Below, piece by piece: positions 1 to 64,000 of a stretch of DNA of 64,000 bases. The translations under genes were made by a program, and so were the position numbers. The notes below the pieces were generated by a model. The model made no database searches and was not told where the DNA came from. It saw nothing but the letters and a program-made list of their open reading frames with translations. Within the stretch, counting starts at the first letter, position 1, and each line of letters begins with the position of its first letter. The stretch is from Darksidea phi (lineage: Eukaryota > Ascomycota > Dothideomycetes > Pleosporales > Lentitheciaceae): NCBI GenBank assembly GCA_030770425.1, contig JASJFT010000002.1, positions 520,744-584,743 of the forward strand. The letters run 5' to 3'.

Positions 1-3
1 GCC

Positions 4-717
4 ATGAGCGCCCGCCCCGAACTTCTCCCTAGCTGCCCCATAACGAATCCCCCCACCGTAATGGCGATTCTGAACGCCCTTCCTCCTCTCAAGTCACTGC
101 AGCATGTTCCCGACATCTCCGCCTCCCTCCGTACCTACCATCAAGACGCCGAAAAGCTGCTCATCTGGGCGGTCACGCATTTCAGAGGCTTCATAGTCAC
201 CGCAACAGGTATCTGCAAAGTCCCCAGTATGCCGGCAGGAACGCACCAGTTCCTCCTGGCGAATGCCGCTCCTTCACTCGAAGCCTCCTTCGCTGCAAAG
301 TTATCAAAGCATAACCCTAAGACGACGATATTATTCCACGGCACATCGCTCGATCGCCTCCCCTCAATCCTCACCCAAGGCCTTCGCATACACAGCGGTA
401 CGAGTCTGCAGCGCACCGGTGCCGCGCATGGAAAGGGCATATACATGGCTGAGGAGCCTGTCACGTCATTTTCTTACTCTCCGTCGGCGGTCAGCTGGCG
501 GAATAGCGGGCTAAATGGTATGAGATTGTTGCTGGGCTGCGAGGTTGCGGGGGTTGGCAGGAGCGTGAGCCCAGGGATTCATGTGTTGCAGGACGAGAAG
601 AGCGTGCTGGTGAGGTATGTTTTTCTATTGGGGAGCGGTTCTTATGCCCCAAGTGCTAATCATATCGTGCCTGCGATGGGAAGTGCGATTAGTGCGTTAA
701 GGAGTGGGGCGGTGTAA
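4..717 (+). CDS. PARP-type ADP-ribosyltransferase, probably 3' part of a longer gene
   Basis: This reading frame ends in a PARP catalytic fold of the PARP6/8/16 kind. FHGTS gives the NAD-binding His, GAAHGKGIYMAEE gives the Tyr of the H-Y-x triad, and the C-terminal strand DEKSVLVRYVFLL carries no Glu at the third position, which is typical of mono-ADP-ribosyltransferases. Fungal members often have several hundred residues before this domain, and some have a ubiquitin-conjugating domain after it. Here the protein stops about 40 residues past the catalytic core with no E2 domain. The ATG at base 4 is only the first visible Met; the true start or upstream exons may lie outside the window. The catalytic class is well supported by motif, while substrate and physiological role are unknown. 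Confidence 0.75.
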   Translation: MSARPELLPSCPITNPPTVMAILNALPPLKSLQHVPDISASLRTYHQDAEKLLIWAVTHFRGFIVTATGICKVPSMPAGTHQFLLANAAPSLEASFAAKLSKHNPKTTILFHGTSLDRLPSILTQGLRIHSGTSLQRTGAAHGKGIYMAEEPVTSFSYSPSAVSWRNSGLNGMRLLLGCEVAGVGRSVSPGIHVLQDEKSVLVRYVFLLGSGSYAPSANHIVPAMGSAISALRSGAV

Positions 718-2487
718 GGTGCCGGGGAACGGTGGAGATGAGGTGGAGGTAATGGCAGCGAGGCTAGGTTTGCTTGTTCTCCCGGATGTCTGTCCGTCTG
801 TTTTGGGCGGTTTCTTTTTCCCCTTTATTTACATTAGGGGTGAACATGCTGGCATCTCGAAATGGAGCGACGGGTTCTTTCTCTCCGCAACTTCAGCTAG
901 CATAACAAACCGTCCGGAGCGGTTGCATAAATGCTTTTCCGATGTTTGATCCACTATGCGGAACTGCCACGGGCACCCCCTTCATATACAGATGATCATG
1001 CAGCTCAAGGACCGGTGGTCAGTGGGACCCGTTCATCTGCGGATGTGCCATAATTTAATTGACCTGATACAGGTTCAGCTTTCAAGGTGGCAAGAGTTCG
1101 CGAGAAGAGACATCGACATTCTCACCAGCGTTCTTGCGCCTCGCGATAGTATATTTCGTCTTCGCCACGGATCAACACAGCAATTCACTAGCATTTTTCA
1201 GATCTTTTCGACCTAATCTCACAGTTAACAGTTAACAACACTTCGCTTAGGTCTTGAAAAAATTTCAAGCTCTGGTGTTATTCCTTTTTTCCTCCTCAGT
1301 TCCTATCATTTTCTCAACTCAGCACAGTTTACGGATACAAGCGTCCAAATTCTCTCAAGCTTTGAGCTACTACCCTACTTCATCGTCCCCCCAGACGAGC
1401 TCGAACGCACACCCGCGTCATCAGCCTCCAATATAACTACTGTGCGAACGAAGCTGCGTTGAAGAACATGCCCATGATTCTCCCGAAGCCAGAGAACCCC
1501 ATCTCCAAACCCTCTCGCGCCGAGCTTGGACTCAATAACCACTCCAAGTTGAGTCGTAGCTTTTCATGTATGCACCTCACGAGCCCTCTACCGGAATTCC
1601 ACGCCGACACGCTTGCCGTGATGCAGCACATGATCAATAGAACAGATGTCGTAATCTTTTGCCATTTGGATAGCTAGTTATCTTCGGAGCCATGACGGAA
1701 GGTAGAGATGCCGCTACCATCAGCATTTCCGGGGCTAGACTTCAACCTGATCGTCGACAAGACGGTTGTAGCGATCGCTTCGACTGCTTCTGCAGCGGGA
1801 GAGTTTTTTTTTGTGTGCGTGCGGCTCAAGCGCATCATGATCCGTTGATGACTTTAGCTCGCTACCAAGCTTGACAATGACTCTTTCTCAACCATACTTC
1901 GGAGTATGGCTGGTAGCGAAACTTTGTAAGACGGTTGTGGGTACGGATATGAAAGCTAGTTTGTTGTCGCGGCGGCTACGTCTAGGTTGGGGTAGAATGG
2001 GGATGAGCGGAATCTTACCAGGTGGGGAATGCATCGTAGCGTTGCTGGCGTTGCTGGCGTTGCTTAGCTTTAGACACGCTTGGGATGGAATATTCTCTAC
2101 TGGATCAATAGATAGTAGAATTCTCAAATACATATCAAGATTTATGTAAAGAAATGTCCTCGTGCAAAGCCTATTATGCATACGACAAAATCTCTCCTCA
2201 ACTCGAACACCTACGTCAACACACCACAGATATCCTTAAGGCCACTGGCTCATTCAATACTCTATAGCACAAAGGCTATCAGGATGCACGTAACGCAACA
2301 CCTCTCCCGTAAGTAAGCTTCAAAGCATGCGGGATCTTCTAACCCAGAGATACACAAAGCGCCCTCGGTCAAAACTAACGGCCCATTGTGCACCTCCCTA
2401 ACCTCTTCTTAGCTGTCTTAGAGCAACCATTTAATTCAAGGCTCTACCCATTGAAGTCAAACAGGCTGCTCTATCCAGACGTTTCCC
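718..2487. other. Intergenic stretch with no recognisable gene
   Basis: About 1.8 kb between the PARP-like gene and the 3' end of the dioxygenase gene. Only short overlapping reading frames without recognisable domains are present, plus a short GTTGCTGGC duplication near 2040. Base composition is ordinary and there is no sign of a transposon. Confidence 0.5.
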
Positions 2488-3910
<1,423 letters not shown>

Positions 3911-4788
3911 TATGCTTGATGAAGTATTATAGGCAGTAATGCTATGCTCTGGTGATTATCCCGCAGAGAACGCGTTGGGGAGATGTTGTGGTATGTTTGG
4001 GGCGTTGGTTGCGGCGACGCAATCCCATCTTTAACCTACCCATCGTTTCCTTCAAAAACCGAGTGACAACTCTATTGAGGCTAGCACCAACCACACATGA
4101 TAAGATGGCCAGCGTCATATTACTTGTTGGTCTTATGCCGAGCTCAAGGTCCTGAAAAGGCCGCGCGCTGCTTTTTTCACTCACTCCGTAAATAGCCGGG
4201 AATCCTGAGAATCAAGAGACAGCAAGTCGGCTCTGATCATCAAGCTCTCGGCGTAGTCGATTCGGCTGGCCCTCAAACCGTTGACGCGCGCTGCACAAAT
4301 GAGTTTGATGGGGTTTGACGAGTTGCATGTGTGCTCGGCATTCTGTGAGCTAATCGGCTGTTGAAGGGACATGCGCTTTACGAAGTGTTGTCTACGGCTA
4401 GACGCATTGCTTCACCCTGGATGCTTCGTGCTAAGGACGTAGATCGACTCTTGAGAGTTTAGTCTAAGCTTCACTTTTTGATATAGCTCTATGCGATGCG
4501 AAAGGAGACGAGCGCTGAATAGTGAAGACGTCACAGGTCTGACATGAGTGGTCCTTATTCGGCAGTTGGCTAACTGCAACCATGTTAGCTTGAATGAGAA
4601 CAAAGCTACCCCAACACCCGCTTTGAGCCGTCAACTGATAAGCCGAAGTCACGGGACAGTGAACGTCAACCATATTCCAAGCGTATTATGAATAGGTCTC
4701 CAAAGTACTCGAGTCTATAGCCTCTAAAACTTTCCCTTCTCTCCTCCACCCGCTGTCATTCCAGCCAGTTCAACCTCTCCATAGACAA
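3911..4788. promoter_or_regulatory. Shared divergent promoter region of HPPD and TTC36-like gene
   Basis: An 878-bp intergenic region between two divergently read start codons. It has no reading frame of merit. Its position makes it the probable control region for both genes, and a binding site for the neighbouring Zn2Cys6 regulator would be expected here, but I cannot point to a specific operator by eye. Confidence 0.4.
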
Positions 4789-5499
4789 ATGGCTAAAAAT
4801 ATTCCCGATATCTCGCTTACCGAGAGCGATAAAAGGATCCTAGATGCATTATTTGATCCCGAGACTCTTCCTTCTTCGGTAGCTCGTTCAAAAGACGCAT
4901 CGACCATCAACAGCTCGTTACCAGCACACCCCACAATACCTTCGTCGCAACTTGCAGTGCTGGAAACACAGCAAAAAGACCTCGTCAAACAAATCAGCTC
5001 AAATTCCTCAGTACCCGAAATTGAGGATGCGATACGAAGAGAAGATGCAACTACAAAAGAATGGCCAGAATACCCGAGCGCGTACATAAACCGCGCGATG
5101 CTGTATCGGATGAAAATCGAAGCCTTGTTAACGAAGGACCAAACGATCTTTTCGGCAGCGCAAAAAGACATTGAGCGTCTCTTCGATGACCTCTCTCTGG
5201 CTATCCAAATGTCCCGGCCCACGTGTCCAGCATCCCAAGTCTCACCGTATCAAGCGCGCGTCCTCCGAACAGCTTTTTCTCACCGCGCGTACCTGTACCT
5301 TAAAGCCTCTGAAAGAGCTGTTGGTTGGGATGGAAAGAGTAAGAGTGAACTGGAAGAGCAAGCAAGTGCAGACTTTGCGGCTGCGGCACGATACGGAGAT
5401 GAAATTGCGCGGGAGATGAGTGTTAGGACGAATCCTTATGCAAAGATGTGTGGAGCCATTGTTAAGAATGCGCTCAAGGACGAGAGAAAATTATCATAG
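4789..5499 (+). CDS. TTC36-like tetratricopeptide protein next to HPPD
   Basis: A 236-aa intronless protein. Residues about 70-215 form TPR-like helices: EWPEYPSAYINRAMLYR resembles a TPR helix pair, and the end ADFAAAARYGDEIAREM followed by NPYAKMC matches the C-terminal signature of the TTC36 family. In mammals TTC36 is reported to bind HPD (the HPPD enzyme) and protect it from degradation. In Aspergillus fumigatus the tyrosine cluster carries HmgX, a factor needed for HppD function; whether HmgX and this protein belong to one family I cannot verify here. The gene sits divergently next to HPPD, which strongly suggests that it acts as the enzyme's stabiliser or chaperone. The start is the first ATG of the frame. 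Confidence 0.75.
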   Translation: MAKNIPDISLTESDKRILDALFDPETLPSSVARSKDASTINSSLPAHPTIPSSQLAVLETQQKDLVKQISSNSSVPEIEDAIRREDATTKEWPEYPSAYINRAMLYRMKIEALLTKDQTIFSAAQKDIERLFDDLSLAIQMSRPTCPASQVSPYQARVLRTAFSHRAYLYLKASERAVGWDGKSKSELEEQASADFAAAARYGDEIAREMSVRTNPYAKMCGAIVKNALKDERKLS

Positions 5500-5857
5500 A
5501 TGCTTTTGGTGCAGTTCTTGTAATTCGGTCAGAAAACTCTAGCTCTGACCATCGAGATTCCACATCCGACGAAACCCCTTGGAGTATTGCCCCCGAAAGG
5601 TAGTCAGGTTCTGTGATCCATTGAGTATCATGACCGGGGAGGAGCTGAGTTACCGTGCGAGTAACGATTCTGACCAACCGTCATGTTGTACGTTGAGATA
5701 TATGATGGTACATAACACTCGCACAGTTATCCCGCCCTGTCCGAACGCGTCGTTGTATGGATTAGGGAACCTGGCTATTCTCGGCAGGCAACGCTTTCTT
5801 GAGAAGCAGTCATTCTAGATGTCGGTACGGAAGTTCTGTATTCTAGTCCTGGTCCTT
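5500..5857. other. Convergent 3' spacer
   Basis: A 358-bp spacer between the converging TTC36-like gene and the Zn2Cys6 regulator. It presumably holds both 3' UTRs; no other feature was seen. Confidence 0.5.
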
Positions 5858-8823
5858 TTACATGGGGAGATTCCATATAAAATCCAGTGTCCCATCATCG
5901 AAGCCTTGAAAGCTCTGAGCCGAGTCAAGACCGAACGGCGCCATTGCTGGGTCGAATGGTAATGCTAGCCAATCGTCATCGGGCATGAGCCCGTTGACGT
6001 CCTCGGCCAATGCAGCTATACCAGAGGCTCCTGCATTGTGATTGTTCAAAAAGTCCATCCCGGTCGTAGCGCCTTTTTCAAGCGACGCGCCACGAGAGGG
6101 AATACGGGGCGGCCTTGATGAGACAACAAAGCTTTCTCGTAGTCGAGCAACATGCAAGTCAAGCAGGGTGGCGTACCGAGAAGCGAGATGCATATCATCA
6201 AGGGTGCTGGATCGCATAGCGCGGATAGCCGCATCTAAAATATCGAGAGAGGACTGTAGCTTTTGGTTGCGAGAACCCAAGCTGAGACCTTTTATAAGGT
6301 AGATGGATGACGTGGTGATGCGGAGGAAGATGCGGACAGGCGAGTAGCGCAGTGCTCCAGATTCCGAGAGCTGAACGACTTTCTGCAGGATCTGGCAGCT
6401 CCCGTCGACGACCTCTTGGATGAAATCGTAATCTCTAGGCTCCAGATTCAAGGGCAAAATTTCCTCCTGAGGTCCATCAGGATCAGTTTCTGCAAGTGTG
6501 CGCTCGACAACGGCTTGCATGCCAAGCGAGTTTGTGTAGATTCGAACGTATTGATACTCGATTGACAGCATATCATGTAGCCCAACCTTCAGTTCTGTGG
6601 AGACATTAATTCACCTTGAGCTACTTGCCGGATCAGAAAGGTAGGACTTACTACAAGGGTCAAGGTACTTTTTCCGCCACGTTGTCAAAAGAGGTTGGAA
6701 GTGCTCAAGAAGCCCAATGTACCTGCCCGTACGTAGCAAGCTACGTGTAGTCGCTGCGGAAGGATACACGGTGTCGGATACAGACCGAGCCAATTTCGTA
6801 AGCTCAACCCATGCGCTCATGAAGGACTGCCACTGCTCTATGGCTCCAGTGGCGGTGTCGACGGGTATCTTCTCCATCAAAGCGTGGTTAAGACTTTGTG
6901 GAATCATCGATGTGCAACCTAGCCTCCACGATAGCTGCTCGATGAAGACATATAACAACTTCCTAACTCGGATTCGCCGCATTGCAAGGAAATCGTCTGT
7001 AAACTTTGGATACGATATCTGGTCTCTTTCAATGTTTCCATTGTCCTCAAACAAACCAAGCTCTTGGGCAAGCGACAGAGCGCAACCCATCAGCATCCAG
7101 GACATCCGGTCGGATCGTTTGGCAGGTTCGATCACATCTTCGAGCCATCGACTCGACGTGGTATCGCCTTCCAATATCTTTACACCCTCCGCTGTGGTAT
7201 TGTCTGCTCCGACCATAAGCTCACAATCCCAACCGTCGGCCGCGGTAGGAAAGTGGAGCGCACGCGGATGCCACCTAAAGATCTCGATAAGACGTCAGCA
7301 AAGCTTATCTAGGGTGAACTGCGTTGGTTTGCAAAACACGACGCAGTTGGGGCACCAATCTGTACTGGGGGTGGTACGCACTCGGAGAGAAGCAAGAGCG
7401 CTTCGATCGATCCGATGGTCCTGGACTGTGCCTTGGAAGGCTTCACCTGGCCCAACATTATCTTCATGATGAAGCGTTGGCACTGTTCCCATAAGCGATC
7501 GTGGACAAAGTAGCCTCTGGAGGCGCCTCCAACGCCTGGTAGCACGTTGTAGCGTGAAGAGATCATCAGGATAGTGACGCATAAGAAGGGATCCAGTGCT
7601 ATAAGTGACCAATGATTTTCGTGGTAAGAATAGATGTCGGAGAGGATAGGCGACAAGGGCGAGCAGTTCTTGAAGAACAGATCGACATAGGTGACGGCTT
7701 CATGAGCCGAAAACCATCCCATTTGCACATATCGACAGGATGTCCAGATCTTGAGTGTCTCCGGGGAAGGCTGTGACATCTGTACTGGTTGCGCTTTGAA
7801 TGTGAAAGGAGAAGATGGCATGCCATCGCGGCCTAGTATGAAGTTGTCAGTCACGGTGGATTTAGCTAGAGTAAGTGCTTGGGGTGGCGCATGTTCGCGG
7901 TGTGGGTCGTACTATGCAACTCCATGGTACAAATTACGCCGCAAATTGCGGTATGGCATGATCTTAGCTTGAGACAACAGCCACTGACACCCCTCTACAG
8001 AGCTTTGCAATTTGTACCGCGGCGCCCAGATATGCTGATGTTCGAATCCAAAGAAGTGAGAGGACTTACCAAGTCCGTACGAGGTGCCAGACCCAGGTGT
8101 CCCGTAGGCCTGGGAGCCACCTTGCTCTTGATTTTCCATCGCATCTCTGTGATTAGCGGCCTCGAACAACAAGTTCAGAGCGTCACTTCCACTTGAGACT
8201 ACCGTTCGCATGACTGAGTGGGATAGATTTGGTTGAGATATCGACACTCTTCGCGGCGCAGATGGAGGCGACATAATATCAGAGCGACGGCCATGTGAAG
8301 TATCATTTCTACAGTCGGAGGTGAACAGTCAGTAATGCTCATTCAGGGGGTGTGAGTACCTAATGCCGCAAGCTTGGTGACGGAATTGACACTGCACAAC
8401 CGGGTTACAGGCGTTCTACTGCAAGCACGCAAGTTTTAGCGAAGTTACGTACGGACTGGTAGCATGGCCCGCAATAGACGGCGTGCGCTGATGGATAGGT
8501 GATTGTTGAGCGATAGGACCACCCCCGCCGGCAGTAGGAAGTTTCCCATCAGTCTCTTCTCTTGCCTCGCCCGGTTTCCGTCTCTTCACCCATGATCGCT
8601 CTGGCCGAAACACACATTCTCTCATCTCCCTCTTGCATCGTTGACAAGGGGGCTTCAGTTCGCCGCCAGGGGTAGGGTCCAGAATGCATTTTGCCTTCCG
8701 TTGCCGACAGTTGATGCAGGCCTTGTAGGCACGCTTGAAGTCTTCCGGGTGGGTCCGCTTCCTCGCGCCCGAGGCATCCTCGGATGGCAGCTCACTGGAC
8801 ACGGGATCACTGTTTATGGGCAT
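5858..8823 (-). CDS. Zn(II)2Cys6 transcription factor, ARO80/HmgR-like
   Basis: The model is complement(5858..6594, 6652..7274, 7382..7832, 8070..8308, 8453..8823), 806 aa. The binuclear cluster at about residues 28-64 reads ACINCRQRKAKC, a 13-residue loop, then CQRCKREMREC, flanked by basic ERSWVKRRK. This long-loop arrangement recalls Aro80-type regulators of aromatic amino acid catabolism. A fungal-specific middle homology region follows, with LLSEWHPRALHFP restored across an intron and the WMLMGCALSLAQELGLF helix. The protein ends in an acidic/aromatic tail, FDDGTLDFIWNLPM, resembling an activation domain. An upstream in-frame ATG at 8982 would add 53 residues. The 237-bp intron 7833-8069 is long for this genome and could hide a further small exon. 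The position beside HPPD and the TTC36-like gene suggests a pathway-specific regulator. Confidence 0.8.
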
Positions 8824-11040
8824 GACGTGACACGGTATGGAGTGGCAGGATATCGCAGGCGATGTGTTTGTGAGTCGCACGGATTGAGAACGGCGCTTGT
8901 TGGCGGGGCTTAGCGGCAAACCGGAAAGCCGCGGCTTGCCGGTGCATTGCGCCCTGACGCCATAGCTACCAGCCACAGCCACCAGCCACAGTTTCTAAAA
9001 TTCTGCACCAAATGGTGATCTCCATGTATGACCTTCGGTGCTCATAACTCTCGCATGGTGGACAGCCATCTTCAGAAGGATTGTACTTTGCTTATTTAGT
9101 GAAGCACTACCCATTGAAGGCTATCAGAATGGGCCATGCACACAGGAATCTTTGCTCTATCGGACACGCACACGGACAATGGCACTGTATCAAGCTAACC
9201 ATCGCGCTGCTCCATGTTGGAAACAATCTTGAACTACCGAAGTGTATTCGTCGCCATATGATCAACAGCAGTGGAAACATCTGTTGCGTATGCAGCTTGA
9301 ATGATGCCTGGCTGTAGGCGTGGATGCGGTGAGCATGCAGGCGCGGAGCGGACATCTTCTACTCAGCGTCTACGCAATAGGATATCTAGGCCAACACTCT
9401 TGCTGCCGGAAAGGGCATAGTTATTCTGAACCGGTTGACGGAGGTCCATGTGACGGTTGCAGTCGGTTGTACCATAGTAAAATCGAAGGGGAATACTAGG
9501 GGTCTTAAACCCTAGGGAGACAGTTACAATAAACCCGACGACCTTCTCCACCCCGCCTCCATCTCGACCTCAAACACTAAGCGTCAGAGCGGACTCGCGA
9601 CGCCGTGACGCCGTTTCAAAACTGAGGCTCGCACAAGGGCTTGGCAAGTTACAGTCACACGCCGTCATACGTAATCAACATGTCCTTCATTGGCTATTAC
9701 GGAGGTTTGCGCATTGCGTAAGTTTTATGGCCACCTTACAACACTTCTTGCATCAGGTCAAGATATTGCCCAGAACCTCCCAAACTGCACCCAAAACGTC
9801 TCTACGTGTCCACACTCAAAGATTCCTAGCTTTATTGGGCGCACTCGACAGCGCTCTCCCTCCAAAGTGCAAATGCCGGCTTGGCAGACAAATTCTCACA
9901 CGGCTTGCCCCAGCCAAGTGCTTCCCGCATAGTCCAGCAGCTCCCCCAACATCATGCCTACTCCCGGCAATCCACCTTCCGCCAACACACTCGCTCCAGT
10001 TGACACCCGACGAGGGAACTGCCGTAGACGGTCGCGGATGATCCTCCAACCCGTGGCTACACACCCATTCGCGTTCGCCCCACTACCTCTAATATAAAAG
10101 GGGGGTCAAGGGAGCGCAGACAAAGAGTGCACAGGAAGACTATCACTCCTCTGCTCTTCTGTAGATGTGGCGAAGCTCTGGCGAATTTCTGCCATTTTGC
10201 CCAGTGCGAACCTCTGATCCCATCTTTTTTCAGCTTCCAAGCGAACCTCTGATTCGACATCTTATCCGGCTCCTTGTGGCGAACCTCTGCAAGATCGATC
10301 TGCGGCGCCGGTGTCTGCGAATCTATACGAAATCACTGCGAATGCTCGAAGTTGGCGTTCGTGGTATTTGGGATTCAACAACCGCTGTGCGAATCGATCC
10401 GCAAAAGTTCTCACGGCTGTTGAGAGATGTAAAATGGAGGCTCTGCTACACCACCTACAGCAACAGAGGGCCTTCGTCAGCGTGCACTTTACGCTTGGCG
10501 ACCACCGAAATAGTGCAGCACTATCAATTTGGAGTTGCCAATTTAGCTGCAACGCTATTTCTAAGATTTGAATTGCTTGCGCCTTCCAGAAGCATTGGTA
10601 GCCGGTCTATAGACAGATCTAATTCGTGCATAGCGTGATAGGCAACGGATACTCCATGGCATTAACCTCGCTAACCATTAAAAGAAAGAATGGTTGCCCC
10701 TGTTTTAGAAGATTCTTTCTTGACATAAAAAAAAAAAAGCAAACAAATTGTGACAAATGTATACCAAAACCACTCCGTAATGTACAATATCCGTGTAACG
10801 TAACCACTACCCAGGACACAAGATAATGCGGGTAGGACGCTCTCGAGGTTCCATTATGTCCGACACCACGACAAATGGGAGCAAAAAAAAGGAAAAGCCC
10901 AGCAAACACGAGACACGTTGGGTGAACGAAGTCTCGGCATTTCCGGGTAGTACGAGGTTCATGAGCATAGGTCGTGAGGTGCAATGAGTGGATTGGTATC
11001 ATTGCAAGGGATGTGTAAATCAAGTCAAGAGCGCACCTCT
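8824..11040. other. Gene-poor region with TATA box and repeated short motif
   Basis: About 2.2 kb between the regulator and the ZIP transporter. A TATA-like AATATAAAAGGGG lies near 10090 and is followed by a CT-rich stretch and an ATG at 10165. The frame opened there (157 codons to 10638) has no recognisable domain and is probably not a conserved protein. Five copies of GCGAAnyTCTG occur at 10170-10289. An A12 tract lies near 10727. I see no convincing gene. Confidence 0.4.
10170..10289 (+). repeat. Five irregularly spaced 11-bp motif copies, GCGAAnyTCTG
   Basis: GCGAAGCTCTG at 10170, GCGAATTTCTG at 10181, and GCGAACCTCTG at 10206, 10241 and 10279. The spacings (11, 25, 35, 38) are not multiples of three, so the repeat is not protein-coding. 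It lies about 80-200 bp downstream of a TATA-like box and may be a DNA- or RNA-protein binding array. Confidence 0.6.
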
Positions 11041-12404
11041 CTACGCAAACGCTCCTACAATGGACATGCCGGCGGCGCCCATCAGAACGTAGCAGAAAGC
11101 TTGTGTCTTGTCTTTCTTAGTCATTGTGTGATTCGCCTCCTCGGACAAGAAGTCCTCGGCAAGCAAGTCGACGAGTGCGGCGTATATCAAAAGTCCTGAC
11201 GAGATGGCGTTGAAAACGCCAACCAGGATAAGACCAAAGGCGCTGTTGGGATCGTAGGAACCGCGAGTGAAGAGGCCGAGAGCCTGGCCGAAAGGAGCGG
11301 TAGTGCCGAAAGCCACGACGAGAGCCCACGGTTTCCAGCTGTTCTTTGGGTAGGGGACCGCGGCGATGCGGGAGCCTAGACCAAGACCCTCGAACATTTG
11401 ATGGAAAACGATGGCAATGAGCAGGATGATGAAGCCGTCGGCAGTGATGGAGATGGTCATTCCCACGAAGACGGAGTGGAATAGGATGCCACCCTCAATA
11501 AGGGTGATCTGCAGGGACTGCTTCTTCAATAGCATAGGGTCGACGGTCTGATTCTCAACGTCGTCCTCAAAGTACGACTGCTGTTGGTTGCGGCTCTCTG
11601 TCTGTACTGCGGGCTGGTGGTGGTGCTGGGAGATGGCGGGCATCACGCGGTTCAGTTGAGCCACCATTTCGTCACGTTGGCGAACATACTGCTCGTAGAA
11701 AACGATGAACCACGGCGGCATTTCCGACTTGACCTCAAGATCTTCGTGCTTCGGAAAAGGGAAGTTGTCGCCCGGGTACGTGTTCTCGACCCAGCCTCTC
11801 TTCTCTGATTGGTACGCCACGGTGGTCTGTGAGTCGTAGCTCTGCACGCGTCTAATGGGATTGTTGAAGGCGTCCTGGATGCCCGGTGGTGTTGGTCCCC
11901 CTGCGAATTCTTGACCAGTTGCGCTGCCGTGGCTATGTCCACCGGTCACTGAGTTGAGCCACATTTCCACCACGAAGAGAGCAAAGAGCGCGCCCATCAT
12001 GATAACACCGGGCATGGCAGGGTACTTGTCAGTGAAAAGTTCCGGGAGACATGGGTCGTTGAGCGATGCGAAGGCGGTGGGAAGAAGCTGACGCGGTTAG
12101 ATGATGAGCACAAACGCTGCAAGGGAAAAGCTTACATGCACAAAAGCTGTAGCAATCAGGACACCAGTACCAAAGTGTTTGCAAAAGAAGAAAATCGGCG
12201 GCGGGATCTTCATCCATTTGACCTTTTTCGCTACGACAGGGAAACCCGCACCACCAATGCTAGCGGCAAAGACAATAACTAAGACTATTAGCGCGAGTGG
12301 GCTGGCCTGGAGAAGGTGCACTCACACACTGCAGCTACGTGCAGAGGGAAATCATATGCGGCCCCGTCGGCATCACTGCCGCAAACGGGCTTTTCGTCGG
12401 CCAT
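11041..12404 (-). CDS. ZIP-family zinc/iron transporter
   Basis: The model is complement(11041..12087, 12136..12278, 12326..12404), 422 aa, with two short introns (48 and 47 bp). The short first exon encodes MADEKPVCGSDADGAAYDFP and joins in frame to VFIVFAASIGGAGFPVVAKK. The second junction restores HFGTGVLIATAFVHLLP, a ZIP hallmark. The central cytoplasmic loop is His-containing (GGHSHGS, SQHHHQ). The metal-path helices carry HSVFVGMTIS and HQMFEGLGLGSRIA. The protein ends in hydrophobic helices ending GMSIVGAFA, as plasma-membrane ZIPs do. It should import Zn(II), possibly Fe(II), into the cytosol. It is divergent from a CDF exporter across a 1.4-kb gap. Confidence 0.93.
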
Positions 12405-13804
12405 TTTGAGCGAAGGTGATTAAGAGAAAACGTCTGGGAAGAAGGAGAGAATGGAAGGAAAAGTCTGCCTCGAGACTAGCCAACAGTCCTGTCGCCGGCG
12501 ACGATTGACGGAAGAAAGGAAAGAAGGAAAGGCGAACAAAAGGCTCTTCCAGAGAGTGCACGAAAAGAACACAACCGCGGATGAGAACTCAAGGCTGGGC
12601 AGCACGGGGGCTATGGGTCCTACTTTAAGGCTTTCATGCCATGGGGGGCGCTAACCGTGCCTGACTGATCGGCCGTGTGCAGAACGTCTACGGTGGGGAA
12701 CATAGCGTGGGCCATGCCTCAGTCTGGCGTCTTAGAGGAGGTTTGACACAAGAGGGCGGAGGATCAAACGGGCCAGGTACGGCTGCTGGCAGAGGCGATA
12801 CATGGGGCATCGGACCACAGCAGCACAGAAGCAACGCTTGAGGCACCAAGGCCGAAGTGACGGCTAGTCAGATTGGGGGGTTGGCGCGGGGGGGCGACAG
12901 CGATGCGGCTCAAGGGCGTTTCCCGGGCCGCTAGCGACGAGGGCAACGTGCAAGTCATGGGTTGATGCGTGCGATGTCTGCGGTGGGCTCTGCTGTTGCA
13001 GTTGCGGTTCGAGGACGAGGCTACACAAATCGGGGGGGCCAATGGGAGGGGACGTCGAGTGTCTGAGGTTGGAGCGCCAAGCCGGCATCGAAGCGGCCGA
13101 CACAGCACTGGGGTGTGGCATAGGAGCACGGCGGCTTGGCTGAGGCTGGAAGGGGGGGCACTCGGGAATGGATGTCATGGCGATCTCGACGATCTCCCCG
13201 AGATGTCTGGGTGCATCTGCAGCCCGGAATCTGTATAGGGCGGCAAGGGCAGGGGGTGCGGGCCTCGCTTATTCTCCGCGCCTGCTGCTGTCAACATTAG
13301 CCACGACGCTCCTGCCCTGAGTGGCCGAGGCAGGTGCAACCGCGGACTACCACAACCACGCCGTTCCACGCCGTTCCACTCCTTATCCCTCCGCGACAAC
13401 CTCACCCTCACCCTCACCCTCACTCTTGCATTCACTTTTACCTTCACCCTCTCCACGCTCAACTCTCCGCTCGCGTTCACTTTCTGCCACCTGCAGTCTG
13501 CTGGCGGCCCTCGATGTACGCCCGCAGGCTCGCCACGCAGTTTCAGAGGCTTGTCCTGCCGCCCAGAGTGCTTAGTGCGTTTGATCCCCCGCGCTGTGCT
13601 CCGCACTATCCCTGCAGCGTGTGCTTGTCTTTCGCATGCCACCACTCGGCATGCAGCGAAGCTTCCTAGCGATGCCCTATTGGCGTTGGTACTTTTCGCC
13701 GCCCTGGTGGTTTAATACGTTGCGTGCCCTATACTCGGGATTCCTCATGCCTTTTCCATCACAGGCGTCGACTCCTCAGATCCACCCCAGACCAGGCGGA
13801 AAAC
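12405..13804. promoter_or_regulatory. Divergent control region between ZIP and CDF transporters
   Basis: A 1.4-kb region with no credible gene. It contains G- and C-rich runs and a CCCTCA microsatellite near 13404-13430. It likely contains the promoters of both metal transporters. No specific metalloregulatory site could be assigned by eye. Confidence 0.35.
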
Positions 13805-15444
13805 ATGTCTCCCGGATCTCGTCGTAAGTCTCAGGTGTCCGCCAGTGTCCAGTCCGCCCGTTTGTTCTGACGCACTATCTTTAGCTACATCACCCCAAGG
13901 CCAAGGCCAAGATGCCACGCAGACAGCGGCTCCGATCGAGGCTGGTCCTGCTTGGCCAAATGGCTCGTCAAACCGCTCCACCCTCACTGCCCATGAGCGC
14001 CTTGATGCCATCCATCCGCTGTCGCCCCAGGCCGCCCCCGCCAGTGGTGACGCCAACCCCCAAGCCGTCGAGGTTACCGCTGCACATGCGGATCCGCTGG
14101 ATCTGAAGCGGCATATGCGATCAGATGTTAGCAAGAGGCAGATGAAAGCCGATCATCCCGCTGCCAACAAGAAGCACATGAAGAAGTTCTACACGAGGCA
14201 AAACGCCCTGATTGACCAGTTCCTCCAGAGTGGGGACGAAGAACGCTTAGCAGCCATCGACACCTTGGAGAACGGGCCCAAGGTCAGGTTCGCCGTGAAT
14301 GCCTCCTTCCTGGTCAACTTCTTCCTCTTCATCATTCAGATGTATGCCGCCATCTCCACCGGCTCGCTCTCACTCTTCGCGACAGCTGCAGATGCCTTCA
14401 TGGACCTGGTGTCGTCCGTGGTCATGCTTGTAACCTCGCGTATGGCAGCCAGGCCAAGCGTATACAAGTACCCTGTGGGACGGACCCGTATTGAGACAAT
14501 CGGCATCATCATGTTTTGCTGTCTCATGACTACGGTGGCTATCCAGCTGATCGCAAGTACAGTTCTTGGCCGCACCTGTCACAGCTGCTAACAACTGTCA
14601 GATCGAGTCTGGGCGTACCTTGGGAGGGGGCGAGAAAGGCTCAGAAGAGCTCCACATTATTCCTATCATCTTTGTTGGTGTCGCCAGTAAGCTACCGCGT
14701 GTTTGACGCTCCGCTGCCTACGGCTTCGCTCACACTATCCAGTCTTCTCCAAAGGCGCACTATGTATCTATTGTTTTATTCTCCGCCGCTACCCTTCAGT
14801 GCACGTCTTCTTTGTCGACCACCGCAATGACATCATCGTGAATGCCTTTGGTCTGACCATGTCTATCGTCGGGAGCCGCATTGTTTGGTATGTCGACCCG
14901 ATCGGCGCTATCCTCATCGGTCTCTTGATCCTTTGCTCTTGGGGCGCCAATGCCTTTGAGCATGTGTGGCTCTTGGTGGGCAAATCGGCACCCAAAGAAT
15001 TCATCTCAAAGGTCGTCTATCTTGTGGTTACGCACGACACACGTATTAGGAAGGTTGACACAGTACGTGTTTCGACAAGCGGTCGACAAAAATAGCAACC
15101 GCTAACCTGCTACAGGCTCGGGCCTACCATGCTGGGCAGAATTATTATGTTGAGGTCGATATTGTCATGGACGAGGACATGCCTCTCAAGGTCACGCACG
15201 ATGTCAGCCAATCGCTGCAACGCAAGCTTGAAGGTAAGCAAATGTCCACCAGTCGTGGGCTTCATGGACCCCGCTCATCCACATAGGTCTTGCCGATGTG
15301 GAGAGGGCGTATGTGCACGTCGATTACGAGAATTATCACAACATCAACGAGGAGCACAAGCCGCTTTATGACGTCACGTCGAAACGATCCATCAAGCAGC
15401 GCGTCAAGGAGCTACTATCCCGCTCCAAGAAAGACGAGGCATGA
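13805..15444 (+). CDS. Cation diffusion facilitator (CDF) metal transporter
   Basis: The model is join(13805..13823, 13885..14552, 14602..14686, 14743..15062, 15116..15233, 15287..15444), 455 aa. Exon joints restore QLI-IESGRTLGGGEKG, GVA-IFSKGAL and LEG-LADVERAYVHVDYEN. Intron 14553-14601 appears to use a GC donor (GCAAGT), because only that site keeps the frame. After a polar N-terminus of about 140 residues come six membrane segments. TM2 carries the DxxxD metal site DAFMD (176-180) and TM5 has DHRND (283-287). The cytosolic C-terminal domain contains the DIVMDEDMPLKVTHDVSQ signature. DxxxD in TM2 is associated with Mn-type CDFs, so Mn(II) export or sequestration is the best guess, with Zn as the alternative. 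Confidence 0.9.
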
Positions 15445-15998
15445 TCTTCAGCATCATCCCACCTCGAGGCCGCACCCGCTTGTTGACGCCGGTCGCTCCG
15501 CACGCCCCACTCTACCCGATTGCTGGTTCTCGTCTATACAAAGTAATGTCTCGCCATCACTTCTCGCGTCATATACGATACTACGGATATCGCTTGTTTA
15601 TACTATTTGTGTCATTCAAAAGTTTGCTATTATTAGTTGATACCTCGGTGCCTGGAACCATTTGTTCGGCACCACTGAAGCATGTATATGATAGCTTCAA
15701 ACTTGTATTTCTGGTCCGTCCTTACAACGAATGACATTAGCATTGCCTTCATCAACGTTCTATATCACTTTCCTTGGCCTGAGGAAGGTCATGCTGCCGG
15801 CTCGATGCTAATGCCCGTTAGGTTTTTGAATCGAATGCCGATGCACCGATAACTATGATAGAGATCTCCAGAAGCCGAAAGGCGTCGATAAAGTCCGGTT
15901 AGTCTATTGTTCGATGCCGTCGTCCCTTGCTCACACTCTTTATGCCCTCCCTGTACCGAATGGTATTGTCGTCGAACGGCATGCTAACAGGGATACAC
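15445..15998. other. Convergent spacer
   Basis: 554 bp between the end of the CDF gene and the converging end of the next gene. Nothing was recognised. Confidence 0.5.
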
Positions 15999-17279
15999 TC
16001 AGCTGGCGCCTTCAGAGATAGTAGGATGGAGATTTTTTATCTCTTCAACATGCTCCATGGTATCATAGAACTTGTCTTCATCGTCATTTTCTTGCGCTTT
16101 CGTCTTCCGTCGTTTGACCTTCAGCCTCTTCACAACTTGTGATGTATCAGCAAGTTTGACTGTGGTATCCGAGCTTCTACAGTGCTCCTTCTCCGATGAA
16201 GGACACTCAGTCTCTTCTGTTGTAGGTGCTTCTAGCCGAAATGTGGGCTGACGTGTCAATGCCATCTTGAGCTCACGTTGCGCTCTATCTTCGATAGCTA
16301 TCTCCTCTAGCGCCTCAATGAGAGCAGAGCCGTCGAGCGCTGTGGAAAGAGGATCAGCTACCGGATTGGATGCTGGCGGGTCCCACACCGCCGTCTTTAC
16401 GCTACCTAAGCTCTCGTCGCTCCCACTACGCACCAGATGTCTTCTTGATGTCCATGGCTCCCTACTCTCAGGCATCTTGTTCTCCTTCATCCAGGGCTTT
16501 TTCTTCTTGGTTTTCGCTTTCTCCACGTGCTCAATCTTCTCCACTCTCTTTGGCGCACTACCTTCACTTTTAGCATTCACCCTTTCACTGACCGCAGTCA
16601 CAATGGCCTTCTGAACCTGAGCAAATTCCGGAAATTTGTTCTCAAGGCTGCGGAAGAAATCGCATCGGTCCCGCGCTGCAAGGTACCAATACCTGATTGC
16701 AGAGAACTCGCTGTGCGTGTAACCAAAATTAATATGAGACCGGACGAAATTGAGCCCCATTTCCAATACAAGCGGTGAGCTCGTTGGGAATGTAGACCAG
16801 AGAGCTTTAATCTCTCCCAGGTTGACCGGATCACCAAGCATGAGCTTCGCATGGAGGTGCGCGTGCAATCCTTGTATGCCCGGGAGTGGGAGCTCGAGCG
16901 CCATCCAGGCTTTGTAGATTGATACTGAAGTTTGAATGCTGGGCTGCGTTAGGAATACTTCGTTGTCGACCGGCATGCCCGCGACTTGAAGCATGCGAGC
17001 CACAATCCATGCCAGTCCGACAATGTCGAGATTGGCGAAGATGTTGATGCCGACATATGGTTTGTGGAGGGCGAGCTGTGTAGCGGTGGTGGAGAGCTCC
17101 GACTCCGGAAGAATATACTGACGTAGTTTTGGCGCGAGGTGCAAAACAAGAGCGAGAGGGATTCTAGGCGGGAGGTCGAGGAAGCAGTCCACATCATGTA
17201 TGCCGAAGAGGACATAAGGTGGGGAGCGGGCAGCGGCGGGAAGAGGTGAGTGGAGTGGGAACTGGAGCATGTAAGACAT
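15999..17279 (-). CDS. Conserved fungal protein of unknown function (BTB-like layout)
   Basis: A single 426-aa frame with no need for introns. Residues 1-215 look globular: a start resembling a BTB-like fold (FGIHDVDCFLDLPP, then LVLHLAPKLRQYILPE), then a helical part with VNLGEIKALWSTFP and an aromatic YWYLAARDRCDFF. Residues 225-426 are charged and low in hydrophobics, including KTKKKKPWMKENK and KRLKVKRRKTK, which could be nuclear localisation signals. The divergent neighbour has the same order of motifs at low identity, so the two may be ancient paralogs. No enzyme motif was seen and the function is unknown. Confidence 0.65.
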   Translation of the reverse strand: MSYMLQFPLHSPLPAAARSPPYVLFGIHDVDCFLDLPPRIPLALVLHLAPKLRQYILPESELSTTATQLALHKPYVGINIFANLDIVGLAWIVARMLQVAGMPVDNEVFLTQPSIQTSVSIYKAWMALELPLPGIQGLHAHLHAKLMLGDPVNLGEIKALWSTFPTSSPLVLEMGLNFVRSHINFGYTHSEFSAIRYWYLAARDRCDFFRSLENKFPEFAQVQKAIVTAVSERVNAKSEGSAPKRVEKIEHVEKAKTKKKKPWMKENKMPESREPWTSRRHLVRSGSDESLGSVKTAVWDPPASNPVADPLSTALDGSALIEALEEIAIEDRAQRELKMALTRQPTFRLEAPTTEETECPSSEKEHCRSSDTTVKLADTSQVVKRLKVKRRKTKAQENDDEDKFYDTMEHVEEIKNLHPTISEGAS

Positions 17280-17727
17280 TGCTTTGTTGAAGGAAAGAGT
17301 ATACTAAGCTCCAGTGCACACACAATGAGAGGGGCGCGGGTTGTGGTATGGTAGAGACGATATGAAGGTGAGGTGGTTCAGTTTGCGTATAGTTCGTAAC
17401 TCGAGTGAGATAATAAACAAACGTTTGGGGGATACTGACGTCAGTTAGTGAAGGGTCTGATTTGTGCGATCGTAGCGTAAAGGACATACTACCGCTGTCT
17501 AGTAACAAAAAGGCTAGCCTGTGCGTAATAAGGTCACCGTTGTGTTGTCTACATTGTAGACTAACGTTGACCATGTTAAATCGCTATAGGGACAGGTATG
17601 CTCATTCATCCTAATACACTCTGTACTTTATAAGGACCCACTGGAAGGGCCTTATTGCATACAACATAGCGACGCGCTCGCACTTTTCAGATTGGTTTTG
17701 CGAAAGATCAACTATACCTTTTGAGCA
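17280..17727. promoter_or_regulatory. Divergent promoter between two related unknown genes
   Basis: 448 bp between divergent start codons. A TTTATAAGG element at about 17628 lies some 100 bp before the right-hand ATG and may be its TATA box. Confidence 0.35.
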
Positions 17728-19755
17728 ATGTCGAAGCAATCAAAGAAGACGCTTGAAAATGTTCTGACACCTACAACTGAGGATGCAACAGCAGAAAAGG
17801 CAGAAGCTACGAAAAAGCGAGCGACGGAGGAAAGCAAAAATGGCTCCCTCTTCACCTTCCGCGCCAATGCCGTCAACGCATCCTGGAATCACGATATATC
17901 TGACCAGTACAAGTACATCCAGATCGCTATCGAGCAGTCAGGCAATCCAAATGGCACAATGATCTGCGACCAGGTCTCGCCCCCTCTCCTCTTCTCACTA
18001 GCACCATCGCTGCAAAATGAGCTCTTTGGTAACCAAATCGTCCTCCCCTCTTCGGCTGCTCTCGACGACGACGCCGTGAATGACGTCGTCAATGCCATCC
18101 TCGACTGCGCAAAAGAAGGCAAACCTTTTGCCATGCACATGCACCGCGACCCAATCCGCATGATAAAGATACACGCTGTACTCGTGCGTTTTGAGATGCA
18201 TGACGAAGCGGATATGCTGTTGCAAGCGCTTTGGGGACAGATGGGGAGCAGGGAGTTGAAGTTGGGGGATGTCAGCTGGATTTGGGATACTTTTGCTGAC
18301 CCCATTGGAAAGCGTTGGAGCAGAAATGATTATATCGCGCCTGCTGCTAAGGAGTATGTGCAGATGATGGCGTGGCAAATTGTGAACATGGACTCAGAGG
18401 GGAAGCTGAATGAGGAGATCAAGAAGGCCATCGAGATGGAAAAAGAGCCAAGGTATTTCTTTGATATGTTGAAGGCGAGGGTAGAAAATTTTGGGCTTGG
18501 GAGGGAACTTTTGTCGTCGGCGAATGAGCCGGCTCAGCAGGAGGTTCGCAGCGAACAGGGTCGTGAGACTAATGGCACAGAAGCGAAATCGAACGCTACC
18601 TGTATCTCTCGAGCCCCTACACCTGCCCACGCTGCTCTTGAGAAATCGATTACCGAAGAGCAGTTCCCTGTGTATCGAAAGTCCACACCTTCATTACCAA
18701 CCCATATTTCGTCTACAAAAGCTCCGGGGCTCAGCCAAGACGACACCTCACCCAGTCCAAACCGCAACTCTGTCAGTAAGTTAAGTGTCATTCTCCAAAA
18801 TGCGCCCAAGTTCACATCCGCAGGCTTCATGAAATTCATCGAACCCCCAAAAACCAGCGCATTGCGATCTTTACCCCCCGCGTTTGGGCAGCCGGAGCAG
18901 AAAACCAATTTTTGGGGACGTAAGTCGCCTAAGACCGCTTTTGAGAAGTGGTATGGTGCTAATGCTTCAACAGACACCGGAATCTTTGGCTCTAGGCCAC
19001 CACCGAACAGCGATGGTAAAGGCATGCTCTTCGGCTGCCTTAGAAAGTTTTGAAGACACTGATACTCGATAGATATGTGGGAAAGCGGCGCTGGTGCCCT
19101 TGAAACAACCACGCTGGCCGCAACTACTCTCGAATCAAGCAGCGTCAGCTGCGGCATCGGCGTGCCTGGACTTCTGCAAACCGGCCCATCACCATCTGCT
19201 GATACAGATAGAATGCACGATACGGGCCAGTGCTTTGGAATGGTCAGGCCTCCACAAAACAATATAGTACACTCCTCTACGTCATCTTCGTTCAGCTTCG
19301 GCGGCTCGACTTCAATCCTTCGAATCAAAACGACTCCATCGATGCGGTCCCCATTCCATCCCACACCACTTTCTCGACCTGCACCATCTGGCTTCGATTT
19401 CAGTCAAAACGCGTTCCAAACGCCAACTCCAAGCTCGCCATCATATTCTACGCCTTCGACTAACTTTCAATTTGGCGGCGGGGCATTCCAAGCCCATCCC
19501 TCCAATGACTCATACCCGTCTACGATGCAAAAATCAACCGCCTCCTTGGGCGGTTACACCACACCTACCAGCTCGTATAGCGCCAATCATGCTGGCGATG
19601 TGAGTGCGAGTCCATTTGGCGACTCCCCGTTCGGTAATGCAGCCAATAATGCCGGGCCCAATAATATATTTGCGATGCAGAGGCCACGGAATAGCGGAGG
19701 GATGGTGCGGAAGTTTGCTACGGCGAAAGGTGCAAGGGGCAGTAGAAGGCGATGA
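17728..19755 (+). CDS. Unknown fungal protein with FG-rich C-terminus
   Basis: The model is join(17728..18919, 18974..19015, 19073..19755), 638 aa. The first intron has GTAAGT, a GCTAAT branch site and CAACAG. The second (57 bp) removes an in-frame TGA and links two frames that are in phase. Residues 30-270 share an order of motifs with the divergent neighbour: LLFSLAPSLQNELF and LKLGDVSWIWDTFA against LVLHLAPKLRQYIL and VNLGEIKALWSTFP. The C-terminal half is Ser/Thr/Pro-rich with scattered FG (IFGSRPP, FSFGG, FQFGGG, SPFGDSPFGN) and a basic end (KFATAKGARGSRRR). This tail resembles FG nucleoporins, but the number of FG pairs is small. A nuclear-pore or nuclear role is a guess only. Confidence 0.65.
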
Positions 19756-20282
19756 GATGGAGTCTGATAGTTGACGTGGCTCGAGGAAGTCGAGACTGGA
19801 TAGGATCGTCATAAGAGTCAGGGAGAGATCCGTATTTTGTTCGCAGGAGAGGCGAGAAGAAACTCAGAGAACTGATGACTTTCGGTTAGGAGAATTTGAC
19901 GTACTTATTGAGTCGTCGAATACCAGGAGCGGTTTTGATTTACTACCGCCGTGTCGCTCTACACCGAATTTGGCATTCTCTTCACTTGAAAAGGCCATTC
20001 TCATTGCCCTCATAGTCTGTAAACTTATGTAACGAGCAATTTTGGACTGTGTCGGAGGGCGCCGGTGCGGCATGTGACGGTAGGATAGCGACTTTAAGGG
20101 AAAGTTCAATAGACCTCATGACGATGTAGTTTTTATAAAGTAAAAAAGGGTCGCAAAAATTACGCCGAACTATTCAACGCTGACTTCCAGACCGGCGCGA
20201 TTGCCGGCCGCTTTTCATGTAGTCTCAAACAAATAGCGAAATCTTCATCCTGGTCTATCTTTATCCCTACGCGGTCTGCCTG
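19756..20282. other. Intergenic, nothing recognised
   Basis: 527 bp containing only short frames without domains. Confidence 0.5.
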
Positions 20283-20860
20283 CTACAAACTCTTAGCAAC
20301 TAATGTAAGCATCAATGAGCGAGCCGAATGTGCCGATCGGCACAACATCCTCTTCAGGTGGTGGAGGCGGCAATACCTCGTCCTGACCTCGACCGCCCTT
20401 ATCACACTCTCAACCCCACCACCCAAACCCTGTGCCAGAACGTGGAAGACTTTCCTAGGTATGAGTCCCAACTCAAATCTGGTTAGAGGTTGCTGCTGTA
20501 TCCCCATGACATACGGGAATTGAAACTTAAACGGAAACTCCACCTTGTCATCTTTCATAATGACATCTTCCATAATGTTATCTTTTACAATGTCATCTTC
20601 GCAATGTCATAGCTTGCGCCTCGCGTTGCCGACTAGAAGAGTTCGAGCTCGTGAGCGAAGTACTTGGGCTTTTCTTTGTATGTAATGTGGCTGTTGCCGT
20701 TTCTACGCGCGATACTGCATTTTTCGCGGCCTTCGAATGTGATGCTCACGCGCTGAGGTCGTTTCGAGGGGGTCGGCCCTTGTCCGCGAACAGGATCTCC
20801 GTTGGTGTAGATGTGGTTAGGGCCAAGAGAGAGGTCAACGTATATGAAATTTTTAGGCAT
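20283..20860 (-). pseudogene. Arrestin-like gene remnant
   Basis: Two minus-strand frames together resemble the N-lobe of fungal alpha-arrestins. The first, 20860 to 20633, holds FIYVDLSLGPNHIYTNGD, RVSITFEGREK and a TYKEKPKYF strand. The second, 20573 to 20283, holds KVEFPFKFQFPYVMG, a match to the arrestin EFPFxFxFP strand. They are separated by a stop (after ELELF) and a region of four 15-bp imperfect repeats (GTCATCTTTCATAAT-like, 20548-20610). No splice pair joins them in frame by eye, and the C-lobe is missing. Best read as a truncated and decayed gene; a small unrecognised exon could change this view. Confidence 0.45.
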
Positions 20861-21083
20861 TGTTCATGTGTCTGTTCATGGTGTTTGCGCTACGAATGAC
20901 GGATACATTCTGGAGCGCAAAAGTATATTGATGTGGTGTGGAGGATCCATGGCAAGGCTGACTATAACGTCATGAGTGGCTGTGTTGAGTGGCTGCGAAT
21001 TGTGCGTGCACGTGCACCCCGCGTTCAATGTTAACAAGCACGACGCGACCCGCACCAGCACGGTGCAGCATTTCAAGTCCGCA

Positions 21084-22269
21084 ATGCGCTTCAAGGCGTC
21101 GATACACAACATCACGACCTTTACGAGCAAGTACATAGTCTACATCAAGTGAATCGAAACTGACCTCCAGCTCTCCAGAGCTCACAGCCTCGCTCAGTTC
21201 GCTCGGCCCACTTGCGTGGGTCAAGCTCAGCGACGACCGCGTGTGCTTCACCATCATCCCCGAGCAGGGCACGCAGGTGTGGGCGTGAGTGGCTGCATTG
21301 CATCCGGGACAGGGCCTCCCACTGACCTCGCACAGTGTTCTCTCCATTGTAAGCCCGCCACCGCCATGTGAGTCCCCCGCAGCCACAGGCAGGGCCTGAC
21401 GCGCACAGGACACCATTTTTGAGACGTATACGATCCAGTCGGCGGCCAGAAATGTCATCAACCTCGAGGTTCCGCTCGGCGTGCTCAACCGCGCCCTCAA
21501 GTCGGCCCTCAACGCGACGTCGGCCCAGATCCGCCTGACCAAGAAGGACAACATGCCACTCCTGGCACTCACCATTGTGACCACCTCATCCTCGCATACG
21601 CACGCTGCATTCCCCACGGGCGCCAGCAACGACGAAGCCTTCGATGCACCCTTCGAGGGCTCCTTCGCCGGCGGTAATCGCGAGACCATCGTCACCCAAG
21701 AAGTGCCCGTCCGCGTGCTGGGCCCGGATACCGTGTCTGGGCTGCACGAGCCACAGTGTCGGGAGCCGGATGTGCACATCATTCTGCCACCGCTGCTGCA
21801 GTTGAAGAGCATTAGTGATAGGTTCACAAAGCTTGCCTTTGCGGGGGCTCGGTCAGGTGCGGGGAGCTCAGCGGCGCGCACGAGGCTCGAGATGGCAGCG
21901 AACATGCATGGGTGCCTTAAGATGAGCATCAAGACGGACGCTATGAGCATCTCGTCCGTCTGGACCGACCTGAGCAATCCTGAACTAGATCCCAGTCAGA
22001 TGACGGGAGGTACGATAGGTGTTGCTGAGCACCCTAGTACGCGTATGAAGCTGCTGGGAAGTGCCGATGGCCGCAGTGATGAAGGCTGGGCATCTGTGAG
22101 AATCGATGGAAAGGACTGGGGCAAGGTCATGAGCGTGGGCAGGTTGGGCGGCAGGGTCATTGCATGCTTCTGCCATGACCATGCCTTGATCCTATACGTG
22201 TACTTGCCCAGCGATAACGGCGAAGACGAGTCGGTTCTGACCTACTATGTCAGCTCATACAGCGCTTGA
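21084..22269 (+). CDS. hus1: Checkpoint clamp subunit HUS1
   Basis: HUS1 is a subunit of the RAD9-RAD1-HUS1 (9-1-1) PCNA-like clamp that signals DNA damage in the nucleus. The model is join(21084..21126, 21179..21284, 21336..21348, 21409..22269), 340 aa, the family size. The start MRFKASIHN is typical. Exon joints restore TFTKLTASLSSLGPLAWVKL and WAVLSIDTIFETYTIQSA. The first intron seems to use a GC donor (GCAAGT), since the nearby GT site breaks the frame. The third exon is only 13 nt. The rest is one long exon with the clamp features EVPLGVLNRALKSA, IRLTKKDNMPLLALTI and a C-terminal YYVSSYSA. Confidence 0.92.
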
Positions 22270-25200
22270 GCAACGCCTGGCGTGAATCTAGATGCCCGTC
22301 TCCCTCGAGATATGTACAGTTACCTTTTACATAAAGCCACCGCCTGGTTGCATGACAAACCCACCGTTGTATGACAAATCCGCCAAGGCATACTTCCATG
22401 TCCATCCACTCGGCCCCCAAATATGCAACCTTCTAGAAAGCCCGACGAATACACATTAGTCCCCGAAGAGGCCTAGCCGCGGTAGGAAACGCCTTTTCTG
22501 TTCGTGCCATCAAAGCCTTTGCAATTTGCGTCAGCAACGAGTCAACGGTGTAAAGTGGGGTGCTTCTGGGGTTGCTTGCGTAAGGCGTTCTTATTGTCTC
22601 GCAATATCGAGCCGTTATGGGATAGAGTTACGCCCCGCTACTTTCTATACGTGGGCTTTCGCTTTTCTCGCGTTTCTTGTGCTAAGGAGGAAAGGCCGGG
22701 ATGGAGTAACTTGCATTCGTCCGACCATGAAGTCGGCCGTCGCAACCCTCGAAGTGGATGTGCCTGTGCAATCGAATTACCTTAGCCAACCAATCATGAT
22801 CCATAGTTGCGGTTCCCCCTCGCGTAACCCAGAACGGAAATCTTCGAGAAGAAACATACAGTATGCTGACATGCATGAGCAGGGGAAAGCAAATCCGAGC
22901 CCGCAATCTTACCCACAGCACAAACCTAGCCAATAAATGCCCCGTCCACGGGAAATGGGCCGAGAAAAGGGGGGGCGCGTGCGGCCACGTTTTTGGCACG
23001 GCTACGCAAAGGGAGTGGCTTTGGGGCTAGGCAACTAATTAGATTGTGAGGGATTGGACGCCGCATGGCAGACTCGAAAGGGCGAGTATAGTGTATACGT
23101 GGAGGGCCGCGTGGAAGGACGCGATTTCGCTAACTAGATTTGCGAGAGGGTCTGGCATACAATCTCGAAACGTCCAGAAGCACCCCGTATACTTCGAGAT
23201 TGCGCGAGTGCATGCGTCAGATACGACAGACGCCCATGGCTTTGGGAGATTGCGACCCAACGGAGCGGCCCCCGGAACCCGAACCAGAGCTTTGTTCTTG
23301 GGGGCCGTGGCTTACTGCATCCCCGTCCGGTTGAACGGTCCGGTGTCGTGGAGGCGTGCGAGCAGAATATGTTTCGAGTTGAGTTCTAGCGTTTCTGTTG
23401 CCTTGGGGCAAGGTGGGCCATAATGGCACCATCTGGGGGCTAAGGCCAGCACTGCCTGCCTACGCCCTCCTCTTCTTTCCCACGTGTGTTCGCCAAGAGC
23501 GTTTAAAGTGTAAGAAGTAGTAAGACAATAACGTCACGTCCACGCCTGCAACGGTGCGCTAGAATCGGGCTTGCATGAACGCCCAAGCACGTGCTGAGCG
23601 TACTGTGGTTGTAAGCAAAGTAATTCACACCCCGCACCGAACCACATGAGAGCGTATGACATATAAATAGGTGTTTTAGCTAAAATACTACGTATGCCAA
23701 TCACTTAGGCTCTATAGCCCAAGGTCTACAGGAGGGGTGTGAATATCTCTCCTTACAGCCAAAGTATATGTCGACTCAAGTACTTGCATTGCACCAGATT
23801 GGGCACGGTAAGCCGTTTATTCGCAACTTTGCGGCCGGAGTCAGGCGGGATGGGCTTTCGAGGCCATTTCGCTTGCAACGGCCGGCGCTTGTTTGTCAGC
23901 CTGGGATGGCGTGAGCCTCGAAGAGTGGGGTGTTGTAAAATGAACTAAGCACCCGGTGGAATGAGTAACCAGCTACGGGTATTGAGCGGATGGGAACGGA
24001 CGGAACGGGCCGCTGTGGTGATGTGAGGTCCTATCCGAAACGACGGATTGCGTCTTTGACCAGGCAGAGAGAGGTGAGCAAGAAGTTTGTAATGCGCAAC
24101 GAGACTGAGCCGGTGAATCCCCCGAGTCGCATGGGGAATCCTACGATGCTGGTTCTGCTACACAACAAATTGTTCTGATTGCAGCCCCGCCCCAACCCCC
24201 ACCCCCACCCCCTCCCCATGGAGCGCTGCGGCCACCACGCAATACACAAGGCAGACCCCGACGGGGAGGCACTGATGTCATGTCTCGGTATTTTCACGAC
24301 AGGATCAAGGGGCTTGTACGCTAAGACGGGGATGTTTGTGGGCCGGGGCGGGCACTACTGTGACGGCAGTGGTAGCCGAGGATTTGATCGTCTGTCGGCC
24401 ATACTAATCAATACAATGAGAAAAGGCCCTGGAGTTGCTGAAGTTAGGTCAATGCATGCATGTACCAGGTTTCCTTCCACAAACATGAACATACTGCTCG
24501 AGGCTTCATCTTGCGTGCCTAAGGCGCCACCGCAGTGTATCATCGCGCCACTGCCCAGGCACCTTTTAAGGCCTGATGGCTTCCAATCGCTGTTGACGGG
24601 CCATCGACGTCGGCGACATGATGTCTCAAGACTGGCTGTCATTGACTGGCCTACAGGCAATGGTTGGGCGTTCCATTCCATCTCCTTTAGCAACCTCGCA
24701 CCAACGATCCTCGCATGGGAAAGGACTTGCAGCATATCATAACAGAGCTCGGACTCACCGAGCCGCGGGTCTTCCATCTCTATTATATTCTCTCACTGAC
24801 AAATGCCAGACGTGGCGGTGGCTGCTAGAGAAGACATGCTATTTCCCCAAGGAGTGTTTCCACTGTCGATCACGGCGCCACGGACGATCACTCTCAGCCT
24901 TACGAGAGCCGCGCTGCGCAAGGCTGACGAACGGATACACCGGATCGGCATTCCTTGTATACGGTTGGGTATTTCCGCGAGAGGCTTTGTAACGGAAAGC
25001 TACGGGAAGTGGGAGAAGGCGCGTGATACGTAGTGACTCAAACGTGTGTAAAACGCCTCGCTCAATGCGCGAGCGCAGCAGTGACTCAGAGAAAGCATGC
25101 TAAAAGTCGTGTACGACGTACCACGACACCTCGCATTCTCGGAGCGAGGCATTTCGTGGTGTGAGCCATGTGCTAGTGACCGTAAATTTGGCATCGGAGG

Positions 25201-27832
25201 CGGAGGGGCGGGGATGTGCAACCGAAGGAAGCAAGGAGCCGATGGAACCGAACACCTGTTCGGTATCCACAGCGGCCGCCTCCTCCGACTGACTCCGCTC
25301 TGCGTTATGTTACCGCAGAGGCACGATATGGAGATCAGAGGGTTTGCGGAACCAGGAGGGCGCACCCAAGGCATAACGCTCCCGCCAACACTCACCACAC
25401 AATGGCAGCGTTATCAATCGAAAGGACACTGGGGCCGGATACCGACTACTACAAATGGGCAGTCCCCATGCGGGATGGCTACGCGCCGAGACCGTGTCGG
25501 GCATTCAATGATTTCAAAGCTTTCTTCTCTAAAGGGCTCCAAAATGCCCCAAAATAGCCCCCTTGTCGACCTTTTTCGCCCGTAAACCGACCTAATAGAA
25601 CTCCCTTGAGCCTGGGGATTTGCTGACTTTGCGTAGAGACCGTCTGACTATTCATCTCCCTGCCAATGATGGCTGTCAGCTGGCCACAACCACGCCAGTA
25701 CGCACTGTTCCGCATCAGGAAAATGGCTGACAAGCCGCAGCATTATCTCAGCCCTACAGTCCCTGTTAAGCCGCGGCTATCGCGCCTAGTGGGTACCAGG
25801 AAAGGCTATTTTTGGGACAAATGTTTGGGGGGACGAGCTGAGTGTGTGCGTGTTAGTGGATCCCTAATGTGTTCCTGCATCTGCTGGCCTCTTGTCGGGA
25901 CAGCTTTGTGAGAGGATGATGCGCCAGCGGAGCGGTGCGATGAAGTAGCTGGACGTCTGGTGAACGCGAGGTTTGTGCCTGGTCGGCGAGCCCTGCGTTT
26001 CGGAATCATGCCCGTAACACCTCAACTGACGTGGCCATTTGCGCAATCTCGTTCCATGCGCGAAATCGATACCGAGACAATACACCACGGCCTCCATCAC
26101 GATAATTGCAATGTCACCTTTGGGATTCGTTTGCTCAACGGAGCAGCATCCTCATGCCTCGTGCTCGTGTTGTCCAACCCCGGTCGAGCAAAGCTGTCCC
26201 AAAGATAGCCAAATGCTCAGGGGCTCGCGTGGTAGTGCCTTTCTAATCGATAGGCTCCCCAATCCACCGGGAGGCCATGACGCAGGTGCATATGGCCCTC
26301 GTGGCATGTGGTAGCACGAACGAGGCTCAACCCCGAAGGGCGGCGGCGGCAGACTCTATGAACAAAACGTAATGCTCCTAGTCAGTGATGTGATGTAAGA
26401 AGCAGGCCAGGCCCCTCGCACTGCGGTAGGGAAGAACTTCTGTGTGGAGGGGGGATGACCCTCATACCCTGGTCCCGGCGTCCTTTAAGCGCCCGGCCTG
26501 CTGGAGGAACGTTTGTAAGGAGCCTGATCCAGATACTGGAAGCTCGAGACCGATGGTCATCCAACAAGGATGGAGACATCGAGTTGCGAAGCGTTGTTGC
26601 CGGTGGCAGGAAGCATGAGTCCGTGCACTCGCGTGCGGATGTATGGTGAATATCGCCTTTTAGTGCCCAAGATGGGTCTTCAGTTTGCCTCGACCGGTGA
26701 AGTGCAATACATAGCATACCGTTGAGCAGACACACGGTCCGGAAGGCTTGCGCTGCGCACTGGCGCGCTCCGAGACCCAGCACCCGTTCATGACAGCTGA
26801 AGGCTCCTCACTAGCAGCGTCGCTGGCTGAAGCAGCAGCAGCACCGACACGTAGAAAGCCGCAAAGTTCCTGCATACGCGATGCTACTGGTCCAATACTA
26901 CGCTGTCCCAGTACTCGGGCACAACGGCCGGCTGCGTTTCCGCCGTCGGTGCGTTGTAGTGCTGGGCCGTCTAGTCGAAGGAGAAGGCTCGTGCGGTACG
27001 GAGGCGTGCTGGCTCCGCCATGCGCTGTATTCCCAATTATCCAAAGTTATCTTGAATGCAAAGGATCATGAGTGCTTTGCGATGGATTGCAAATTGCAAC
27101 AGGGCGGAATCGCGACTCAGGACGACAGCCATCCGTCGCACATCGCGCCGCCAAATAGGTTCCACAGCGATAATTGGATTCCCAAACGATGCGTGCCAGA
27201 TCCAGAAAACATGGCCGCCGACGATCAACGGCGCGCCCGGCGCCATGGCCAATTCCATCCGATCAACACTGAGGTGGAACGGCGGGATGGCTGAACGCCG
27301 CACATCTCAGTGTTCCCCATTCGCGGGTCCTACGGGCGCTGATGATGCTGTATGACTGTACTGCACATATCCGCCTCCTACCAATGAGAATGGCGGGAGC
27401 GCTTAACGCACCCCACGCTTTTGGACCCGTTTTCTCTGGCGCAATGGGCAGAATGAGCATATCGAGTAAAGGGCATACGTTGGCGTAAAGGGTGCGAGTC
27501 GTGTGCCGTGCGCCGTGTGCCGTTGCGATGCACGAGAGCTGAGAGTGTCCCACTTCATGGCTGCCTGCGGCACGAAACAGTGCTCCGACGCGCACTCCAA
27601 TACCAAAACAAACCGTCCCATACTCGGTCCAATGAAAGCCCTTGGGTCCCAGCCGTCATCACAGGACTCATCAGCACCGCACCACGCCTAGGGCGTCTGT
27701 GCGCTACATTGCGGCTCCCAACACCCCTGCCACGCACACTGCCACGCCGAATCCCAGCTTCCCACGCGCAGCCAGGAATAGTCATACCGATGCGAATGCA
27801 ACCGTAAAGCAGCCAAGCCTCTTCCCCCGAGT
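22270..27832. other. Long gene-poor region
   Basis: About 5.5 kb of ordinary (not AT-rich) composition. Many reading frames of 60-190 codons overlap on both strands, but none shows a domain, codon bias or exon structure that convinced me. A C-rich CCCCCACCCCCACCCCCTCC run lies near 24187. No tRNA, 5S rRNA or transposon was recognised. It may hold non-coding transcripts or fast-evolving small genes. Confidence 0.4.
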
Positions 27833-27865
27833 GCCCCTACCCTACCCTACCCTACCCTGCCCTGG
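27833..27865 (+). repeat. CCCTA pentamer tandem repeat
   Basis: A run of consecutive CCCTA units lies about 130-160 bp upstream of a TATA box. It is not a telomere repeat (that would be CCCTAA), and it may be a promoter element of the following locus. Confidence 0.7.
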
Positions 27866-27932
27866 CCATACGGCGCCCTCGACGGCAGGGTCCAGGGTAA
27901 AGGGTCCATGATGACTAGATGCCTGATCTGAG

Positions 27933-28030
27933 CGTTCGCCGAACGAACCACTACCCGTTCTCTGTGTGCGGTATCGAAGGGGAGGCGGATATAAAGATGC
28001 CTGGCAGGGCTCCACGGCTTAGGCAGTCAA
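27933..28030 (+). promoter_or_regulatory. Candidate promoter of the micro-ORF locus
   Basis: A perfect inverted repeat CGTTCGCCGAACG lies at 27933-27945. TATAAAG is at 27990-27996, followed by a pyrimidine-rich stretch where transcription would begin near 28020-28030. The (CCCTA)n run lies upstream. Together they look like a strong fungal promoter pointing right. Confidence 0.5.
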
Positions 28031-28284
28031 CATCAAGTCATTCGGCCTACGCCTCTTCTACCTAATACTGTTTCATATAAATCTTTGAGTCAGTCGTTCC
28101 GTCAGCCATCCATCCACTTCGCCACCTTTCGATCCCTTTCGACTCTACAACCACTACATATCGTTGCTCGCTTGATAACATCGCCACATATCCCAACTCA
28201 AAAGACCTATAACCTACGCATCCTTGACCACGATCCACCACGATCCGAATCGTCGTCGCCATACTCGCCATCAACACCGTATCA

Positions 28285-28308
28285 ATGGGCCGCGGCGGAT
28301 ACAACTAA
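28285..28308 (+). CDS. Micro-ORF 1, heptapeptide MGRGGYN
   Basis: The first ATG after the presumed transcription start (about 255 nt of leader without any ATG) opens a 7-codon frame encoding MGRGGYN, then TAA. The same peptide is encoded again 139 bp after this ORF. The four Gly/Arg codons differ at every third position (GGC-CGC-GGC-GGA here, GGA-CGA-GGA-GGC there), which is what selection on the peptide would leave. I do not know this peptide. It could be a translated micropeptide or a regulatory uORF. Confidence 0.5.
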   Translation: MGRGGYN

Positions 28309-28446
28309 GCGTTCGACCATTTACACAACAACAAACCAAATTCTTACCGTCCGAAACACCCCTCGTGGATCACCACACACTCCTCTTCGACGTACAAGGT
28401 CAAAACACATCTTACCAACCATATACCCTCGACCAAATCACACACG

Positions 28447-28470
28447 ATGGGACGAGGAGGCTACAACTAA
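28447..28470 (+). CDS. Micro-ORF 2, identical heptapeptide MGRGGYN
   Basis: This is the second ATG of the presumed transcript; no ATG occurs between the end of micro-ORF 1 and this one. It encodes the same seven residues followed by TAA, with synonymous changes in codons 2-5. The flanking sequences of the two copies are not alike, so this is not a simple recent duplication. Confidence 0.5.
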   Translation: MGRGGYN

Positions 28471-28524
28471 GGCGCCTGCGGAATCCACTGCCGCTCGCAA
28501 CGACATCCAAGCCTACAATCCATT

Positions 28525-28614
28525 ATGGAACCACGAACACGCCATCAAACAACCATGCGCCCTCACCATCCCACGAAAACGCTTCGCAAGAAGCGCGTCG
28601 AACGATGGCGCTAG
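28525..28614 (+). CDS. Small basic ORF following the two micro-ORFs
   Basis: The third ATG of the presumed transcript opens a 29-codon frame rich in Arg, Lys and His, ending KKRVERWR before TAG; an inner Met is at codon 11. If the two micro-ORFs are uORFs, this could be the downstream product. Alternatively all three are independent small peptides. No family was recognised. Evidence is position and the absence of intervening ATGs, not homology. Confidence 0.3.
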   Translation: MEPRTRHQTTMRPHHPTKTLRKKRVERWR

Positions 28615-29196
28615 CAGTACAACCACCCTCAGCACACTACATCATATCTCTTTAGATCTCTCTGGGCCTTGGCCATGTACAGTATTTCCTTGTTTCCTTG
28701 TACTTGTAGCATAGCGTTGCATCTGTCGGGTTCTGTGTGTCATTACTGGTTTTCGTTGATAGCATTTGAGCGAAGGAGTCTCGGGACATCGGGTAACGGT
28801 AACGGAAACGGAAACGGTTTACGGGCTATGGGTTATGGGTTCACGGGTTACGGAAGGGATATCCAGGGTCATGGCATGGTACGGCGTTCTCATAGATCGG
28901 ATCTTGCTCCGCGCTGAGCGTGGGCGGATTTCCTGTGTGCTTTAGCGTTTATGGCGTTCTTCTTAGGCTTCTGAATCTAGCTCTTTTTCCTGCTCCATGT
29001 TATGGCGCTTCACCTCTTTTCCCCAGCTCAGTCCACTGGCCATATAACCGGTTTGAATTCGTTGCGCTGGCAGTGTCACTCCACACTCCCTGTTTTCTAG
29101 CTGTACCTGGCGGTGTTTCCACGCAATCATATGACACCAACGAATTCAAAGTCGGGGCGTTTTTGCAATGGCTTTCACTCGGTAGATCTCACTGAT
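28615..29196. other. Intergenic, 3' of micro-ORF locus
   Basis: Contains a short (GGTAAC/GGAAAC)n-like run near 28795-28820. Otherwise nothing recognised up to the last exon of MSS1. Confidence 0.4.
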
Positions 29197-31036
29197 CTAC
29201 TTTCCCACGCAGAACCTAAGATGCAATCAAAGTCAGCGTCATCCCCGCGAGTTGCGAATACCACCATTAAAGTAGGTCGAGATTCTCTCAACGAGATGCG
29301 AGGTGCAAAGTTGGAATCGAATGACCCATCTGACTGAGACACTCCTGCAGCGCCTCAGATTAGGCGTCGTCCAATATAGCGGCGCAGTCGGGCGACCACC
29401 TGGCAAAAACGTGCAGAATCAAAGGACTGAAGGAAACGTACTTTTCAAACACAACTCCTAGCACCTCCTCCACGTCACCGCTTTCTCCGCGTCCGGTAAT
29501 CCTGGCAAGTGTTTCTGCGGCCAGGCGGAGGGACTCAGCGGCTACAACAACGTCAACCTCATTCGAGTCTTCAATGACGCCAAAGGTATCATCAACTTGA
29601 CGAGAGGGGCTTCGGGTGGCTCCCAAAAACGCATCAAGATGCGAGAGACACTCTGAGAGCAGCACACGCTGTCGTTCAGTTGCGCCCAATGATTCTTGCC
29701 AGATTGATGGGTCCGGTTCAGAGTCCGGTACCAGGGCAGTGGTCATGTCTCTGAAGGTTTGGAGGAGGCCGTCGAGGAAGGTCTTGATATTGCTATCTTT
29801 GCATGAGATGAAGAATATGCGCTCGGCAGGAATCGCTAGAACAGACTGCATCTTCTCCTTCCAGCTGTTCAGTGATGGGGTGGCACTGAGAACTTGATCG
29901 ATCTTGTTGATAGCGACAACGACGTTGATGCCTAACTGTACACATTGCTGTGCTGTTTCTGTGACTTCGGGATCCATCTCGGTTGTGACGTCCTGGACTA
30001 GGATGAGGACGTCTGACTCGAGGGCGCGTTGTTTTGCGCGCTTGATGCCTTCTTGCTCGACAGCGCCGACGACATCGGCGCCGACAATGCCAGCCTTACG
30101 CAAGCCAGCCATGTCTCCAATCTTGACAAGCCATCCTCCCAGATCCAAGCCGACTTCGACAACGTCTCTGGTGGTGCCCGCTTCCTGCGAAACGATGGCG
30201 GCGTCACGGCCGACGATGCGATTGAGGAGGCTGCTTTTCCCGGCATTAGGTGCACCAAGGAGTGCTACACTAATGCCGCTCCGCAGAAGCTCGCCTCGGA
30301 CTGCGTTGGCCATATGGGCGTCGATGTGAGAGCGTAGGTTCGCGACTTGGTCGGCGACAGATGCGCAAAGAACTGCCGGGGGCTGATCGAAGTGCTGGTC
30401 CTCGGAGAAGTCAATCAGGGCTTCCAGCTCGCCACGAGCTTGCAGCAGGAGGTGGCGCCAGTGCTCATATCGTACAGCGAGCGAGGACGTTGTACCGCGC
30501 ACGGAAAGTCTGCGCTGTTGCTCAGTGGTGGCAGCAAGCGTCTCGCCCAACGACTCGATCTGTGGCAGGTCCATCCGATTATTCGCAAAGGCGCGGCGGG
30601 TGAACTCGCCAGGCTCTGCGTATCGGAGCACGCCACACTGGGGGATGGCAGCCAGCACGGCGCGGACGATAGCTGGTCCACCGTGGACGTGGAGCTCCAG
30701 CACATCTTCACCCGTCACCGTGTTGGGAGCGGGGAAGTGCAGGACGAGGGCACCTGAATCGAGCAGCGTCGCGGGGGTCGGGCGGACATGCGGCGCATAC
30801 AGCTTGCGGAGGGCAGCGTAGCGGGGCTTTGGGAAGGCCGCGGCAGGACACAGGCCGTGGTAGACCTGTCGACACGCGGGGCCCGAGACGCGGATGACGG
30901 CGATGGCACCTTTGCCAGCAGCCGTGGAGAGGGCGTAGATGGTAGGCACATCTGCGTGCGGGAACGACGCATGGTGGACACGGCGATGACAGACAAGGGA
31001 TGCAGATGATCGCAGCGATGCGATGGTTGCTCTCAT
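29197..31036 (-). CDS. mss1: Mitochondrial tRNA-modifying GTPase MSS1 (MnmE family)
   Basis: MSS1 works with MTO1 to install the carboxymethylaminomethyl-type group on wobble uridines of mitochondrial tRNAs. The model is complement(29197..29215, 29442..31036), 537 aa. The N-terminus is Arg/Ser-rich and fits a mitochondrial presequence. The MnmE N-domain starts at TIYALSTAAGKGAIAVIRVSG. The G domain has G1 GAPNAGKSS (261-269), G2 EAGTTRD, G3 DMAG (308-311, usually DTAG), G4 NKID and G5 SCK. The long frame otherwise runs to 29360 without the family's C-terminal motif. A GTACGT donor at 29441 and a CTTAG acceptor at 29216 attach a 19-nt last exon that supplies exactly FCVGK-stop, the MnmE FCIGK motif with its conserved Cys. 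It shares a 169-bp divergent promoter with MAK16. Confidence 0.93.
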
Positions 31037-31205
31037 TCCGGAGCGGTGAGAGATGGGAGCGAGTCAATCCATCACATCAAATTGATCGGTTGCATGTAAT
31101 CTCTGCGCTAGTCTTCCTTCGTTATAGAATAGCTTGGCGTGCCAAGAGTTCGACTTGTTGGAATTTTTGGTCTCTTGCACACTACCGCCCCACACCACAA
31201 CCACC

Positions 31206-32277
31206 ATGGCCAGCGACGACCTTGTCTGGAGCGTCATCGGCACCGATTTTTGCAGCTTCAAGTTAAAGACAACAAAGGACCAGACCTTCTGCCGCAACGA
31301 GCACAACGTCTCCGGCTTCTGCTCGAAACAGTCATGCCCCCTCGCAAACTCCCGATATGCGACCATCCGCTCAGACCCCGCCACCGGCACCCTCTACCTA
31401 TACATCAAGGCCATCGAGCGCGCGCACCTGCCGTCCAAGTGGTGGGAAAAGATTCGGTTGCCCAAGAACTATGCCCAGGCGCTGGAGCTCGTCGACACCC
31501 ACCTGCGGTACTTTCCCAAGTTCCTGCTACACAAAAACAAGCAGCGCCTCACACGACTCACCCAGGTGAATCTGCGCATCAAGAAGCTGGCAAAGGAGGA
31601 AGAGCGCATAGGCGAGAAACTAGTGCCACGACTAGCGCCCAAGGTGCGGCGGAGGGAAGAGGGCCGAGAGCGAAAGGCACTCGCTGCGGCAAAGGTCGAG
31701 CGATCCATCGAGCGCGTCTTGATTGACCGCCTCCGCTCTGGAGTACGTTCTGCAATGCACTGGTACCGCACTTGAATGCTGACCGAATCAGGCTTATGGC
31801 GACCGGCCACTGAACGTCGAGCACAATGTCTGGAAGCGCGTCATGCGCGGACTGGAAAAGGAAGGACAAGCACAGCGTGACGAGGATCTGGATGACGGCA
31901 TCGAAGATGAAGACGACGAGGTTGAGAACGAATACGAGCTGGACACTGGGGCAGCCCATGTCGAGTATGTCAGCGACATTGAAGGCGAATCCGATCATGA
32001 CATGGAAGACTTTGAAGACTGGGTCGGAGGCCAGAGTCCGGATGAAGGGGACGAAGACAGCGAGAGTGCCAGTGGAAGCGACGAGGAAGACGACGACTCG
32101 CAAGACGACGACGCCGAGGCGCTCAAACACACACTTGCGAACCTCAAGCGGAAGCGACCTGCCGGCCCACCGCCAAAGCCGAAAAAGAAATCTGCCAAGG
32201 CTGGGAAGGGTCCGCGTCGGGAAATTGAGTACGAAATCGAACGGGAGCCTGCTGCAAGAGAGTTACTGCGCGCATAG
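31206..32277 (+). CDS. mak16: Ribosome biogenesis factor MAK16
   Basis: A nucleolar protein needed for 60S subunit and 25S rRNA maturation. The model is join(31206..31742, 31792..32277), 340 aa. The 49-bp intron falls between RLRSG and AYGDRPLNVEHNVWKRV. The start CCACCATGG is a strong context. The N-terminal half has the Ribosomal_L28e/Mak16 region: WSVIGTDFCSFKLKT, CRNEHNVSGFCSKQSCPLANS and YLYIKAIERAHLPSKWWE. The C-terminal part is strongly acidic (residues about 200-290), then basic (KPKKKSAKAGKGPRRE), as in all MAK16 proteins. Confidence 0.96.
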
Positions 32278-34543
32278 TTTCTTTGGGCCAGCTTGAAAGC
32301 GCATGGCACCGGCGTTCTGGTACTAGGATGACACTCACGGCAATATACCAGTCGACTGCTCAAAATTGTGCCATTTTGCTTTTTCTTCGAATCTTATATA
32401 TCAGATCTTACGATGCTTGCAGCAGGACGGCCTTGGCTACTCGGTATGCATGAGTGGCAACTTTGCATTGTCCATTATTCAATCTTTCGCAGGCTTCACG
32501 AAGTCACGCAGAATTGTTCCCGTTTCAACATTGTTCGAAAATACGTATGATCCATGTGCTACACGTCTTCCACTAACACTATACTATATCTTCTACTCAA
32601 GATTCTCAGGCTTCTAGATCACAGCTAAAGGAACGTGCGAAAGCTGACGTGATGAGCGAAGCAGATGTTGCCAGGCAGGAATGGAATACCCGCTGCGAGG
32701 TCGATCCCGCGATGCTTACCGGACCAGCAGAAGAACAAAACCTACTCAAATCTTGCAGATGCCGCCTCCTCCTTATCCATCGCAACGACTGATGAAGGCC
32801 ACGAGGTCTTCGGCAACTTCGAATCAGTATTCATCACTGCTGTTGCTGCCGTGCTGAATTCTACTGATCCTTCCAGAGAACATGTCTTCTTCCATCCCAC
32901 TGCCCGCGTATCTCATACCCTCTTGGGTCTGATTTAGACTTCGACGCGCTGTCACGTTATTATCCCAATTACTCCAGCCCTTTCCACTGGCGCTACCTTA
33001 ACCAATGGCGTAGGCCTCATTCCTTCCATCCAACAACGCCCTAATGCTTCCACCCGCCTCGCTCGCGTCTTTGGCAACCCCCCCTTCGCATGATAATACA
33101 GGATGTGGAACGCAAGGCGAACGATACCATGAATGAGTTTAGAAAGGAGGTACGAAGGAGGAGCGCGCGGATATCTCGGAGAAGGAAGCAGAAAGGCCGT
33201 GACAGAATCTCCAGCTGAGGGAAGCGCGGAAGAACTAGGCAAGAAGAAGATAGGTGTAGATGGCCTAGATGGCATTGTTAAACCAATGGGAGGCGCGCCT
33301 GTACCGCTGCAGGACGGCTAGATATAGGAGATGGTGACCAAAGAGCGGTGGGTGGGGAGAGGGTGAGGCGTTCCTGTGGCGACCCTTGAGACGTCTTGCG
33401 TAGGCTTTCATGAGCAGTCTAAAAGCAGTATGGGACCTTTCGTATGTTTAGATATTTTCAGAACTCAAAGCAATGCTGTGAACTGTTTATTCATGGCTGA
33501 TATTTAGCTGTGCTACTAGACTAAAAGCGATGCGCTGCGACCTCCATCATCTTTCTCACGAAGCAAAAATAACAACTGTGGATACTATCTCGAAAACACC
33601 ATTAGGAGCCAGAACTAGTTTCTTGGACGAAAGTGCTTTGCCTTTGATGCGGCCAAAGATGCCTAGCTACATGCCAGATCTTTATAACAAATTTCAAGAG
33701 CTGTGCAGCAAACTCATTAAGCAGGACTGTTTCTTTTGATGTCGACAGTCTACCATTAATTATTCATAACTATTCCTAGAAACGCTCCAGGGAAAGATGA
33801 GACGGTACGGTTACAAAGCAAACATCGAATATTGATGAGAAGCAGTAACCTCTAAGTAAAATAATTGAGACTTTCGTAATCATGATTGACGTTAACTATA
33901 ACAAAAAACTAGGACCCTATACTCAACTCCTCTTAGTCTATCCAAAGACTTCACCTTCCAGAATGAAGCATATAACTGAGAAACGGTCCTACGAAGATGA
34001 GTGCGGGGAGTTCCTTGAACATTTCGTGGTGTTGGCTTGTGTGCTGAATAGTCTGGTAGTAGAACCAAGGTCGGGTAATGTGGCCGCAAAGGGGGTTGAA
34101 AGGTTACTAAAGTCAATGTTACCGCCTGGATAGAAGATGCATATATTAAGAATGAAGCGAAGGATGCTGACAAGGCGAGAAGAGAAGCTACGAATTGACG
34201 AATTGTATGTTGGCAATCGGTTAAAACCAGTGAAGTAGACGCATTCAAGCATGGACAGGCTGAAGGTCTGGCATCTCTTGTACAGGGCTTACATCATGTT
34301 CTACGGCCAACGCGTGCAGAGTGTATTCGCTATCAGGTTTGATACATTTTCCAAGTTTCTACGCATTCAGAGGTTTCGAATGGGGGGCCGAAAATGAAAG
34401 CATAAGCTTTGTGGCTTAAATCACGACATTGATCAGCGATGTTTCTATGGCCAAACCAGAGAAAGCAATATCATTCAGTATTCATTGGAAATAATGTAAT
34501 GTAATTCATTACCCTATGGAATGTTCGGCCTGTTGACGGACAT
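32278..34543. other. Gene-poor region with possible degraded coding sequence
   Basis: Between 32651 and 33321 several frames look faintly protein-like. An ATG at 32652 opens a frame with RQEWNTRCEVDPAMLTGP. Later frames contain RISYPLGSDLDFDALSRYYP-like and FHPTTP stretches and a basic EVRRRSARISRRRKQKG stretch, but stops and frame changes separate them. This may be an old pseudogene of unknown type. The stretch 33500-34250 is AT-rich and has only short frames. Confidence 0.3.
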
Positions 34544-35977
34544 TTACTCAAGCCCAACGCTGATCGCAGTCAATGCCCAGTCCATAAAGCCCGCATTCGT
34601 GTCTAGAATATTTTGATTAAACTCGGAGAGGGTGGGATAGAAATTTGTCGAATACCCAAATTCCATGGTAAACCCATAAACCTTGTTCACTCCGCTCTTT
34701 GCCCAATACCTACTATACGCGTAGTCATCACTGGCGCCAGAGGTGGGATACAATCCCACGGCCTGGATAGAAGTGTAAGAGCGGCCGCCCACAGCCTTCA
34801 TAGCGGCCACAGCGGCGGCAGCGACTTTCCTGACAGCAGTCAGGTCAGCAGAGGGGATGTACTCTTTGTAAGCGGAGTCGCCGACGGGGCCGCGTTTACC
34901 ATCGTAGGCGGAATTGAGAAAGTTCATAGTGGTAGTGGTGGATTGGTCGTCATCATCACCCCAGCTGTAGAGCATGTCGCCCGCGGCAGAGTGAATGTCC
35001 ATAAACCAGCGGATCTTAGGAAAAGAATCGTAAACGGAAACATGATTTTTAGTCTCGGCTTCAGAGGCCGCCGCGGTTCCAGAAAAGGCCTCTGAGCTGG
35101 GCGACGTGGACGCTGGAGCCTCGGAGGGATCGAAATACTTCTTGAAGTTCCAGAGGAAGTCGAAGTTGCGGTTGATGTCTACGCCAATGGAGTTGCCGCT
35201 AGAACCGGACTTGGTGTTGCGATTTTTGCGCCAGAGGGAGCCAGAAGATTGGTCGTAGGTCACGCCGTCAGGGTTCACGAGAGGGAAGAAGACAATGCCA
35301 GCGCTGAGTACGTCCTTAACTTGGGCATTGGTATATGTTTTCTTGCCGTAGGTAAGTCCAGTGCCAGATTTGTTTGCGGCTAGAAGATCGGAGATCCAGT
35401 AGAGGAGGTTGTCCGGACCGCCTCGTTCTCGTGCATGCATGCCAGCGCTGAGATAGAGGTGGTATTTCGACCTGTCGGTTCCGGCGCCAACATAAGCGGC
35501 GGTTTGGGTTGCGCCGTTGAATGTCTTATATGGCAGTGCAACCGTAGAAACACCGTAGGCGCTACCGAGAGCCTTGATAGCAGAGCCGATCTCAGCAACG
35601 TTCAGAATGCTGCTGATGGTTGTGCCGGAAGCTTGCGTCCCCAGTCCAACGGGCGCAACAGTGCCAGACTTGAATCGGTCCCCAGTCCCAATAGGAGCAT
35701 TAGCCGCTCTCTTCACCATATCTCGGTAAATTGAGATCTCGAGCGTGAACTCGTACTCTTTGCTAATGTGGGCTATCTGCGCCTCGGTGAGTAGCGCATG
35801 GAGTCTGAATTGCCCATCTTCGGTGGGGTGAGCAATCGGTCTGCAGCCGAAATCATAGGTATCATTGCGCACAATGTCTGCGAAGTGCGCAGGTGTCGGT
35901 GCCTTGAAGTGGACAGGGAGAAGGTCGGCAAGGACAATGCTCTGGAAGATCAGAGCTGTGGCGAGAGAAGACTTCAT
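34544..35977 (-). CDS. Secreted zinc carboxypeptidase (peptidase M14)
   Basis: A 477-aa intronless protein. The start at 35977 is preferred because it opens directly into a signal peptide (MKSSLATALIFQSIVLA); an ATG 15 bases upstream would add MLCGI. After a propeptide-like segment comes an M14 domain with Zn ligands His181 and Glu184 in HARERGGPDN, His329 in MDIHSAAGD, substrate-binding VDINRNF, and catalytic Glu439 in TMEFGYS. All key residues are present, so an active extracellular metallocarboxypeptidase that trims C-terminal residues from peptides is expected. Confidence 0.92.
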   Translation of the reverse strand: MKSSLATALIFQSIVLADLLPVHFKAPTPAHFADIVRNDTYDFGCRPIAHPTEDGQFRLHALLTEAQIAHISKEYEFTLEISIYRDMVKRAANAPIGTGDRFKSGTVAPVGLGTQASGTTISSILNVAEIGSAIKALGSAYGVSTVALPYKTFNGATQTAAYVGAGTDRSKYHLYLSAGMHARERGGPDNLLYWISDLLAANKSGTGLTYGKKTYTNAQVKDVLSAGIVFFPLVNPDGVTYDQSSGSLWRKNRNTKSGSSGNSIGVDINRNFDFLWNFKKYFDPSEAPASTSPSSEAFSGTAAASEAETKNHVSVYDSFPKIRWFMDIHSAAGDMLYSWGDDDDQSTTTTMNFLNSAYDGKRGPVGDSAYKEYIPSADLTAVRKVAAAAVAAMKAVGGRSYTSIQAVGLYPTSGASDDYAYSRYWAKSGVNKVYGFTMEFGYSTNFYPTLSEFNQNILDTNAGFMDWALTAISVGLE

Positions 35978-37213
35978 GATGCCGCAAAGCAATGGAACGT
36001 GTCGTCCTGGAAAAATGGGCGGGGGGCATGGCCCTTTTTACATGAAGGCACCCCAGGCGCATTGCGATCATGCTCGTTTGGGTTGATTAGGGCCCGATGC
36101 ATCTCCGTCCACGCAGCCAGTGGCAGATCAGATGTTGCTTGCACGGAGCTATCGCCAGCCAATGAGAGGCTAGGGTCGTCGGCAATGCTCCCATCCCACC
36201 TGCCCGAAGCGGAATAAAGCTAGTCCGCCGTTGGCAGGCGCGGGCCATTGGTCTATCCGAGGCAACCTCCTTCTGTTGCGCCGTCTCCCCCGAGGCCTAT
36301 CTACATTATAATATGCTATCGCCGGAAACTCAATTTGCCACTTGCTGGACCTGGCCTGTTTTGGGCGCATGCCCCTGAATTTGTAGAATGATATGGAAGA
36401 CGCCCACCCAAGCTTGTTGAGGCAGCTGCACCGAATCCTCAACTTGCACTTTGAAGAGCCCTTTCTCACATCAGAAGCATCATGGGCGTGCACTATTAGC
36501 CTCCTTGACAGCTAACCCGTTAAAAAATGAAGTAATTGACTATAGAAGGGCCTATTTATTTATGAGTATATACATTACAGGAGGATCTTTTACACAGTAG
36601 AGACGCTAAAGCCGCACGTTATCCACACTAAAAATTGCATTGTATATATCCGTGGGCCAAAATCTCGACCGATGCCGATGAGTATGCTGTTGGACCCTCG
36701 CCGTAATTCGTCTCACGATGCAGCTCAACCTGAGCGATAAGTGAGATGTTGCATGCACATAGTAACATCGATTCGGCATCTCTCTCCTCTTGAAGCCTTG
36801 TCTTGTTGATTCTTTCTGAGGCACGAATCTAAGTTCTTGGCCTTGCGTGGGATCCAATATTACCCGGGCATGTTCGGAAGGGTTTCTCCACTAAGAGGGC
36901 AGCCGTCGAATTGGTGATGAGTCGCGCTGTCTTACTTCCGTTTTCTAGCGCATGGATTGAAGGACGGAAGCATGGCATAAAATGCTATCTATAATACGGT
37001 CTAGTCATGCAAGCATGAGGCGTACCAAGTGAGTGGATTTGGCCCCGCCTTGAGTGGTACCTGCCCCATTGCTTACCAGTGCTATACCGCTACTACCTTA
37101 ACGTAGGGCTTAATTGAATCCTACGCTTATCTCGACAGCCTTCGCCATTCTCATATTTAAGACAATTTCAAGTTGGCAACCGTCTACATACTCTCATTCA
37201 CTATAATTCCGAT
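35978..37213. other. Intergenic
   Basis: 1.2 kb upstream of the carboxypeptidase. No gene was recognised. Confidence 0.45.
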
Positions 37214-37430
37214 ATGGCGTCGATGTCTGCAGACGAAGCTGAAGCACTGGTGCAGAAGCTCGAGCAGCTGAGCGAGAACCCGCCTACAGCGATCGAGGAA
37301 AACGATGACCTTCGTAGATTCCGTGAAGCTGCATATGGCGCGAGTATGGCGGTTCAATGGCCCAACGACAGTGAACATCTTATCCCTACCTTTCTAGCAA
37401 TCCTTAGCTTTTAGTAACTAAAGTTTCCAG
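37214..37430 (+). pseudogene. O-methyltransferase N-terminal fragment
   Basis: A 66-codon frame carries LVQKLEQLSENPPTAIEEND then LRRFREAAYGASMAVQWP, which resembles the first 50 residues of fungal secondary-metabolism O-methyltransferases (a helical dimerisation segment). After this the frame leaves the family and stops. No SAM-binding domain was found downstream. It is interpreted as a truncated remnant. Confidence 0.45.
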
Positions 37431-38450
37431 AAGCAGCGGCAGTATGCCACTCAACTACTCTTCCAATCTTCATGCATTCTCTGAACCGCTCCATCGGTTG
37501 GCCTTACCACAGGTAGAGTCGCCTTGTTGGGTAGTAGATTGCATTGGACTTGATGGCTCGAAATCAAAAGCGTCGAAAATCAGTTTTGATTGGACAATTA
37601 AGCACTGATTTACCTTTCCATCAGTTTCCTCAATACCCGGCTCTCGAGCACTTTCCCGTGTGAATGGACTTTGTGATTTTACTCCGCCATCTTATCATTG
37701 CAGATGCGTTTGCGCATCCTTTGGTCAGGATCAAATTTCAGCTTGCAATCACGTTGCGTGAATGTAAATGAGCAGGTGCATACAAGCAAGGGAGAGAACA
37801 CATAGCATGGCGACAACGAGCATGATGCATTGTGACCCATTCCAAGTTCATCGAAATGTAGTAGACAGAGAATAAGCTAGAATTTTACCTTTCGGTAGTG
37901 GTGATCCACTTCGTGCAACTTCTGACGCGGAACAGGGAGTGCGTGGTGTAATCGGGGGTGGTTGGTGGATGACCCTACTCTTTAATCCTGACGTTAACTC
38001 GTTGTTGACATGTACAGCGTGCATTGAGTCTTTTCAAAGGACTTCGACGAGATGCGAGGGTTGTCGGTAAAGGAACGTTTTATTGAATTACGGTAGATAT
38101 AGAGGGCCACGGGGTATCATGTATGCGAAGTGCATAGATTGGTACACAGGAGCCGCAGATCTTTTGCCTCGGAGTGTGCTTGCAGTCCGTCTGTTTAACA
38201 CGTCAGTAGTTTTGGTATTTAACGGTTATAGCATTCCCGTCGAGGTTGCGTCCTCCTCCAGACTTTTTCCCGCGCTCGTCTCCACACATACTCCGATCAC
38301 ACAATGTGAGTTAGCCTCATTTGGCCGTTTTGGACGTTATCGGCGTCTGTTCCCCTCATGATGTGTTAAGCTTTTCATTTAAGCTATCACAAGGTGTCAA
38401 CCGTCATCTAGTCATCCTCGTAGCATATCCTGCTGCCATTCAACACATCA
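37431..38450. other. Intergenic between gene remnants
   Basis: About 1 kb with no gene. A short inverted repeat, AATCAAAA/TTTTGATT, lies near 37561-37592. Confidence 0.4.
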
Positions 38451-39425
38451 TGGCAAACTCGACGCCTAACTGCCTCATCCTCGGTCTCATGATCATTGGC
38501 CCGGACACGCAACTCGGAGCTCGCATCACCTCTCTCGACACATACAGGCAATGCCTCGATTATCTCTCGCAAAATGGCTATTATGAGCTCGACATCGCAG
38601 GCTCGCACGTCAGCGGCCAACAAGAGGCGTGCGCATGAGATGCTGGATGCCGCGAGCGTGACTTCCAGATCGCTTCAAAGGTTTACCCCGTCCAGCCAGG
38701 TGACCACGAACCTGAAAAGCTGCGCGCAAAATGGCTTCAAAGCCTTGAGAAACTCGGCGTCGACTCCACGGACATCATGTATCTCCATGCGCCTGACCGC
38801 GCCACTCCTTTCGAGAAGACGCTTGAATGCGTCAACCAATTGTACCAGGAAGCCCGGTTCAAGGCTAGGCCTGAGCAACTTTGCGGCTTGGGAGTCGCAG
38901 AAGTCGATGGTATCTGTGAGCGGACGTCAAGCCGTCCATTTACCAAGACATGTACAACGTTATTACCCGCACGATGGAAACAGAGCTGCTCCCTTGTCTG
39001 CGCAAGTTCAATATTGACCTTGTGATCTACAACCCTCTCGCGGCAGGTCTGTTCTCTGGGAGTACTCGACACTGGATAAGGAGGCTGCGCCTGCCCAGGG
39101 ACGCTTTTCTGACAAGCAGAACTACGGCAAGATGTACCGGGAGAGGTATTCAAAGATTCGGTGGTGGATGCGCTGGCTTTGGTTGAGCCCGTTGCACAAT
39201 ATTCCGTTGAGTGAGGTTGCGCTAAGGTGGTGTGTTCACCACAGTAAGCTTAAGATGCGCAGCGCTAGCAGAGACGATAGGATTAACCTAAGAATCAGCT
39301 CGTATGAGCAGCTGTAACAGAACGTAGAGGCTTGTGAGGAGGGTCTGTTGCCACAGCCTGTGGTTGATGTTTTGGATAAAGCTTGGGAGCGGACGAGGGG
39401 CGATGCGGCGACGTATTGGCGGTAG
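38451..39425 (+). pseudogene. Aldo-keto reductase (aflatoxin-aldehyde reductase type) pseudogene
   Basis: Read across frames, the segment follows the AKR7-like order: LILGLMIIGPD near the start, then DSTDIMYLHAPDRATPFEKT (active-site region), RLGLSNFAAWE, NIDLVIYNPLAAGLFSG, and the C-terminal PVVDVLDKAWERT through AATYWR. At least four frame changes and an in-frame TAA just before QNVEACEEG break it. Each block is recognisable, so the decay is recent. It may have belonged to a small metabolite cluster with the neighbouring remnants. Confidence 0.8.
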
Positions 39426-39710
39426 GATAGAAAAGGCAAGAGCAAGCCTTGGCGGTGACATCGAAAATTGACACTGTTCATTCTTACGGTGAGAAATCGT
39501 CTCTGATATGGTAATCAATTACTTTACTAAGTTTCTGTTAGGCTGTGGAACTCCGTAATGTAGGATTTGACGTTTGTAATAACACTAACCGGCCAGAGAA
39601 AACACACGAAACATAACGTTGTGAACATCATAAAGTATATAAAGAATCAAAGGTCAACTGTTCCATCGTTCATCAGACAATCATAGGAAACACTCACTCA
39701 GCATTTCAAA

Positions 39711-40590
39711 CATGCACATACCCCGCCTCCTTCTGGCTTACAGTCGCAAGTGCAACTGCCTTAGCCACGACCAATGAAACCATTCCCGGCATCATACCAG
39801 GCACAGTCGGCCACTCTGTCACAACAGGAGGACATCGTTTTTACTACTTTGAATCCCAACCAGTTAACGCTTCCCTCGGAACCGTCCTCCTCTTCCACGG
39901 CTTCCCCGACTTCTCGTACGCATGGCGCTACCAAGTTCCCTACTTCACTTCCCTCGGCTACCGCGTGATAGCACCAAACATGCTTGGTTACGGCAACACA
40001 GAAACCTCATGCAACGTCAGCGAATTCGCGCTCAAGGAGATGTCCACCGACATGGTCGCACTCCTCGACCAAATCGCCCCAGGCGAGAAGATCATCCTCG
40101 GCGCCCACGACTGGGGCGCAGGCCTAGCCTACAACTTCGCCATGTGGTACCCCTCCTACCTCAAAGCCTTCTTCACAATCTCAATTCCATATATCAGGCC
40201 GTGGCTCGGTCCAAGTCTCGAGTGGATCGACATGCTGGATCTCGTGCAGAATAACACCTACCCAACTATGGCGTACTAACTGCAATGACGTGACCCCGCT
40301 GTCAACCGCAACTTCAGCACTAAAGCCCAGGTCCGGTCGTTCTTGACTACTGTGTTTGGGGGCTTGACTGAGGATGGCAAAGGCGGACTGTCGCTGTACG
40401 AAGGCATGCAGTACGATATCATCCCGCTGCTCGGCAACTAGACGCTGATCAGCCCTGCCGACTTCGAGATTTACGTCGAGAAGATCAATCAGAAGGGTAT
40501 GAGCGGGGGATTTAACTGGTATCGTACCCGGCGCATAATTGGGAGGATGAGCTGCCGCTTGCGCTTAATCCAACACAAAGTTGCGTTGGA
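39711..40590 (+). pseudogene. Epoxide hydrolase-like alpha/beta hydrolase pseudogene
   Basis: After a frameshift in the signal-peptide region, a frame runs through HRFYYFESQPVNASLG, the oxyanion motif HGFPDF, GYRVIAPNMLGYG and the nucleophile elbow GAHDWGAG. It then meets TAA and TGA after TMAY, and TAG before TLISPADFEIYV. A further one-base shift separates GGFNWYRTRR from NWEDELPLALNP. The stops sit where family members have Gln, Arg or Lys/Gln codons, consistent with C-to-T change (RIP). The protein would have been a secreted or vacuolar epoxide hydrolase-like enzyme. Confidence 0.8.
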
Positions 40591-41041
40591 TTTAGTTGGA
40601 TTTAGATACGCCTGTGCTACCTTTCTGTGTACGGTAGTGAAGATGCAGCGTAAGCCTACTGTCATTTTAAAGGTTTGTTGGACGATTGCGAAGCTTGGGC
40701 TTGTGCATGCTAGCGGAAGTCGAGTTTGATATTTCGACTCACCTACTGAATATGGATGTCTCACAATATGCGGTCCTTCAGTCCACGAATTCAGCAATTT
40801 TCTCTTCTTCACAAACACATCGATACCTAAATCGTACGGTTCTAATACCCGCTCGGTCAGTGTTGCTGAAATCGTTGAAGCAGGCGATTTTATCCCAATC
40901 ACCACCCCCTCTATTATCGATATTGAATATGAACAAGTCGAGTCTGATGGAAAGAACGGAACCTGGCTGCTTGGTCATTAAGAACGAAGGAGTCGCCGAG
41001 ATATAAATGGGGTTAGAATAGTGCAGCACCCACTATGGAAC
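40591..41041. other. Intergenic, edge of repeat element
   Basis: Only fragments of frames are present. No gene was recognised. Confidence 0.4.
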
Positions 41042-41903
41042 AATTGTCTCATCCTTGATAGGGGCAAACAGCCTCTTTTTGCCCTCATCCTTGATTAGGG
41101 AAAACGGTACGTTTTTGGCCTCATCAAGGATAAGACAGTTTAAAAAAAAGAGATTTAATATTTTATAGTTTTTTTTTTATATTTGTTAATTTTTAAAAAC
41201 TATAAAACCTAAAAACTTAAAAAGTAGAAAAATATAATAATCAAAATTTACTTTATTCTCTATTTAAACTATACTATATATAATACTCGGTCTCCCCTTC
41301 TTCTTTCCCTCGAGCTCAGTAGCCGGCCTATATCGAGCTCAGTATCAGACTTAGTATCAGGCTCAGCAGCTAACCTATATCGAGCTCAGCGGCTGGCCTA
41401 TATCGAGCTCAGAAGCTGGCTTAAACAGAGCTCAGTGGCTAGCCTATATTAAGCTTAGTGGCTAGCCTATATCGAGCTTAGGAGGGTGCCTTACTTAGTC
41501 GTATAAACTATATAGTTCTTATTATATTACTACGAAGGAGGAGCGAGAGGGTAAGTATAAAGTATTAAGGTTGTTGAGTATATGACGTAGAAAATTTCAC
41601 GTGCTAGCATGTGAATACCCGCGAACACCCGCGCGCGCCCTTAATTCTATCTAATAACCTTCTATAATCTATTTTATATAAGAAATCTTGTATAAATTAC
41701 AGAAGGTTGCGCAGAGGTCGCGTGAGCTCGATATAGGCCAGCTGCTGAGCTCGAGGGAGGCTAGCCGCTGAGCCTGATACTGAGCCTGATACTGTATCCT
41801 AAACCTTAACAAGGCTGTCCTAATCAAGGATAGGAACAGTCTCATCCTTGATGGGGATTGTCCTCATCAAGGATCGGGCGCCCTCATCAAGGATGGGGAT
41901 ATG
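41042..41903. mobile_element. AT-rich element with imperfect terminal inverted repeats
   Basis: The left end has two copies of CTCATCCTTGAT followed by TCATCAAGGAT. The right end has ATCAAGGAT and CTCATCAAGGAT copies in mirrored order. The interior (41140-41300) is extremely AT-rich. Inside each end lie 23-bp repeats in opposite orientation (41313-41480 and 41725-41795). There is no transposase frame. The layout suggests a non-autonomous, RIP-altered DNA element (MITE-like) of about 860 bp; exact ends and target-site duplication were not resolved. Confidence 0.6.
41313..41480 (+). repeat. 23-bp tandem repeats inside the element
   Basis: About seven degenerate copies of AGCTCAGCGGCTGGCCTATA plus TCG. 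Mirrored copies occur at 41725-41795 near the other end, giving the element its inverted symmetry. Confidence 0.75.
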
Positions 41904-43319
41904 GTACCGTAGTGTATAGTATCGTAGAAAGCCGCCGCACCCTTTACCTATGCCTTTTTAGGGTAAAGTTTTATATACCTCATTTTAACATCGTATATCG
42001 AATCGCGACCTTAAATAGGCGAGATTTAGGCGTTGTGGTGGTGGTTTTAATATTTGAATAGGATGGCTGTGTTGGCGGGGTTTTGCGAGTGGGCGTTTTT
42101 TCGAAACGCGCGTGAGTGCCGCACATACAACTGAACGACCACCAGACCAGTAGCTATTAGCGTACAAGCATGCACTTCGCCTCCGCTGATTGTTCTGCTT
42201 ATAGGCGCAGATCAGGTTGAAGCGCGGGGTGGCCGAGCAGTCTGACGACGGTCGAAAACCGGTATATATAATACCGCATGCTGCCGCTGGAAATGTTCGG
42301 GCGACACCACGATCTCAGCATTCAAGTACTCACTCATGTCACACCTTTGTATGGCAACTACAACTGTTTTAACCAATAATATTACCTTGAACAATCTCGA
42401 CTTCACATAGAGCTGCGATGCAGCCGCCAACTTCAACCGCCTGTACTTTTGATGTCCGGGCAAGGAGTTCTTCCTCGAGATATATCGCAACCTCATCGAC
42501 TATGTTATAACAGCACTGCTGCGGGAGAGCGACATTTCACTGGAATGTCAGATTATGAGTTGATTTGTGGACGCGAATGCGCGGGAGGCGGATCGCGAAC
42601 AAGTTCTTAAACATATGTATCGCAAGCCGTTTGATGCGTGCAGCGAGCAGTCATGCACAGCGATTACTTATCCTGGGAATGCGGACATTGCTGGGGTAAG
42701 GGTAAGTCATTGGTTACCATGGCTGGTTGGTCGTTGCTTATTGTTACATGCAGATGCTTTGAGTTTACCTCGTTTGAAGCTGTGATGACGACTATCTATT
42801 TCTTCACGTTCATCTTCTTCATGAAGAAGAAGCACATGAGGTTTTCCTGTTCGAAGGAAACGGACCAACCAAAATGGAGATGGAGAGATTGGACATGGAA
42901 GGGAAAGGATTGGAGCAATGAATTGCTAGTGGGAGATTCCGCCATCTCGGAATGTTCCGGAGAGGTGCAGGCCCGTCGGTGACACCCCGTAGGGATTAAA
43001 AGGGGTTAAAAGAGTGTGTTACAAGCTACAGAAGTAAATCCGAAATGGAATTCTCTACCTATGCAGAGAATACAAGTCCTCAACACGTTATATAGAGTAT
43101 ATTGAGTTGATTGCGGATGCAATGTTCTGCTGACTCAGCCAGGCACGAATTCCTGCATGGACTCTTATTGGCCACCCGCGCCCCCGGAATCCGCCCCCAT
43201 TACTGCGGCTTCATACCACGAAGCAGCCCATCAGCTGCGGGGTGCACTTCTTAACAGGGCTACAGTCCCACATAGGCGTGGCTCCAGTGATTGTCGCGAA
43301 ACCACGATCTCTTTTCAAT
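41904..43319. other. Intergenic, upstream of gasdermin gene
   Basis: A tRNA-like A-box (GTGGCCGAGCAGTC) near 42230 lacks a matching acceptor stem. Frames around 42440-42560 include FFLEIYRNLIDYVI, a faint F-box/RNI-type remnant. TATATAGAG at 43089 could be the TATA box of the gasdermin gene. Confidence 0.4.
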
Positions 43320-44126
43320 ATGGCGCTCAAGACGTATCTCCTCGCTCCCAACTTCACTTTCGAGCCGGACGGCCCTATTCGCATAGGCCGCATCATCGCC
43401 GATCCTTTTCGCCCTACCAAGCCTCTCCACGTTCCTGCCACAGAGCCGGCCACGGCGACGCATACCGATTTTGAGAACTCATTCTCACACCAGAACAGCG
43501 TGGCATTGCATGGCAGCATATGGGCGCAGTTCCTCCAGTCAGCGAGTGCGAATATAGGTGCGAGCATCAGCCGAGATGTCCTGGAGCAGTACACTATGGA
43601 CAGTCTGGAGACCATACGCATGAAAGAAGATCCCACAGACTCGGAGGCGGCCGAGCTGGCTAGGATACCTGCGGTTCAAACAGCAATCAAGGCTGGGGTG
43701 TTCGGAGATGCGCCTGTGTACATGATCACTGGGATCAAGATTGCGAAGGGATTCAGGCTGGACAACCAGACATCCCGCAAGCATGAAGCGCAAGCCGGTT
43801 TCAATGTCCCCGTCACTGAGGAAATAGGTGCCGGCGCCGAGGCTAGTGTTGCGCGTACAAAAGCGACTGGAGCTGCCTCTCGATCAGGCAGTGACATTAT
43901 TTTCGCGTATCAGGTCCATATCATTGCGAAGAAGAAATGGTGGAGCAGAAAGATATCTGCTGACGTGTTTGACTCGCCTGCTGCATTCCTCGACAAGGCT
44001 AAACCGGTCGATGAAGTGGATGATGTGTATGTGAAGACTGCGACGTCGAAACAATTAAAGGAGATAGCGGAGGAGTACGAAGAAGATAATGTGAAGACAG
44101 TTGAAGTACCAGAAGAACGGACCTAG
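43320..44126 (+). CDS. Fungal gasdermin (RCD-1/HET-Q1 family)
   Basis: A 268-aa protein of the fungal gasdermin family, pore-forming executors of heterokaryon-incompatibility cell death (rcd-1 in Neurospora, het-Q1 in Podospora). Family marks: the start MALKTYLLAPNFTFEPDGPI, then GRIIADPFRP, YTMDSLETIRM, the conserved PVYMITGIKIAKGF, a Gly/Ala-rich beta-hairpin segment, and SDIIFAYQVHIIAKK. The C-terminal 45 residues after AAFLDKAKP are acidic and predicted flexible. In HET-Q1 a C-terminal part of this kind is cut off by the protease HET-Q2 to activate the pore. The ATG at 43320 is chosen because the family starts there; the frame is open for 26 further codons upstream. The gene is intact and converges on an S8 protease gene 975 bp away. 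Confidence 0.85.
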   Translation: MALKTYLLAPNFTFEPDGPIRIGRIIADPFRPTKPLHVPATEPATATHTDFENSFSHQNSVALHGSIWAQFLQSASANIGASISRDVLEQYTMDSLETIRMKEDPTDSEAAELARIPAVQTAIKAGVFGDAPVYMITGIKIAKGFRLDNQTSRKHEAQAGFNVPVTEEIGAGAEASVARTKATGAASRSGSDIIFAYQVHIIAKKKWWSRKISADVFDSPAAFLDKAKPVDEVDDVYVKTATSKQLKEIAEEYEEDNVKTVEVPEERT

Positions 44127-45100
44127 TCCCTTTAGATATATTATCAAGGGGCGCTAGAGAAGAATGTGGTTCCCATGACGTAGCATGTTTGACGCTATAC
44201 GCGGTTGATACTTCTTCAAGTCTCAACGACGCTTACTCTCCTTCACAAACGCCATCTTGCGGTGTCATCCATATCTCACTTTCGTTTGAGCCATGAGGCT
44301 ATTCTTCTAGAGGGGCGGCTCTCAAAATGGTGTGGTTGTCACGAGACCGTTACTTGCGTTTCGTACTTGCCAGCCCCGGCGCTCCACGGCTGTTTCTTCG
44401 ATGCTCTACTGTTCCTCTGGATGCATAGTCGCGACCCGTTTCTGGACTCATACGCATAATTGCGGCCTGAAAGCCTTAGAGCACCCTTTTGGTGCATCTC
44501 CGAGGTTGTATCTCGTTACGATGTGATTCGAACGCTTTTGCAGTCGCACTCACCACAGTTACGTGGACAACTGTCCAAGCTTACGCGAATGCAACAGTTT
44601 AACCACGCGCTATAGAGCTTATGTAAACTTTGTTCGACCTGACTAAATTTGCCATGGGAGTAGAGTACGTTTACTGAATTACGATTCATATTCGTATGCG
44701 CAGACTGGCGACGTTGCTTAATTGTAGTGCCAGTGAGAATAGACTGTGAGAGTGTTTTCGGGACAAGGAAGGCGGGTCGACGCTGCCTGGTCAGCGAGCC
44801 ATTGGCGGACGACGGCGGAGCTGAAGGTCAGGGAGGAAGTGTGCAGGCACCAGATGCTGCATGCGGACCGAGAATGGAGAGTAGAGGGGCGATTGCCATT
44901 GGCGTGTATAAATCATTGCTGGCCACAGTGCATCTATCATGACGACGACGGGCGATGGAGGAGATGGAGTGAAAGGGAAGTGTGTGGGAATAGCTGAGGA
45001 CTGGATTGTTTGCTATTTGAGAATGCTGCGTCGGCGTGCAGCCATTATCGCTGGCCACAGGGTATCGGTCGTTCGAAGCCCCTCAACCCTCTTCAGCGGC
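44127..45100. other. Convergent spacer between gasdermin and protease genes
   Basis: 974 bp. Short frames only, and no domain recognised. Confidence 0.5.
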
Positions 45101-47939
45101 TTAATGATAGTTTTGCTTTGCTTGCTGAGCAGCTTCCACTAACATCGCATCCCGAGAATCATTGTCGGCGCTGCTGATGAAGTCGTGGGGGGTAAGATAC
45201 CTTTGCTTGGAGCGCATTTGCCGTGATGCCCTCCACAATATGCGCCGCATACCTTGTTCTCTCCAAAGCCACTGAAGTAGGTCTCGCTTCGACGCAAGTT
45301 GATCATGCAGGCGTAATTGCGCATAGCCAAGGATCGTTGCTGCTATCCCAGCAGCGATTGGTGTAGCGATCGAAGTTCCAGTTTTGAGCACGTCAGCCTG
45401 GCCACGGGCAAGTCCTGCACCTGGAACATCTTTTCCGAGTGTACCAAATACATCCGCACCACCGAAGTCCGGAGGAGGATTAAGGCCTAAGAAGTGCCCG
45501 CTGTGGTCTGTCGCGCGAATGGAGAAGACGTTTGGATGTTGAGCTGGGAACATTTCGCTTTGGTTGCCGCCGTCGTTCGCGGCAGCGGCAAAGAAGGTGA
45601 TGCGCTGACTTCGTATCTTTAAAGCGTGTGAAATCGCATCGCTGATTACATATTCACCTTTCACCGTTGGTTCCTCTGGAAAACCAAAGGACATAGATAT
45701 GATATCTGCCTCAACTTCTTTCTCTGCGGCCCATCGGATCGCCCTTGCTATATTGTTGCTTGATCTGACCAGGTCTTCTGTGTTTCGGGCTACGCGTGCG
45801 ACAAAGAAATCGGCGACAGGAGCCATCTTCATTGCAAGTGAAAGCACATATGTGCCATGACCGTCGTAGTCTACCGCTTCCGCGTGCCCTTCCTCAGTGA
45901 AATCCTTCCACCGCTTGAGACGGTTGAGGCGCGGTGGTGTGTCGAAGAAAGTGGTTTGTTGGTTGTAACCTGTATCAAGTACCGCAATTCGGATTCTTCT
46001 AGTTTTGGACTTCGCCCTGTATTCCTTGCCAAGGTCTATGCCGCGCCACGGAGACATGGCCCAATTCATCCATGTCTCAGGACAAGTCGGCAAGCTGACA
46101 GTCTATCAGTGAGGGACGAGCGTGATTAGGACACTAGATCTCTTACAGTCGTGATGTTGTCATGTCTAGAAAGGCGGCCTTACTACCTTGGTCTTTGTGC
46201 TCCACCGTGTAATACTCCTGTGACGCACTTTGGTCTGTCGACTTCATGATAGCTGCATCTTTGCAAAGTTGCTCCAAAGAGTAGACAACGTTCTGGTAGA
46301 GCCTTGTACGGCGGATATCGGCTTGTGACGTCCATGTTGATAAATCGGACGAAGAGACGTGAAAGTTTTTGGGATCGAGGCAGTATTGTGCAGCAGCTCG
46401 GTATGTATCTGCTATCTCTCGATTTCGAAAATCTAGCTCCGGCCAATTGTCGCTTTTAGATATCATCATGCATATCTTCCACTGTGTATTCATGTCGACG
46501 TCAGCTGTCGAAATGGGTTGTTCATCAGCGTCAGGTCGTGATGCTTTGCGACCTATTTCCACTAACAGGACACCCAGAGCAAGAACCCTCGGATATCGAA
46601 ACCAAACATTGCGGGCCGTGGAGTGCTCTGCTACCTCGGCCTGAGCACCCTCTACCCAGTGCAGCGCGAACAAGGGATCCTGAAGATCAATCCTCCGACG
46701 CCAAGACCTATCGTAGTATTTCTTCTCCATAAATTGCACTGACTCGGTCGTCCAGGCTTCGCTCATAAACTTAGAGTTGTAATACCGCCAAACCGACTTG
46801 GCGAGAATATAACCAAGCAGTATTCTGTCTTTGGAAGAAATTCTGCCTTCCTCTAGCAGCGTTGATAGAGGGAGACTCGGAGCGGATGTTAGCACATACT
46901 CTGCATCGTCTGGGTCCGGCTGATGAAAATTGTAAAGGTTGTCATTGACGATCTTCAAGCGAATCCATACGGGTCCGACTTCTTCCACGAAAAGGCTGCA
47001 CAAGCTCTGGATCATCGTACTGTTCGATTCATCATCTTCATCTTCGTTTGTAGACGTAGGTCCAAGCGATACCTCATTCGCGAAGCCGACAGTCTTCCTG
47101 GCTTTCTTGATTCTGCGAAACGTTAGAAAAGGAGTTATCCCGGAGTAAGGGAAGATAGTTTGTACTTAGAAACATGAAATCTTGTTTGAAACCACTTCCT
47201 CTCGACGTAAAAGCGTACATCAAAAAAGGCTCCTCCGGCATGATTCCGCACCTTCTCCGACAGTCTAAGCCATGCTTGGTGCCGTTGACCCACCGAAGGT
47301 TGCGAGGTGTTGACGGAACAGGTACAGCGGGAGTGATGTTGTAAGGTGGTATACAACGTTTTATTGAGGTCGCTATCGTACTCCATTGGAGGTTCGGCAT
47401 TTTCAACTATGTGCCGGTGTTGGAGAGGTTCTGTCGAACTAAGTGCGCTCAATTTGCTCAGCAGTGTTGTCACCTCGTCACCGCCTGTTTTCGCGAACTT
47501 GGTGAAGGCAGCTTCTAACGTAGCCCGATGATTTTTGGAAGGGTTCTTGGCCATTTGCAGCGCGGGATACAAAGCGATGTCTTGCGCAGTGTTAGCTCCC
47601 TTGAGTGGCCACTATACACACCTCCGCTGTCAGTCTGAAGGGTCTTGCGCTCGTCGAGTTCCGCATACGAACCGTACAACTCTTTTCCAATTGAAAGAGC
47701 AGCTCTGAAAGCTTGGCCGATATGCTGTTCAATTCATATCCGTCCATTTTTTGTAATGTTTGCGATACAGATGCAAGCGCTCCGGAGAGCTTGCCAAGGT
47801 TTTGAAGCATCAGGGATGAAGTTGTTGTAGGCATGGCACTTCCGCGCGCCACCGTTGCTGCGTAGGCAGCGGCTATAGCTACTCGAGCAAGCTGACTCGT
47901 GGCATCTACCGCAAGTTCTCGCAAAGCCTTGTCATCCAT
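45101..47939 (-). CDS. DUF7580-like/subtilisin-like (S8) protease, HET-Q2-type partner
   Basis: The model is complement(45101..46094, 46147..47112, 47166..47580, 47622..47724, 47769..47939), 882 aa. Introns of 44, 41, 53 and 52 bp restore ALASHIGQAFRAAL, QTDSGDIALYP, HVSKIKKARKTVGF and TSRLLPTCPETW. Residues 1-220 are helical with LRELAVDATSQLARVA. About 240-545 match the fungal DUF7580 pattern, including DRILLGYILAKSVWRYYNS and FRYPRVLALGVLLVEIGR. From about 560 comes a complete subtilase: Asp592 (VLDTGYN), His631 (DGHGTY), Asn725 (AANDGGN) and Ser793 (TGTSIATP). There is no signal peptide, so a cytosolic protease is expected. By analogy with HET-Q2, its substrate would be the adjacent gasdermin, and the N-terminal part would sense or restrain. 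Confidence 0.87.
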
Positions 47940-48188
47940 ACTGATGACACGCTGCTAAGCGGGAGGCTAGTAGAGCAAAGAATGGGTTGTGCCGATTGCG
48001 ATCGAGACGTTGAGATGGTAGACGTGGGACGATTGATGCGGTTGTAGGGTGGGGAAGGGGAGAACGAAGTTGCCGATCAGATGCGCCAAGCCGTAGGGGC
48101 TCAGCTTCATCCAAATCTTGGCGGAGCTGACAACCTCATTTCTTCAGCCTTGCTTCAATAGAGTATTGATAAAGAACGTTTCCACATT
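47940..48188. promoter_or_regulatory. Bidirectional promoter of protease and ankyrin genes
   Basis: Only 249 bp separate the two divergent start codons, so expression of the two genes is probably linked. Confidence 0.5.
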
Positions 48189-51100
48189 ATGCAGACACAA
48201 GAGAGCGACAATGAGAGCCTGTGGCCAATCTCTCGTGCCACTATCAAGTTGCGCCGTAGTCTAGAGGATTGCCTCTTAGTCCCTGCTCTCTCTAACCCAA
48301 AGGATGACTGGGTTGGAAACCGTCTAACGGACTTCAATCTTTGGGCCTCCGGGGTCGGTGCATTAGCAGGAAAGTCCGCATCGCTTGACCAGCGCCTTAC
48401 AGACCAACCAGATGCTCAGGCTGTCATACTGGGTCTCCTTACTGTGACGACCAATCTAGTAGCCCTGTGCGCGCAGGTCGGTATGTATTCTAGACTTGTA
48501 CCTATAAAGTGCACGAACTCATCACTCCTGAGGTTCCGATACGGATGCGACTACGTCCTCCCTAGAACGTGCTGGTGGCAGTGGCATCGCCCGTCCGCAG
48601 CTTCATTCGTCTACCGAAGCTAGGTCAGCCAGCTCTCCGCCTGACGATGCTGGCTCATTCATCTCTTCACCTGATGGACCCGATGTCTCGCCCTTAAGTC
48701 TAGCGAAGGGAGATGTTGAGACATTTCTAGACCAAATCATCGCCGTCGGAATGCATATCCGATCAGCTGGTGCTGGATCACGTTCACTCAAAGCGGATAG
48801 CCACTTCACCTGGAAAGACTACGAGACTCTTTGCAAAAAGGAAACCATACCATCGACTCGCGTGAATGCGGAAGATTTACAAGAGCTGAGGTCATACTTG
48901 CTCTTTCTGTTGTTCGCCGAGCCATCCTACCAGGCCAACAACGACCCCGAGGAAACACTACAAAGAAAGAGTAAGAGCCCTGGTACTAACCCCTATCTGG
49001 CTTCTCATGGTTTTGATCCGGAATCTGAGTTTGAAATCCTGCCTAGCGATGTGCGGAAGATTTTAGATCGATTGGTATTTACGAACCTGCGCCGGCGCAA
49101 CCGATTCTGGTATGCCAAACAGCACGCTAAGAGACTGGAAGATGATGCTGAGATCTGTTCTGCATTTTCCGAGCCGCCAGACGCGACTGAGGGACGAGAC
49201 AACAATGCAAGAGTCGTGCAGACAGAAGAGCAGTCGCACCAGGTCAGTGACAGCCAAGGGAAAGCGCGTAGAGAAGGGACAAGCACAGTGCCATCTGTGT
49301 ACAAGGTTGATGTGGCGAAGTTGAGTTCACCAGCGCCTTCAACGCCAGCCACGAGCCGAATGTCAGTCTCGCTTAAGAAGTCCGGCTGGCCACGTCCGCC
49401 GAAGTTGATTTTGGACCGGAAAACGTTCCAATGCCCATGCTGTTTCATCACATTGTCTCCTTTTGGTAAAGACCACCAACGTTGGAGGCATGTATGTTCA
49501 CTCCTTGAGATCGGTTATGGTTCCTGACAGATGCATACAGGCAGCACTTGTCGGCGGACATCTACCCCTACACCTGCATTTTTCCCGATTGCTCAATGAG
49601 CGCACCTCTGTTCGTCACGCGAACGGAATGGAAGACACACCTCCGTTCGCACAGATCGTCCAATTATTGGGAGTGCTTTGTGTGCACAAATGCCGACGAA
49701 TCGACCACGTTCTCTCGTTCTGACGATTTTCTTGCTCATGTTCATGAACAGCACGGCGATTCTATACCGAGAGAAGAAGCTGTTCAATGGTTGGAAGTAT
49801 GCGTTCGCTCGGATCCGTTATCCGTTGACGTGTGTCCACTGTGCGTTAGCAAACCTCAACCAACCGCTATCGACCCCACATCGCTGTTGGAGCACATTGG
49901 CGACCACATGCATGACTTTTCACTGCAATCTCTTCCGTGGATGGACTTACCCGAGGGGTTGATTAAGCCGCCACTTCAAGGAGGCAAAATAGCACACATC
50001 CAGGGATGGCTGCTGGCTCTCCCTTCAACAAACCCCATGTATGGTTCCGAAGAGGACTCTCCAAGACGCCCGAGTCAACATGAGTTGATGACGGATTCAA
50101 CTGAGAACAAGATTCCTCTAACGAAGGACAACCTCGCCGCTCACACCGCCTCTTTGACTGATTTTGACCTTTTAGGTTCAGATCAAGCCCAAAGTGCCAT
50201 GGAAGATCAGCGTATGCACTATTTCGCAGAGAGCAGCGGCGCTTCGTCTCAGGCTCAACTGGATATCGGCTCAGCTTGGAATGACTACCAGGCAACTATA
50301 ATCTCAAACGACAAAAACTCAGAGGATCCCATGATGCGGACGGATTCTGATGAAGATTTGAATACTGGAGTGGTCACAAGCGCTATTGAAGGGAACAATG
50401 ACACATTGGTAGCGGTAAAAAGCGAACACATCTCTCCAGAGCAGATCTACCCTGAAGATACAATAACAAATATATGGAATTCGGGAGACCAGACATCATT
50501 GTTACGGGCAGCGGAAAAAGGACTCGAAGATGTTTTATCGCTGCTACTAACAAGATATGATATTGAGGATAACTCGAAGGATGAAGATGGGCGGACGGCG
50601 TTATCGCACGCGATAAAGGGGGAGCATGAGGCGGTCGTTAGAATGCTACTAGCTCGAAGCGATGTTAACGCCGATCTGAAGGATAATGGCGGACGGACAT
50701 TGCTGTCATGGGCGGTGCAGATGGGGCACGATGTTATCGTCAAACTGCTGCTGAGGTCTGGCAGAGTAGACACCGACTCGGAGGATAAAAACCGTCGGAC
50801 CCCGTTGTCATGGGCTGCTGAGAATGGGCGCGAGGCCGTTATGCGGCTGCTTCTTGACAGGGGCGCGAACACCGAGGCTAAGGATGACGTCGGCCGGACG
50901 CCACTGTCGTGGGCCGCCCTGAACGGGCATACAGCCACCACCCAGCTGCTACTCGACAAGGGCGCTAATATCGAGCAGAAAGATGAGCGTGGTTGGACGC
51001 CGCTGTCGTGGGCCGCCTGGAACGGGCATACAGCCACCACCCAACTGCTACTCGAGCAGAGCGCTGATATCGAGTCGAAAGATGAGACTAGTCAGACGCC

Positions 51101-51530
51101 GCTATCGTTAGCCGCCCAGCGTGGTAATAAGGCTATCGTCCAACTGCTACTTGAGAAGGGCGCTAATATCGAGTCGGAAGATGAGGGTGGTCGGACGCCG
51201 CTGTCGTGGGCCGCCCTGAACGGGCATACAGCCACCACCCAGCTGCTACTCGAGAAGGGCGCTAATATTGAGTCGAAAGATGAGGGTGGTCTGACGCCGC
51301 TGTCGTGGGCCGCCTGGAACGGGCATAAGGCTATCGTCCAACTGCTGCTCGAGAAGGGCACTAATATCGAGTCGGAAGATGAGGGTGGTCGGACGCCGCT
51401 GTCGTTAGCCGCCCAGTACGACGATAAGGCTATCGTCCAACTGCTGCTCGAGAAGGGCGCTAATATCGAGTCGAAAGATAAGGGTGGCCGGACGATCGCT
51501 TCGAAAGTCACGCGATCCGCTATAGATTAG
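48189..51530 (+). CDS. C2H2 zinc-finger/ankyrin protein with near-identical repeats
   Basis: The model is join(48189..48480, 48533..49491, 49545..51530), 1078 aa. The joints give AQVGSDTDATTSS and RWRHHLSADIYPYTC. The N-terminal 95 residues hold a fungal domain often placed before such zinc fingers (DDWVGNRLTDFNLWASGVGA, LTDQPDAQAVILGLL). Residues about 405-560 carry irregular C2H2-like fingers (CPCC...H, YTCIFPDC...H, WECFVC...H, DVCPLC...H). Residues about 727-1070 are roughly ten 33-aa ankyrin repeats. The last six or so are almost identical in DNA (TPLSWAALNGHTATTQLLLE type). Such high internal conservation is seen in fungal allorecognition and NLR-type repeat proteins. It is divergent from the S8 protease. 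A sensor or scaffold role is inferred only. Confidence 0.8.
50893..51490 (+). repeat. 99-bp near-identical ankyrin-coding tandem repeats
   Basis: About six 99-bp units share long identical blocks (for example GAGAAGGGCGCTAATATCGA and CGGACGCCGCTGTCGTGGGC), with a few clustered amino-acid differences (WAALNGH, WAAWNGH, LAAQRGN, LAAQYDD). Upstream ankyrin units (50490-50890) are much more diverged. Confidence 0.9.
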
Positions 51531-53535
51531 AGGCTCCTCGACTACGCCAGGGAGGCTGAAGATACGGTTTCCGGACTCCACGTCTTCCCAAACGAAATAC
51601 CGCAGTACTCCAAGGACATAACTGGGGACATCGCCGAACTTCTCGCCATCTCCAGTGCCCTTCGCGTGCTAGATGATGATCTCAAATTGTCCCGCTATGG
51701 AAGGTATTCCGGCCGTATTCTCCAGGATCTCGAAACATGTCTCCCGAGCTTGGGCTATACGCTTGACGATGTCCGCAATATATTCAGCAAATCGGGGCGA
51801 AACGGCCGACGGCACCCGGGGGCGCTCCCGGGCACCCCACCGTATGCCCAGATCTGGAAAGATGCTTGCACGGGCTTGCGCGCCCAAGGGATCAGCTTGC
51901 CCATACGACTTGAGTTATACAGGACATATCTGCAGAGTATGCAGGATATCTTGAAAGGGTGAGTCGTACTAAAATGGATTTATAGATCTGAGATTGACGT
52001 TGAATAGCAACGTGGGGGATGAAGACATTGAAACCATCCGGATTCGTATAAGTAAGCTCTTGAAAACGGAGGAGCAGGAGCACGACTACTTCAGTAGACT
52101 TGCGGTAGATCCTCGTGCACACGGTATGATCCCTTGTTTACACGCGTTAGTCTTCCGCGAAGTCATTTGCTGTATGCCTTTATGGAAGAGCCGACAAGAA
52201 TCTAACTTCAATATGCAGTGCCCCATACACCCGGACCCCAATCTCTGGCTGTACCGATATCAACATACGAGCGATATTCGACATACCCAGCTTACGGCCA
52301 CCCACCTCCGCCGCCGCCGCCGCCACCTCCTCCTCCTCCTCGCTCGCCCAATATGGAGACATACCTTATGTTCCACCTCCTGTGCCTGAGATCCCCCTTC
52401 TACAGTCGCCAACTTTTTCGAAGGCAACAGCGCAGACGTATTCAGCCAATTCTAATGATTCTGGTGACTCCGTAATCCATTGGGCCGTGAAGATTTTCGA
52501 TGGCCGACATTCCACTACTCCGTGTCAAATCCTAGGAGAACCGTAGGTTAAACTCTGCGGAGGAGAAGCGGCCTAGCTAATAATCAGCAGGACCAAATGC
52601 CTTGGAAGAGACGAACCGGAAGCAATGGAACTTTTGGACAACGATGGTTTTCAGAAAGTGCTTGAGCTGTAAGCGTGACCCACCACTGTCCAACGATATG
52701 AACTAATGTGCCTTCCAGTCCTTTCGAATCAACAAACGTCTGGGTCCGATTGTACTGGAGGTCTGACGATAACCGAGCTAGAATACTGTTTCTCACCTTG
52801 GACCCAGACGGCCGGAGAATGAGATACTGCTTCCCGCTTACGGGGTTGAAGGTCCTGCGAACCGAGTCTTGCCTGCAATTATGTCGGCTCAACCGTCAAG
52901 ATGGACAGCTCGATCTCTGGGCCAACCTGAGGTTCACAATTTACGAAAGTCAGTGACTTGACACATGTTATCCGCCTAAGGCTAACATTTCCAGGAATGG
53001 TCTTATTTTATTGCACTCTTGTGGCCATGAAACGTCAAGATAATGTAAGGACTCCGCAAGAATTGGAAGATTTCTTCCAGCCCGGAGAGAAGAAGGAATT
53101 CGGAGGGTGAGAACAGCCATGCTCGAGATGGGTTGACCCCGCTAAGACGCTATAGTGAAATCAGAGATGATCCCTACCACCACGCCTTCCGCATATTTCG
53201 AGATAAAGATTCTGGCTGTGTCCGATTCGAGGCCACTCCGCGTCGTGGACCTCTAAAAGCGATCCCGATCTGGACAGCTTTTGTCACAGAGTATATTAGA
53301 CAGAGAAGCTGGATGGAGCGGGTTAGCCACTGCACGGTGCAATTCCGTGACTTGCATCCTTACATATTTTGGAACGGGTACAGTCTACCGAAGGGACCTT
53401 CAGGCAGGTACCAGTTGACATTCACAACACCTGATGGTATGTACTCACTCATCATGCCCCGATGTCCGCTATCAATTGACGATCGCAGATGCCAGAAACT
53501 TCATGGAGATTTTCCATCAGATCGGGACTCAGTGA
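51531..53535 (+). pseudogene. Conserved fungal protein gene without start and with frameshift
   Basis: Eight exon-like blocks (51531..51958, 52008..52123, 52219..52542, 52591..52668, 52719..52948, 52995..53106, 53156..53436, 53489..53535) splice cleanly and follow a widespread ascomycete protein of unknown function: DYAREAEDTVSGLHVFP, RYLQ-like YRTYLQSM, a proline-rich stretch, HWAVKIFDGRHSTTP, PFESTNVWVRLYW, FRIFRDKDSGCVRFEATPRR and DARNFMEIFHQIG before TGA. The first block is in frame with the ankyrin gene and separated from it only by TAG at 51528-51530. It contains no ATG of its own until MQDILKG. A one-base slip in the polyproline tract (about 52310-52340) breaks exon 3. It is probably a recent pseudogene, or part of a fused ancestor with the ankyrin gene. 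Confidence 0.7.
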
Positions 53536-53869
53536 CGCCCATAGCTGGCCGCGCATTGAAGGGAGCAGATCATGGGCACCTCACATTTCCCTCCGAATCT
53601 CACTTTTGACGTTTGGGGTCCCTGGTACTTTGGGTTTAAAGGTTCGTCGTACTTACGCTCTGTATCTTTTCGAAATATACAACGACGATCACGACGAAAT
53701 GGTAACGACACTTACGATTAAATGATTGAACGAGGGAGGGCGGTCCGCATTGCAAAGATATACCCCTCTCCGCAGGATATTCTTAACTCAGGTTGGGGTG
53801 AAAGAGTTGGCTTTTTTGCTTTTCTACGTTATGTCCCTGTTTGTTTGCGAGATAATTAGTTTGCGCAAT
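53536..53869. other. Spacer before AT-rich island
   Basis: 334 bp. Nothing recognised. Confidence 0.4.
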
Positions 53870-55350
53870 GTTACAGTACACTCTTTCGTAGTTTAATATG
53901 TAGACATTATAGCCATAATTCACATCCTCTAGCACTGTCACATCCACTTCGAGCTACAGTCATGTAATAATGAGGCGTGAAGTGACTGTCGGTCCGTGCG
54001 CCTTTCAAAACTAAAGCGACGTTCGGTCGCGTCATTTTCGTTCGGTCTTCTCTAATAATAAGGAGAAAAGGAGTTCGTGCTTTGGCTACAAAAACTTCTA
54101 ATTTTCTCTAATACCTACCTCCTTTTTTTAATGCAAAAGAACCGTATATTTGAAATAAGTAGCTTTTAGCGTTATTAGGTTGGTAGTACTATAGTACTAT
54201 ATCCCGATCCTTAACAAGGGCGCTTAATCCTTAATAAGGGCGTCTTATCGAATAAATAGTAGCTATTACGTTGTTAAACTCACGGAATAACCTAAAAAGA
54301 TAATACAAAAAGGTAATTTGTCCCGAATACCTTAAAATATAAGGTTATTAGTTAAAGTCGCTACCTAAGGCTTATATTACGATACGACTACGAGGAAAAC
54401 GACCCAAGCCTTATAAAAGAGGGCGTAGCGCGTATCGTAGTAAGAATTCCTATTATAGTTTCTACATAGTTATAGCTATAAGAATACAAAAAATATAGTA
54501 GAAGGTTAAATAAATCTAGCCTTAGCTATATATCTAGGTTAAACTTCCTTAGTATAACTCCTTAGACGAATATACTATGAAAAATCGTAGGCTATTAATT
54601 AAGGGTTATTCGACGTACGCACCTTGACTCAAATTCCGGGTAAGGGCTGATAGTGCGTTGCTCGAACCGTTGGGTTTATAGGTAGGTGAGGTATAACCCA
54701 ACGGATTCTATTACTAGAACAACTATTAAGAAAGATTCTTATAAGTCAATCTGGTGTAGAGGTTTAACTACGAAGAACTAAGAAAGAAAACTAAGGAGAT
54801 CCTCTACCTTCTTATATCGTTCCTTATAGCTAAGGGCCGAGCGTAGCAGAGTCCCGTTACATAACTTTCTCTAACTCGTCCTAGCTCGTCTACCTTGGGG
54901 GACGAGTGCAGCTAAATCCGCTAAGCCGTCCTCTCGCAACTCGTCTAACTCGTCGACGTTACGTGATGTTGGATCACTAACTAAGCTATGGCTTTCGTCG
55001 CTAGCTACACCAGAGTGCCCGCACCGTCCTGGCCTGTTCTGGAGCAACGCGCACCGGGTGTGGTTGTAACATGAAGATAATATAATATCTACCTCTTCTG
55101 AATAAAGATTAGAGTAAGTTCTATTATTCCTAGCCTTAAATCTAGAAGATAGGCTAGATAGAACTTCTAATCACGTAATTAGGTATGATTCCTGGGGAAG
55201 GGGGGGGAGATGGTTCGGAGGTAGGTAAGGGGAAATCAATTTAAGCCGAGCCGATCGGGCTAAGGAATAGCTATTAAGCTTACTTTACCCTTGCTCCTAT
55301 AATCGAGCGGTATATAATGTTAAGGGGCGATTTTACTATTTAAATATAGT
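53870..55350. mobile_element. AT-rich, RIP-like degraded repeat island
   Basis: About 1.5 kb with markedly higher A+T than its surroundings, many TA dinucleotides, and stops in all frames. This is the usual look of a transposon mutated by RIP. Faint translated traces (LIKEGVARIV-like) recall a helix-turn-helix of a DDE transposase but are not reliable. A 10-bp perfect hairpin stem, CCGTTGGGTT/AACCCAACGG, lies at 54667-54704. Ends were not defined. Confidence 0.6.
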
Positions 55351-55385
55351 CTCTCATCAAACGCGAACCATCCACGCAAAACGGC

Positions 55386-56758
55386 TTGATGGTGCACCAT
55401 GACCTTGTAGAAGCATCCATGGACCAGACGGAGGAGCTTATGACTAAAATCTGGTCAGTGCTGTCAAAATTCGAAGAGAGCTGTGCTAGCTCTATGTCGA
55501 ATATGCTCTTACATGCTAGTAACTGCGGCCATCTTAAGGCTCTTTCAGTATCCGGTTATCTCGTCCTCAAGATTGAAAAGTATTTCATGACGCTAGACTA
55601 ACGTCACAAGCGAAAGCAGCTCATAGAAAAACAAAGGTAAGCTCAGGACCGGCCAAGGAAGACTTGGTGAACTGACACATTCGTAGAACTACGCTTAGCA
55701 TGCGAGCAGACATTCCTCTACAAGAAGTTGACTACGTTACTCCCTCTTTGGCACCAGCCGACAACATGTGCATGTACCGGGAAGACCAGGAAGAGGTTTT
55801 ATGATCAGTTACTGGAGTCGCTGTTTTTTGATACTTCGCATTCAAATTGGTCTCGAAGCGGCAATATTTTTGGACCGTCACATCGACCAAGCCGTTATTC
55901 TCCGTTTTCTCGCCGACGTAGCAAATGCCATGCAGTCGGGCAGGCAGTTAGACCTCCAACAGAGATTTCGCCGCAGTGCCGACCTTTGCATTTTATGTCA
56001 GACAACTGTCAACGTGAAGCCCGGCCAAGGTTGCTACTGGACTCACGCCCGGGTATATCACATTGATTGTATCGATTGTCCTACGTGCAACGGTCTTTCC
56101 AAATTAGTGTACGCCGACGAGGGAAACTCTTCTGTGGAATGTTCCCGTTGCAGCCATGGGAGTTTAACGGCCTTCATCTCTCAAAAAATGGGACAGGGTT
56201 TTGTCATTCTGCCTTCCAGATAGCTCGTCTTCGCGCATCTCCTCTACGTGGCTTGGGCTCGTCTTGCAAACACCTGCAAGCCCGGAGTTGCTCCTTGTAT
56301 GTACCCATTTCTCCAGCATCTTCAGGGGGCGCAGAACGACGAAATTTGCGGGAGGGAGTGCGAACATCAGCGACATTCTATTCCCACTACCTTGCCCACA
56401 GGGCTGGAAAGCCTATCGGTCGACGCCGGAAGTCCCTGTCCGCCTCGAACATTCGTACGCTGCATTCTATGATGGCTAAGAAAGCAACAAGGCTTGGAAG
56501 TATCTATTCATGAACCTTCAGACTGGCGTATCCCAGTGGGAGTTTCCTGCATCAGGTCACTCTTCTACCAATCAAGCATCCTCCCTGGAGATAGTCTCGG
56601 ATGTGCAATGGCCGTCGCTCAATGGGATGTCGCAAATCGCTCAGGCACCATCGGAAGGGAGCGCTCGTATTGACTTTTTGAGGACGAATGCCGGGGCGAC
56701 GAGTTTTAATATTTTAGGAAATGGGAACATGTGGTGCATAGTCATCGAAAAAGTATAG
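55386..56758 (+). pseudogene. Degraded gene with LIM-like zinc motif and WW-like segment
   Basis: Several frames in order: a helical block at 55386-55601, a frame at 55768-56223 with a Cys/His-rich LIM-like stretch (CILCQTTVNV, HIDCIDCPTC, SVECSRC), and a region at 56390-56550 where PQGWKAYRSTPEVPV is followed, after a TAA, by YLFMNLQTGVSQWEFP, which together resemble a WW domain. Stops and frame changes lie between the blocks, and splice sites that rescue them all were not found. It is probably a pseudogene; an undetected exon structure is possible. Confidence 0.4.
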
Positions 56759-58381
56759 TTGTCGGGAAGAGAATACATGGAGCGCTCGGCTCGGCACCTT
56801 AAGACTTCATCTCAAGCAGAAATAAAGATTTCACCTCTATGCAGCGTTCGCATGTCACCCTTCCTAAACAGGGCAAAAACACGGCCTTTTCCTTTAAATG
56901 AAAAAAGTTAGAAGAATTTTTTTTCCTTCCTGCAAGTCTTCCATTTGTCAGGTCTTCAAGTTTCTGAAAACCGTCCTTATAATTACCATAGTATAAACTA
57001 CTTTTCTTCCTCTCGCACGACTTGCGCACATACGTACTTTGATTTCCAAGAGCAGAATCTACTTCGGTACTTACCTGTCGCAACACAAAGCGACAAGGAC
57101 CATACATTTTTAAACACAGAGCACCCAGACCACACCATGAAACTCACAGCTAACCTTAGAAAAAAGCCCCAAGGAAACCCCAAGAGAGATCATCGGAACA
57201 TAACCTTTTAGCCGCCACTCTTTGCGTCAAAGACCCGGAAATAATACCCGAACCGCCCAACGTCACAAAACATACAAGCATTACTCATGCCTGAGACAGC
57301 CCCGTATCGCAGGCAAACACTCCTGCGGCCCGCCAAGCGAGCAACGGCATCAGCCACGCCACCCAAAACACCGCCCAGCGGCTCAGTACGCTCATCTATA
57401 CGACAAGAAACCATGTGTATCATTCGTCTGGGCGCCCCCTCTCTCTCAGGCTCAGATGAGTCCCACTCGTACGTAACTACGAACGCAGCGTCCCAAAAAT
57501 AAACAATAAAAAATAAATCCTTTTCGCTTCTTCTAGAAGAAACAAGACCCAGGTCCTCGGGCTCGTCCAGGGGAGAGCGGACCCCACGTCCACGCGCGTA
57601 TTCCCCAGCCCAACGCGTTCAGCGGAGACCAGACCAGACCAGAACAAGCACAGCACGGAACCCCCGCCAACCTCTCACTTCCCCACGTGGGCACGTTCCT
57701 CGCTGCCGTTGGACGATCGCCGCGCCAAGCCAGGGCAGCGGCTGCGGGAGCCAAGCCAAGCCAAGCCAAGCTTTTTATTTTGGCGAGCCTTGGCCCATAC
57801 GGACGGCCCTGGCTATATTGGGCCGAGGGGTTTTGGGAAGGTGGGAAGGTGGGAGGGAGGGGGTGGGCTAGCGGAGATGTGGCGCTTGGCGAGCCGTAAG
57901 GGTGGAATACGGCCGGCTGAGGAGTGGATGGTGGGGTTGGACACGGGGAGTGATGGTTGCATGTACGTAATGCTCGGGCGAGTGTTGATGCCTGCTGAGC
58001 TGAAGCGGCTCTTGTACGAGCATATTTCGCAACGAGGTGAGCATATACGTGGGCCTGGGCGTCTCCATTGTGCTGTGTCGATGTTGCAGTCAGAATTTGT
58101 GGGGTCATCGCGTGAGGGCATCATCACTTCCGTAGTAAGAGATGACTGAGAGCAAGGGAGTATTGCTTGTAGCGAATGGATTATAAATTTGTAATGAGGG
58201 AATGTTACACGCCTCGTTGTAAAGATGACAGAGTTGAGACCAAAGGAAACCCATGTCTATGTGGATGAAGTACAACATCGTTATGCACACCTGCCATCGA
58301 GCCAGCGACTTCCGGGTATCTCAGATTTTGTTCCTGACCTCACTTCACCATCGCCCTCTTGACCGAAAAATCATAGAGTGT
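56759..58381. other. Gene-poor region
   Basis: 1.6 kb. Frames here (for example 57533-58108 on the minus strand) are GC-driven and lack domains. CCAAG repeats occur at 57751-57771. It probably includes the 3' UTR of the phosphate permease gene. Confidence 0.4.
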
Positions 58382-60239
58382 TTACTTGAAGTGCGGGGCG
58401 TTGAGGAACAAGGCCATGGTCACCCCACCGATGGTACCCGCAACGGGGATAGTCATGATCCAGGAGAAGACGAGGAGGCCAACTCGCTGCCAGTTGACAG
58501 CCCTGAAGGTACCATTGCAGAGACCCACGCCGACAGTGGCACCAGTGATGCACATAGACGTCGAAACGGGAAGCGAGTATTGCGAAAAGACCAAGACAGT
58601 GACGGCAGCGCCCATCTCCATAGAGGACCCTAGATAACGATTAGCAAATGTGCTGGACATGGAGCAGTGTGTCAAACGTACCTCGGGAAGGCGAGTGGTA
58701 AGTAATCTTGTTACCCATAACCTTCATAATGTTGTAACCATAGGTGATCAGACCAAGAGAGATGGTGAGTGAGAGCACGGCGAGTTGCCAGATGGGGACG
58801 CTGGCCTTGGACTGAAGCGCGTTACCGGTTCTCCAGGCACCGTAGATGACAGCCCAGGGACCAACCGAGTTACCGATATCATTGGCACCGTGAGCGAACG
58901 AGGCGGTACAGGCAGTCAAGACCTGGATAAACGAGTAGGTGAATTCGACCTCGTTGGGGTACTTTTCGGCGTTTGCGTAGACGCGCTCCATACGTGCACC
59001 CTCCGGAGTACCGTGAATACCGCTCTGAGCGGCGTGGATGTCGTAATGGAGACCATAAAGAGCGCCAACAACAATCATAGCAGGAATGCGCTTGATAAGA
59101 ATGACCATGTTCTTCTTCTCGTAAATCTCGCCGTCACCCATTGGGTTGTTGTGTAGGGTGCGCATAGCCCAGCCAAGCGGCCCGCGCTTCAACCTAAGCT
59201 TCGCGTGGAACTTCTCCCTTCCCTGCGCGATCAGCTCCTTGTAGGTGAGCTGTTTCTGCTCGGCGCGGACGGCAGCCTTCTCGCGGTCGGCCGAGGTAAT
59301 GGCATCCTCAGCACCCTTCACCGGGAGGTCAGAGCCGCTGAAGGAAGGCGAGCGTGTTTCAATCTCGGGAAGATCATCCTCTTGGACAACAGCGTAGTTG
59401 GGAACAACGATTTGGCCGTCGGCGGGCGGAGCGCGCTTAAAGAGGAGAGGTCCCTTGAGGAAGTCCCACCACTTGAGAGTGTGGTCCTTGTTGATGACCT
59501 TGCAGTAGATGAAGGGCACGAAGAAGAGAGCGGAGAGGATGCAGACACCGCTGCCGGTACCCATGGTGACAGCCGCGACATACCAGGCGGGCTTCTTGTT
59601 CAGGCCGAGGTTGGGAGAGCCCTTGTAGACGATGGAGAGGGTACAGATGGTACCGGCGATGAGGAAGAAGAAGGGCGCGGTGAAGACGGCCACCTTGGTG
59701 GGGTTGCGGCGCATGTGCACGACCACCTTGATGAGCATGAAGATGGAGGCACCAAAGCCAGCGGCGATGGCGGGCGCCATGCCTAGACCAGCGAAGATGG
59801 CACCCAGTCCCTTGCCCTTGTTCCACCCCCACTGGACCTCGCGGACTCCAACGGTTGCGACGCCGACACCAGCAATGGACGAGATCAGAGAATAGGTCGA
59901 GGAAACGTGAGCCGAGTGGCGCGTGCACCACATGACCCAGATGGAAGCACCGGCGAGGGCGCAGGTGAAGGCCAGCATCTGAACACTGGCGTCGCCCTTG
60001 AAAGAGGCCGGTGGGATGATGCCATTCTTGATCGTCTCGGCCGTTCGCGCACCGACGGTGATGGCTCCCACCATTTCGAAGATGGTTCCGAACACCATGG
60101 CCTGCCTGTACGAGACGGAGCGGGAGGAGACACTGGTGGCCCAGGCGTTGGCGACATCGTTGGCACCGTTGTTGTAGGCATCGAGCATGGCAAAGAAGGT
60201 GCCAATGACGAAGATGTAGGTGTAGTCGGTGAGCACCAT
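58382..60239 (-). CDS. pho89: PHO89-type sodium/phosphate symporter
   Basis: High-affinity Na+/phosphate co-transporter of the PiT family, in the plasma membrane. The model is complement(58382..58629, 58682..60239), 601 aa. The 52-bp intron joins SPSRG to SSMEMGAAVTVL. The start at MVLTDYTYIF has a good context and matches family starts; an ATG 57 bases upstream is open but unlikely. Both inverted PiT signatures are present: GANDVANAW at residues 25-33 and AHGANDIGNSVGP in the C-terminal half. About ten to twelve hydrophobic segments flank a polar central loop of some 150 residues. Confidence 0.96.
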
Positions 60240-61904
60240 GGCTGCGGTGGCTCGCTCTCGCGGCTGGGACTGAGGATGAAGGAGAGACGGCGACAACGGA
60301 GCTGCCGGACAAAGAGGGGCACAGGGGTGCGGTGCGGTTTAAATGGAGGTGCAGGCTGATGCAGGAGAAGACCGCAGCATGGGGCCATTGCAGTGTTTAT
60401 ACTCGAAGGACGAAGTCGCAGCGTCTCCCGCCGCACGGCATGGCCGAGGCGCGGGCCAATGAAGAACCCGGTAGGCAACATGTGCAGACGGGCAGAGGCA
60501 GCATGTCACCACGGTACGGGGAGTGGGCCTCTGCTCGCTCGAGGCATTTCCAGCGCAGCCCACTTGCAGCCGTAACTCGAGTGAAGTCCAACACCCCAGC
60601 CCTCGCCGGCCTGGGCAGAAGGCTGGGCGCAGGCTGGGCGGAAATCTTGGCCGCTGGGCACGTCGAAGCGAGACGCCAATCATAATGCTCCCTGCGCGCA
60701 CGTTGTCTGCCCCAGGACGTTCGGTGTGATGCGCTCCGGGGGCGGCGCCCAGGGCAGAGCTTCGAGAACAGCGTGCCAGCATACGGGGTACGCGAGACGG
60801 CGCTCCACCATGGCAGAGTTTGCAGGAGGCGCTGCTGACTGGGGACTGCTGGGCACTGCTGACACTGCTGGGGACGCTGGACACTGCTGGGGACGCTGGA
60901 CACTGCTGGGGACGCTGGACGCTGCTGGAGACGCTGGACGCTGCTGGAGAAGGCCTAGCGGACGGGCGTGGCCTGGTAATCGGATCGACTCCCCTTGCGT
61001 GCCTGCTCCTCTCCTAGAATGCTATCCTGGCCCACCGACGCCATCGTGCGACTATGCCTAGACTGCTCATTTCCTGCCCTTTGCAATGCGGATCGCAGCC
61101 GCTGGTGCCGTCACTGTCTTCTTGGACTTGCCCAAAAGCGACACACACGAACACGCTCAATATCCCGCTACTGCAGCCGTCCTGTGCACAGCCTGCAGGC
61201 GCCAGACGCCATACGCAGGGAGCCATTCTTCCTTGGTGACCGGTGACCGCGATGTCGTGAGACATGTACCCCACGTGTACGTGGCCTAGACCGTGCTCTC
61301 AGTGCCGGAGGGGGAAGTTGGAAGCGCCTGTGCCGATTCGATATTGTTCCGAATGCGAGCCTGTTGGGGGCAGGTGTACAGAGCCTGAAGCGGCGACGTC
61401 GAGATATGCTTCATATACTCCTGTGACCCAAATCCCCCAGATGGAGGCCTGGCCATGCTCTGGGCGATCGGAGCTTGACCATCTTGGCCCTGGAGACGTG
61501 AGGTTCAGTTAAGCTCGTGAGATGGGTTTGCAGCCGTTCGGCGTGCATTTGGCCTCAGGGCTGGGTTCAACGCTGAGAAACACGGCAGACCGCCAGGAAG
61601 CTTGTAGGGACTCAGGGTTCGATAGGGCTGAAGTGTTTAAAGTGGTGCATGTCGCCATGTGGCATTTGAACAGCTCTATCTACGAATGGTTGCTGGTGCA
61701 TCAGTACCTGCGCCTGGGGTTGCAGCGCAGTCACGTGCCTATTTGGGGTCAGCCAACAGTCATGCCATGCCGTGTCGGACTGCGACTCATTACGCGCACC
61801 ACCTGGGAGTGGCTCCTTTCCACGTTTACTTGAGGCCATCGCAGGAATTGATCTCGCTCATTGCCATCTGCCGTCTCAGACGTCCGGATTGTTGGTAGTT
61901 TCGT
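60240..61904. other. Gene-poor region with minisatellite
   Basis: 1.7 kb between PHO89 and CWC21. It presumably includes the PHO89 promoter. Besides the minisatellite listed separately, no credible gene was found. Confidence 0.4.
60858..60950 (+). repeat. 19-bp minisatellite
   Basis: Five copies of GCTGGACACTGCTGGGGAC or close variants in tandem. Confidence 0.85.
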
Positions 61905-62498
61905 TCAGTCCGACTCCTCCTCTAGACGCCGCGTCTCTCTGGCACGCTCCGCACGCTCTTCGTCGTCGCGCTCCCTCTGCACCAGCGAGTCCCGCAGCCG
62001 CTCCTCCTGCTTCCGCCAGTGACTACCCTCTTCGTAGTCAGCCGAGATGCCCAGCGCCTTCCGCAGCCGCTCGCTCTCCTCGTTCTTCGCTTTGGCCAGG
62101 TCGTGCACCTGATGCGATTTGAGTTTCCGCGCATCTGGCCCCGTGTCTCTGCCCGCCTTGCGCTCTTCCTGGAGCTTTCTGCGCAGCGCATCGCACCGGT
62201 CGTCAATCTCGTCGTCGTCGACGCTGCTAGCGGTTAGCGCCCGTATCGGCAGAGACGGAAACACGTACCCCTCGCCCTCGAGCTTGTCGCGAAGCTCTAG
62301 GACCTTGACCTCGATCTCGCGCTTGCGCTCGTGCTCGAGGATCTCGGCGTCGGGCTGTCGCGAGCGGTGCTTGGATTGCTGCCAATCGTCGGGGTATGGC
62401 GCCGCCCTGTCGCGCGGCTTGAGGAGGGACTTGTTCTTGGTGACGTAGCCGGAGGTGCCGCTGCCGCGCGGGGTGGAGAGACCGACGTTGGACGACAT
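61905..62498 (-). CDS. cwc21: Spliceosome factor CWC21 (SRm300/cwf21 family)
   Basis: A 197-aa protein. The start MSSNVGLSTPRGSGTSGYV is the near-invariant N-terminus of CWC21/SRRM2 proteins. The cwf21 domain follows (ILEHERKREIEVKVLELRDKLE), then a charged coiled-coil-like tail rich in Arg and Glu. In the family it binds Prp8 and Snu114 near the 5' splice site in activated spliceosomes. It is divergent from CDC123 over 236 bp, a likely shared promoter. Confidence 0.94.
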   Translation of the reverse strand: MSSNVGLSTPRGSGTSGYVTKNKSLLKPRDRAAPYPDDWQQSKHRSRQPDAEILEHERKREIEVKVLELRDKLEGEGYVFPSLPIRALTASSVDDDEIDDRCDALRRKLQEERKAGRDTGPDARKLKSHQVHDLAKAKNEESERLRKALGISADYEEGSHWRKQEERLRDSLVQRERDDEERAERARETRRLEEESD

Positions 62499-62734
62499 GG
62501 TGGGTGGGATGGTGAGTGGCAGAACGGACCGTGGTCATGGTAGCGATGATGCTGCAAATGCGGAGTTGTGTCGGAGGTGGGCGGCCCGAGCTTTTGCCTG
62601 CCCCGCGCTCTCCAACGAAATCTGGATCGCAATGAAGACTCATCCGTCACCACCATGGGCTCATATCCTCGCCACACCGCGCACTCCGCATCTGCCAACC
62701 CTCTGTTCGCATTCCTTCTGCTACCGCACCCACC

Positions 62735-63835
62735 ATGAGCACCCGTCTTCCCTTTCCGCCCGTCACCAGACAGCACATCTTGAACTGCTCCTACCACAGC
62801 TGGCATCCAAGGTATCGCGCAGTCACGCCCAAGGCGCGGCTCATCCCACTTCCCGATGCATTTCTCGCCTATCTGCGTGCCGACGGCATCATACTCCCAC
62901 CCGAAGACGGAGACAACACCACCTGGTCCGATTCGGACAGCGGCATTTTCTCCGGCGCCGACAATGAAGCCGACGAGGATGCTGGCGCCGACTACGACCC
63001 TTCAGCCGAGTGGAGGAGCACGCACGAAACCATCGAGAATGTCATAGAAGAACTGGGTGGGACGGTCGCGCCGAAGCTGAACTGGTCCGCCCCCAAGGAT
63101 GCGACGTGGATTGCTGCGACGAACAGCATGGAGTGCCGGACGCCCAACGACATCTACCTACTTCTCAAATCCAGCGACTTTGTCACGCACGACCTCCAGC
63201 ACGCCTTTGACGACACGGCCGACGACGAGGACGCAGCGAGCGCACATGTCTCCATTCCATACCACCTTGTGCTGCGCAAGTGGATCACGCTCAACCCTTC
63301 GGTCGAGTTCCGCTGCTTTGTGCGCGACCGCAAGCTAATTGCCATCTGTCAACGCGATCTCAACCACTTTAGCTTCCTCTTTGGGATGCAGGACAGGCTC
63401 CGTCAGACGATGCAGGAGTTTTTCGACATCCGACTACGCGACACGTTCCCAGACCCGAACTTCACGTTTGATGTCTACATACCGCCACCACATGACCGCG
63501 TCTGGGTGGTGGACTTTAACCCTTGGGCACAGAGAACCGACCCGCTACTGTTTAGCTGGCTCGAGCTTCTGACACTGCCAGAGCCTGAGATACCTGAACC
63601 AGCGACAGGCGAGGACGACGTCGTTGAGCTGTGGACACCAGAATTTCGTCTTGTGAGGCGAGACGATCCCGAAGCATATGGGTTCACCACTCCGCAGTAT
63701 AGCGCGCACAAGCTGCCGAAGGATGTGGTGGACGCCAGCCGAGGCGGAGAGGGTAACCTGAGGGAATTTGCACTGCAGTGGCAGGAAGCACAGAAGCAGG
63801 CAGAGCAGCAGGGGCAGGACAGTGAGGATGAGTAG
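62735..63835 (+). CDS. cdc123: eIF2 assembly factor CDC123
   Basis: A 366-aa intronless protein of the D123 family, an ATP-grasp-like chaperone that joins eIF2 gamma to alpha in the cytosol. Marks: the N-terminal [18 protein letters not shown]-like [34 protein letters not shown], and [20 protein letters not shown] carrying the metal-binding DFNP. Two acidic stretches lie at residues about 65-95 and at the C-terminus. CACCATGAG is the start context. Confidence 0.96.
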
Positions 63836-64000
63836 CTCTATGTATCATCACCAATAACGTGTTTTATCAGTCCTCGGGTCACCCCACCGAAGAAAAAAAA
63901 AAAAAAAAAAAAGACGCGGATTCCATATTTCTGCAGCGGCACCAGAAAGTGCAAACTTAAGGGCAGCATTAAGGAAGTTTTTTAATTAGACGATGTGTTT
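63836..64000. other. 3' flank of CDC123
   Basis: Contains a long A tract at about 63892-63912. Nothing else was seen. Confidence 0.5.

Follow-up and report, generated by a model that had tools for sequence, protein, structure and literature searches.

A gasdermin, a DUF7580-subtilase and a divergently linked C2H2-ankyrin gene as a likely regulated-cell-death module in Darksidea phi

The window analysed here is a stretch of 64,000 nucleotides from the ascomycete Darksidea phi (contig JASJFT010000002.1). It carries a single-exon gasdermin gene, a four-exon protease gene on the opposite strand and, divergent from the latter, a three-exon gene coding for a C2H2-ankyrin protein (Table 1). Promoter and terminator patterns searched in 47900..48250 gave nothing useful, the consensus being bacterial and unsuited to a fungus, and a tRNA scan found none.

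Table 1. Features of the locus, in window positions
Feature	Position	Strand	Remark
Gasdermin gene, single exon, 268 aa	43320..44126	+	
Gasdermin C-terminal tail, residues 219-268	43974..44123	+	Model confidence mostly low
AAFL motif, residues 221-224	43980..43991	+	Best conserved tail element; candidate cleavage point
Protease exon 4	45101..46094	-	
Peptidase_S8 domain	45323..45997	-	
Ser801 codon	45371-45373	-	Derived from gene model
Asn733 codon	45575-45577	-	Derived from gene model
His639 codon	45857-45859	-	Derived from gene model
Asp600 codon	45974-45976	-	Derived from gene model
Protease intron 3, 52 nt	46095..46146	-	
Protease exon 3	46147..47112	-	
DUF7580 match	46260..47033	-	Predicted pseudokinase-like C-lobe
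Protease intron 2, 53 nt	47113..47165	-	
Protease exon 2	47166..47611	-	
Protease intron 1, 61 nt	47612..47672	-	Backed by CTWP stretch in homologues
Protease exon 1	47673..47939	-	No Pfam family above cut-off
Region between protease and C2H2 start codons, 249 bp	47940..48188		Shared divergent start
C2H2-ankyrin exon 1	48189..48480	+	
C2H2-ankyrin exon 2	48566..49491	+	
C2H2-ankyrin exon 3	49545..51530	+	Zinc-finger-like region, then ankyrin repeats
Ankyrin repeat array	50846..51494	+	99-bp period, 6.6 copies

The gasdermin and its tail

The gasdermin frame runs for 268 codons without internal stops, and its product shares 66% identity with its best match in the homologue search. Homology to RCD-1 of Neurospora crassa was detected by sequence (E 2.7e-7 to 8jyz_A), and comparison of the predicted fold of the 268-aa product supports a gasdermin, with RCD-1 among the matches and the closest solved structure by both routes. 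These data agree with the initial annotation, which had read the gene as an intact gasdermin and proposed structure prediction against RCD-1 as a check. Another gasdermin copy, on contig C28 of the same genome, contains several stops.

The gasdermin alignment (A1) used 60 of the 70 hits; the 10 omitted were mostly short or partial, the full-length P0059 and P0064 being also among them. In this alignment, L224 of the AAFL motif is conserved in 58 of 61 rows and F223 in 38 of 61. As the best conserved element of the tail, AAFL is a candidate cleavage point, plausibly near residue 223, placed from this alignment rather than by reference to F238 of HET-Q1. The terminal Cx[C/S][I/V/L/F] segment, present in 18 of the 19 nearest relatives in the alignment, is missing from the window gasdermin. 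Hence, autoinhibition may differ or be lost, and the simple account in which the acidic tail is the inhibitory piece, as first suggested, is weakened. Past F223, the Phe of the conserved AAFL, 45 residues of tail remain.

The DUF7580-subtilase protein

The product of the protease gene is 890 aa long. Its S8 domain has a complete catalytic set (Asp600, His639, Asn733 and Ser801), and its nearest solved relatives by sequence are intracellular subtilisins (7xr8, E 1e-21). On these relatives, and on the placement of S8 behind DUF7580, an ordinary secreted fungal subtilase was rejected, which supports the earlier reading of the enzyme as cytosolic in type. The DUF7580-like half noticed previously was recovered by profile search, in which PF24476 scored 61.4 bits against a curated cut-off of 27. 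Both PF24476 and PF00082 are present in 35 of the 42 protease homologues found among the 7984 candidates scored, these being the ones that shared most words; 19 of the 42 hits were used in alignment A2 and 34 in A3. An NLR-type protease was rejected as well, as neither NACHT nor NB-ARC gave a Pfam match in the reading frames of the protease or the C2H2 gene.

The predicted structure of DUF7580 matches the C-lobe of protein kinases, and the matches include entries for the IRAK3 pseudokinase and RIPK3; Foldseek alone gave weak hits, the best at E 0.01. The HRD and DFG motifs are absent in all 20 aligned sequences at the matching places, which were judged from reading the alignment. DUF7580 is therefore best described as a predicted pseudokinase-like C-lobe, and such a module suggests a way of holding the protease off.

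The missing terminal segment of the gasdermin, together with the stop-bearing copy on C28, would fit a decaying locus, in which the gasdermin has lost its tail end and is either dead or tolerated only where the protease is silent. We consider decay unlikely, because the gasdermin frame is uninterrupted and close to its best relative, the catalytic residues are present and the splice structure of the protease is consistent.

Linkage of the three genes

The gasdermin and protease genes face each other tail to tail, as initially annotated, with 974 bp between their stop codons, a spacing within the 10 kb expected of Q2-L protease genes. Both are carried by contig C112, as neighbours in a single genome. 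Elsewhere in the same genome, a gasdermin is convergent with an S8 gene on C468, where the region ahead of S8 has a patatin-like look and no Pfam support. On C251 it is convergent with a DUF7580-S8 gene, a C2H2 gene being there too, and on C81 it is divergent from a TPR-CHAT gene. The DUF7580-S8 gene on C223 has a C2H2 partner, and no gasdermin was detected in the surrounding 9.9 kb. Eight named fungi appear in both the gasdermin and protease hit lists. In five of them (Massariosphaeria, Mariannaea, Plenodomus, Trichoderma citrinoviride and T. chlorosporum) the two hits lie on contigs of equal size, with consecutive tags in Plenodomus (467122/467121), and in three (Fusarium falciforme, Cylindrodendrum and Trichoderma afarasin) the contig sizes differ. 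A Trichoglossum gene model (P0075) joins DUF7580, S8 and gasdermin in one protein. A true gene fusion was rejected here, since the start methionine of the gasdermin persists after a short linker, which points rather to two neighbouring genes merged into a single model; P0075 was counted as evidence of adjacency only. Protease genes are reported in the review literature to sit close to some 80% of the gasdermin genes of fungi (PMC12881547, PMC10989679).

This pairing of gasdermin and subtilase supports the earlier proposal of a likely cell-death module. The pair and the DUF7580-like half had also been presented as apparently undescribed for this species. No mention of DUF7580 by name was found in the literature searched, but the pair has relatives in five other fungi and is therefore not peculiar to Darksidea phi. 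On the other hand, the gasdermin could act as RCD-1 does, with a tail that is not inhibitory, a different allele as the trigger and a protease that does another job. RCD-1 is the best solved relative and is triggered when two alleles meet, cleavage playing no control role (PMC12881547); moreover, the window tail is shorter than those of close relatives. However, the residues left after F223 and a cross-genus protease pairing that allelic activation would leave unexplained make an RCD-1-like mode improbable.

The module as first described covers the pair and omits a third gene, which diverges from that of the protease. By eye, the C2H2 protein shows several CxxC/HxxxH zinc-finger-like motifs. 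The last six ankyrin units are 75-92% identical in DNA, and the repeat domain, judged by sequence, has undergone recent duplication and varies from one relative to another. Paralogues in the same genome are 25-38% identical, and one relative (P0113) bears TPR. This genome gave 24 DUF7580 hits, counted as 23 loci because a neighbouring pair on C223 (608652 and 608987) was merged. Fourteen of these adjoin a relative of the C2H2 gene, always divergently, and the 13 best-scoring loci all have such a neighbour; by chance, a C2H2 hit within 5 kb is expected at about 0.4% per locus. A C2H2 hit is absent at nine loci, where a diverged copy may still be present, and 6 of the 20 C2H2 hits have no DUF7580 neighbour. 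The C2H2 homologue search, which scored the 7993 candidates with the most words in common, revealed the linkage in three other fungi too: P0118/P0101 (tagged consecutively, on one contig of 11.5 kb), P0114/P0079/P0022 and P0117/P0109 (each set on contigs of one size). A single Geoglossum simile assembly has its C2H2 hit on one contig (214761) and its gasdermin hit on another (202278); for Trichoglossum, the hits for C2H2 and protease come from separate assemblies. C2H2 relatives stay linked to DUF7580 genes with or without a protease.

The recurrent divergent neighbour indicates that the unit may comprise three genes, with a candidate sensor included. Since an adjoining S8 hit is lacking in 11 of the 14 pairs, the C2H2 gene may serve DUF7580 generally rather than the gasdermin pathway. 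This same lack of S8, the zinc-finger-like motifs and a divergent arrangement that fits co-expression would suit either a transcription regulator that works locally on the start region common to both genes, or a passenger carried along in an ancient DUF7580/C2H2 block duplicated many times; the functional unit would then be the gasdermin-protease pair only. We regard this explanation as possible, though not probable. A passenger should scatter, whereas old paralogous pairs are still adjacent and divergent, and the linkage extends to other genera; moreover, the similar ankyrin units and the TPR-bearing P0113 speak for ligand binding more than for plain regulation.

Proposed mechanism and known systems

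We propose that the locus is probably a regulated-cell-death module of three genes, coding for the gasdermin, the DUF7580-S8 protease and the C2H2-ankyrin protein. The gasdermin would be the executioner, with a short tail behind a pore-forming core that ends at about residue 218, and the DUF7580-S8 protein would be a latent cytosolic activator in which the pseudokinase-like module holds or positions the subtilase. On a trigger, the subtilase would cut the gasdermin tail, plausibly between AAF and L near residue 223, and free the pore former, by analogy with what HET-Q2 does to HET-Q1. The divergently linked C2H2-ankyrin protein would be the likely upstream sensor or partner. More tentatively, and as a quite realistic possibility, C2H2-repeat proteins and DUF7580 pseudokinases may form a modular receptor-transducer pair, amplified in the genome to 14 or more divergent gene pairs, in which DUF7580 takes exchangeable outputs as fusion partners and here drives a gasdermin-firing subtilase. 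If so, fungal gasdermin pathways would gain a separate receptor-like third component.

According to one review (PMC12881547), what stimulates fungal gasdermin-activating sensors is a major open question, and protease control is work still ahead. The third gene, conserved, divergently linked and variable in its repeat domain, offers a concrete candidate for this missing upstream component. In addition, divergent C2H2/DUF7580 genes offer a simple marker by which more loci with a candidate role in death or immunity could be sought in fungi. MLKL and the fungal HELL-pseudokinase proteins would be analogous in coupling a pseudokinase-like module to a death output. Unlike in those proteins, the window module is fused to a subtilase, and pore formation would fall to a gasdermin encoded separately.

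Two-gene fGSDM/Q2-L (HET-Q2-like) clusters of ascomycetes were reportedly described by Clave et al. in 2022. RCD-1 is activated by an encounter of two alleles and not by cleavage (PMC12881547), in which it differs from the system proposed here. HET-Q1 and HET-Q2 of Podospora anserina are, as in the window, a gasdermin and a subtilase, and by analogy proteolytic activation may be shared; HET-Q2 has 388 aa (PMC10989679) as against 890 in the window protease. The likeness to this pair drawn by the initial annotation does not hold further, since HET-Q1 and HET-Q2 are described as idiomorphs, alternative genes of one locus (PMC12881547), whereas the window genes share one haplotype. An idiomorph system was thus rejected, and the genes form a co-resident fGSDM/Q2-like cluster rather than a HET-Q1/Q2 allorecognition pair. 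As described in reviews, fGSDM/Q2-L clusters place a gasdermin gene next to that of an S8 or CHAT protease, like the window pair, and have in common with it a multidomain protease and a short tail after the gasdermin core (PMC12881547, PMC10989679, PMC10197012). One review also mentions clusters of two or three genes and proteases that carry kinase-like domains, which may or may not correspond to DUF7580 (PMC12881547). No report of fungal gasdermin gene clusters with C2H2 or zinc finger genes was found in the literature searched. Beyond the clusters described in these sources, the window has a divergent C2H2-ankyrin gene of a kind repeatedly linked to DUF7580 genes, a DUF7580 domain predicted as a pseudokinase-like C-lobe and a shortened gasdermin tail.

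Gene structure of the locus

The initial annotation described a gasdermin gene lying tail to tail with a gene for a subtilisin-like protease, and this arrangement stands, the two stop codons being 974 bp apart. The 890-aa protease is encoded by four minus-strand exons. Several splice pairs are possible for intron 1, and 47672..47612 was chosen because the resulting protein shows a CTWP stretch found in homologues. The HMM search of the protease that had been proposed returned DUF7580 (E 1.5e-16) from exon 3 and Peptidase_S8 (E 4.3e-16) from exon 4 by Pfam. Moreover, the full Asp-His-Asn-Ser set is borne out by the alignment, with Asp600, His639 and Asn733 conserved in 20/20 sequences and Ser801 in 19/20, the remaining row having a gap there.

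A third gene is divergent from the protease gene, with 249 bp separating the two start codons. Its product comprises an N-terminal region, several C2H2-like fingers read by eye, and a series of ankyrin repeats. In the DNA, a 99-bp tandem array is made up of the last six units, which are 75-92% identical, a sign of recent duplication. The three genes, so built, are physically linked in the window.

Features of the window (flanking genes are ordinary, identified by Pfam)
Feature	Position	Strand	Remark
Glyoxalase-like gene	2491-3624	-	flanking
ZIP zinc transporter gene	11044-12096	-	flanking
MnmE-type GTPase gene	29363-31063	-	flanking
M14 carboxypeptidase gene	34547-36037	-	flanking
Gasdermin gene	43320..44126	+	268 aa
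Protease exon 4	46094..45101	-	Peptidase_S8
Protease exon 3	47112..46147	-	DUF7580
Protease exon 2	47611..47166	-	
Protease exon 1	47939..47673	-	
C2H2-ankyrin gene, exons 1-3	48189-48480, 48566-49491, 49545-51530	+	1067 aa
PHO4 phosphate transporter gene	58644-60338	-	flanking
D123 gene	62636-63832	+	flanking

Gasdermins and their protease neighbours

Five single-protein queries located five gasdermin loci in the genome. Apart from the window copy (contig C112), the C468 gasdermin is tail to tail with an S8 gene, and the very diverged C251 copy (profile E 1.4e-4) with a DUF7580-S8 gene. The C81 copy (C81:44700-54600) forms a divergent pair with a TPR-CHAT gene (CHAT E 5e-32), which represents a second type of gasdermin-protease cluster within the same genome. 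The C28 copy (C28:54500-64400) is broken by several stops, and the S8 search of the genome gave no match on that contig. Given these S8 and CHAT neighbours, 4/5 gasdermin loci adjoin a protease gene; in fungi generally, reviews place about 80% of gasdermin genes near protease genes (PMC12881547, PMC10989679).

Both Pfam domains are present in 35/42 matched protease homologues. Eight named fungi are common to the gasdermin and protease matches, and in five of them both genes are on contigs of identical listed size: Massariosphaeria (1652558), Mariannaea (2552786), Plenodomus (718911; tags 467122 and 467121), Trichoderma citrinoviride (1701151; gasdermin partial) and T. chlorosporum (1241771). 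The listed sizes differ in Fusarium falciforme, Cylindrodendrum hubeiense and T. afarasin, which, with one contig per row, proves neither way. An 888-aa Trichoglossum model (P0075) carries DUF7580, S8 and gasdermin in a single protein and is probably two adjacent genes merged. Judging from these matches, the gasdermin-protease pair is conserved in other fungi.

The gasdermin tail is a main source of doubt, as it is shortened. A Cx[C/S][I/V/L/F] terminal segment is found in 18/19 nearest relatives (P0001-P0019) and in 36/61 alignment rows overall; the window protein ends ahead of it. In the structural model, residues 225-240 have low confidence and a helix spans 243-252. Position 224 is Leu in 58/61 rows and position 223 is Phe in 38/61. 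Since HET-Q1 is cut at a Phe according to the same reviews (PMC12881547, PMC10989679), AAF|L was chosen as the candidate cleavage site.

Pairing of C2H2 and DUF7580 genes

The finger region of the third gene gave 20 genome matches at E up to 0.01, and its exon 2 only two others. Relatives on C251 (E 1e-18 and 1e-8) and C223 (E 6e-6) are likewise divergent from DUF7580-S8 genes; around the C223 pair, no gasdermin was detected in a 9.9-kb stretch (C223:140000-149900). Twenty-four genome matches define 23 DUF7580 loci, 14 of which have a C2H2-family gene within ~3.2 kb, invariably divergent, where chance would give a C2H2 match within 5 kb at ~0.4% per locus. The 13 best-scoring DUF7580 loci are all among these 14; nine DUF7580 loci and six C2H2 matches are unpaired. 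In the S8 search of the genome, 11 of the 14 pairs had no S8 match alongside, and a second main doubt is that the C2H2 gene may serve DUF7580 generally, not the gasdermin pathway.

Head-to-head pairs were seen in the window (48189-51530) and on contigs C474, C412, C476, C159, C84, C251, C35, C135, C48 and C223. The DUF7580 proteins of C135 and C48 have a different, hydrophobic N-terminus of MSG[FI]E type, without a Pfam match, which may resemble HeLo-like domains. This N-terminus suggests that DUF7580 may be joined to different outputs.

Six C2H2 matches bear an organism name, and four organisms recur among the protease matches. In Rhypophila, the C2H2 (tag 014485) and DUF7580-S8 (014486) genes share an 11.5-kb contig. 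C2H2, protease and gasdermin are all on contigs of one listed size in T. chlorosporum, as are C2H2 and DUF7580 in Chaetomium sp.; the two Trichoglossum matches belong to separate assemblies. The remaining two organisms, Geoglossum and Immersiella, have a C2H2 match and none among the protease matches. In Geoglossum, the C2H2 and gasdermin matches fall on separate contigs, an argument against the trio being universal. The type of repeat also varies, being ankyrin in the window and TPR in Trichoglossum; in T. chlorosporum neither was recognised.

A proposed cell-death module

We consider it fairly likely that the trio is a three-gene cell-death module. The C2H2-repeat protein would sense or bind something and then release or build the active DUF7580-S8 protein, which would cut the gasdermin tail, whereupon pores would open. 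More tentatively, and with the balance somewhat against it, C2H2-repeat proteins and predicted DUF7580 pseudokinases might form a modular receptor-transducer pair, which in the window would drive a subtilase that fires gasdermin. Our confidence in both is restrained by the separate contigs in Geoglossum and by the three fungi in which the listed contig sizes of gasdermin and protease differ.

The locus has the structural features of the fGSDM/Q2-L clusters of ascomycetes and would probably work like them. Unlike HET-Q1/HET-Q2 of Podospora anserina, it is not an idiomorph pair. What sets it apart from known gasdermin-protease pairs is the linked third gene.
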